From contig PBTQ01000026.1 in assembly GCA_002729125.1 (NCBI GenBank), forward strand, positions 1 to 47,380: 47,380 bases of DNA, given 5' to 3'. The translations under genes and the position numbers were made by a program. This document shows positions 1-47,380 of this stretch, in pieces. Each line of letters starts with the position of its first letter. Position 1 is the stretch's first letter. The DNA is from Acidimicrobiaceae bacterium. GTDB lineage: Bacteria > Actinomycetota > Acidimicrobiia > Acidimicrobiales > Aldehydirespiratoraceae. The notes beneath the pieces were generated by a model that was given only the letters and a program-made list of their open reading frames with translations, was not told the DNA's origin and searched no databases.

Positions 1-278
1 GCTCGTCGACGATGACACTGCTCGGCGCGTGCAACCGCGACCCCGCACTCGTCGAGGATCCCGAGCGGTTCGACGTGGCTCGAACCGACACCCAGGTGCT
101 GTCGTTCGGCTCCGGCATCCACTACTGCCTCGGCGCCGCACTCGCCCGACTGGAGGGCGAGGCGCTGCTCGGCAAACTGCTCGACCGATACGAACACTGG
201 CAGATCACCGAAGAGCCGGCCTGGCGCAACCGAATGACGCTGCGTGGGGTCGATGCGCTTCAGGTTCGCTTTCGCTGA
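1..278 (+). CDS. Cytochrome P450, C-terminal part (5' end outside window)
   Basis: Heme-binding motif FGSGIHYCLGAALARLEGE followed by a typical P450 C-terminus; open at window start. Confidence 0.9.
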   Translation, partial: SSTMTLLGACNRDPALVEDPERFDVARTDTQVLSFGSGIHYCLGAALARLEGEALLGKLLDRYEHWQITEEPAWRNRMTLRGVDALQVRFR

Positions 279-387
279 GCCGACCAGGGGCGGGGATTTG
301 ATCGCAGACGAAACGAACGACGCCGAGCCCGTGCAGTCTGACCTGGGGCCGACCTGACGTCGCCCTCGTCGACAAGGCACCGACCGG

Positions 388-1215
388 TCAGTAGCCCTTC
401 CAGACGGGATCGCGCCGCTCGCGGAAGCTGGCGATGCCCTCCTTGCAGTCCTCAGAGCTGTTGTTCATCTCCACGGCGATGGCCTCGTTGTGCATCATCG
501 TTTGACGGTCGACGTCAAGGCTCTGATTCACGAGCCACTTGGTGAGCCCGAACGCGAACGTCGGACCAACGGCGATCTTCTCGGCCCATTCCGCCGCAGT
601 GGCTTCGAGGTCGGTGGCCGGCACGACCGTGTTGACGAGTCCGAGCTCGGCGGCCTCCTCGGCCTGAAGGTCACGAGCGAACAGCATGAGCTCCATCGTC
701 TTGCGGACACCGATGATGCGGGGCAGCAGCCACGGACCGAGCGCATCGGGCACCAGACCGCGACGGGCGAAGACCTCGACGAACTTGGCGTTGTCGGCAG
801 CGATCACGAGATCGCAGGCGAGTGCGAGGTGGGCCCCCATACCGGCGGCGGTGCCGTTGACGGCGGCGATGATCGGAATATCGGAATCGAGGATCGCCGG
901 AAAGAGCGTGTACTGCCCGTCGAGCATCATCCGTCGGGGATCACCGGCGACCTGATTGGGCACCCCCTCGGGCCGGTCCTTTTCGTAGACATGGCTGAGG
1001 TCGGCGCCGGGGCAGAAAAGCTTCTCGCCGGTGGCGGTGATGACGATGCAACGAGCCTGCTTCGAAACGTTGAGATCGTTGATGAGATCCCGGATGCGGT
1101 TGCGGCTGGGCGGGTTCAGGGCATTGCCGACCTGTGGTCGGTCGATCGTGATCCATGCTACCGAACCCTTCAGTTCGAAGCGGATCTGATCCTCGATAGG
1201 GCGCTCGTCAGCCAT
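388..1215 (-). CDS. Enoyl-CoA hydratase/isomerase family protein
   Basis: Crotonase motifs (GAHLALACDLVIAADNAKF, GLVPDALGPWLLPRIIG); start set at MADERPIEDQ, with TACATT 6 nt upstream of ATG. Confidence 0.88.
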   Translation of the reverse strand: MADERPIEDQIRFELKGSVAWITIDRPQVGNALNPPSRNRIRDLINDLNVSKQARCIVITATGEKLFCPGADLSHVYEKDRPEGVPNQVAGDPRRMMLDGQYTLFPAILDSDIPIIAAVNGTAAGMGAHLALACDLVIAADNAKFVEVFARRGLVPDALGPWLLPRIIGVRKTMELMLFARDLQAEEAAELGLVNTVVPATDLEATAAEWAEKIAVGPTFAFGLTKWLVNQSLDVDRQTMMHNEAIAVEMNNSSEDCKEGIASFRERRDPVWKGY

Positions 1216-1293
1216 GCCCGGAATGTACTTCCCATAGTGCGTCGCGGCTGCAATCCGACTCGTTAGCCTCGCCGCCGTGCCCGTCTCCCGAGG

Positions 1294-2988
1294 TTGCCGG
1301 AACCGGTCGTGAGTCCCGCCGCCCCGCTGCGGCGCAGCATCACCCTGCGCCAGTGGCAGCATGAAGCACTCCAGGCCTTTCTGCACCACCGTGCAGCAAA
1401 CTTCCTCGCCGTCGCCTGCCCGGGCGCAGGAAAGACGACCTTCGCGCTCACGGCGGCACGCCACTGGCTCAAGGGCGATCGTTTGCCGTTGGTTGTCGTT
1501 GCGCCGACCCGCCACCTCAAAGCCCAGTGGGCACAGGCCGCCGAACGATTCGGATTCCACCTCGAACCCGACTGGGACGCGTCAACCGGTGACATCCCGT
1601 CCGACATGCACGGCATTGTCGTCACCTACGCCCAATGCGCGTCTGCAGCCCGCACATTGTTCACGCTGAGTCGAGGTGGCATCGTGATCCTCGACGAAGT
1701 CCACCACGCCGGCGGTGACCTGACCTGGGGTGAGGGCGTCGCTGAAGCGTTCGCCGAGGCCAACACCCGGCTCCTGCTTTCCGGCACCCCGTTCCGTTCC
1801 GACGACGCTCCGATCCCATTCGTTCGCTACACACTTGGCGATCACGGCGACGCTGTCAGTGACTACGAGTACGACTACGGCGAGGCACTCGTCGACGGTG
1901 GTGTCGTGCGACCCGTCTTCTTTCCCCGTTTCGATGGCCACATGGAGTGGGTCGGCGCCGACGGCTCCATGAAAGAGGCCTCGTTCTCCGACGACATCGC
2001 CTCCGAGGACCGCGGCGCTCGCCTGCGCACCGCCCTCGACGCCGACGGTCAGTGGTTGCCGACCGTGCTTGTGAAGGCCGACGAGAAACTGCGCCAGATC
2101 CGCAAACAGCAGCCCGATGCCGGTGGCCTCGTCATCGCCATGGACCAGGAGCACGCGCGGGCCTGTGCGGCGCTGCTCGAACGCTGGACGGGGGAGGCGC
2201 CAGCGATAGCGCTTTCCGACGATCCGAAGGCGAGCGACGTCATCGAGGCCTACGCCCGATCGGATCAGTCCTGGGTCGTGGCGGTGCGCATGATCTCCGA
2301 AGGGGTCGACATCCCTCGGCTTCGAGTGGCGGTCCACGCCACGACCACCGTGACATCACTGTTCTTTCGTCAGGCGGTCGGCCGCATCGCCCGCTGGACC
2401 CCGGGGCTGACATCGCAAAAGGCCTATTTCTACGTTCCCGACGATCCGCGTCTGCGTCACCACGCCCAGAACATCGCCCTGCAGCGACGACACTCGATCG
2501 ACAAGCGCATCGAAAAAGAAGCTCAGCGAGAGACTGCGCTCGATGATCTCAACCGGGCGGTGCAGATCGAGGAGCAGCCATCGCTGTTCCAGGCGTTGTC
2601 GTCGACTGCGCTCGGCGGTGAGGAAACCCCACCACCGGCCGACGACGGGATCGATCCGCACGAGGACATCGTCATCGCCGCCGAGGACTTGGCCGGCCTT
2701 CCGATCGACCTACCCCCACCACCCAAGCTGCCGGGCCGCGACGTCGATGCCAAGGCTGCGTTGGGCGGTCTGCGCGCGAAGCACGCTCGCAAAAAGGATC
2801 TCCGCAACTGGAACGCCGACCGAGTGCTCGAACTCGTGCGCGCAACCGGCATGGAACACCCGATGGTCAACGCCGAACTGAACAAGCGCTCCGGCATCGG
2901 GCGGGTGGCCGAGGCGGACGAGACCCAGCTCCGCCGCCGACTGCAGGCTGCCGATGACTGGTTGGAGTCGCTCCGCGGCGTTCGCTGA
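1294..2988 (+). CDS. DEAD/DEAH-box SF2 helicase
   Basis: Walker A CPGAGKTTFAL, DEVHHAGG box, SGTPFRSD, QAVGRIAR motif VI; start ambiguous (TTG 1294 or GTG 1309). Confidence 0.85.
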   Translation: MPEPVVSPAAPLRRSITLRQWQHEALQAFLHHRAANFLAVACPGAGKTTFALTAARHWLKGDRLPLVVVAPTRHLKAQWAQAAERFGFHLEPDWDASTGDIPSDMHGIVVTYAQCASAARTLFTLSRGGIVILDEVHHAGGDLTWGEGVAEAFAEANTRLLLSGTPFRSDDAPIPFVRYTLGDHGDAVSDYEYDYGEALVDGGVVRPVFFPRFDGHMEWVGADGSMKEASFSDDIASEDRGARLRTALDADGQWLPTVLVKADEKLRQIRKQQPDAGGLVIAMDQEHARACAALLERWTGEAPAIALSDDPKASDVIEAYARSDQSWVVAVRMISEGVDIPRLRVAVHATTTVTSLFFRQAVGRIARWTPGLTSQKAYFYVPDDPRLRHHAQNIALQRRHSIDKRIEKEAQRETALDDLNRAVQIEEQPSLFQALSSTALGGEETPPPADDGIDPHEDIVIAAEDLAGLPIDLPPPPKLPGRDVDAKAALGGLRAKHARKKDLRNWNADRVLELVRATGMEHPMVNAELNKRSGIGRVAEADETQLRRRLQAADDWLESLRGVR

Positions 2989-3810
2989 TCACGACCCAGT
3001 CGTCCGTTCCTGCTCCATCGACGCCTCATCGAGCAGATCGCGCTGCTCGATGAGGGACTGCAACGGACCGAGATCGAACGGATCGCCGGTCATCACGATG
3101 ATGTGCTCCGCGCCGGCGTCGACATAGCGCTTGATGCTGTTGATGTCTTCGCCACCGATCGCTACCGTCCGCTCGATCTCCCTCGGGTCACGGCCGAACT
3201 TCTCGCACCAGTCGTCGAGGATCTGATTCTTCTCAGCGAAGTGCTCGGGTGGGCCGAAGGTATTCCACGAGTCGGCGAACTGGGCTGCGAGCTTCAGGGT
3301 GACCTTCGGGCCGGAACCACCGATCATGATCGGCATTGGACCGACCGCCTGCGGATGCAGTTTGTCGAGCCGCGAACGCATGCGCGGGAGGTCGTCGCCA
3401 AGCTGACGGAGACGACTCGGAGCAGTGCCGAACTCGTAGCCGTATTCGACATAATCGCGTTCGAACCAGCCAGAGCCGACGGCGAGGTACATGCGGCCGT
3501 CGGCGATGTGATCGACTGTTCGGGCCATATCGGCCAACAGCTCGGGGTTGCGGTAGCTGTTGCCGGTGACGAGCGTGCCGAGCTTCGCATTCGCGGTGTC
3601 GGCGGCCATCACCGACAGGAGGGTCCAGGCTTCGAAGTGGGTGGCCTCGGGGTCGCCGAACAGCGGATAGAAGTGATCCCAGATCCAGATGGAGTCGGCA
3701 CCCATCTCGTCGGCCGCCCTCCACGCATCCCGCATTGCAGCGACGGAGGTGCCTTGAGGTTGGATCTGGATGCCGACATGGACGGAGTTGGGGGAGTCGA
3801 AACGCGCCAT
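2989..3810 (-). CDS. LLM-class (F420-dependent) oxidoreductase
   Basis: Luciferase-like fold motifs (IWIWDHFYPLFGD, GSGWFERDYVEYGYEFGTAPSRLRQL, IMIGGSGPKVTLKLAAQFADSWN). Confidence 0.85.
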   Translation of the reverse strand: MARFDSPNSVHVGIQIQPQGTSVAAMRDAWRAADEMGADSIWIWDHFYPLFGDPEATHFEAWTLLSVMAADTANAKLGTLVTGNSYRNPELLADMARTVDHIADGRMYLAVGSGWFERDYVEYGYEFGTAPSRLRQLGDDLPRMRSRLDKLHPQAVGPMPIMIGGSGPKVTLKLAAQFADSWNTFGPPEHFAEKNQILDDWCEKFGRDPREIERTVAIGGEDINSIKRYVDAGAEHIIVMTGDPFDLGPLQSLIEQRDLLDEASMEQERTTGS

Positions 3811-3954
3811 CGCGCGATCCTGGCATATGCCTGTCGGCAAGGTGACCAATGGCATGCATCCCGTTTTCAACGCTCGTCAGCCGTATCAGGGGCAAGCGGA
3901 TACCGGGTCTTCCCCGAGTGACCATTGGCAGGACGTCAGGGGTACGGTGACGGA

Positions 3955-4314
3955 GTGTCAGCGCTGGACCTTGGTTCGCCCCCGTTGGGAGATATTCCGG
4001 GTTGGTGCTGGTTACATGGAGAAAGACGGATCATCTTCGATCGAGGAGGCGTTGCAATGGGTATAAGCGAGCTGGAGACCTACATCGAAGCCATGCGCAA
4101 AGAAGTGACGGGTGACGTGTTGAGCCGCTCCCGCACCATGGATGCGCTGCTCGACCTTCGCATCGAGGCCGCCGGCCGCGGCGACCTGACGAGCCTGGTC
4201 GATACCGCCCTGGCCGACCTGCCAGGCAAGACGATGGTCCCGGGTGACTGGTACCGCGAGCGGCTCGACCTCTTCGAACTCGCCGCCGTCAATCCGGTCG
4301 AGCCCGTCGGCTGA
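3955..4314 (+). CDS. Small hypothetical protein (about 119 aa from GTG; 85 aa if started at ATG 4057)
   Basis: GTG 3955 lies 6 nt after TACGGT and is in frame with the downstream ORF MGISELETYIEAMRKEV...; no family recognised. Confidence 0.55.
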   Translation: MSALDLGSPPLGDIPGWCWLHGERRIIFDRGGVAMGISELETYIEAMRKEVTGDVLSRSRTMDALLDLRIEAAGRGDLTSLVDTALADLPGKTMVPGDWYRERLDLFELAAVNPVEPVG

Positions 4315-4337
4315 CCTCCGGAGCCTTAGCATCGGCT

Positions 4338-5522
4338 GGCAACGACCAATTTCAACTCGACTCGCTCGCCGTTCGATATGCCCGAGGGGCTCGTCTAGTT
4401 CGATGGGAACTCGCTGGGTCCAATTCTCCGTGGTGGGGCGGCGGCAATAGCTCGCGTTGTCACCGACGGGTTGGGTGACTCCTCGTTCGAGGTTGGATCG
4501 ATGCAGTTTGGATGGGATCGTCGACTCGGATCGGCGACCGCATCGGACGTTTGATCGTCGCACCGGAGGGCGCGGTGATTGTCGGCGACATGCTCTCGCT
4601 GAAGGTGTGTCAGGCGCTCGCTGCGGCGCTGGAGCCTCGCCCCGATCGAAACGGCGTCGTCTCGGACTCGGGGAACTCCCCGTCCGATCTGTACACGGCC
4701 GGCGGACTGTTCCGAGCGTTGGGTGGCTCTCACGATCTTCGGATCGTCGATCCCGATGCCGTGGCCGACGCAGTCGACGAGTCGGTTGCCGTCGTCCTGC
4801 TCACCGAGGTTGATTACCGAACCGGCCGGTGCCACGACATGGGTGCACTCACCGCAACAGCTCACGCTGCCGGTGCGCTCACGGCCTGGGATCTCGCCCA
4901 CTCCGCTGGCGCGATCGATGTCGACCTCGCTGGCTGCGATGTCGACTTCGCCGTTGGTTACACCAACAAGTACCTAAACGGAGGGCCTGGTTCACCCGGC
5001 GTTATCTTCCTGAGCGAAGCGCTGATCGACGAGGTGCGGCCGGAGCTGTCGGGATGGCTGGACCATGAGGCACCCTTCGCCTTCGACCTCGACTTCCGGC
5101 CTGATCCTGGGATCGGCCGAATGCGAATTGGAACGCCACCCGTCCTCGCCCTCGCTGCCCTCGATGCCTGGGAAGGTGTCGAGATGGCCGATGTTCGGGC
5201 TCGTTCGATCGAACTCTCAGAGCGATTGATCGCCGGAGTCGAAGCATCGTGCCCGACGCTGGACCTTGCGTCGCCCCGCAACCCGGACAAGCGGGGGAGC
5301 CAGGCCGCGTTCCGGCATCCCGAGGGCTATGCGGTCATGCAGGCGCTGATCGCTCGCAGGGTGATCGGCGACTTCCGGGCGCCCGATCTCATCCGGTTCA
5401 GCATTACTCCGCTCTACCTCGAAGAGGCCGACATCGACCGAGTCGTCGAGATTCTGGGTGAGATCATGGCCACCGATGGGTGGGACACCCCTGAGCACCG
5501 CAAGCGCAAGGCCGTCACCTGA
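4338..5522 (+). pseudogene. kynU: Kynureninase, degraded 5' end (two frameshifts plus in-frame TAG)
   Basis: N-terminal signature readable only across frames: LDSLA (frame 0), then FDMPEGLV*FDGNSLG (frame 1, TAG 4396-4398), then LVRGWID...GDRIGRLI (frame 0); intact 3' ORF 4512-5522 keeps the PLP-lysine motif TNKYLNGGPGSPG. Confidence 0.75.
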
Positions 5523-5594
5523 CGGCTCCGGTCGAATCCATCGACTGATCCACTCGATTGGCGCTGCAGCGTCGGGGCGTCCACCATCTCGCCC

Positions 5595-7157
5595 ATGGCC
5601 AACACCGACGTCCTGGGCTTCTGGAAGATCGCCGAAGCCGACCCCGACCATCTCGCCATCGTTGATCCCGATCACGAGCAGATGACCTTCGGTGAGCTGT
5701 GCGCGCTCACCAATCAGATCGTGCACGGCCTGCGAGCGCTCGGGCTGCAGCCGGGGGACCAGGTCACGACGGTGCTGCCCAACAGCTTTGAACAGGTTGC
5801 GATCTGTCTCGCGGCATTCCAGGGGGGGTTTTACGTCACCACCGTGAACTGGCATCTGGTCGGCCCCGAGATCAGCTACATCGTCAACGACTCCGAGACC
5901 AAGGCGCTTATTGTCAATGCCCGCTTCGGTGATGAGGCCACCCGGGTGCTCGAGGATTGCGACACGCCCGAAGCGAACCGTTTCGTGATCGGTGGCGAGG
6001 TTGGTGGCTTCCGCTCGTTCGTCGAATTGATCGATGGTCAGCCGACCGAACGGCCCGACAACCTCGGGCTGACCGGGTCGTTCATGTTCTACACCTCGGG
6101 GACCACCGGCCGGCCGAAGGGGGTTCGCCGCCCGCTGAGCCCGGCACATCCCGACGAATCGGCGTCGGGTGGTCTGCTGTACCTCTTCGGCACCAAGCCA
6201 CACGACGGCAATGTCCAGATCACGCAGGCGCCGCTCTATCACACGGCCGTAAACAACTGGACCACGATGTCGCTCCACCTCGGCCACTCCGTCGTGTTGA
6301 TGGACAAGTGGGACGCCGAGGGCGCGCTCGAACGCATCGAGCGGTACAAGGTCACGTCGTCGCACATGGTGCCGACGATGTTCAACCGCATGCTGCAGCT
6401 CCCCGACGAGGTACGAACCAAGTACGACGTGTCGTCGACCCGCTACATGGTCCACGCAGCGGCGCCCTGCCCGGTCGAGACCAAGAAGAAGATGATCGAA
6501 TGGTGGGGCGACTCGATCTGGGAGTACTACGCCGCCACCGAAGGCGGAGGCACGTATGTCGGAGCGGCCGAGTGGATGACCAAGCCCGGCACGGTCGGCA
6601 AGCCGTGGCCGATCTCGGAGGTGATCGTCGTCGACGAGGGCGGCAACCGGTTGCCCCCGTTCGAGTCCGGCACCGTGTACATGAAGATGGGGGGTGGGCC
6701 CCAGTTCGAGTACAAGGGCGACGACGAGAAGACTCAGGCTGCGCGGCTCGACGATTTCTTCACCGTCGGTGACGTTGGTTACCTCGACGACGATGGCTTC
6801 TTGTTCCTCAACGACCGGGCCAACGACATGATCATCGTGGGTGGTCTCAACATCTACCCGGCCGAAATCGAAGGCGCCCTCGTTCAGCACGAGGCCGTCG
6901 GTGATGTCGCCGTCTTTGGCATCCCGAATCCCGACGTCGGTGAGGAGATCAAGGCGGTCATCGAACTTCGTGAAGGCTGGGAGCCGACCGACGAGACCAC
7001 CGAGACGATCATGACGTGGCTGCGTGAACAGATCGCACGACAGAAGCTGCCTCGCTCGATTGACTACACGACCGAGATGCCCCGTGACCCCAACGGCAAG
7101 CTCTACAAGCGGCGCCTTCGCGATCCGTACTGGGAAGGCCACGACGGAGCGATCTGA
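5595..7157 (+). CDS. Acyl-CoA synthetase (AMP-dependent ligase, FadD-like)
   Basis: FYTSGTTGRPKGVRRP, YYAATEGGGTYVG, VGDVGYLDDDGFLFLNDRANDMIIVGGLNIYPAEIE, PRDPNGKLYKRRLRD. Confidence 0.93.
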   Translation: MANTDVLGFWKIAEADPDHLAIVDPDHEQMTFGELCALTNQIVHGLRALGLQPGDQVTTVLPNSFEQVAICLAAFQGGFYVTTVNWHLVGPEISYIVNDSETKALIVNARFGDEATRVLEDCDTPEANRFVIGGEVGGFRSFVELIDGQPTERPDNLGLTGSFMFYTSGTTGRPKGVRRPLSPAHPDESASGGLLYLFGTKPHDGNVQITQAPLYHTAVNNWTTMSLHLGHSVVLMDKWDAEGALERIERYKVTSSHMVPTMFNRMLQLPDEVRTKYDVSSTRYMVHAAAPCPVETKKKMIEWWGDSIWEYYAATEGGGTYVGAAEWMTKPGTVGKPWPISEVIVVDEGGNRLPPFESGTVYMKMGGGPQFEYKGDDEKTQAARLDDFFTVGDVGYLDDDGFLFLNDRANDMIIVGGLNIYPAEIEGALVQHEAVGDVAVFGIPNPDVGEEIKAVIELREGWEPTDETTETIMTWLREQIARQKLPRSIDYTTEMPRDPNGKLYKRRLRDPYWEGHDGAI

Positions 7158-7269
7158 CGAACGTCGAGTCGATGTGGGCGATTTCCGCTTGCGGCGCTCT
7201 ACGCTTTTCGTGACCCTACGAATCCCCTCCGAGGAAGACGCGATGCAGCGATCGGGGTAGCTTTACAGA

Positions 7270-8814
<1,545 letters not shown>

Positions 8815-8815
8815 C

Positions 8816-10036
8816 GTGGCCTCGACTTTCGCCGTCCACGCCGACCGACTCGACGTCGTCGTCGCCGCCGAGATGGCAGGGCTTGACCGGTCAACGGTGC
8901 TCGACACGATCGAGCGACTCGACAACGCAGTGGCGGCGATCGACGGCCACGGCTTCACCCCGACGCCGTTCGGACCCCAGTCGGCGCTCGCCGAAGCGAT
9001 CGGCCTCGACGGGGCCGAGCTGTGGGTGAAGGACGAGACCGGCAACGTGAGCGGCTCCCACAAGGGACGCCACCTCTTCGGTGTCGCCCTCGGCCTTGCG
9101 TTGACGGAAACGCAACCCGAACGGCTCGCCATCGCCAGCTGCGGCAACGCCGCCTTTGCTGCCTCGGTCGTGGCCGCTGCGGTCAACCAGCCGCTTGAGG
9201 TATTCGTGCCCGACTGGGCTGACCAGGCGATCACCGACCGCATCGCCGTCCATGGAGCAACGGTTGTGCGGACCGAACGCGATCCGGACCGCCTCGGCGA
9301 TCCGGCGTATCACGCCATGGTCGACGCCATTGCTGCCGGTGCGACGGCATTCTCATGCCAGGGCACCGACACTCCCGGCACGGTCGACGGCGGCCGAACG
9401 ATCGCCTACGAGATGCTCGAAACCCTTGGCGACCATCGCCTCGACCGTCTGGTGATCCAAGTCGGCGGCGGCGCACTCGGTTCAGCGGTCGTCAGTGGCC
9501 TGCAGCGTGAACTCGGCGACACAGCCATGCCGCGGATCAACGCCGTGCAGCCTGAGGGCAACCATCCACTCGTCGTCGCCTGGAACCGACTGGCTGCGGA
9601 ACTCGGCGACGGTGAACCCACCACCAACGCCGAGCGGGCGGCCGCCGCCGAAGCGCTCGGTCGGGTGCCGAGCGAGCCCCGGCGAGCGATGCTCGCTCGG
9701 CTTGCCGTCGACCCTGACCGCTATATGGCGCCCTGGCCCACCGAACCGGCGTCGTACGCCACCGGCATTCTCGACGACATCACTTATGACTGGCTGCCGA
9801 TCGTCGATGGCATGCTCGCCACTGGCGGCTTCCCGCTTGTCGCCGCCGACGACGACTTTCGCGCTGCCCATCGGCTCGGCCACACCCACACCTCCATCCC
9901 GGTGTGCCCGACGGGTGCTGCCGGTCTCGGCGGGCTCCTCGCCCTTCAGCGTGACGTCGGCCCCGATCTCACCGGCGAACGCGTCGCCCTCGTCTTCAGC
10001 GGCCACCAGCGTCCCGGTGATCCGATTCCGGGCTGA
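8816..10036 (+). CDS. PLP-dependent fold-type-II enzyme (threonine dehydratase/diaminopropionate ammonia-lyase-like)
   Basis: LWVKDETGNVSGSHKGRHLFG, ASCGNAAFAASVVAAAV, QVGGGALGSAVVSGL; GTG start 1 nt after the stop of the preceding gene. Confidence 0.78.
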   Translation: MASTFAVHADRLDVVVAAEMAGLDRSTVLDTIERLDNAVAAIDGHGFTPTPFGPQSALAEAIGLDGAELWVKDETGNVSGSHKGRHLFGVALGLALTETQPERLAIASCGNAAFAASVVAAAVNQPLEVFVPDWADQAITDRIAVHGATVVRTERDPDRLGDPAYHAMVDAIAAGATAFSCQGTDTPGTVDGGRTIAYEMLETLGDHRLDRLVIQVGGGALGSAVVSGLQRELGDTAMPRINAVQPEGNHPLVVAWNRLAAELGDGEPTTNAERAAAAEALGRVPSEPRRAMLARLAVDPDRYMAPWPTEPASYATGILDDITYDWLPIVDGMLATGGFPLVAADDDFRAAHRLGHTHTSIPVCPTGAAGLGGLLALQRDVGPDLTGERVALVFSGHQRPGDPIPG

Positions 10037-10076
10037 GATTTCGTTGGCCGGTTCAGCCGAGGGTTAGCGTCACCGG

Positions 10077-11282
10077 GTGGCCGCAGCTGAACGTCGCATC
10101 CTGACCCTCGCCATTGTGCTGGCCTCGGCGATGGTGGCCCAGGCGTTCGGACGATTCACGTGGGGGGTCGTGCTGCCCGACGCCCGAGATGATCTGCTCG
10201 ACGGATCGAACACGGCTGCCGGGTTGTTCGGCTCGCTGAATGTCGGCGCCTACCTCCTCGGCACGATCGTGGTCGCCTGGCTCGCGTCGCGATCCTCCCT
10301 CGTCGGTCTCGTGAAGGTCGGCCTGGTCCTTTCGACCTCAGGCCTGGCGCTCGCGTCATTCACGACCCGGCCGGCTGTGCTCGCCTTGGCTCTCGTGATC
10401 ATGGGGCTCGGCGGCGCAATCATCTGGGTACCCGTCCCCGGTATCGCCGCCCGGCAGTTCCCGCCGGAACGACGCGGGTTCGCGACCGGTATCGCCGGCG
10501 TCGGCATCGGGGTTGGCATCGTCTTTGCCGGTCGCATGGCGGCGTTCCTGCGCAGCGGTGAGCAAGACGTCTGGCAGACGCTCTACCGCATCGAACTTTG
10601 TATCGCCCTCATCGTCATCGCCTCGGCCTTCGTCTTCCTGCGGAGCCAGGGGGAACGGCCATCGGTGGCGGGCGGGTTCGGCGGCTTCGGTGCGTTGCGG
10701 CAGGTCCAGGGGTGGAAGGCCCTCACCGGTGCGTACTCGGCGTATGGCTTCAGTTACATCCTCGTCATCAGCTTCACCGTCGCCCGGCTTGAGGACGACG
10801 CCGGGTGGACCTCCGGGCGTGCGGCGCTCGCCTTCACCACGATCGGCTTCGCAGTGATCGCCGGCGGCCTCGTCGTTGGCTCAATCTCCGACCGGATCGG
10901 GCGCCGCCTCACGATGACGATCGCGTTCGTTTCGTGGGCGGTTGCGTCGATCGGGATTCTCACCGGCTCGCTCCCGGTGGTGCTGGTCTCGACCGTGCTG
11001 GTCGGCATCATGTTCAGCGGTATCCCGGCGACGATCATCGCCCATGTGGTGGCTCATGCCGACGAGCGGTCATTCGGTCCGGTGTTCTCGGCCACCACGC
11101 TTGCGTTCGGTATGGCCCAGGCGGTGTCGCCCCAGATCGGCGGCGCGATCGCCGATTGGCGTGGTTCGTTTACGCTGGTCTTCTGGTTGGCTGCAGTGGT
11201 GGCGCTGGTCGGGGCGATGACGGCGTGGTCGCTACCGGAGGACGACATCGAGGTCAGGGTCGATGCGCCCACCGATGCCTGA
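10077..11282 (+). CDS. MFS transporter
   Basis: Multiple hydrophobic helices, GSISDRIGRRLTM loop motif; GTG start 6 nt after TAGCGT. Confidence 0.88.
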   Translation: MAAAERRILTLAIVLASAMVAQAFGRFTWGVVLPDARDDLLDGSNTAAGLFGSLNVGAYLLGTIVVAWLASRSSLVGLVKVGLVLSTSGLALASFTTRPAVLALALVIMGLGGAIIWVPVPGIAARQFPPERRGFATGIAGVGIGVGIVFAGRMAAFLRSGEQDVWQTLYRIELCIALIVIASAFVFLRSQGERPSVAGGFGGFGALRQVQGWKALTGAYSAYGFSYILVISFTVARLEDDAGWTSGRAALAFTTIGFAVIAGGLVVGSISDRIGRRLTMTIAFVSWAVASIGILTGSLPVVLVSTVLVGIMFSGIPATIIAHVVAHADERSFGPVFSATTLAFGMAQAVSPQIGGAIADWRGSFTLVFWLAAVVALVGAMTAWSLPEDDIEVRVDAPTDA

Positions 11283-11347
11283 GTTCGAGCTTCTCTGCGG
11301 AGTGAAGTAGCCGCAGCGCCTCCAGGTGCGGAATGGCGCCGCGGGAA

Positions 11348-11677
11348 TCACGCCTCGGGGTCGGCCTCGTAGAGCCACGCCGTTCCGGTGGAGCCATCGT
11401 CATAGGTGACCTCGACCTCGACCCGGCGATAGCCGGGGCCTTCGAAGTCGTCGATGCGGCGGAGATGCTGCTCGAGTTCGTCGCTCTCCAGCACGTGCAC
11501 CGGTGTGTCGGGCGCACCGGTGTCGAGGGTCATGCCCGGGTAGCCATCGGCAGGTCCCCAGGTGATGTCGTAGGTCCACCCTCGAACGGTGCCAGTCCGC
11601 CACTTGCCCGGGATCGATCGCACCTCGTAGTGGTTGCTCTCGCAGGGTCGGAGGGTGCCGTAGAACGCCATGCGCAT
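11348..11677 (-). CDS. Gamma-glutamylcyclotransferase (AIG2-like) family protein
   Basis: FYGTLRPCESNHYEV start signature, GYPGMTLDTG, LRRIDDFEGPGYRRVEVEV. Confidence 0.75.
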   Translation of the reverse strand: MRMAFYGTLRPCESNHYEVRSIPGKWRTGTVRGWTYDITWGPADGYPGMTLDTGAPDTPVHVLESDELEQHLRRIDDFEGPGYRRVEVEVTYDDGSTGTAWLYEADPEA

Positions 11678-11737
11678 CGGGTCTGTCTAGTGGCTGTTGG
11701 CGAGAAGTCCCGCAACGGCGACCGGTACGATCCTGCT

Positions 11738-12241
11738 GTGACCGAACGAGACCAGGATCTGCTCGGTGGGCTCGCCCCGTTCGTCGGCGATCAGCACCGC
11801 TCGACCATCGGGGTGCTCGTTTCGGTGATGCGAACGGGCCGTCAGCTCGAGTCGTGGTTGAGCGTCACCCTCACCGCCGACGCGCTCGACACGTCGGAGT
11901 TCACCGCCCTTGTCACCTTGCTGATCGCTGGCGAGCCATACCGGCGATCGGCCGGTGAACTGTCGTCGTCGCTGGTGCAGACCACTGGTGGGACGACCAA
12001 GACGATCCGCCGACTAGAGGAGCGGGGTCTCGTCATGCGGGTCGACGACCCCGACGACGGTCGTCGAACCCTGATCGAGCTCACCGACCCCGGCCGTGCC
12101 CTCGCCGAGTCGACGCTGGAACTGGTCCTGGACGCCTTTGATCTCGATATCGGTGATCTGGGTGAAGCGGAACGCCATGATCTCGGTGCTGGGCTGGTGC
12201 GCCTCTCACTCGAACTCGACGACCGCCTCCGAAACCGCTGA
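11738..12241 (+). CDS. MarR-family transcriptional regulator
   Basis: wHTH: LSSSLVQTTGGTTKTIRRLEERGLVMRVDDPDDGRRTLIELTDPG; GTG 6 nt after TACGAT. Confidence 0.85.
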   Translation: MTERDQDLLGGLAPFVGDQHRSTIGVLVSVMRTGRQLESWLSVTLTADALDTSEFTALVTLLIAGEPYRRSAGELSSSLVQTTGGTTKTIRRLEERGLVMRVDDPDDGRRTLIELTDPGRALAESTLELVLDAFDLDIGDLGEAERHDLGAGLVRLSLELDDRLRNR

Positions 12242-15200
12242 TGCCTCTGCCAGCTCAGCGGTGCTGGCCTTCACCTCGGCGATGGCCGCCGCCAGATCGG
12301 GGAGCTCGACCTCGACGGGACCGTCATCGTTGAGGAAGACGAACACCATGCGGTGGACCGCCTCACCAGTGGCGGCCTCGACGGCGGCGGCGTAGGCCGC
12401 CCCCTGGAGACGGTAGCGGGCGACCTTCGCGGCAACGGCCGCATCGTCGTGAACCTGATCGGTCTTCCAGTCGACGACAACGAGGCCGTTGGAACTGCGA
12501 TACAGCAAATCGACGTAGCCCTCGACGAGGTGATCGCCGATCGGGGCGGCAACCCACAGCTCTCGCCAGAACTCACCCGCCGCCGCTTCGGCGGCGACCG
12601 TCGTCTCGAGTGCGTGTCGGGCGAGTCGTTCGATCACATCCTGGCGGTTGGCCACTCCCTCAGCTGCGGCTTGGGCGGCCGCAGCTGCCGTCAGGTCGGC
12701 ACCGTCGGCGAGCCCGATGACCTGGAGCACGCCGTGCACCGCCCGCCCGACCGCCGTGCCGTAGCGGCCCTTCTGCCACGGCGGCAGATCCAGATCGCGC
12801 GGCCGCTTGTCGAGACCGGGATCCGCGGCCTCGGCTGCCTCCCGGGCGAGGGTGGTGGCGGCGACGACGGTCCGTGCGCTCGCCCGCTTGAGCGCGTCGC
12901 TGCGTTCGGTGAGCCAGGTGTCGCGATCGGGAATCGCCACCGGTTCAGGCGGACGGAGTGCCGGGCGTGACGCGATCGTCGGGACGAACGGCGTGGATAC
13001 CCCACATTCGTTGGCGGGTCCGGCCATGACCGACGCTCCGGTGGACGCAGTCGACTCGGTGCGATGCAGCGAGACGATCAGGTGATCGCGTGCTCGTGTG
13101 GCGGCGACGTAGAGGAGTCGGAGGCGTTCGTGTTCGTCCATCTGGTCGTCGATGGATTTCCAGGTGCTGTATCCCTTGGAGGTGACGTCCGACGACAAGC
13201 GCAATGCCGGCTTGCTGTCGGGTGGGAAGGAGATCGACGCGCCGCGATCCGCTTTCTGGATCTTGGTGGTCATACCGGCCAGCACGGTGATCGGGAACTC
13301 AAGACCCTTCGAGCCGTGGATGGTCATGATCCGCACACTGTCGTCGTCGGTCTCCGGCAACACCGTTTCCGACACCCGGGCATTGTCGGCACCCTGAAGG
13401 CGGGCCCAAAGGAGGTAGGCCCGCAGATCGACACCGCCGGCATCGACCCAGGCCCGAGCCTGATCGATCACGAAGCGCAGCCGCCGCCACACATCGCGAG
13501 GGTTGCCGCCGGCGATCGCGGTCTCGAGCACGCCCCGCTCGCGGATGAGTCGATCGAGAAGTTCGGCCGGGGTCGACCAGAGACGAGCCTCGTGGAGCTG
13601 CTGGAGGTGCTGCAGGCCGAGGGCAACCGGGTGGGTCTCGTGCCCCTCGGGGATCGGTGCTCGCAGGGTGAAACGGCCCCGCACGCCGAGGCGCCAGTGG
13701 GCGAGATCATCGTCGCCACAGCCGTAGACGAACGAGCGGAGCGCGGCGACGGTGGCGAGCTCGTCGGTCGGGTCGGCGACGGCGGCCAAGGCGAGCAGGA
13801 CCTCACGGATCTCGCGCGATGCGTAGACGAGCGATGAGGTCTCAGCGCGGTACGGCACTCCCACTGCGGTGAGTGCCGCCTCGAGCGCCGGCAGGCTTGT
13901 GCGTGAGGGAAGCAGGATGCAGACATCGCTGGCGATGGCGGCCCGCCAGCCCCCTTCGCCATCGTCGACGGACCACGGCGAGGGACCGTGGAGCAGCTCT
14001 GACACGGCGGCGGCGATGTCGCGACTCTCGACGGCGCGCAATTCGTCAGCGCTGAGCTTCTCTGCGTGGGTATCGGCGCCGAGCACGGCGACGGCCGGAC
14101 CGACAGGTGCCGACTCCTGGCGATGTGCCGAAAGGGCGACATACTCGGCCTGGCTTCCCGGCTCGGCGACGATCAAGGCGCCGAAGATGTCGTTGATCCA
14201 TTCGATGACCGATTCGGTGGTGCGGAAGTTGACGGTGAGGGCGGGGCGATCCGAGATGTGCTCTCGGGCGGTGAGAAAGGTGCCGATGTCGGCCCGACGG
14301 AACCGGTAGATCGACTGCTTCGGATCGCCGACAAGGAAGAGGCTCCCAGGACGGGTCTCGATCTCGTGCCACGCCTTGCCGGTGATGTCGATGGTGGGAT
14401 CGGCCGCGATCAGGACCGCGAGTTCGATCTGGATCGGGTCGGTGTCCTGGAACTCATCGAGCAACAGGCGGGGATACCGCGTGCCGAGCGAGTGCCTGAC
14501 CGCGACGCCGTGCTCAGGACTCCGCAACAGGCGGCGCGCCCGGACGAGCAGGTCGTGAAACTCGAGCCGACCGATCTCGCGCCGCTCCTCGGCGGTGTCG
14601 AGCACGAACCGACCCAGCCGAGCGGCCATGTGGGCGAGCGCCGCCGTGGTGACCTCGGCGACGGCATCGTCGCAGGCGGCGATCAGATCGGCGAAGGCTG
14701 CCCTGACGTCGGCGACGTCGATGGTCCACTTGTGCTTGTTGCCCTTGTTGCTGACTCGTATCGTCCGCGTTGCCTTGCGGGCGCTGCCCATGTCGGTGGC
14801 GATCGCCAGCGCGTCGATGTCGTCGAAGGCGCCGGCGAGATCGGCGCGGTTGTCGCGAAGATCTGGGAACCGAGCGAGCAGCGAATCGTCGTGGGCTGCG
14901 TACTGCCCCAGCTCGAGAATGTCGTCGATGCGGGTCAGGAGACCCGAACGATCAAAGGTCGGGGGCGTCGGTGCATCGAAGTCGAGTCGCTCCTCCACGA
15001 GATCCCAGTTGTCGGCCATCTGCAGGGTGAGGCTGCGCAGGTCATCGAGTCGAACACCGCACGCCTCGAGGCAGAGCAGCGTGTGGGCCATCGTGTCGTC
15101 GTCGAGCAGGGCATCGAGGAACACCTGCCAACGCTGCTCGAACTCGACCTGGCTGCTGATCTCGTCGAGGACGTCGACGCCGGGTGGCAGACCGGCCTCG

Positions 15201-15592
15201 ACGGGATGCTCGCCCAGCAGACGCTGCGCGTAGGAATGGAGGGTGCCGATGGCCGCACCGTCGAGCTGGAGCAGCGCCTCGGCGGCCCGATCCCTGCGTT
15301 GGGGATCGTAGTGGGCATTGCCGTCGTGGGCGGTCGCTTCGAAACGTTGCCGGACGCGGTCTCGAAGCTCGGCGGCGGCTTTCTCGGTGAAGGTGATCGC
15401 GGCGATCTGTTCGAGGGGGATGGCATCGTCGAGCACGAGCGCCTCCACCCGATCGACGAGCGCGCGGGTCTTGCCGGAACCGGCGCCCGCCTCGACGAAC
15501 TGGTTGGTGTCGCGGACGCCGACGATGCGGTCGCGGTGGGCCTGATCAACGGGGAGACGTTCAGGCACGGTCGCCTCCGCACAGATCGACAT
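12206..15592 (-). CDS. UvrD/AddA-like helicase-nuclease
   Basis: Walker A VEAGAGSGKTRALV, LLLDEFQDTDPIQ, VGDPKQSIYRFRRAD, STHGSKGLEFP-like box, C-terminal nuclease motif VDLLYRSSNGLVVVDWKTD. Confidence 0.88.
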   Translation of the reverse strand: MSICAEATVPERLPVDQAHRDRIVGVRDTNQFVEAGAGSGKTRALVDRVEALVLDDAIPLEQIAAITFTEKAAAELRDRVRQRFEATAHDGNAHYDPQRRDRAAEALLQLDGAAIGTLHSYAQRLLGEHPVEAGLPPGVDVLDEISSQVEFEQRWQVFLDALLDDDTMAHTLLCLEACGVRLDDLRSLTLQMADNWDLVEERLDFDAPTPPTFDRSGLLTRIDDILELGQYAAHDDSLLARFPDLRDNRADLAGAFDDIDALAIATDMGSARKATRTIRVSNKGNKHKWTIDVADVRAAFADLIAACDDAVAEVTTAALAHMAARLGRFVLDTAEERREIGRLEFHDLLVRARRLLRSPEHGVAVRHSLGTRYPRLLLDEFQDTDPIQIELAVLIAADPTIDITGKAWHEIETRPGSLFLVGDPKQSIYRFRRADIGTFLTAREHISDRPALTVNFRTTESVIEWINDIFGALIVAEPGSQAEYVALSAHRQESAPVGPAVAVLGADTHAEKLSADELRAVESRDIAAAVSELLHGPSPWSVDDGEGGWRAAIASDVCILLPSRTSLPALEAALTAVGVPYRAETSSLVYASREIREVLLALAAVADPTDELATVAALRSFVYGCGDDDLAHWRLGVRGRFTLRAPIPEGHETHPVALGLQHLQQLHEARLWSTPAELLDRLIRERGVLETAIAGGNPRDVWRRLRFVIDQARAWVDAGGVDLRAYLLWARLQGADNARVSETVLPETDDDSVRIMTIHGSKGLEFPITVLAGMTTKIQKADRGASISFPPDSKPALRLSSDVTSKGYSTWKSIDDQMDEHERLRLLYVAATRARDHLIVSLHRTESTASTGASVMAGPANECGVSTPFVPTIASRPALRPPEPVAIPDRDTWLTERSDALKRASARTVVAATTLAREAAEAADPGLDKRPRDLDLPPWQKGRYGTAVGRAVHGVLQVIGLADGADLTAAAAAQAAAEGVANRQDVIERLARHALETTVAAEAAAGEFWRELWVAAPIGDHLVEGYVDLLYRSSNGLVVVDWKTDQVHDDAAVAAKVARYRLQGAAYAAAVEAATGEAVHRMVFVFLNDDGPVEVELPDLAAAIAEVKASTAELAEASAVSEAVVEFE

Positions 15593-18500
15593 AGTCGGCC
15601 AGCTCGGGATGGAGGGCGAGCCGCTGCCAGTCGTCGTGCTGATGACTCAGACCGAGGGCGTCGGGTTCGCAGTATGGACAGTCGACCCAGGTCCGGTATC
15701 CCGGTGCGGCGGGGTGAGCGGGGAAGTGTCCTGCGGCGATGCCATCGACGATGCGGCCGACCGTGTCGAGGGTGGCGGCCTCGATCTCGGGGCGAACGGG
15801 GTAGCCGACTGTCGAGAACCCACCCTTGTTCGTGACGAACCAGTAAAGGCCGCGGCTCGGCGCATCGGGTCGGTGCAGGATCTGGCGGGCGGCAAGGCTG
15901 TACAGCACCAACTGCAGATGGGTGCCGCCGGGGGTGGGGTTGTCCTCGGTGATGTCCTTGTAGGAGCGGGCCGAGCCGGTCTTGTAGTCGATGATGATCA
16001 CGGTGCCGTCGGGAGTCTCGTCGACACGATCGATCGCGCCTCGCACGGAGAGGGTGCGACCGTCGGCGAGCGGGATCTCAACCGGTGGTGTGGGGGACCC
16101 GGGCATGCCGAACGGCAGCTCGGTGGCGATCGGTCGGCTGCTGAACGCCGCCCGTTGGGTGTTGTCGAAGTCGACGAAGTCTTCGAGGTCGCGCAGTAGG
16201 ACCTGATGATCGCGTCCCCAGTAGACGCGCCGACCGACGAGTCCGCGCTGCTGCAGCCGGCTCGCCTCCTGCCCGGCGAGTTCGCGTAGATGACTGACCG
16301 CTGTCTCGGGCCAGGCAGTGCCGGGCTCGGGGATGGTTTCCGAATGCAGTGCCTCGGTGATCCAGGTGTCGAGCGTGTCGTGCACCATCGAGCCGAGGGT
16401 GAGCGGGGAGATCCGGTACTGCTCCTTGGGATCCTCCACTGGCGAGACGCCGAGGACGTAGCGGACGAAGTAGGCGTGGGGACACACGGCCCACTTCTCC
16501 AAGCGGGTGGCCGAAACGACCTGGCCGGGTCCGGTCGGATCGGGAAGGACGACGCCACGGAGGTCGCCGTCGGTGGCGAGGTTGCCGTCGAAGCGGGTGT
16601 AGTCGGGCGACAGGCGGGCGGTGAGGAGCTCGGCACCGGTTCGGACTTCGGGCCGGGCGGCGGGCACGGCCGATTCGGCGAACGGGCGACCCGCTTCGGT
16701 GTGGTCGAGGAGCGACCGGATGTCGTACTCCTGCACGGACGTGGGGAAGTCGGTGCGTCGGAGTCCGGCAACGAAGGACGGGATCTCGACGAGCCACTCG
16801 CCGGTGCTCGGAGCGAGGCGCTCGGCGGAGGGCCGCACCCCGTCGCGGGCCTCGGTGGTGTCGAGCAGCCAGCGTGACGGCGCTCGCTCGGCGTTGCGGC
16901 GCAAGTCGCCCCGGGGGAAGGTCATGGTCACATGGCTCGCCGCCGCCATGGTGGCGAGCAGGGCCCGATGATCGTCGTGCACGAGTTCGCTGCGTTGGGG
17001 AAGATCGGGGCCGACGACCGCCCGGTAGCGGTCGGGGAGCAGCGGATCGTCGCGGCGTCGGGCCGGGAACGAACCCTCTGCCATGCCGACGACGATCACC
17101 TCGTCGAGTTCGAGCCCCAGCGCTGCGGCGGCCGTGCCGACGAGCACGCCGTTGCCGAAGGTGCCTCGGCGGCCGAGGTCGTCGCCGAGTTGGAGTTGGA
17201 GGGCTCGGCGGAAGGCCGCTGTCGAGGGGTTGGGATCGATGCCGTCGAGGTCGCCAAGCCGGTCGATGGCGGCATCGATGCGCTGGGCGGCGGCCTGCTC
17301 CTCCGGTGGCCAGTCGCCCCGGAGTGATTCGCCTCCCAGATAGGTGGGTACGAGTGAGCGACACCAGTGCGCCAGGCCCGACCAGGAGGACGCCTGCCGG
17401 CCGGGCTGCAGCGCCCGGGCGAGGGTGGTGATGAACTCGGCAAGGCCTCGGGCGATCGCAGCGTCGCGATGCAGCTGCTCGGCACGCCACCCCTGCTCGT
17501 CGTCGCGTTCGGCCCGGGCGGCATCGGCTTCGAGATCGTCGGCGTGGCGTCCGAGTCGGGACTCCCACTGCTCGAGGCCGGCGACGACACCGGCGGCCCG
17601 GGAGGCCCGCTCCCATGCGGCGACCGGTGCCGGGCGGTTGCCGACGCCACGAATGGGGGCTCCGGCCAACCAGGCGGTGACGTCGTGGCGGGAGAGATCG
17701 TGATCGGGGAGGGCGAGGAGCGCGAGCAGCGAACGGCCGAGGAGCGATGTGTCGGCAGTGCGAATCGCTGAGCCGAACCAGGGGATGTCGGCGGCGTCGA
17801 GCGCATCGCCGATCAGTCGGGCGTACGGGTCGCGGGTGCCGTACAGCACGGCGATACGGCCGAGCGGTGTGCCGCGACGGGTGGCGTCGACCACCAGACG
17901 GAGCGCGTGGCGGACCTCGTCGTCGGCGTCGGAGACGCTGAGCGCATGATCGGCGATGGCGGGTACGACGGTGGGGCCACTCGGCCACGCACCGCCGATC
18001 GACTCGACCGATCGCTGGACGGCCGAATCGGCCTCGGTTGAGCCGGTGATTCCCGCGATCACCGAAAGGTGGTGGTCTTCGGCGATGGCCTGGAGCAGAT
18101 GGGCCTGGCCCAACGAGAGGCGCTGAGGGAGGAAGAGGATCGTGGGGCCGAGATCGGCGAGCACAGGAGGTGAGGTCGGAACGGCATCGACGGCGGCACG
18201 GACGAGATCCTGCTCGTTGCTGAACCTGGGCCGCAGCCGCTCGCTGACCGCCCGGTGCACGCGCACGACGTCGGCGGTTCGGGGTGATGTGGCAGCGAGG
18301 CGCTCGAGCCCGGAGGGACCCACCTCGGACAGGGTCCGGTGTGCCCGCACGAGCGAGCGCTCGGTGGCCGGGTGGGAGGCGACCCCGCCGAAGTGCCCCG
18401 GCTCGTCGGCCAGCACCGCTCGCACTGCGCCGGCGAGCAACGGGGTGGAGATGGGTCGCCGTCCGGTGGCGGCGACCGTCGCGGCCCCGAGGAGTTCGGC

Positions 18501-18701
18501 GAGTCGGTACGGGGTGAGGAAGGTGACGGCGGCGATCCCGCCGGCGTGGCCGAGCGCTCGGCGAGCGGCGATGCCGATGGGGTTGGACGAGACGACGACC
18601 GACACCGGACGGAGCGGGTCGCCACCCTTCAGCCGGGCGATCTCGGCTGCCAGTGCCCGGTGGGCATCGGCGCCGTACGGCGTGGTGTCGATCTGGATCA
18701 T
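15561..18701 (-). CDS. AddB-like protein with PD-(D/E)XK nuclease domain
   Basis: CPHAYFVRYVLG, GSMVHDTLD, IDRVDETPDGTVIIIDYKTGSARSY, WVDCPYCEPD; overlaps downstream helicase gene by 32 nt. Confidence 0.82.
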   Translation of the reverse strand: MIQIDTTPYGADAHRALAAEIARLKGGDPLRPVSVVVSSNPIGIAARRALGHAGGIAAVTFLTPYRLAELLGAATVAATGRRPISTPLLAGAVRAVLADEPGHFGGVASHPATERSLVRAHRTLSEVGPSGLERLAATSPRTADVVRVHRAVSERLRPRFSNEQDLVRAAVDAVPTSPPVLADLGPTILFLPQRLSLGQAHLLQAIAEDHHLSVIAGITGSTEADSAVQRSVESIGGAWPSGPTVVPAIADHALSVSDADDEVRHALRLVVDATRRGTPLGRIAVLYGTRDPYARLIGDALDAADIPWFGSAIRTADTSLLGRSLLALLALPDHDLSRHDVTAWLAGAPIRGVGNRPAPVAAWERASRAAGVVAGLEQWESRLGRHADDLEADAARAERDDEQGWRAEQLHRDAAIARGLAEFITTLARALQPGRQASSWSGLAHWCRSLVPTYLGGESLRGDWPPEEQAAAQRIDAAIDRLGDLDGIDPNPSTAAFRRALQLQLGDDLGRRGTFGNGVLVGTAAAALGLELDEVIVVGMAEGSFPARRRDDPLLPDRYRAVVGPDLPQRSELVHDDHRALLATMAAASHVTMTFPRGDLRRNAERAPSRWLLDTTEARDGVRPSAERLAPSTGEWLVEIPSFVAGLRRTDFPTSVQEYDIRSLLDHTEAGRPFAESAVPAARPEVRTGAELLTARLSPDYTRFDGNLATDGDLRGVVLPDPTGPGQVVSATRLEKWAVCPHAYFVRYVLGVSPVEDPKEQYRISPLTLGSMVHDTLDTWITEALHSETIPEPGTAWPETAVSHLRELAGQEASRLQQRGLVGRRVYWGRDHQVLLRDLEDFVDFDNTQRAAFSSRPIATELPFGMPGSPTPPVEIPLADGRTLSVRGAIDRVDETPDGTVIIIDYKTGSARSYKDITEDNPTPGGTHLQLVLYSLAARQILHRPDAPSRGLYWFVTNKGGFSTVGYPVRPEIEAATLDTVGRIVDGIAAGHFPAHPAAPGYRTWVDCPYCEPDALGLSHQHDDWQRLALHPELADYVDLCGGDRA

Positions 18702-18746
18702 CGAGCTCTGATCGTAGGCAGGGGGCGTGACAATCGTCTGGTGTCG

Positions 18747-20174
18747 CTAACCGCGGTCGGGCAGGTCGTACTCCGCGATCACCATCGGATTGTCGTCGTC
18801 GAGCAGACAGAGGGTGGTGGCCTCGTCGACGACGCCTTGTGGGCGCCGGTCGGTGCCGGGCTCGCCGGTGTGGCCATCGCCGAGTTCGCTACGGAAGCGG
18901 TCGGCGGCCGCCCGGAGTCGAGCGACGACATCTGGATGCTCGCTGCTGATGTCGGTGGTTTCACCGATGTCGTCGACGAGGTCGTAGAGCTCGGTGATGT
19001 CTTCGCGCTGCCCGCCGTGTCGGCGAAGAAGTCGAAGCTTGTAGCGGTGGTCGCGAACCGAGTCGAGCGATGTGCCGTTGAAATACGCGAACGTCTCGTA
19101 CGGCGATGTCGCACCGTTGATCACGACGTCGGTGATGTCATGGCCGTCGATAACGACGCCGTCAGGCACCGACGTGCCGGCCCACCGGGCGAGCGTAGGG
19201 AGCAGGTCCATCGCCGTGGTCAGCTCACCGTGCGCGACTCCGGCCGGCACGACACCCGGCCAGCGGATGATGGCCGGGACCCGCATGCCGCCTTCCGTGG
19301 TGCGCCCCTTGGTGCCGCGGAGCGGGGCGTTGCTGCCCTCGCCCGGACGGGCGAGCGCCCCGTTGTCGCTGGTGAAGATCACGATCGTGTCGTCGGCGAG
19401 CCCGAGGGCGTCGAGTTCGTCGAGCAGCACGCCGGTGGCCCAGTCGATGGCGTGGACGGCGGCGCCGTAGGGGCCGTTGCGAGAGCTGCCGTGGAACGTG
19501 TCCTCCACGTACAGCGGCAAGTGGACGTGCATGTGAGCGAAGTAGAGAAAGAACGGCCGGTCGACGTTGTCGCGCACGAACTCGACCGATCGTTCGACAT
19601 AGCGACGGGTCAGCATCGTCTGGTCAGGCTGCTTCTCGACGACCTGCTCGCCATCCATCAACGGCAGCGGCGGATACGGCAGCACCGGCGGAGGCGTGAA
19701 GCCGGCCGCTCGCAGGGCCTCGGTGTGTTCGAGCATGGCGTCGCTGACCTGGGTGCCCATGTCGTTGCTGTACGGCAGACCGAACCATCGGTCGAAGCCG
19801 TGGTTGGTCGGCAGAAACTCGGGTTGGTCACCGCAATGCCACTTGCCGATGATCTCGGTGGCGTATCCGGCGTCCTTCAGCACCGAGGCAATGGTGTGCT
19901 CCTCGGGATTGAGGCCGTAGCGCATCCCGGGGAAGAGCACATGCAGCCCGCCGAAATCGTCGAAGCCGATGCGGCTCGGATACGAACCGGTCAGCATCGA
20001 TCCGCGAGACGGCGTGCACACCGGGGCCGCCATGTAGAAGCTGTTGAGCCGCACGCCCTCATCGGCCAGGGCGTCGATGCGAGGCGTGTCATGGACCTCG
20101 GAGCCGTAGCAGCCGAGGTCGCCGTACCCCAGATCGTCACAGTTGATGAGGACGATGTTTGGTTGCCGCGTCAT
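18747..20174 (-). CDS. Sulfatase (arylsulfatase-type)
   Basis: NIVLINCDDLGYGDLGCYGS, formylglycine motif CTPSRGSMLTG, GKWHCGD, IFTSDNG; TACCCT 6 nt upstream of ATG. Confidence 0.93.
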   Translation of the reverse strand: MTRQPNIVLINCDDLGYGDLGCYGSEVHDTPRIDALADEGVRLNSFYMAAPVCTPSRGSMLTGSYPSRIGFDDFGGLHVLFPGMRYGLNPEEHTIASVLKDAGYATEIIGKWHCGDQPEFLPTNHGFDRWFGLPYSNDMGTQVSDAMLEHTEALRAAGFTPPPVLPYPPLPLMDGEQVVEKQPDQTMLTRRYVERSVEFVRDNVDRPFFLYFAHMHVHLPLYVEDTFHGSSRNGPYGAAVHAIDWATGVLLDELDALGLADDTIVIFTSDNGALARPGEGSNAPLRGTKGRTTEGGMRVPAIIRWPGVVPAGVAHGELTTAMDLLPTLARWAGTSVPDGVVIDGHDITDVVINGATSPYETFAYFNGTSLDSVRDHRYKLRLLRRHGGQREDITELYDLVDDIGETTDISSEHPDVVARLRAAADRFRSELGDGHTGEPGTDRRPQGVVDEATTLCLLDDDNPMVIAEYDLPDRG

Positions 20175-20222
20175 GACGGCAGGGTAGGTGCCGGTCGTGG
20201 ACGGGTCGACTCTCTGGACGTC

Positions 20223-21062
20223 TCAGCGTTCTGGCGGCGCGACGAAGTCGATGAGTTCCTCGACGGCACCGAGCAGTGGCATCTCAAGGTCTTTCCAGGA
20301 CGTGACCTTGCCGAGAACGTGTTTCCAGAACGATGCGGGGGTCGCCTTGATGCCGAGAGCATCGATCACGCCGTCTTTCCACGGCTGACCCTTCGGGACA
20401 TCGGGCCAGTGGTCGATGCCGATCACCGACGGCTTCACGGCCTGCCACACGTCGACGTAGGGATGGCCGGTGATCATGACGTTGCGGTCATCGATCTCGG
20501 CAGCGATCCGAGACTCCTTCGAGCCGTCGACGAGATGGTCGAGCAGGATGCCGAGGCGACGGCGATCGCCGGGATGAAAGCCACGCACCCGCTCGGCGAG
20601 GTCGTCCGCTCCGTTGAGTTGTTCGACGACGACACCCTCGATGCGCAAGTCAGCGCCCCAGACCTTCTCGATCAGTTCGGCGTCGTGGATGCCCTCGACC
20701 CAGATTCGGCTGGCGCGGGCGACTCGGGCGGGAACATCGCCTGCGTCGATCGAGCCGCTGGGGGTGATCTTCGGCCCCTCGGCTTCGGTCTTGGGCAGCA
20801 CGAGCTTGCAGGGCACACCCTTGTTATCGATGTCGGCTCGTACCGACCCGTCGGCGTAGCGGACGGTGTGATCCTTGCCGTAGCGGTCGCGCAGCACGAG
20901 TCGTGGGGGAGCGAACGAGACGAGGGCACCGACGACGCCGGTCGTGCGGTCCTCCAGCACCACGCCGCGGCGGGCGACGACGACGGGATAGTCGCGTTTG
21001 CGAGTGCGAGGGGCGTTCGGATCGAGCGGGCCGGAGAGCATCCCGGAGGCGTCGTAGCTCAT
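20223..21062 (-). CDS. DUF3097 family protein
   Basis: Conserved actinobacterial family pattern (VWVEGIHDAELIEKVWG-type motif, HLVDGSKESRIA, ITGHPYVDVWQAVKP). Confidence 0.75.
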   Translation of the reverse strand: MSYDASGMLSGPLDPNAPRTRKRDYPVVVARRGVVLEDRTTGVVGALVSFAPPRLVLRDRYGKDHTVRYADGSVRADIDNKGVPCKLVLPKTEAEGPKITPSGSIDAGDVPARVARASRIWVEGIHDAELIEKVWGADLRIEGVVVEQLNGADDLAERVRGFHPGDRRRLGILLDHLVDGSKESRIAAEIDDRNVMITGHPYVDVWQAVKPSVIGIDHWPDVPKGQPWKDGVIDALGIKATPASFWKHVLGKVTSWKDLEMPLLGAVEELIDFVAPPER

Positions 21063-21109
21063 CGCTCCGAAACCTAGTGGGCCGGAAACCATCGGACGGA
21101 CGACGGTCC

Positions 21110-21143
21110 GAGTGGTCACTCTGCGAGCAGTAGCTCCTACAAT
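21110..21143 (+). promoter_or_regulatory. Promoter of merR-menF fusion with two inverted repeats
   Basis: GAGTG-GT-CACTC (21110-21121) and GAGC-AGTA-GCTC (21125-21136) directly upstream of TACAAT (21138-21143), which is 6 nt before GTG 21150. Confidence 0.5.
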
Positions 21144-21149
21144 CAGAGC

Positions 21150-23165
21150 GTGGACTACCACGTTGAGGAACTGGCCGAGACCTCCAGGGTCGCGGTCGAC
21201 ACGATCCGGTACTACCAGCGCGAAAGGCTGCTCGCAGCACCGCGGCGAGAGGGCCGTCGGGCGTTCTACGACGACGCCCACCTCGAACGGATCCAGGAGA
21301 TCCGCGCACTCGCCCAGCAAGGGTTCAGTCTTGCCCAGATCCGAGAACTGTCCGCCAGCGATGGCTCTGGCCTGCTCGTCGATCTGGCCCAACAAAACGC
21401 CGTCGACCCCAACCTCGACAAGACCGAACTCGCCCGCCGTGCCGAGATTCCTGAGTTCCTCATCGATGTCGTCGTGGGCGCCGGGTTGTTGACCCCGATC
21501 GGCGAGGGCGACGACCAACGCTTCGCCGCCGATGCCGTCGACATGCTCGCCGCAGCCCGCACGCTCGTGAACGAGGGCGTGTCGCTTGAAGAGTTGACCG
21601 CTCTTGCGATGCGGCATGCCACCCACGTCGAGAACGTCGTCGACGACGCCATCGAGCTGTTCAAACGCAACAGCCGTCTTCACGACTCCGACGGCGCCGA
21701 GGGCGACGGCCACGACGATCTCGTCTCGCTGATGCATCGCCTTGTGCCGGTCGCGTCGAACCTCGTCGGCCAGCACTTCGAGCGCACCCTGCGCACCCGA
21801 GCTCTCGCCCGACTCGGCGACAACATGCCGGTCGGGGGCGGCGTGGTCGTCTTCGCTCGCAAGCTTGACGAACGAGTCGATCCGGTCGCGATCTACGCCG
21901 CTGCGACCGACCACCACCGATCGTTGTGGATCCGTCCCGACGAGCAGTTCGCCCTCGTTGCGCTCGGCGCCGCAGAGCTCATCGAACCGCATGGTGATTC
22001 CCGCTTCTCCGCTGCGTCAGCCGCACGAGCCGCACTGAGTGCTCGGATTCGTCGCCATGGCCCGGCCGACGCCCCTGCGCCCGTCATGGTCGGCGGCTTC
22101 TCCTTCACCGCCGGTACTCGTCCCATCGCTCCTGATTGGACCGGCTTCCCCGACGCGCGATGGGTCCTCCCCGAGGTCACCGTCGTCGATCGGCCCGACG
22201 GTTCGTGGCTGCTGGCAGCGACCTCGCTCAGCGAGGGCGACGACGAAGGCGCCGCGCTCGACATGCTCGAAGCCCGGCTTGAGGAGATGGCGGCCGCCCC
22301 CGCACCGACACCCGCCTTGCTTGGTGAGATCGTGAGAGGCGATGCCACCCACGACGACCCCGATTATGTCCGGCTCGTGGCCGACGCGATCGGCGGCATT
22401 CGCTCGGGCGAGCTCGACAAGGTCGTGCTTGCGCGGGTCTTCACCCGCGGACCGATCGACACCCCCGCCGTGCTGCGAGCCCTCGCCGAACGCTTCCCGA
22501 CGTGTGCGACCTTCGCCTTCGGCGTCGGCAACCGGGCATTCATCGGCGCCTCGCCCGAACGTCTCGTCACCCTCGACGGTCGAGAGGTCTCCACCGTCGC
22601 TCTCGCCGGCACGACCGGCACCGGTGGCGACGAGACGTCCGACGGTGTGCTCGCCGCCGAGATGATGGCCTCTCCCAAGATCCGTGCCGAGCATCAGTTC
22701 GTCGTCGACGACATCACGGCCCGCCTCGCCACCCTCGGCCTAGTCGGCGAGACCCCGGTCGAACCTGATGTGATGCGTCTCGCTCGCGTGCAGCATCTTC
22801 GGACCCCGATCACCGCTCGCGTCGAGCGCCGCTCCGGTGGGGTGAGCGACATGGACGTGATCCGGGTCGCCAACGTGCTCCACCCGAGCCCTGCCGTCGG
22901 CGGCACGCCGTCGGATCCCGCGGTCGAGTGGATCCTCGCCAACGAACGTTTCGACCGCGGCTGGTACGCCGCGCCGGTCGGCTGGACCGACCTCGACGGC
23001 AATGGCGAGCTGCGAGTCGCCCTCCGCTCGGCCCTTGTCGACGAGTCGCAGGTACAACTCTTCTCCGGAGCTGGGATCGTCGCCGATTCCGATCCCGACG
23101 ACGAACTCGCGGAGACCGGTGTGAAGCTCCGGGCTCTGCTCGATGTGATGGAGTCCGCTCGATGA
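21150..23165 (+). CDS. menF: MerR-family regulator / isochorismate synthase fusion protein (671 aa)
   Basis: N-term MerR HTH YHVEELAETSRVAVDTIRYYQRERLLAAPRREGRRAFYDDAHLERI; C-term isochorismate synthase GELDKVVLARVFTR...FIGASPERLV...ALAGTTGTGGDET...VANVLHPSPAVGGTP...LFSGAGIVADSDPDDELAETGVKL; one uninterrupted frame. Confidence 0.88.
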   Translation: MDYHVEELAETSRVAVDTIRYYQRERLLAAPRREGRRAFYDDAHLERIQEIRALAQQGFSLAQIRELSASDGSGLLVDLAQQNAVDPNLDKTELARRAEIPEFLIDVVVGAGLLTPIGEGDDQRFAADAVDMLAAARTLVNEGVSLEELTALAMRHATHVENVVDDAIELFKRNSRLHDSDGAEGDGHDDLVSLMHRLVPVASNLVGQHFERTLRTRALARLGDNMPVGGGVVVFARKLDERVDPVAIYAAATDHHRSLWIRPDEQFALVALGAAELIEPHGDSRFSAASAARAALSARIRRHGPADAPAPVMVGGFSFTAGTRPIAPDWTGFPDARWVLPEVTVVDRPDGSWLLAATSLSEGDDEGAALDMLEARLEEMAAAPAPTPALLGEIVRGDATHDDPDYVRLVADAIGGIRSGELDKVVLARVFTRGPIDTPAVLRALAERFPTCATFAFGVGNRAFIGASPERLVTLDGREVSTVALAGTTGTGGDETSDGVLAAEMMASPKIRAEHQFVVDDITARLATLGLVGETPVEPDVMRLARVQHLRTPITARVERRSGGVSDMDVIRVANVLHPSPAVGGTPSDPAVEWILANERFDRGWYAAPVGWTDLDGNGELRVALRSALVDESQVQLFSGAGIVADSDPDDELAETGVKLRALLDVMESAR

Positions 23166-24895
23166 CCGAACCTACCGCTGTGTCCGATCCGGTCTACGGC
23201 CCCATCGCCGCCTTCGCCGGCCAGCTCGCTGCGCTCGGTGTTCGCGATGTCGTCATCTCGCCGGGGTCGCGCTCGACGCCGCTGTCGCTTGCGTTTCACG
23301 CCCATCCCGCGCTGCACACCCACATCCAGCTCGACGAACGCTCGGCGGGCTTCTTCGCCCTCGGTCAGGCCAAAGCATCGGGCCGTCCATCGGTGCTGAT
23401 CTGCACCTCCGGCACCGCTGCGGCGAACTATCTGCCCGCCGTCGTCGAGGCCAACCACGCTTGTGTGCCGATGATCGTGTGCACCGCCGATCGGCCGCCG
23501 GAGCTGCGCGGTTGGGGTGCCGGACAGACCATCGACCAGGTCGGCATGTACACCACCAATGTCCGCTGGGCTGCCGATCTGCCTATTCCGTCCGATTGGT
23601 CGGAGCCGGCTGCTCGCATGGCGGCCACGCGGGCCTACGAGTTGTCCGTGGGCGCGGGCCGAGGTCCTGTCCATCTCAACTGGCCGCTTCGCAAGCCCCT
23701 CGAACCAGTCGATGGCGTGCCGGTTCGCGAGTACCCCACACCCGACGACCGGTTGCAGGCCGTCAGCACCCCCAACACCGTTCGCCTCCGTGAACTCGGT
23801 GCGTATGAGCGCGGCGTGATCCTCGTCGGCCCCGACGCCGTAACCGGCATTACGCCCGGCTATCGCTTTGCCGAAGATGTCGCCGAACTCTCGCGCGCTC
23901 TGGCCTGGCCCGTCATCGGGGAGCCGATGAGCGGTATGCGGCTGCACGACGACGTCGTCATCACCTCGGCCGAACACCTGCTCAAGCACCCGATCCGCGA
24001 GGACCTCCAGCCCGATGTCGTGGTGAAGCTCGGCGGTGCTCCCACGACGGCGCCGGTCACTCAGTGGCTCGAAGCGGTGCAGCCCCGGCACGTTGTGCTC
24101 GTTGACGGCGAGCACCGCTGGCACGACGCCTCGTTCACCACAACCGAACATCATGCCGTCGCCGCCGACTGGTGGGTGCGGGTGAGCCGTCCGGCTGAGG
24201 CTCGCGGCGGAAGCGAGTGGCTTGACCGCTGGCAGGCGCTCGACGCAGTGGCCACCGCCATCGTCGACGAGCACCTGACTGATGATCGGCGGAGTAGCGG
24301 GCGCGTCGTGCGTGAGCTCTGCGCCGGCCTGCCCGAGTGGGGGATCGTCATGGCGTCGAATTCGATGCCTCCCCGCGATCTCGACGCCTTCGTGCCCGCC
24401 GGAACCCGCCTCGGCTTCGCTGGCAATCGCGGCGCCGCAGGCATCGACGGCATCACGTCGACCGCCCTTGGCCTCGCAACCCATGTCGATGGCGCTGTGC
24501 CTGTCGTCGTCTTCACTGGTGATCTCGCGTTACTGCACGACATCGGCGGCTTGCTCGGTGTTGAGCGGGCCGGGCAGCATCTCACCGTGGTGTGCATAGA
24601 CAACGACGGCGGCCAGATCTTTTCGATGCTGCCGATCCATAGCCGCATTGACGCCGCCGACTACGAGACGATCTTCCGCACACCCCACGGCGTCGACCTC
24701 GCGCAACTCCAAGGACTCGCCGGCATCGAAGTCACCGTCGTCGACGGTGGCGACGATCTTCCGGCGGTTCTCCACGCCGTAACCGCCAAGACCGAGCCGG
24801 GTGTCGATCTCGTGATCGTGCGCATCGACCCGGATCACGACATGGCTGTGCGCCGCTCCATCACGACCGCCGTGGGTGAGGCGATCAACGGGTGA
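23162..24895 (+). CDS. menD: 2-succinyl-5-enolpyruvyl-6-hydroxy-3-cyclohexene-1-carboxylate synthase
   Basis: VRDVVISPGSRSTPLSLAF, HIQLDERSAGFFALGQAKASGRP, GNRGAAGIDGITSTALG, FTGDLALLHDIGGL; ATGA overlap with upstream stop. Confidence 0.95.
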   Translation: MTEPTAVSDPVYGPIAAFAGQLAALGVRDVVISPGSRSTPLSLAFHAHPALHTHIQLDERSAGFFALGQAKASGRPSVLICTSGTAAANYLPAVVEANHACVPMIVCTADRPPELRGWGAGQTIDQVGMYTTNVRWAADLPIPSDWSEPAARMAATRAYELSVGAGRGPVHLNWPLRKPLEPVDGVPVREYPTPDDRLQAVSTPNTVRLRELGAYERGVILVGPDAVTGITPGYRFAEDVAELSRALAWPVIGEPMSGMRLHDDVVITSAEHLLKHPIREDLQPDVVVKLGGAPTTAPVTQWLEAVQPRHVVLVDGEHRWHDASFTTTEHHAVAADWWVRVSRPAEARGGSEWLDRWQALDAVATAIVDEHLTDDRRSSGRVVRELCAGLPEWGIVMASNSMPPRDLDAFVPAGTRLGFAGNRGAAGIDGITSTALGLATHVDGAVPVVVFTGDLALLHDIGGLLGVERAGQHLTVVCIDNDGGQIFSMLPIHSRIDAADYETIFRTPHGVDLAQLQGLAGIEVTVVDGGDDLPAVLHAVTAKTEPGVDLVIVRIDPDHDMAVRRSITTAVGEAING

Positions 24896-25626
24896 GCGTC
24901 GTCATCCTCCACGGCTTCACCGGCGATGCGTCGACGATGCGAGCGCTCGCCGACCTGGTCGACCCGGCGGCGCTCGTGCCCGACCTCGCCGGCCACGGAC
25001 CCGGACCGCACTCGACCGACCCCGCCGACTACACCGTCGACGCCATGGCCGACGCGGTGCTGGCGCTCGCTGGCGACCGGTGCGACCTCGTCGGCTACTC
25101 GATGGGGGGCCGGGTCGCGCTCACCGCAGCGTGCCGACACCCTGAGCGAGTGCGGTCGCTGACCCTCATCGGTGCCTCGGCCGGCCTCGCCGACGCCGAC
25201 GAACGTCAAGCTCGAGCGAGCGCTGATGACGAACTCGCCGAGCTCGTCGAGCAGGACCTTCCGGCGTTCGTCGAACGGTGGATGGCCAATCCGCTCTTTG
25301 CCACCCAGTCGCGGCTCGGCGACAACTACCTCTCGGGCGCTCGGGCGCAACGTTTGGGCAACGACCCCGCTGCTCTTGCCACCAGCCTCCGCCGGGCGAG
25401 CACGGGACGGATGGTGCCACTCCACGACCTGCTCGACCGCTGCACGATGCCGGTCGGCTTGATGGTTGGGGGCGATGACGCCAAGTTCGTCGGTATCGCC
25501 GAGACCCTCGCCCGTCGATTGCCCGATGCAGTGATCCATACCGTCGAGGCGGCCGGGCATGCCGCCCATCTCGAGGATCCCGCCGCAGTGGCCGAGGCGG
25601 TCCGTCACACGATCGGGCGGGCATGA
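24892..25626 (+). CDS. menH: Alpha/beta hydrolase, 2-succinyl-6-hydroxy-2,4-cyclohexadiene-1-carboxylate synthase
   Basis: ILHGFTGDAST, LVGYSMGGRVAL, AGHAAHLEDP; position in men operon, GTGA overlap. Confidence 0.82.
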   Translation: MSVVILHGFTGDASTMRALADLVDPAALVPDLAGHGPGPHSTDPADYTVDAMADAVLALAGDRCDLVGYSMGGRVALTAACRHPERVRSLTLIGASAGLADADERQARASADDELAELVEQDLPAFVERWMANPLFATQSRLGDNYLSGARAQRLGNDPAALATSLRRASTGRMVPLHDLLDRCTMPVGLMVGGDDAKFVGIAETLARRLPDAVIHTVEAAGHAAHLEDPAAVAEAVRHTIGRA

Positions 25627-26660
25627 GTCTCGATCTGATCCCCTACGACTTGCCGCTGCGATCACCGATGGCGACCTCGCATGCGATCGTCGCCGACCGC
25701 CGAGGCGCCCTCGTGCGACTCGACGACGACGGCACGATCGGTTGGGGCGACCTCTGCCCGATGCCGGGGTGGTCGGTGCAGGAGTTCGAATCGCTTCACG
25801 ACCAGGTCGACATGGCGGGGCTTCGCCTCGATGAGGACATGATCGGCGACGTGCTCGACACGCTCGTCGGTGTGCCCGAGGCCCGGGCGGCGCTAGCCGG
25901 CGCTGCCGCAGATGTGCTCGCCCAAGAGGCCGGACTGTCGCTCGCAGCACATCTCGCACCCGAGCCGCTCGAACGAGTCGCGGTCAATGCCACTATCGGT
26001 GCCGCCGACGTCTCCACGGCGTTGACCAACGTCTATCTGGCGATCGCCAACGGCATCGAGACGATCAAGCTGAAGGTTGCGCACCGCCGTGTCGAGGAGG
26101 ACATCGCGCTCGTCGAGTCGGCCCGGCGCGCGGTCGGCGACAAGGTCGAGCTCCGGCTCGATGCCAACGGCGGTTGGCGTCCCGACGAGGCGCTGGAGAT
26201 CCTGCACCGGCTGGCGCCGCTCGACATTGCGGTATGCGAGGAACCAACGGTGGGCATCGACCAGATCGCCGCAGTCGGTGCGGAGTCGCCGATCCCGGTG
26301 GCCGTCGACGAGTCGGCGCGTACGGTCGACGACCTCCGTCGGGCCATCGCCACCGGCACCGTGGCCGCGGTCGTCATCAAGCCCCAGGCGCTCGGTGGGC
26401 CCGATTTCGCCATGCAGGCGATCGCCTCCGCCCACAGCTCCAGGGTCACGCCGATCGTGACCTCGATGATCGACTCCGCCGTTGGCGTCGCTCATGCCGT
26501 GCACGTCGCCGCTGCCAGCGGCGTCACCGCAGCCCATGGCGTGGCGACCTCGGCCCTTCTGGCCGCCGACGTCGCCGCCCCACTCCCTGTCAAGGACGGG
26601 GCGATCCTCGTGCCGTCGATCCCCGGGCTCGGTGTGCGTCCGTCGGCCGCTGCCCGGTAG
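25623..26660 (+). CDS. menC: o-Succinylbenzoate synthase (enolase superfamily)
   Basis: IKLKVAHRRVEEDIALV, LRLDANGGWRPDEAL, CEEPTVGIDQIA, AVDESARTVDD, VIKPQALGG; overlaps menH stop. Confidence 0.88.
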   Translation: MSLDLIPYDLPLRSPMATSHAIVADRRGALVRLDDDGTIGWGDLCPMPGWSVQEFESLHDQVDMAGLRLDEDMIGDVLDTLVGVPEARAALAGAAADVLAQEAGLSLAAHLAPEPLERVAVNATIGAADVSTALTNVYLAIANGIETIKLKVAHRRVEEDIALVESARRAVGDKVELRLDANGGWRPDEALEILHRLAPLDIAVCEEPTVGIDQIAAVGAESPIPVAVDESARTVDDLRRAIATGTVAAVVIKPQALGGPDFAMQAIASAHSSRVTPIVTSMIDSAVGVAHAVHVAAASGVTAAHGVATSALLAADVAAPLPVKDGAILVPSIPGLGVRPSAAAR

Positions 26661-26671
26661 GTTCCTGAGCT

Positions 26672-27280
26672 GTGGAGCTCTACATCTTCCGGCACGGCCG
26701 GCCCGTTCGTCAGACCGTCGACGAAAATGAGGGCGCTGACCCTGATCTTTCCGACGTGGGGATCCAGCAGGCCGAGGCCACTCGGGACTACCTCCGTGAA
26801 CACGGCATCGATCACGTGGTGTCGTCGGCGATGCGACGGGCGCACCAGACCGCGATGCCCACTGCGGAGATGCTCGGCCTCGAGGTCGAACGACTCGAGG
26901 ATCTGATCGAGTCGGACCATCGGTCGAATACATATGTCCCGCTCGAGGAGATGTCGGCCGACGATCCCGACACCGCCCACTACTTCGATCTCGACAACCT
27001 CGAGGACCACATCTTCAGTGATGGTCTGGAGAACTTCGAGGAGCGGGTTGTGCGCGGGTTCGAGCACGTGATCGCCACCAACAAGGGCAAGCGGGTGGCG
27101 GTGTTCTGTCATGGGATGGTCACCGTCGTGTACCTGAAGTCGATCATCGGGATCGACGACGTCCTGTCGCTTCGGCCCGACTACTGCGGGCTCACCCAGG
27201 TGCAGGCGAGCAGCACCGGTATTCGCAGCGTGCGCTCGTTCAACGAGACCCATCACGTTCGCCATCTGCTCGAACGCTGA
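26672..27280 (+). CDS. Histidine phosphatase family protein
   Basis: IFRHGRPVRQT, VVSSAMRRAHQTA, VAVFCHGMV. Confidence 0.85.
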   Translation: MELYIFRHGRPVRQTVDENEGADPDLSDVGIQQAEATRDYLREHGIDHVVSSAMRRAHQTAMPTAEMLGLEVERLEDLIESDHRSNTYVPLEEMSADDPDTAHYFDLDNLEDHIFSDGLENFEERVVRGFEHVIATNKGKRVAVFCHGMVTVVYLKSIIGIDDVLSLRPDYCGLTQVQASSTGIRSVRSFNETHHVRHLLER

Positions 27281-27296
27281 CGCCTACGATCGCTGC

Positions 27297-28130
27297 ATGA
27301 GCCTCACCCTCGTCGTCATGGCCGCCGGGCTTGGCTCCCGGTTCGGTGGTACCAAGCAACTCGCTGTCATCGGTGCTCACGGCGAGGCGTTTCTCGACTT
27401 CGCGATCAAGGACGCCATGGCCGCCGGCATGGACAAGGTCGTGTTGATCGTGCGGTCCGACATCGAAGCGGATGTGCGTCGACACGTCGCAGGCCAGCAT
27501 CCCGACCTCGACGTTGCCTACGTCCTGCAGGACACTCACGGCCCGAAGCGGGACAAGCCGTGGGGTACCGGCCACGCCGTGCTGACCGCTGCCCTCGAGG
27601 TTCCCGGCGCGTTCTGCGTGCTCAACGCCGACGACTACTACGGCGCCTCGACCTATGTGGCGCTCGCCGAAGCGGCGGCGGATTTGCCTGACGACCGTGC
27701 GCTGCTCGCTGGCTTCCGACTCGATCAGACGCTGCCCGAGGTCGGCGAGGTCTCCCGCGGGATCTGTGAGGTCGTCGACGGCGAGTTCGTGTCGCTCGTG
27801 GAGACCCACGGCATCGGGCGTCGGGAGGATGGTTCGATCACCTCGACCGAACCCGAGGGGCGCCTCGCCGATGACGCCGTCGCGTCGATGAACTGCTGGG
27901 TCTTCCCGAACAATCTGTTCGACCACCTTGGGTCCGGCTTCGAGACCTTCCTCGCCGAGCACGGTCATGAACTTAAGACCGAATACCTGCTGCCGACGGT
28001 CGTGAACGACCTCAAGGCTGCCGGCACCTACACCGTCGGTGTGGTGCCAACCAGCGAACCGTGGGTCGGCGTGACCAACCCCGACGACCTCGAGATCGCC
28101 CGGCAGCGGATCAACGATCTTCGGTCGTAG
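27297..28130 (+). CDS. Sugar nucleotidyltransferase family protein (NTP_transferase)
   Basis: MAAGLGSRFGGTKQLAVIG, PWGTGHAVLTA, VLNADDYYG; TACGAT 6 nt upstream of ATG. Confidence 0.85.
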   Translation: MSLTLVVMAAGLGSRFGGTKQLAVIGAHGEAFLDFAIKDAMAAGMDKVVLIVRSDIEADVRRHVAGQHPDLDVAYVLQDTHGPKRDKPWGTGHAVLTAALEVPGAFCVLNADDYYGASTYVALAEAAADLPDDRALLAGFRLDQTLPEVGEVSRGICEVVDGEFVSLVETHGIGRREDGSITSTEPEGRLADDAVASMNCWVFPNNLFDHLGSGFETFLAEHGHELKTEYLLPTVVNDLKAAGTYTVGVVPTSEPWVGVTNPDDLEIARQRINDLRS

Positions 28131-28752
28131 CGGCGACGACGAGACGCTCGCCGTCGATCGTCAGGGCGACCCGCTCGTTGTAGAAGCAGATTAGGCCCTT
28201 CACTGGTGCCGATTCCGGGAGGGGCTCGTCGTAGCCCCAGGCGAGGTCGGTGTGAGTACCGAGTCCCACGTCCACCGTCCAGTAGCGGGCGAACCCCTTG
28301 TACGGGCAACCGGTGCTGGTCTCGGTCGGTGTGAGGTGTTCCGTTCGGACGTCGGCGACCGGAAGGTAGTAGCGGGGAGGCAGACCGGTCTCGTAGAGGA
28401 TCGTCGGGTTGGTCGAGTCGGCGACGACGATGCCATCGACCTCGATCACAACGTGGCGGCTCGACGGCTGGGCGTCGACTCGGCGGTACGGATCCCGAGG
28501 ATGGACGAAGACCTCCTCGTCCTCCTCGAACCAGCGCTCGACGTGGGCGAACTCGATCTTCACGTGGCGGGGCAACTCGTCGAGTGCCGTCGTGGGCAGG
28601 GCGGGGTCGTGGACATCGACGACCGGGATGTACCAGTACGGGTAGTACTCGTGTTCCCACACGAGCTGAGCGGCTTTCGTGTCGACGACCGTGCGGTCAC
28701 CGATGATGCCTCGGATCCACTTTGCGGTCGGCTCGATCTTGAGGACGCTCAC
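28111..28752 (-). CDS. DUF427 domain protein (two tandem DUF427-like units)
   Basis: N-unit IRGIIGDRTVVDTKAAQLVWEHEYYPYWYIP and C-unit RHVVIEVDGIVVADSTNPTILYETGLPPRYYLP...TGCPYKGFARYW. Confidence 0.82.
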   Translation of the reverse strand: MSVLKIEPTAKWIRGIIGDRTVVDTKAAQLVWEHEYYPYWYIPVVDVHDPALPTTALDELPRHVKIEFAHVERWFEEDEEVFVHPRDPYRRVDAQPSSRHVVIEVDGIVVADSTNPTILYETGLPPRYYLPVADVRTEHLTPTETSTGCPYKGFARYWTVDVGLGTHTDLAWGYDEPLPESAPVKGLICFYNERVALTIDGERLVVAATTEDR

Positions 28753-28809
28753 GATGACGAGAACACGCTCGGCACGCAGTTGATTCCACGCCTGCGCAAT
28801 GCTTGGCGC

Positions 28810-30366
28810 ATGCTGCCTCCCGTCGTCACCCGCCACGCCGCCAACGCAATGGTCTCCACGATCGACCATCTCGCCACCGAAGCGGGCGTCGACGTGCTCC
28901 GCGAGGGTGGTTCGGCGGTCGATGCCGCGATCGCCGCCAATGCCGTGCTGTCGGTGACGTGCCCGAACATGTGCGGCATGGGCGGCGATCTCTGGGCGCT
29001 CGTGCACCACACCGACGGCCCGCCGGAGGCGCTCGATGCCTCGGGCATGGCCGGCTCCGGTGCCGACCCCGACGCCGCCCGGGCCGAGGGGCTCACGGCC
29101 GTCCCGATGAAGAACGACATCCGGGCGGTGACCGTGCCGGGCGCGATCGACGGCTGGCTCGCCCTCCACGAACGCCACGGCCGACTCGACCTCGACACCG
29201 TGTTCGCCTCAGCGATCCGCTTCGCCGAGGACGGCTTTCCGGTCCACCCAACGCTGAGCGTGACCCTTCACCTCGTCGCTGCGGTCGATCACGTCGATCT
29301 TCCGGCTGCAGCGCCCGCAGGTGCCGTCATCACTCGGCCGGGTTCGGCTCGGGCGTTGCGGGCGATTGCTCGTGACGGCCGCGCCGGCTTCTACGAGGGC
29401 GAGTTCGGTGAGGGTTTGCTGGCGGCTGGCCCTGACGAGTTCGTGCCCACCGACCTCGCCACCGTGCAGGCCCGCTGGGTCGAGCCGATCAAGGTCGACG
29501 CCTTCGGCCACCAGATCTGGTCGGTTCCACCGACAAGCCAGGGGTACCTCACCCTGCTGTCCGCGGCGATCGCGGACGGAATCGAGTTCGATGACGACGG
29601 TCTCGGCGCGCACGTCCTCGTCGAGGCGGCAATCCAGGCCGGGCATGACCGGCCGACCGAACTCTTCGAGGGAGCCGATCCGGTTCGGCTCCTCGATGCC
29701 GAGCGCATTGCGGATCGACGGGCCGCGATCGATCTCGAGCGGGCCGGCGGGGTTGCCACCCCCAGCTTCGACGGCGACACGACGTATCTGTGCGTGATCG
29801 ACGGCGACGGCATGGGGGTGTCGCTCATCAACTCCAATGCCAGTGGTTTCGGTGCGCACGTCGTCGCCGGTTCGAGCGGCATCTTCTTGCACGATCGAGG
29901 CCTCGGCTTCTCGCTTCAGGCCGGGCATCCCGCCGAGTACCGACCCGGGAAGCGGCCGCCGCACACGCTGGCACCGGCGCTCGTCACCCACCCCGGCGGC
30001 CGTCTGCGCACTGTGCTCGGCACGATGGGCGGCGACGCCCAGCCCCAGATCATCCTGCAGATGTTGGCGGCCTCACTCCGCCACGGTCGCAGTGCCGGTC
30101 AGGTGGTCGGCCGAGGGCGTTGGCGCATCGCCCCCGTCGTCGAAACCGGTTTCTCGACGTGGGCGCCGGGCGTCAGCCGCACGGTCGAGTTGGAGGACCA
30201 CGTCCCTCAGGCGATCGTCGACGCGCTCGCCGCCCGCGGGCACGAACTCGGCACGGCCGAGTATTCCCAGTTCGGCCATGCCCACCTGATCGAGATCACT
30301 GAGCACGGCTCGTTGGCCGGCGCGGCGGATCCGAGGGCGCTTGCGGGTGCCGCCACCGGCTTCTAG
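28810..30366 (+). CDS. ggt: Gamma-glutamyltranspeptidase family protein
   Basis: GGSAVDAAIAANAVLSVTCPNMCGMGGDLW, catalytic region GDTTYLCVIDGDGMGVSLINSN, GTMGGDAQPQ. Confidence 0.9.
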   Translation: MLPPVVTRHAANAMVSTIDHLATEAGVDVLREGGSAVDAAIAANAVLSVTCPNMCGMGGDLWALVHHTDGPPEALDASGMAGSGADPDAARAEGLTAVPMKNDIRAVTVPGAIDGWLALHERHGRLDLDTVFASAIRFAEDGFPVHPTLSVTLHLVAAVDHVDLPAAAPAGAVITRPGSARALRAIARDGRAGFYEGEFGEGLLAAGPDEFVPTDLATVQARWVEPIKVDAFGHQIWSVPPTSQGYLTLLSAAIADGIEFDDDGLGAHVLVEAAIQAGHDRPTELFEGADPVRLLDAERIADRRAAIDLERAGGVATPSFDGDTTYLCVIDGDGMGVSLINSNASGFGAHVVAGSSGIFLHDRGLGFSLQAGHPAEYRPGKRPPHTLAPALVTHPGGRLRTVLGTMGGDAQPQIILQMLAASLRHGRSAGQVVGRGRWRIAPVVETGFSTWAPGVSRTVELEDHVPQAIVDALAARGHELGTAEYSQFGHAHLIEITEHGSLAGAADPRALAGAATGF

Positions 30367-31700
30367 CCGAGGAGGTCTCGGACGAGGTCGTGGTAGAAGC
30401 GCGTCGTCAGATCGAGCGATTCGAGATCGATGCGTTCATTGTGGCCATGGAAACGTGAGCCGAACTCGGCCGGGGTCAGCGTGGGGCTGAGCAGTCCCGC
30501 CCCGTAGGCCACGGCGCCGAGGTCTCGATGGACGCGAGCGTCGGTGAAGCCGACGCTGATCGTCGGGGCGATGCGGCTGGTGGGAAACGGGTTGGCGACG
30601 GCCTTCTGCATCGAGTCCCACAGTGGCGTGTCGATCTGGGACTGGGTCGACGGCTCTTCGAGGATGACCTCGACGCTGACCTGGTCGTAGATGTCGCCGA
30701 GCGCGTGGCGAAGGTGTTCTTCGACGTCCTCATGGGTCTCCCCGGGCAGGGTGCGGATGTCGACGTCGATTTCGACGACATCGGGGATGATGTTCGTCTT
30801 GGTCTGGCTGGTGACCACGTTCGGCGAGAACGTGGTGTGGGTGCAGGCGTGCCAGTTCCCGACCGGGGCCGAGGCCGGCAGGGTCGCAAGCGCCTCGTCG
30901 ATGGCGCCCTCGTCGAGCAGCACCGCCCGCAGTTCTGGGTCGAGGCCCATCGCGTCGACCTGGGGTCGCCAGTACTCATGGAATGACGACGACGGGTTGT
31001 ACTCGGCGATCCGTTGCACGACCGCCGCTGCCTTCACCACCGCATTGTCGGAGCGGTACGGGCGAGAGCCATGGCCCGGTGTGCCGCGCACCCGGAGGCG
31101 ACGCCAGGCGATGCCCTTCTCGCCCACGACCATGGCGATGGCCGGGTCTTGTTCGCTCCCAACGTGGAGACCGCCGTTTTCGGTGAGGAGGTAATCGGTC
31201 GTGATGACGTCGGGATGGTGCTCGCCCATCCAGCGGGCCCCGTAGGCGCTGCCGGCCTCTTCATCGGCGACAGCGAAGAAGACGAGGTCACCCTTGAGGC
31301 GGGTGCCGGATCGGGCGATCGCCCGGGTGACGACCGCCATCGAGGCGGTGAGGTTGAGCATGTCGACGGCCCCGCGGCCCCAGACCTCGTTGTTGATCAC
31401 CTCGCCGCCGAAGGGATCCTCGTCCCAGCCGTCGGGGCTGATCGGTACGACATCGGTGTGGCCGTTGAGACACAGACTCGGCGCGTTGGGGTCGGTCCCC
31501 TCGATCCGGGCGACGAGCGACGTACGCCCCGGGGCGGCGTGGTACTGCTGCACCTCGACGCCGGTCCCCTCGAGAAAGGTGGTGAGAACATCCGCGTTGC
31601 GGATCTCTTGGCCCGACTCCGTGTGCCCATCGTTCACGCAGGCGTTGCGGATCAGGGTCTGCAGCAATTCGACGGTTTCGTCACCACGCGGCTCGGTCAT
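30363..31700 (-). CDS. M20-family metallopeptidase/deacylase
   Basis: LCLNGHTDVVPI, WGRGAVDMLN, ADEEAGSAYGARW, RVRGTPGHGSRP. Confidence 0.9.
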   Translation of the reverse strand: MTEPRGDETVELLQTLIRNACVNDGHTESGQEIRNADVLTTFLEGTGVEVQQYHAAPGRTSLVARIEGTDPNAPSLCLNGHTDVVPISPDGWDEDPFGGEVINNEVWGRGAVDMLNLTASMAVVTRAIARSGTRLKGDLVFFAVADEEAGSAYGARWMGEHHPDVITTDYLLTENGGLHVGSEQDPAIAMVVGEKGIAWRRLRVRGTPGHGSRPYRSDNAVVKAAAVVQRIAEYNPSSSFHEYWRPQVDAMGLDPELRAVLLDEGAIDEALATLPASAPVGNWHACTHTTFSPNVVTSQTKTNIIPDVVEIDVDIRTLPGETHEDVEEHLRHALGDIYDQVSVEVILEEPSTQSQIDTPLWDSMQKAVANPFPTSRIAPTISVGFTDARVHRDLGAVAYGAGLLSPTLTPAEFGSRFHGHNERIDLESLDLTTRFYHDLVRDLLG

Positions 31701-31825
31701 GACCTCAGTCTGGCCGATGCTCGAGTTGCCTTGGCGGTGCGTCGGCTCGACACCGAACGCATTGGGGCATGACGCTCGCTCCCTGTCGCCGGCGCAAACA
31801 GGTCGTGGCCGCCGCAGGTAGTCTG

Positions 31826-31869
31826 CTGACGCGAAGCCGAGCCAGCGGGGCCCGGTGGGATCGCGTCAG
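31826..31869. repeat. 9-bp perfect inverted repeat CTGACGCGA...TCGCGTCAG
   Basis: Arms 31826-31834 and 31861-31869, upstream of ATG 31877; TAGTCT -10-like hexamer at 31819-31824. Confidence 0.6.
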
Positions 31870-31876
31870 GAGCGTC

Positions 31877-33286
31877 ATGCGGGGCATCATCGCCGCCGGG
31901 ACTCACATCCCGCACTACCGACTCGACCGCACCGAAGTCGCGGCCTTCTTCGGCAAGGGAGGTGGTCGCGGCCAGCGCTCGGTGGCCTCCTACGACGAAG
32001 ACACCACCACGATGGGCGTCGCCGCCGCTCGTCGGGCCCTGGCCTCCACCGACCTCGAGCCGCAGGAACTCTGGTTCGCCACGGCCTCCCCGGCATACCT
32101 CGAGAAGACCAACGCCACCGCAGTCCACGCCGCACTGCAACTCGGTCCCGAGGTCGGCGCCCTCGACTTCGGTGGCGCACTGCGTTCCGGCGCCGGAGCC
32201 CTGCGCACGGCGCTCACGGCAGGCGTGTCGACGCTCGTCGCCGCCGCTGATCAGCGCGGTGGACTGGCCACCTCCGCCGACGAGGCCGCCGGTGGCGACG
32301 GCGCAGCAGCGGTGCTCATCGGGGACGACACCGATGGTCCGGTGATCGCCGAGTACCTCGGTGCCGGGGTCGCAACAGAAGAGTTCCTCGAGCGCTGGCG
32401 TCTTCCCGGGGGTGACCGCTCCCGTGCCTGGGAAGAGCGCTTCGGTGAGGTCACCTACGGTCCGCTCATGAGCCAGGCCTGGGAACGGGCCCTGGCCGCC
32501 ACGTCGCTCTCCGCCGACGACATCGACAAACTGATCGTCACCGGCACGCATGGCCGTGCGGTGGCCCGCAACGCAAAGCGCCTTGGCGTGCGCGACGAAG
32601 CGATGATCGATGATCTCTCGGGTTCGGTCGGCAACACCGGCACAGCTCACCCGCTCCTCGTCCTCTCCTCGGCCCTCGAGCAGGCCTCACCCGGCGAGAC
32701 CATCGCCGTCATGACCCTCGCCGACGGCGTTGAGGTCATCGTGCTGCGCACCACCGACGCCATCTCCGCTGTCTCGCCGGCGATGTCGACTGCCGGCCAG
32801 ATCGCCTCGGGCACCACGGTCTCATACGGAAAATTCCTGTCCTGGCGCGGAATGGTCTCGGTCGAACCACCCAACCGGCCGCTCCCGAACCGCCCGTCCG
32901 CATCGGCGGCCCATCGGCGCGACGACTGGAAGTTCGGCTTCGTCGGCAGCCGTGACCGCAGCTCTGGGATGATCCACCTGCCGCCTGCTCGGGTCTCGGA
33001 GAAAGGCGGTGCCGTCGACGACATGGAACCCGTGCCGATGGCCGACACGGTCGGCACGGTCGTGAGCTTCACGATCGACAAGCTCGTCTACTCACCGAGT
33101 CCACCGGTGGTGTTCGCCGTCGTCGACTTCGACGGTGGCGGTCGTGCTCCACTCGAACTCGCCGACTGCGGGCCCGACGAGATCGAGGTCGGTATGCGGG
33201 TGCTGCCGACGTTCCGTCGCCTGTTCACGGCCGATGAGATCCACAACTACTTCTGGAAGGTCGCGCCGGTGAGGGGAGTTCGTTAA
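31877..33286 (+). CDS. HMG-CoA-synthase/KAS-III-like protein fused to a C-terminal DUF35/OB-fold domain
   Basis: N-term MRGIIAAGTHIPHYRLDR...; GNTGTAHPLLVLSSALE; C-term TVGTVVSFTIDKLVYSPSPPVVFAVVDFDGGGR...EIEVGMRVLPTFRRLF. Confidence 0.8.
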   Translation: MRGIIAAGTHIPHYRLDRTEVAAFFGKGGGRGQRSVASYDEDTTTMGVAAARRALASTDLEPQELWFATASPAYLEKTNATAVHAALQLGPEVGALDFGGALRSGAGALRTALTAGVSTLVAAADQRGGLATSADEAAGGDGAAAVLIGDDTDGPVIAEYLGAGVATEEFLERWRLPGGDRSRAWEERFGEVTYGPLMSQAWERALAATSLSADDIDKLIVTGTHGRAVARNAKRLGVRDEAMIDDLSGSVGNTGTAHPLLVLSSALEQASPGETIAVMTLADGVEVIVLRTTDAISAVSPAMSTAGQIASGTTVSYGKFLSWRGMVSVEPPNRPLPNRPSASAAHRRDDWKFGFVGSRDRSSGMIHLPPARVSEKGGAVDDMEPVPMADTVGTVVSFTIDKLVYSPSPPVVFAVVDFDGGGRAPLELADCGPDEIEVGMRVLPTFRRLFTADEIHNYFWKVAPVRGVR

Positions 33287-34479
33287 TGGGTTCGCACGGC
33301 ATCAAGGACCAGGTTGCGATCATCGGCATGGGCTGCACGCCCTTCACCGAGCACTGGGACAAGTCACTCGACGATCTGATCATCGACGCAGCCCAGCTCA
33401 CCTATGCCTCCGCAGGCATCCACCAGGACGACATCGATGCGTTCTGGTTCGGCACCTCGCAGTCCGCAGCCTCGGGTCTCGCCATGGGCGGCCCGCTGAA
33501 GATTCACGGCAAGCCGATCACCCGTGTCGAGAACTACTGCACGACCGGCTCCGAGGCGATGCGTGCGGCGGCCTACGCCGTGGCGTCCGGCGCCTACGAC
33601 GTCGTGATGGCGCTCGGGGCGGAGAAGGTGAAGGACGGCGGATACCAGGGCCTCAATGCCTTCCCGATCCCAACCGACGGTACCCAGCGAACACTCACGG
33701 CGGCCGGCATGTTCAGCCTGATCCTTCCGGCGTACGCCAAAAAGTACGGCGTCGACGAGGACGAGATCCGCTACTCGGTCGCCACGATCGCCGAGAAGAA
33801 CCACTTCAACGGGGCCCGCAATCCGCTGGCCCAGTTCCGCCGGGAGACCAGCGCCGAGCAGATCTGTCAGATGGCTGCGGTCGCCGGACGCCTTTCCGTG
33901 TTCGACTGCGCAGGCGTCGCCGATGGTGCTGCAGCGGTGATCATGTGTCGGGCCGAGGACGCTCACAAGTACACCGACAATGCCCTCTACGTGAAGGCGC
34001 TGTCGTTTGTGGCCGGCACGGGTGCCGGTTCGCTCGACCCCGACTACGACTACACGACCCTGCCTGAGTGCAAGTGGTCGGCCGACGATGCCTACGCCCA
34101 GGCCGGCGTCACGTCACCGCGTGACGAGATCGCCGTCGCCGAAGTCCACGACTGCTTCACGCCGACCGAACTCGTGTTGATGGAGGACCTCGGGTTCTCC
34201 GACCCCGGCCAGGCCTGGCGGGACGTGCTCGACGGCGCGTTCCGTCTCGACGGTCGCCTGCCGGTTAACAGCGACGGTGGCCTAAAGGCGTTCGGCCATC
34301 CGGTCGGAGCATCGGGGCTGCGCATGCTCTACGAGATCTGGCTTCAGCTGCGCGGTGAAGCACCCGAGGAGCGGCGCATCGCCGACCACGGTCGCAAGCT
34401 CGGGCTGGTGCACAACCTCGGCGGGTATCCCGGAGAGATGGTGAGTTTCGTCGGGATCTACGGCACCGAGCTCGGCTGA
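33286..34479 (+). CDS. Thiolase family protein (lipid-transfer-protein/SCP-x-like)
   Basis: VAIIGMGCTPF, VENYCTTGSEAMRAAAYAVASGAYDVVMALGAEKV, VAEVHDCFTPTEL, FGHPVGASGLRMLYE; TAATG overlap with upstream gene. Confidence 0.88.
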   Translation: MGSHGIKDQVAIIGMGCTPFTEHWDKSLDDLIIDAAQLTYASAGIHQDDIDAFWFGTSQSAASGLAMGGPLKIHGKPITRVENYCTTGSEAMRAAAYAVASGAYDVVMALGAEKVKDGGYQGLNAFPIPTDGTQRTLTAAGMFSLILPAYAKKYGVDEDEIRYSVATIAEKNHFNGARNPLAQFRRETSAEQICQMAAVAGRLSVFDCAGVADGAAAVIMCRAEDAHKYTDNALYVKALSFVAGTGAGSLDPDYDYTTLPECKWSADDAYAQAGVTSPRDEIAVAEVHDCFTPTELVLMEDLGFSDPGQAWRDVLDGAFRLDGRLPVNSDGGLKAFGHPVGASGLRMLYEIWLQLRGEAPEERRIADHGRKLGLVHNLGGYPGEMVSFVGIYGTELG

Positions 34480-35282
34480 CGGATTCCGGCACGGCTCGCC
34501 CGCCGTGGCCGACCGATACGGACTTCGGTCCCCGGAGTCCAGTGCACGACCGGGTCACCGGTCGGCTCCGGGAGCCCGGCACCGTCGAGGAGTTCGTCGT
34601 CGAGTTCGAGGAGTTCGCCGCGAAAGAGGGGCCAGCGTCCGTGATCGACGGGGGCATACACGGTGAACGCTTGCGCCGCGTCCATGCTCGGAAAGCGGGA
34701 ATAGAGCCCCCAGCGTGACGTGAGGAAGCGTTCGAAGTCCGAGACGTCGCCATCGGCGATGGGTGTCCCGATACGGACGACACTGTGATGGGAGGGCAGT
34801 GCGCCGTCGTTCGTGCGGCGGCGGGGCCAGCGGCGGGTGGAGTCGTAGCGCCACACGCCGTCGGTCGCTCGGCGGCCGGCATCGATCGACATATCGGCCC
34901 AGAAGTACGGAAGCCCGTACGCGGCACGTGCCGTCAGCGAGGCGAGCAACCCACCCGCCTCGAGCGAACAGAACCAGACTCCCGGCGTGCCATCGGGCCC
35001 CCGGACGTAGGTGCGCACGTTGGTTTCCGGAAACGTGCCGACGAACGGCAGCCGCAGCCCGCCGGGGGTGCCGACCCCCATCTCGAAGGGAACGACGGCG
35101 ACCCACGCCCGCTGGATCCCATCGGCATCAGGCCAGGTGTCGATCGTGAGGTCGTCGGGGAGGAGTGCTTGGACGACCTCGGGCGCGAAGGGGTAGTGGA
35201 TGAAGAGGAGGTCGCGCCACCACATGCGCATGACCTCGAAGCGGACCCGTTCGGGGGGGAGCGGCGGGTACGGACCGGACAT
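34458..35282 (-). CDS. DUF2071 family protein (acetoacetate-decarboxylase-like fold)
   Basis: MWWRDLLFIHYPFAPEVVQALLPDDLTIDTW, WVAVVPFEM, NVRTYVRGPDGTPGVWFCSLEA. Confidence 0.75.
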   Translation of the reverse strand: MSGPYPPLPPERVRFEVMRMWWRDLLFIHYPFAPEVVQALLPDDLTIDTWPDADGIQRAWVAVVPFEMGVGTPGGLRLPFVGTFPETNVRTYVRGPDGTPGVWFCSLEAGGLLASLTARAAYGLPYFWADMSIDAGRRATDGVWRYDSTRRWPRRRTNDGALPSHHSVVRIGTPIADGDVSDFERFLTSRWGLYSRFPSMDAAQAFTVYAPVDHGRWPLFRGELLELDDELLDGAGLPEPTGDPVVHWTPGTEVRIGRPRRASRAGIRQPSSVP

Positions 35283-35382
35283 CGCCTGAGTTTCCCAGGT
35301 AGGGCCGGGTAACGACATGGTGGGCGGAAAACTTGCAGTCGCGCATCTGACGACCGGTGCGTACCCGCTCTACGATCCGCCC

Positions 35383-37770
35383 ATGCCTCGTCGCCCGCTT
35401 CACGGAATCCGCATCGTCGACCTCACCCTCGAACGAGGTGAACTCACCGGGCGCCTCTTCGCCGACCTCGGTGCCGAGGTGCTACGGGTCGAGCCCCCTG
35501 GCGGGTCACCAGCCCGGTCGATGCTGCCGGTCGTCGGCGACCAATCCCTCTTCTTCACGTTCCGTAACGCCGGGAAGAAGGGCGTCGAACTCGATCTCAG
35601 CAGCGACCCGGATCGCGAACGCCTGCACGAATTGCTGGCCTGCAGTGATGTCGTCATCGATTCCGCCGAGCCCGGCTCGTGGGCCGACAGCGGTCTCGAT
35701 GCCGACGACCTCGCCCGCCGCCATCCTCATCTGATCGTCTGCTCGATCACCGCCTACGGGCGAACCGGCCCCTATGCGGGCCGCGATGTGCCGTGCGCTG
35801 TGATCGACGCCACCGCCGGCATGGCCTTCAAGGCGGGGGTGCCCGAACGCGAACCTCTGCTTCCGCCCGGCAACATCGCCGACGACACCGCATCGATGCA
35901 TGCCGTCTTCGCCATCGAGTGTGCGCTGGTCCAACAACACACCACTGGCGCCGGGCAGGTCATCGATCTGTCGGTGAACGAGGCAGCCGCTCAGATCGCT
36001 GACTGGTCGCTGTCGAACTGGACCCGGTCGCTCGATGCAGGCATGCCGAGCCTCGACAGCCGCATCGGTCCGGGGCCCGTGTACACGATCCTGCCGTGCA
36101 AGGACGGGTATGTCCGGCTCGTGATCATCGCCGAACGTCACTGGAAGGCGATGCGGGCCTGGCTCAGCGAGCCGGACTATCTGCAAGACCCCGAGTACGA
36201 GACGTTCATGGGCCGTTTCGGCATCGCCGACGCCGTGCTCAACCCGCTGTACACGGAGCTGTTCTCGACGATGACGATGCTCGAGGTGGCCGAGGAGTGC
36301 CAGAGCCGCGGCATCGTCTGCACGCCGATCCTCAAGCCCGACGATGTGTTGGTGAACCCGCACTTCGAGGCCCGGGGCAGCTTCGACCATGTCGATACCG
36401 ATGCCGGCACCATGATGCTGGCATCGGGTTTCTTCGAGATCGATGGCGAACGCGTCGGTCCGTTCGGCCCACCCCCTGCAATTGGTGAGCACACCGACGA
36501 GGTGTTCGCCGCGCTCGGCGAACCACGCCCGGCGCCCGCCGCTCCGCTCACCGGTGACGACGCGCCGCTTGCCGGGATCCGGGTCATGGACTTCGGTCAT
36601 GGCGGTGTCGGGGTCGAGTGTGGTCGCATGCTCGCCGAGTACGGGGCCGACGTCGTGAAGATCGAGTCACGGACGTATCCCGACTTCATCCGCACGGTGC
36701 TCGGGGGTGAGATGTCGCCGTCGTTCGCATCGTCGAGTCGGAGCAAGCGGAGCCTGGGTGTCGACGCCAAGCACCCCGAGGGCCGCGCCTTGCTCAAGCG
36801 CATGGCCGCCGTCAGCGACATCGCGATCGAGAATAACTCGACTGGGATCATGGAGCAGATGGGCATCGGCTACGGCGAGCTGTCGGCGGAGAACGCCGGC
36901 CTCGTGATGATGTCGAGCCAGTTGATGGGCAGCTGGGGACCGTGGGCAGCCTGGTCGGGCTACGGCCCCAACACCCAGGTCACCGGCGGCATGACGCACC
37001 TGTGGAACTACGAGGCGACCCCTGAGCCGGCCGGATCCATGTCGATCTTCCCGGATCACTTCGCCGGGCGTACCGGTGCGGTCACCGCCCTCGCCGGTGT
37101 CCTCGGTCGTCGCCTCCACGGTGATTCCGGGTTCCATGTCGAGGTCTGTCAGGTCGAGCAGGTCGTCAACGTGATGGCCGACTTGCTGGCGAAGGAGTCC
37201 CTCGAACCGGGCTCGGTCCAGCCACGGGGAAACCATTCCGATCGCGGCACGCCCTGGGGACTCTTCCCGTGCAAGGACGACGATTCGTGGGTCGCAATCT
37301 GCACCCGCTCCGACGCTGAGTGGCGGGCCTTCGCCGAGGTGATGGGCTCGCCCGAGTGGGCGATGACCGACGAGCTCACCGTGCTGACCGGCCGGCAATC
37401 TTGCGAGGGCGAAATCGACGCGCTCGTCGAGGCCTGGACACGGCAACACACCGTCGCCGAGGTCGTCGAGGCCTGCTTTGCGCGCAGGGTGCCGGCGGGG
37501 CCGATGCACAACTCCGCCGGACAGTACGGCGATCCGCACTACCGGGCCCGCGGTTTCATCGTCGAACTCGACCAACCGCCGATCGGCGGCATGACCTTCG
37601 AGGGGCCCGGGTTTCACGCGACCGGTATGCCGGTTGCGGATATTCGGCCCGCACCGGGACTCGGTGCTCACACCCGCGAAGTGTGCGCCGAACTCGGACT
37701 CGATGATGCCGAGATTGATGCGCTGCTCGCATCGGGGGCGATCGAACGCGATGTCGCTAATGGAGCATGA
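35383..37770 (+). CDS. Family III (CaiB/BaiF) CoA transferase, two fused domains (796 aa)
   Basis: Two repeats of the family start (GIRIVDLTLERGELTGRLFADLGAEVLRVEPP and GIRVMDFGHGGVGVECGRMLAEYGADVVKIES); TACGAT 6 nt upstream of ATG. Confidence 0.9.
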   Translation: MPRRPLHGIRIVDLTLERGELTGRLFADLGAEVLRVEPPGGSPARSMLPVVGDQSLFFTFRNAGKKGVELDLSSDPDRERLHELLACSDVVIDSAEPGSWADSGLDADDLARRHPHLIVCSITAYGRTGPYAGRDVPCAVIDATAGMAFKAGVPEREPLLPPGNIADDTASMHAVFAIECALVQQHTTGAGQVIDLSVNEAAAQIADWSLSNWTRSLDAGMPSLDSRIGPGPVYTILPCKDGYVRLVIIAERHWKAMRAWLSEPDYLQDPEYETFMGRFGIADAVLNPLYTELFSTMTMLEVAEECQSRGIVCTPILKPDDVLVNPHFEARGSFDHVDTDAGTMMLASGFFEIDGERVGPFGPPPAIGEHTDEVFAALGEPRPAPAAPLTGDDAPLAGIRVMDFGHGGVGVECGRMLAEYGADVVKIESRTYPDFIRTVLGGEMSPSFASSSRSKRSLGVDAKHPEGRALLKRMAAVSDIAIENNSTGIMEQMGIGYGELSAENAGLVMMSSQLMGSWGPWAAWSGYGPNTQVTGGMTHLWNYEATPEPAGSMSIFPDHFAGRTGAVTALAGVLGRRLHGDSGFHVEVCQVEQVVNVMADLLAKESLEPGSVQPRGNHSDRGTPWGLFPCKDDDSWVAICTRSDAEWRAFAEVMGSPEWAMTDELTVLTGRQSCEGEIDALVEAWTRQHTVAEVVEACFARRVPAGPMHNSAGQYGDPHYRARGFIVELDQPPIGGMTFEGPGFHATGMPVADIRPAPGLGAHTREVCAELGLDDAEIDALLASGAIERDVANGA

Positions 37771-38646
37771 GTGCGTCCGCTTCTGCTCGTCCTTGCTGCG
37801 CTCGTTGCGGCATGTGGCGCCGACGGGCCCGGTGACGAGACGGCCCCGGCCGTGACTAGCACGTCGTCGATGGCGTCGGCGTCCTCTTCCGCTGCCGTGC
37901 CCGACTCGGGGGTCCTCCCGGTCGGTATCGGCGACTCGGTCAGGTACGGCGACTCGCCCCAGCAAGTCGGCAGTCTCCGACTGCCCATCGATGCCGGGGA
38001 AGGCCCGTTCCCAGTGATCGCCTTCATCCATGGCGGGTTCTGGCGCAACACGTACGACAGCAGTCTGTCCGAACCTCAGGCTGCCGATGCCCGATCGAAG
38101 GGGTACGCCACCTGGAATATCGAGTATCGGCGGGTCGGCGATGAGGGCGGCGGCTATCCGGGAACGCTCGACGACATCGCCACTGCGATCGACGCCCTCG
38201 TCCGCATCGATGCGCCACTCGATCTCGACCGGGTGTTCGTCGTCGGGCACTCCGCCGGTGGACATCTCGCGCTCTGGGTCGGTCAGCGCGATGACCCCGT
38301 CGTCGTTCCGCGGCTCGTGGTGGGTCAGGCCCCCGTCGCCGATCTCGCCGGCTCGTTGGATCTCGGCCGCGGTGCGGTCGAGGGGTTCATGGGCGGCACT
38401 CCCGAGCAGATTCCCGCGGCGTACGGCGAGGCCGACCCCGCCCGGCGGCTCCCGGTGAAGGTCCCTCAGCTGATCGTGCACGGTCTGCGCGACGACGACG
38501 TGCCGTTCGATGTGGTGGCGCCCTACATCGACAAGGCCGGCGACGGTATCGACACCTTGACCTTCGAAGACGAAGGCCACTTCGACATCATCGATCCGGC
38601 GGCGCCCTCCTGGGAAGCGACGCTCGCGTACCTCGCCGGCATCTAG
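37771..38646 (+). CDS. Lipoprotein alpha/beta hydrolase
   Basis: Signal peptide with lipobox LVAAC; HGGFW, GHSAGGHLALW, IVHGLRDDDVPF, EDEGHFD. Confidence 0.85.
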   Translation: MRPLLLVLAALVAACGADGPGDETAPAVTSTSSMASASSSAAVPDSGVLPVGIGDSVRYGDSPQQVGSLRLPIDAGEGPFPVIAFIHGGFWRNTYDSSLSEPQAADARSKGYATWNIEYRRVGDEGGGYPGTLDDIATAIDALVRIDAPLDLDRVFVVGHSAGGHLALWVGQRDDPVVVPRLVVGQAPVADLAGSLDLGRGAVEGFMGGTPEQIPAAYGEADPARRLPVKVPQLIVHGLRDDDVPFDVVAPYIDKAGDGIDTLTFEDEGHFDIIDPAAPSWEATLAYLAGI

Positions 38647-38664
38647 GCTGCGCCGGATTCCACC

Positions 38665-38682
38665 CGACCCGCGAAGGGGTCG
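38665..38682. repeat. Small perfect hairpin CGACCC-GCGAAG-GGGTCG
   Basis: 6-bp stem between a hydrolase stop and the phyH pseudogene start; no U-tract. Confidence 0.3.
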
Positions 38683-38686
38683 TCCC

Positions 38687-39552
38687 GTGTCCAGCCTCGC
38701 TGACGTCATCAGGCATCGGCACATCGTCGACTTCGCCAGTGACGGCGTCGTCTGTCTTCGACAGGTCATAAACCCGGATTGGATCGAGCAGCTCACGGCG
38801 GGCCTCGAGCGCAACGTCGCCGATCCGTAGCCTCGAGGTCGAGCGTGGAACACCGACGAGTACGGCCGGGTCACGTTCTACGACTCCCAGGTCTGGCAGG
38901 AGATTCCGGAATGCCGGGACTGCGTCGAGAACTCGCCGATGGCAGAACTCACCGGTCAGGTGACGAACGTCGAGGCGGTGAACTCCTTCTTCGATGCCAT
39001 CTTTACTCGCAGCACGGGAGCCAGTTCCGCACGCCGTTCCACCAGGACGCGCCGTGCTGGCCGGTCGAGTGGTTCGACACCTGCTCGGCGTGGATGCCGC
39101 TCGTGCCGGTCGCGAAGCGCAGCGCCCTTGAGTTCGTGAAGGGCTCCCACGCCTGGGACGTGCGCTACGCCCAGACCAACTTCGGGGTGCTCACCGTCGA
39201 CGAACGCGATTAGGTCGTCTACGACCAGCTTGAAGACGAGCTCGAGCCGTTTCCCGACATCGAGGGCCACCGGGAGCACTACGAGATCCTGAGCTGACAC
39301 ATCGAGTCCAGCGACGTGGCGATCTTCAACGCCCGGATGATCCATGGCGGATCGGGCCTGTTGCATCCAGATCGGGACCTCAAGGTGTTCAACACTCAAT
39401 GGCTCGGCGACGATGTCCGGGTCATGTTCGGGCCGGAGGGCATGGACCCCGACCATTCCCAGGTGATGACCGAGCACGGTCTCGCCTCGGACGATCGGGT
39501 CGGAGGTCTCCTGTAACCCGAACTCTGGCGTCGGGGACCGGTTGCCGTCTGA
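38687..39552 (+). pseudogene. Phytanoyl-CoA dioxygenase (PhyH) family pseudogene
   Basis: Continuous homologous reading FASDGVVCLRQVINPDWIEQL...ERNVADP*PRGRAWNTDEYGR...FFDAIF/frameshift/GSQFRTPFHQDAPCWPV...VDERD*VVYDQ...EILS*HIESSDVAIFNARMIHGGSG...GGLL*PELWRRG; stops at 38828, 39211, 39295, 39514. Confidence 0.85.
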
Positions 39553-39567
39553 CCGTCGCCGGCCGGT

Positions 39568-40866
39568 TCAGCCGGCCTCGCTGTGGGTGACGGGCAGCTC
39601 ACCCATCCACTCGCGAAGGGTGTTCTTCAGCTTGGTCTGCTGGATGAAGAGGTCCTGCTCGGCGGGATTGTCACCGGCGGCCTGTGGGGCCTTCAGATAG
39701 AAGCTCAACCACTCCTGCACGCCCGACTCACCGGCCCGGTGGGCGAGGTCCATGAACAGCGCAAGGTCGAGCACGATCGGTGCCGCCAGGATCGAGTCGC
39801 GGCACAGGAAGTCGATCTTGATCTGCATGGGGTATCCCATCCAGCCAAAGATGTCGACGGCGTCCCAGCCCTCCTTGTTGTCGCCGCGGGGCGGGTAGTA
39901 ATTAATGCGCACGACATGGTCGACGTTGCCGTAGAGCTCGGGGTACACGTCGGGCTCGAGGATCTTGTGGAGCACGCCGAGCTTCGACTCTTCCTTGGTC
40001 TTGAAGTTCTCGGGTGCGTCGAGCACTTCACCATCGCGGTTGCCGAGGATGTTGGTCGAGTACCAGCCGCGGAGACCGAGCATGCGGGCCTTGAGGCCGG
40101 GGGCGAGCAGCGTCTTCATGAGGGTCTGGCCCGTCTTGAAATCCTTGCCGGCGATCGGAACCCCGCGAGTGTGCGACAGCTCCTGCATGCAGGGCAGGTC
40201 GGTCGAGAGGTTCGGCGCGCCGTTGGCGAACGGCACATCGCTCTGAAGGGCGGCGTACACGTAGATCTGTGAGGGCGAGATGTTGTCGTCGTTGTCCTTG
40301 AGGCCCTGCTCAAACGCAGCGACGGTCTCGTGGACGGCCGAGGGCTCCTGGAAGGCCTCCGTCGAACCGCACCAGACCATGACGAGACGGTCGCAGCCGT
40401 TCTCGACCTTGAAGTTCTCGATGTCGGCCATGAGCGCCATGGCCTGATCCCACTTGTTGGTCTCGGACTTGACGCGTGTTCCTTCGAGGCGGCTCACCCA
40501 CTTTTGGTCGAAGACGGCGTCCATGGCGACGACACCTTCGAGTTCCTGGGCGATGGGGGAGAGATCCTTTTCCTCGAGCACACCGCAGGTGCGCGCGGCC
40601 TCGAGAGCGTTGGCCGAGATCGGGTCCCAGCCGCCGAAGACGATGTCGTCGAGTGAGGCGAGGGGAGCGAAGTCCTTGATGAGGGGGTTGCGACCCTCTC
40701 TGCGGGTGCCGAGACGGATGTGGGCCATCTGGGAGACCGAGCCGAGGGGGGCGACGCCGGTCTGGCGGGCGGACAGGACACCGGCGATGAAGGTCGAGGC
40801 GACGGCACCGAGTCCGGGCGTCAGCACACCGAGCTTGCCGGTTGCGGGGGCGATGTTCTTGGTCAT
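39568..40866 (-). CDS. ino1: Inositol-3-phosphate synthase
   Basis: LGVLTPGLGAVASTFIAGV, GWDPISANALEAA, GRGWYSTNILGNRDGE-type motif, AGKDFKTGQTLMKTLLAPGLKAR, QIKIDFLCRDSILAAPIVLDL. Confidence 0.94.
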   Translation of the reverse strand: MTKNIAPATGKLGVLTPGLGAVASTFIAGVLSARQTGVAPLGSVSQMAHIRLGTRREGRNPLIKDFAPLASLDDIVFGGWDPISANALEAARTCGVLEEKDLSPIAQELEGVVAMDAVFDQKWVSRLEGTRVKSETNKWDQAMALMADIENFKVENGCDRLVMVWCGSTEAFQEPSAVHETVAAFEQGLKDNDDNISPSQIYVYAALQSDVPFANGAPNLSTDLPCMQELSHTRGVPIAGKDFKTGQTLMKTLLAPGLKARMLGLRGWYSTNILGNRDGEVLDAPENFKTKEESKLGVLHKILEPDVYPELYGNVDHVVRINYYPPRGDNKEGWDAVDIFGWMGYPMQIKIDFLCRDSILAAPIVLDLALFMDLAHRAGESGVQEWLSFYLKAPQAAGDNPAEQDLFIQQTKLKNTLREWMGELPVTHSEAG

Positions 40867-40935
40867 GGCCGACACCATAAGGAATCATCAACAAGAATCT
40901 TATTTAGTGAAGCAACTCTGAACTATTCTGCACAG
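40867..40935. promoter_or_regulatory. Shared divergent promoter region, ino1 / LysR
   Basis: 69 bp, AT-rich relative to surroundings; TATGGT 7 nt upstream of ino1 ATG (- strand) and TATTCT 6 nt upstream of LysR GTG; inverted repeats AAGA-A-TCTT (40893-40901) and CTT-N8-AAG (40899-40912). Confidence 0.6.
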
Positions 40936-41787
40936 GTGACTCCTGCCCTCCCCGACCTCTCCATTCGCCAACTCGACTATCTCGTGGCCGTGTCCACCGA
41001 ACCGTCCTGGGCTGATGCCGCAGCCCGGATCGGCGTGTCGCCCTCCGCGCTCTCGCAGGGATTGAGCGAACTCGAACGCCGCATCGGTGTGCCGCTGTTC
41101 GATCGGGAGGGTCGCCGACGCACGCTGCGTCCGACCGCCGAACCGGTGCTCGCCCACGCCCGACAGGTCATCGCCCTCACCAGCGATCTCGCCGACTGGG
41201 CGGAGCGCACCCGCACCGGCCGAGCCGGCGAGTTACGGGTCGGCATGATCGATGCCGCTGCCGTCGGACACTTCACCGATGAGCTCCGCCAGTTCCGAGA
41301 CGATCACCCCGAGCTTCACCTCACGTTGCGGGTCGCGCCGTCAGGCGAACTGCTCGACGAAATCGAATCGGGCGACCTCGACCTTGCGGTCGTCGTCGGG
41401 GGGCACACCCGACGGGGAGTCCACACCGAGTCGCTGATGAACGAGCCGCTCGCCGTCTTCACCCCGGAGCGAGGTCTGCCCCGTGACGTGACCGCATGGG
41501 GGCCATGGGTGCTGTTCGCCCAGGGTTCCCACACCCGCGCGATCGCCGAGGAAGCCCTGCAGCGCCTCGGTGCGCCGACCACGATCGTGGCGGAATCGAA
41601 CCAGCCCGAAGTCCTCCGCACGATGGTCGAACTCGGGGTGGGCTCGACCGTGCTGCCGGTTGTCCAAGCCGGACCGGACTTCGGCCCGGGGCGAGTGATC
41701 GCCGAACGGACCCTCGTCCTCGCCCGTCGTGACGGCGCCGCCGTTGACCCGGCAGCCGAAATGCTCGCCGTCGCGCTCCGGAACTAA
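40936..41787 (+). CDS. LysR-family transcriptional regulator
   Basis: LSIRQLDYLVAVSTEPSWADAAARIGVSPSALSQGLSELERRIGVPLFDREGRRRTLRPTA HTH and effector domain. Confidence 0.92.
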   Translation: MTPALPDLSIRQLDYLVAVSTEPSWADAAARIGVSPSALSQGLSELERRIGVPLFDREGRRRTLRPTAEPVLAHARQVIALTSDLADWAERTRTGRAGELRVGMIDAAAVGHFTDELRQFRDDHPELHLTLRVAPSGELLDEIESGDLDLAVVVGGHTRRGVHTESLMNEPLAVFTPERGLPRDVTAWGPWVLFAQGSHTRAIAEEALQRLGAPTTIVAESNQPEVLRTMVELGVGSTVLPVVQAGPDFGPGRVIAERTLVLARRDGAAVDPAAEMLAVALRN

Positions 41788-41821
41788 GGTCCCCGCCAGG
41801 TCCCTGGAACGGAGAAATGAC

Positions 41822-42289
41822 ATGAGCAACGCTGCCGCCGCCTATGAGGCGATTAACGCCCGTGTAGGCAACGACGAGGCCACCGGCGACTGGTTCGAGA
41901 TCACCCAGGAGCAGATCAATGACTTCGCCGACTGCACCCACGATCACCAGTTCATCCATATCGATCCGGAGCGGGCGACCCCGGTCTTCGGCGGCACGAT
42001 CGCCCATGGCTTCCTCACCCTGTCGATGCTGGTGAAGCTGACGGCCTCGATCCCGAACGAGATCCCACTCGAGGGCATCCAGATGGGCATCAACTACGGC
42101 TTCGAGAAGGTCCGCTTCATCAACCCGGTTCTGTCGGGCAAGCACATCCGGGCCTCGGCCGTCACCTCGGCCGTCGAGCTCAAGGGCACCGCCGTCAACT
42201 CCACCCGCACGATCACGGTCGAGATCGAGGGCGAAGGCAAACCGGCCCTCGTCGCCGATTGGATCGGCCGCACCGTCTACAACTCCTGA
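41822..42289 (+). CDS. MaoC-like (R)-specific enoyl-CoA hydratase
   Basis: Hydratase-2 motif FADCTHDHQFIHIDPERA...FGGTIAHGFLTLSML. Confidence 0.92.
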   Translation: MSNAAAAYEAINARVGNDEATGDWFEITQEQINDFADCTHDHQFIHIDPERATPVFGGTIAHGFLTLSMLVKLTASIPNEIPLEGIQMGINYGFEKVRFINPVLSGKHIRASAVTSAVELKGTAVNSTRTITVEIEGEGKPALVADWIGRTVYNS

Positions 42290-42296
42290 GGAAGCC

Positions 42297-43097
42297 ATGA
42301 ACGACTACCCAATCGTTGCCGGTTCGGCGCTGTTCACCCTCGTCGACCCGAGCAAGGGTCACGAGGCCGCCTACAACCGCTGGTACGAGCGCGACCACTT
42401 CTACGCCGGCTGCATGATCGGCCCATGGCTGTTCGCCGGGAAGCGGTGGGTCGCTACCCGGGCGATGAAGGATCTCCGCTTTCCCGAGGGCGACACCCCG
42501 GTCGCCAGTCCCCACGACACGGGTTCCTACCTTGCGACCTACTGGGTGCTCGAGGACAAGCACAAGGAGCACTTCGACTGGGCCGGCAATCAGGTCGTCG
42601 ACCTCTACATGAACAATCGAGGGTTCATGGAGCGCCAGCACGCCCACACGGTGTTGCTCTCCAACCCCGAGCACGCCTATCGAGACGACGATCCGGTTCC
42701 GATCGAGCTCGCGTTCGATCACCACTACCAGGGCCTCGCCGTCGTGGCGGTCGATCCCGCCGAGGGCGTGAGCGACGAAGAACTGGGCGCTCACCTCGAC
42801 GAAACGGCGCTCCCGGCACTCCTCGCGAACTCGCCGATCGCCAGCATGGTGTCGTGGCGTTACATCCAGATGGGCGATGGCACCGAGCAGGCCCCGATGG
42901 ATCTCGGCATGCCGCCGGGCCCTCCGGAACGACGCCTCCAGATGTTCTTCCTCGAGGACAATCCGGATGCCGTCTGGGACCGCTTCCGAACCTATGCCGC
43001 CGACCTCGCTGCCGAGGGCAAGGGCGTGGTGAGCTTCGCCGCGCCGTTCTTGCCGACAATCGTCGGCACCGACACCTACACCGATCAGCTCTGGTGA
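42297..43097 (+). CDS. Hypothetical protein, possible tandem dimeric alpha/beta-barrel (EthD-like) fold
   Basis: AYNRWYERDHFYAGCMIGPWLFAGKRW pattern in N-half; 8 nt downstream of maoC-like gene. Confidence 0.6.
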   Translation: MNDYPIVAGSALFTLVDPSKGHEAAYNRWYERDHFYAGCMIGPWLFAGKRWVATRAMKDLRFPEGDTPVASPHDTGSYLATYWVLEDKHKEHFDWAGNQVVDLYMNNRGFMERQHAHTVLLSNPEHAYRDDDPVPIELAFDHHYQGLAVVAVDPAEGVSDEELGAHLDETALPALLANSPIASMVSWRYIQMGDGTEQAPMDLGMPPGPPERRLQMFFLEDNPDAVWDRFRTYAADLAAEGKGVVSFAAPFLPTIVGTDTYTDQLW

Positions 43098-44623
43098 AAC
43101 TTCGGCTCGCGACCGCCGTCATGGTGACGGCGGTCCTCGCTGCTGCGTGCGGTGACAACGCGACTACACCGCCGCTGGTCACAACTACCGTTGCGGACAG
43201 CGCCATGCCGGCCCCGACCACTCCGGGTGCGGATGCGCTCGCGCCCGCAGCGATCACGCAGGTCAACTGCCCGCCGACGATCGCTGCCGACACCGTCGCC
43301 TGCGGCATCGCCGAGGTTGTGCTCGATCCAACCGCCGGATTCGACGCCACGGCATCGATCTCGATCGCGACCATGGCGGGCTACGACGTCGGCTTTCGCA
43401 CGCCGGTCGCCGTCCTCCAAGGTGGCCCGGGTGGGGCCAGCTCGGATCTCGCTGGCTTCTTCCCGCAACAGCCGTTCACCCAAGTCTTTGTCGACCAGCG
43501 GGGTACCGGATTCGCCTCAGCCGATTTCGATTGCCCCGAGTTCGACGGCGTGATCCCTGAGCTTGTCGAACGCGATGGCGAACGCAGCCGCGAACTCGCC
43601 GCCGATGCCCTCGAAGCCTGCGCCGAGCGGCTCGCCGGTGATCTCCTGCTCGACGCCACCACGACCCAGAACCACGCGTTCGACGTCGGCCAGGTGATGG
43701 CCGGCCTCGGCTATGACCGCTGGGTTGCGTACGGGGTGTCGTACGGCACCACAATCGGATTCGAGCTGCTTCGTCAGCCTCCAGCAGGACTCGTGGGCGC
43801 CGTCCTCGACGGCGTCTACCCACCCAATCTCGATGTCGACACGTCGGTCGTCGTCACGGCCCAACGGTCGATCGATGCGCTCAGTGCCGCCTGCGGCCGG
43901 AGCACCCGGTGCACCGACCTCAACTCCGACGTGGCGCTCAGTCTCGAAGCGTTGATTGCCGAACTCGATGAATCTCCACGCATCGTGACCCTGAGCCCGA
44001 ACGAAAGTGGCTTCGACCGCGAGGTCGACGTCCGTCTCGACGGAATCCGACTCGCCGAGTTCGTGTTCCTGTTGCTCTACAACGAATCGCTGGCCCGCTA
44101 CCTTCCGGCGATTTTGACCGGTATCGCCGATGGCGATCCCGATGCCGAACGGTGGCTCGCTCGAGTCGGTACCCGCACCTTTACGGCGGCCTATAACGCC
44201 AATCGCGAAGGCACCTACTTCGCGGTGCAGTGTCACGACCGTCTGCCCTTCACCTCCGGCGGGCCCGTCGAACACGACGGCGGTTTCGGTGCGGCAGTGC
44301 CGGTCGAACCGCTCCGCAACTTCTGTTCGGCGTGGGAGCAAGGCGAGGCCCGCGCCATCGTCGGCACGCCGGTCTCATCGGATCTGCCGACCTTGCTCCT
44401 GTCGGGCGCCTTTGATCCGATCACGCCGTCGACCTTTGCCGACGCCGCCGCTGATCTCCTCCCGAACGCCACCGTCGTCGCCCAGGACGGTCGGGGCCAC
44501 GGAATCTGGTTCGGCAACAGCTGCATCGCCGGCATCGTCCAGCAGTTCGTCGCCGATCCGCTCCGTACGCTCGACACGTCGTGCGCCGACGCCGGCGTGC
44601 CGGTCGATTGGGCGGTGCCCTGA
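43094..44623 (+). CDS. Lipoprotein alpha/beta hydrolase (TAP-like/prolyl aminopeptidase-like)
   Basis: Lipobox VLAAAC; VLQGGPGGASSD, VFVDQRGTGFAS, YGVSYGTTIGFELL, LLLSGAFDPITPS, GRGHGIW. Confidence 0.88.
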   Translation: MKLRLATAVMVTAVLAAACGDNATTPPLVTTTVADSAMPAPTTPGADALAPAAITQVNCPPTIAADTVACGIAEVVLDPTAGFDATASISIATMAGYDVGFRTPVAVLQGGPGGASSDLAGFFPQQPFTQVFVDQRGTGFASADFDCPEFDGVIPELVERDGERSRELAADALEACAERLAGDLLLDATTTQNHAFDVGQVMAGLGYDRWVAYGVSYGTTIGFELLRQPPAGLVGAVLDGVYPPNLDVDTSVVVTAQRSIDALSAACGRSTRCTDLNSDVALSLEALIAELDESPRIVTLSPNESGFDREVDVRLDGIRLAEFVFLLLYNESLARYLPAILTGIADGDPDAERWLARVGTRTFTAAYNANREGTYFAVQCHDRLPFTSGGPVEHDGGFGAAVPVEPLRNFCSAWEQGEARAIVGTPVSSDLPTLLLSGAFDPITPSTFADAAADLLPNATVVAQDGRGHGIWFGNSCIAGIVQQFVADPLRTLDTSCADAGVPVDWAVP

Positions 44624-44643
44624 CCTCATGCAAGGCTGGGGAA

Positions 44644-45429
44644 ATGGAGCTTAAGGGGAAGACCATTCTGATCTCGGGGGCCGGTCCCGGTCTCGGTGGT
44701 GCGTGTGCGGCGGCGGCGCTGCGCGACGGCGCCAACGTGATCGCGACCGCTCGCAACCTGGATCGTCTGCAGGGCGCGGTTGCGGAACTCGATCCGGGCG
44801 GTGAGCGCACACTCGCGATGGTGGCCGACATCATGAATAGCGACGCGCTCGGTGTCGCCGTTGCCGCCGGCGTCGAACGATTCGGTGGGCTCGACGGTGT
44901 GGTCAATGTCGCCGCGTACGACGCAGTGATGGGCACCCTCCTTGACATGGACGCCGACACCTTTCGCCAGGTGCTCGAGGTCAACGTCTATGGCTCCACC
45001 AACCTCGTCCGGGCTGCCGTCCCGGCGCTCAAAACCAACGGCGGGGGAGCGGTCGTGCTAATCGGCTCGCAGTCGGCGATGAAGTCCAACCCGGTGCCCC
45101 AGGGGGTGTACGGGCCCTCGAAAGCGGCGCTGCTCGCTGTCGCCCGCGATCTGGCCAACGATCTCGGCCCGGACGGAATCCGCGTCAACACCGTCGTGCC
45201 GAGCTGGATGTGGGGGCCGAACGTGCAGATGTACTGCCAGTGGCAGGCGAGTGAGCGTGGGGTCGAGCCGGAGGACATCAAGAACGAACTGGCGAGCGCC
45301 AATGCCCTTCGAGCGATGGCGGCCGATACCGACGTTGCCGAATCGGTGATTTTCTTCCTCTCCGATCGCAGCTCGATGATTACCGGACAGCGCCTGTTGG
45401 TGAACGCCGGCGAGTACTTCGACACGTGA
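44644..45429 (+). CDS. SDR-family oxidoreductase
   Basis: ILISGAGPGLGGACA, VYGPSKAALLAVARDLA, FFLSDRSSMITGQRLLVNAG. Confidence 0.93.
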   Translation: MELKGKTILISGAGPGLGGACAAAALRDGANVIATARNLDRLQGAVAELDPGGERTLAMVADIMNSDALGVAVAAGVERFGGLDGVVNVAAYDAVMGTLLDMDADTFRQVLEVNVYGSTNLVRAAVPALKTNGGGAVVLIGSQSAMKSNPVPQGVYGPSKAALLAVARDLANDLGPDGIRVNTVVPSWMWGPNVQMYCQWQASERGVEPEDIKNELASANALRAMAADTDVAESVIFFLSDRSSMITGQRLLVNAGEYFDT

Positions 45430-46019
45430 CGGTCCCCGCCGTCCCGGCGGCCTCACTGGTGGTGATCGACGATCGGCCCGATCTCCACGTGTTGCTCGGC
45501 CGCCGGCGACCCGGTGCGTTCGTCGGCGACATGATCGTCTACCCGGGTGGCGCCGTCGATGACGACGACTGGCGACTCGGTCCGGCTCTCGTGCCCGGCG
45601 CCACGGCCCCCGGACTCTCCGCTGCCGATGCGGCGGTGTATATCCATGCCGCGATCCGCGAGACGCGCGAAGAGGTCGGTCTGTTCCCCGACCCGAACGA
45701 GTTGCACGACGGGTCGTCGTTCGCCGCGGTGGGGCACTGGACGACCCCCGAGGAGGTGCCGCGTCGCTACGACACCCGTTTCTTCCTCGCTCGCCACCCC
45801 GGTGGCGAGGCGCGGGTTGCCGATGACGAGCTCGTCGAGGTGTGGTGGGAGCGGCCGGCCGACACACTCGCTCGGATCGAAGCCGGTGAACTCGACGCCA
45901 TCACGCCGACGATCTCGTTCCTCACATCATTGTCGCGGTATCGACATGTAGCCGACGCCTTCGCCGGAACCGAACTCGGTCATCGGCATGCGTTTGCCTG
46001 GGGAATCACCACATTCTGA
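45426..46019 (+). CDS. NUDIX hydrolase
   Basis: YPGGAVDDDDW...AAIRETREEVGLF NUDIX box with insertion; GTGA overlap with SDR stop. Confidence 0.87.
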   Translation: MTVPAVPAASLVVIDDRPDLHVLLGRRRPGAFVGDMIVYPGGAVDDDDWRLGPALVPGATAPGLSAADAAVYIHAAIRETREEVGLFPDPNELHDGSSFAAVGHWTTPEEVPRRYDTRFFLARHPGGEARVADDELVEVWWERPADTLARIEAGELDAITPTISFLTSLSRYRHVADAFAGTELGHRHAFAWGITTF

Positions 46020-46071
46020 GCCGACGTCAGCCCTTCGTTGCTGTCTCGTGTCGATTTGTTTACATCTGGAT

Positions 46072-46100
46072 CTGACATCGTTGCGTCGCCGCACTAAGGT
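46072..46100 (+). promoter_or_regulatory. Sigma70-type promoter CTGACA-N17-TAAGGT
   Basis: -35-like CTGACA 46072-46077, 17-bp spacer, -10-like TAAGGT 46095-46100, upstream of hairpin-rich leader. Confidence 0.55.
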
Positions 46101-46106
46101 CCCCGA

Positions 46107-46285
46107 TGGGTAGGTGTCATACGGATGCAGGGCCGTTCTGACACCAGCTCGGGGGCTTTCGGCCCTCGAACCCCCTCCAGGGAAACTGGGGCCCGGTCGA
46201 CGGCGATCGCCGGCCGGGCCCAAGCCCAGAACACTTTGTGTCAACGGCGTGTTGAACCTCGCTGCGCTGTAGTACAACTCCGCCT
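46107..46285 (+). ncRNA. Candidate structured 5' leader (or independent small RNA) upstream of an aquaporin-family gene
   Basis: Successive hairpins: GGTGTCA/TGACACC with inner ACGG/CCGT (46113-46145); CCAG-GGAAA-CTGG; GGGCCCGG/CCGGGCCC (46189-46221) with inner palindrome CGGCGATCGCCG; ACAC-TTT-GTGT (46231-46241); CAAC-GGCGT-GTTG (46242-46254). Confidence 0.4.
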
Positions 46286-46963
46286 GTGAACGACCTCGCC
46301 CGCCGCCTGCTCGCCGAATTCCTCGGCACCGCCTTCCTTCTCGTCGGCGTCATCGGTTCGGGCATCATGGCCGAACGCCTTACCGACGATGTCGGGCTGC
46401 AGTTGCTCGCCAACGCAGCGGCCACCGTCGGCGTGCTCTACGCCGTCATCCTGATGTTCGGCGAGGTCTCCGGGGCGCATCTCAACCCGGCGGTCACACT
46501 CGCCGACATCCTTCTGCAGAAGCGGCCGTGGGTCGACCTCGGCCCGTATGTCGCAGTCCAACTGGCCGGCGGCGCCGTCGGCGTGATGGCCGCCAACCTC
46601 ATCTTCGACCTCAACCCGATCAACATCAGCGACAAAGTCCGCGACGGCGGCGGCCAGTACCTTGGGGAACTTATCGCCACCTTCGGCCTGATGGTGCTGA
46701 TCTTCTCCTTGGTGCGCACCGGCCGGGGCCACCTCGTTGCGTCGGCGGTCGCCGCCTATATCGGTGGTGCGTACTGGTTCACCTCGTCGACATCGTTCGC
46801 CAACCCGGCCGTGTCGGTCACTCGAACACTGTCGAACACCTTCGCCGGTATCCATCCCGGTTCGGCACCGATGTTCATCGTGATGCAGTTCGCCGGCGCC
46901 TTGCTCGCCGTCGCCGCCATCCGAGCGCTCTATCCCGACGACGCCGATACCGGAGTTTCCTGA
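46286..46963 (+). CDS. MIP/aquaporin family channel
   Basis: Two NPA motifs HLNPAVTLADIL and FANPAVSVTRTL; membrane helices; AEFLGTAFLLV start. Confidence 0.88.
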   Translation: MNDLARRLLAEFLGTAFLLVGVIGSGIMAERLTDDVGLQLLANAAATVGVLYAVILMFGEVSGAHLNPAVTLADILLQKRPWVDLGPYVAVQLAGGAVGVMAANLIFDLNPINISDKVRDGGGQYLGELIATFGLMVLIFSLVRTGRGHLVASAVAAYIGGAYWFTSSTSFANPAVSVTRTLSNTFAGIHPGSAPMFIVMQFAGALLAVAAIRALYPDDADTGVS

Positions 46964-47380
46964 TGCCTGAGTTCGTTGTTGTTCGCCACGGGCGGCCGTT
47001 GACCGAACGACTCGAATCGGGGATCGCCGACCCTTCTCTCGACGAGTTCGGTCGCTGGCAGGCCGAGCGAGTCTGCGCCTGGCTGGCCCACGAGCCGGTT
47101 GACACCGTCGTGGCGAGCCCGAAGGCCCGCGCCATCGAGACCGTGCAGCCACTCGTCGATCAGCTCGACATGCCGCTCACGATCGTCGTCGATCTCGACG
47201 AGATCGATCGCTTCTCGTCCGTCTACGTCCCCACCGACATGTGGGGGACCGAGGGCCTCGACATCCTCGAGGCGCTGGGGGAGAAGCGCTACGCCGACAT
47301 CGGGTACGACCCGCCCGACGTGTTCCGTGAACGGATCGCGAACGTCTGGCGCGAGCTCGTCGCCGACCCGCCCGGCGAAC
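46963..47380 (+). CDS. Histidine phosphatase family protein (3' end outside window)
   Basis: VVVRHGRPLTERL, VVASPKARAIETVQPL; TGATG overlap with upstream gene; open at window end. Confidence 0.85.
   Translation, partial: MPEFVVVRHGRPLTERLESGIADPSLDEFGRWQAERVCAWLAHEPVDTVVASPKARAIETVQPLVDQLDMPLTIVVDLDEIDRFSSVYVPTDMWGTEGLDILEALGEKRYADIGYDPPDVFRERIANVWRELVADPPGE

Follow-up and report, generated by a model that had tools for sequence, protein, structure and literature searches.

A candidate stand-alone small RNA family encoded beside an aquaporin gene in Acidimicrobiia

The window analysed here, a 47,380 nt stretch of DNA from an Acidimicrobiaceae bacterium, carries at positions 46107–46228 a structured small RNA of about 121 nt with a predicted transcription start at 46107, which was delimited by a covariance model match (R1/R2, 46107–46227) and by covariation among 28 distinct homologues (the promoter, the helices and the aquaporin gene described below lie on the forward strand). 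Judged from its sequence and that of its relatives, the locus is very likely a stand-alone small RNA and not the leader of the aquaporin gene which follows it. Since the adjacency to the aquaporin appears incidental and this gene has its own putative leaderless −10 element in the genus of the window, we assign the RNA to a new small RNA family instead of a switch. The family is unlisted in Rfam and restricted to one bacterial family; its structure is well supported and its function inferred, and it is ordinary in kind but new in identity. Non-coding RNAs of the Acidimicrobiia appear almost unstudied, and a full-text search found no paper pairing the name of the group with RNA terms. A well-delimited RNA family, supported by covariation, is now available, for which start, end and fold are predicted and a candidate seed is named, and a tempting misreading is corrected, in that an RNA beside a channel gene need not be the riboswitch of that gene.

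A closed structure of four helices was derived from the first 14 copies (alignment and RNAalifold). The outermost helix, P1 (46107–46111 with 46224–46228), is 97% paired with GC, GU and AU variants and encloses a linker and three hairpins, and its 3′ strand forms the end of the conserved RNA, beyond which conservation among the relatives falls off. Hairpin P2 (46113–46145) consists of the outer stem GGTGTCA/TGACACC (46113–46119/46139–46145) and an inner CGG/CCG stem (within ACGG/CCGT, 46121–46124/46133–46136) below a near-invariant GCAGGG loop (46127–46132), with two-sided compensation in 5 of 6 outer and 2 of 4 inner pairs. P3 (46149–46169) varies in both sequence and length, yet six of its seven pairs show two-sided compensation, as do 8 of the 14 pairs of P4, a strong GC hairpin and probable terminator stem (about 46189–46221). 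Between P3 and P4 lies the almost invariant linker CCCCCUCCAGGGA; the near-invariant CCCCCUCCAGGGAAACU (46171–46187), invariant in alignment A1, is the proposed seed and has an optional CCC/GGG mini-stem with a CCUCCA loop, for which the mean predicted unpaired probability over the homologues is 0.92.

The stems drawn in a prior, sequence-only reading of this DNA lie where it placed them and are backed by compensatory changes, and the covariation check it proposed for homologous leaders came out in their favour, with two-sided changes at 24 of 40 pairs and 95.3% of cells pairing over the 28 distinct sequences. Two-sided compensatory cells numbered 110, where shuffles gave 35.4 and slid controls no more than 27; alignment A2 was fitted to the covariance model and is thereby biased toward the structure, and the independent MAFFT alignment A1 agrees (11 pairs, 25 two-sided cells versus 7.2). 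GC-rich DNA folds readily, so that a chance fold of GC-rich intergenic sequence had to be weighed, but the fold energy of −70.1 kcal/mol compares with a shuffled mean of −55.3 (z −3.65, equalled by 0 of 200 shuffles), and covariation, fixed boundaries and a fixed promoter recur across six genera. The alignment itself, through covariation and fixed ends, refutes a chance fold, to which we give a negligible probability.

The promoter comprises a −35 hexamer CTGACA (46072–46077, read directly), where relatives carry TTGACA-, TTGAAC- or TTGGGA-like sequence, and a −10 hexamer TAAGGT (46095–46100) after a 17 nt spacer. It is present just as the sequence-only reading had described it, and its −10 is retained in relatives, nearly all of the 29 homologues having TANNNT at this position; a scan for the generic sigma-70 consensus did not report a promoter at 46072–46100. 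In the upstream alignment of relatives the gap between TANNNT and P1 is 7–8 nt in nearly all copies, so the RNA has what a stand-alone small RNA should have, a promoter of its own at a fixed distance. The start that had been proposed near 46107 agrees with this arrangement, as the 5′ stem opens 7–8 nt past the −10 and the predicted start is the first base of the first conserved helix. At the other end, the nucleotide match to distant relatives stops at about 46227, well short of the aquaporin start at 46286. A UUUU(U) tract directly follows P1 in genus g8, in most of g2 and in a single g9 genome, which makes the RNA appear terminated in these genomes, whilst termination in genera g1 and g7 is only assumed, as the alignment has no U-tract 3′ of the RNA in these two genera. 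An automatic terminator scan of the window was negative. The alternative to a leader that had been offered, a separate small RNA whose end is the strong GC stem, has support in the genus of the window.

The element turned up in 15 of 41 genomes searched at the nucleotide level, whilst the covariance model placed the RNA in 28 of the 51 genomes of the family and in six of its ten genera, usually as a single copy, and an independent sequence pattern recovered it in 26 of the 51. Searches across the order and class gave no confident match outside the family under strict filters, which may have passed over weak distant members; the other matches in the order and class were weak (E 0.004–0.1) or covered P4 only. 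In a pattern scan of genome contigs, at least 15 records score above 45 bits with the model among the 80 of 117 stretches listed, and among these stretches all 15 are Acidimicrobiia or Actinomycetota MAGs. The true-match records are named as Acidimicrobiaceae, Acidimicrobiales, Acidimicrobiia and other Actinomycetota MAGs, including one labelled Candidatus Microthrix sp. Acidimicrobiia from marine and other environments retain the RNA, also where they lack the channel gene.

The genes around the RNA (44644–47380) run from an SDR oxidoreductase and an overlapping NUDIX protein through the RNA to the aquaporin and a phosphoglycerate-mutase-like gene that overlaps it (ATGA); the SDR–NUDIX–RNA order is retained in most homologues and the downstream gene changes. 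The aquaporin (MIP) gene (46286–46963, Pfam PF00230, E 9e-25) is a neighbour outside the RNA system. Its putative leaderless start at 46286 would be served by a −10 of its own, TACAAC (46273–46278), 7 nt before the GTG, and this suggestion of the sequence-only reading holds in the window's genus, where TAGAAC or TACAAC is conserved 6–7 nt ahead of the GTG. Of the 28 RNA-bearing genomes, 16 have the aquaporin beside the RNA on the same strand; in the other 12 the aquaporin was found elsewhere (seven) or went undetected (five). One of the seven (G022) keeps only a 56%-identical relative elsewhere, and there only a short remnant of the adjacent aquaporin is left beside an intact RNA. At three loci (L035, L046 and L047) the large open frame that comes next reads from the opposite strand, and the genes found downstream of the RNA elsewhere are a phosphoglycerate-mutase-like gene, two amidohydrolases, a radical SAM gene and a methyltransferase. 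At least nine aquaporin-bearing genomes, mostly of genus g5, gave no RNA match. We judge the adjacency to be incidental because of the 12 genomes without it, the aquaporin deletion in which the RNA was kept and the opposite-strand neighbours.

The sequence-only reading had preferred to see here a riboswitch or attenuator of the aquaporin. In its general form this explanation makes the RNA a cis-acting 5′ leader of the aquaporin or whichever gene comes next, with a ligand or an alternative fold selecting between the P4 terminator and readthrough. The RNA does resemble such leaders, being structured, placed before a gene and furnished with a strong, terminator-like GC hairpin, its linker is near-invariant and unpaired as ligand-binding cores are, and it lies directly upstream of a same-strand aquaporin in most of the genomes that carry it. 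However, its 3′ end pairs with its 5′ end in P1, the downstream genes vary or sit on the opposite strand so that no constant downstream gene class emerges, the RNA outlives deletion of the aquaporin, and the aquaporin has its own leaderless −10 in the window's genus. No conserved mutually exclusive pairing was found either. The competing pairings that had been proposed are present in the window sequence, but the second GTGTCA copy (46238–46243) occurs in the window genome only, the four nearest relatives having GTGTCG; as it is missing from all near relatives, the ‘mutually exclusive’ pairing is a chance match, and the pairing of TGACAC with this copy was rejected. With the alternative helices unconserved, the conserved element ending at about 46227, synteny against it and no Rfam riboswitch matched, the aquaporin riboswitch or attenuator was rejected, and a cis leader in the general sense is very unlikely. 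In genera g7 and g10 the aquaporin starts 11–19 nt past P1 with no visible promoter of its own, which speaks for a leader; readthrough from the RNA promoter could therefore feed the aquaporin there, and the RNA may have a secondary cis effect in these two genera. As genomes without the channel gene also keep the RNA, it probably acts as a free-standing regulator and not as a switch of that gene.

Taken as a whole, the locus is in our view likely best explained as a stand-alone small RNA, which may act by antisense through its linker. An autonomous, terminated, structured RNA of about 121 nt would be made from its own promoter, with P1 joining its two ends and P2, P3 and the terminator hairpin P4 surrounding the unpaired, near-invariant, C-rich linker. 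Acting in trans, CCCCUCCAG would base-pair with the Shine-Dalgarno regions (CUGGAGGGG) of mRNAs and block their translation, in much the way that 6C/B11 does in mycobacteria. As the C-rich linker is predicted to be unpaired and is complementary to Shine-Dalgarno sequence, antisense regulation like that of 6C/B11 is our best guess, though taken alone this mode of action, argued by analogy, is a tentative one. The mycobacterial B11 has C-rich loops shown to be the target-pairing seed (PMC12395582, PMC10470900). Like the RNA described here, 6C/B11 (RF01066) is an actinobacterial stand-alone small RNA whose unpaired C-rich segments can pair with G-rich ribosome-binding sites, but 6C spans about 75 positions in Rfam and bears its C-rich segments in hairpin loops, whereas here a C-rich multibranch linker is closed by P1 within about 121 nt. 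The 6C covariance model had no match at the locus (E up to 5) and none in the 51 family genomes; as B11/6C act through C-rich loops and no 6C was found in the family, a comparable role for the RNA is plausible.

Sites complementary to the linker, searched as CTGGAGGGG-(2-9)-NTG, were unenriched before start codons and rarer in total than the backward control. One recurrent complementary site is the ribosome-binding site of a thiolase-domain gene (NCBIfam PRK08313), at which YTGGAGGGGG occurs in 16 of the 18 RNA-bearing genomes that have the gene versus 2 of 15 without detected RNA. In one genome (L207:1200-1240, G000:C35, minus strand) the thiolase Shine-Dalgarno matches the linker by perfect complementarity over 10 nt, and the computed duplex energy between linker and thiolase site is −29.4 kcal/mol versus −21.7 for an RNA-less genome. 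The site lies inside the end of the preceding gene, with a GGG codon in RNA-bearing genera and GGC or GGT in the RNA-less g5. The thiolase is only suggestive as a candidate target and stays a lead, because phylogeny confounds the comparison, which was post hoc, the motif also codes for the last residues of the gene before it, the RNA-less genomes come mostly from a single genus, and one genome (G013) has the motif without detected RNA.

Conservation of the two single-stranded segments goes far beyond the needs of a simple antisense seed, GGGAAAC of the linker and GCAGGG of the P2 loop being near-invariant as well. This, together with the single-copy, mostly syntenic occurrence of the RNA and the lack of enrichment of complementary start sites, would suit a protein-binding or structural RNA in which the loop and CCCCCUCCAGGGAAACU build a tertiary core for binding and titrating a protein, be it RNA polymerase, a translation factor or an RNA-binding regulator. 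Such an RNA has no known partner here, however, 6S, Ms1, SRP and all other Rfam families are unmatched, and the fold differs from the long hairpin with central bubble of 6S, so we regard this explanation as somewhat unlikely. That the GCAGGG loop and the junction linker form a tertiary core in a new multi-branch RNA family with a function beyond plain antisense, such as binding to the translation or transcription machinery, is a doubtful proposition. No family in Rfam 15 exceeded its gathering threshold. The best actinobacterial Rfam match of the region, Scr4115 (RF02829, Streptomyces RNA 4115), has GC-rich hairpins in common with the RNA but was rejected as a chance match because its score of 20 bits falls short of the cut-off of 58 (E 3) and recurs on the opposite strand. 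The RNAIII-type C-rich small RNAs of Staphylococcus aureus bind Shine-Dalgarno sequences through unpaired UCCC-type motifs, a resemblance to the stand-alone RNA that is a lead only, as they differ from it in size and phylum and are unrelated in sequence.

Upstream of the −35 lies a box of three repeats spaced by 11 bp (46037–46063: GTTGC at 46037, GTGTC at 46048 and TTTAC at 46059), identified in the alignment of upstream regions, which in most genera reads TTTGC-N6-GTTGC-N6-TTTGC with the same 11-bp period. The box is likely a putative activator site dedicated to the RNA promoter, which is probably regulated, and the triple repeat would be consistent with control by a dimeric activator of the response-regulator type. 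A TTTGC-like box occurs once per genome, at the RNA locus only, in four of the five genomes searched, the window's own genome exceeding the mismatch limit of the search.

As to additional copies, a second contig of genome G006 begins inside P4 and bears an aquaporin copy (L016:1-113), and therefore represents a duplicate or a mixed assembly. Genome G064 carries a second, diverged copy of the RNA (L047:1501-1619) without the upstream repeat box, flanked by a CoA-transferase-like gene on one side and an MFS-like gene on the other.
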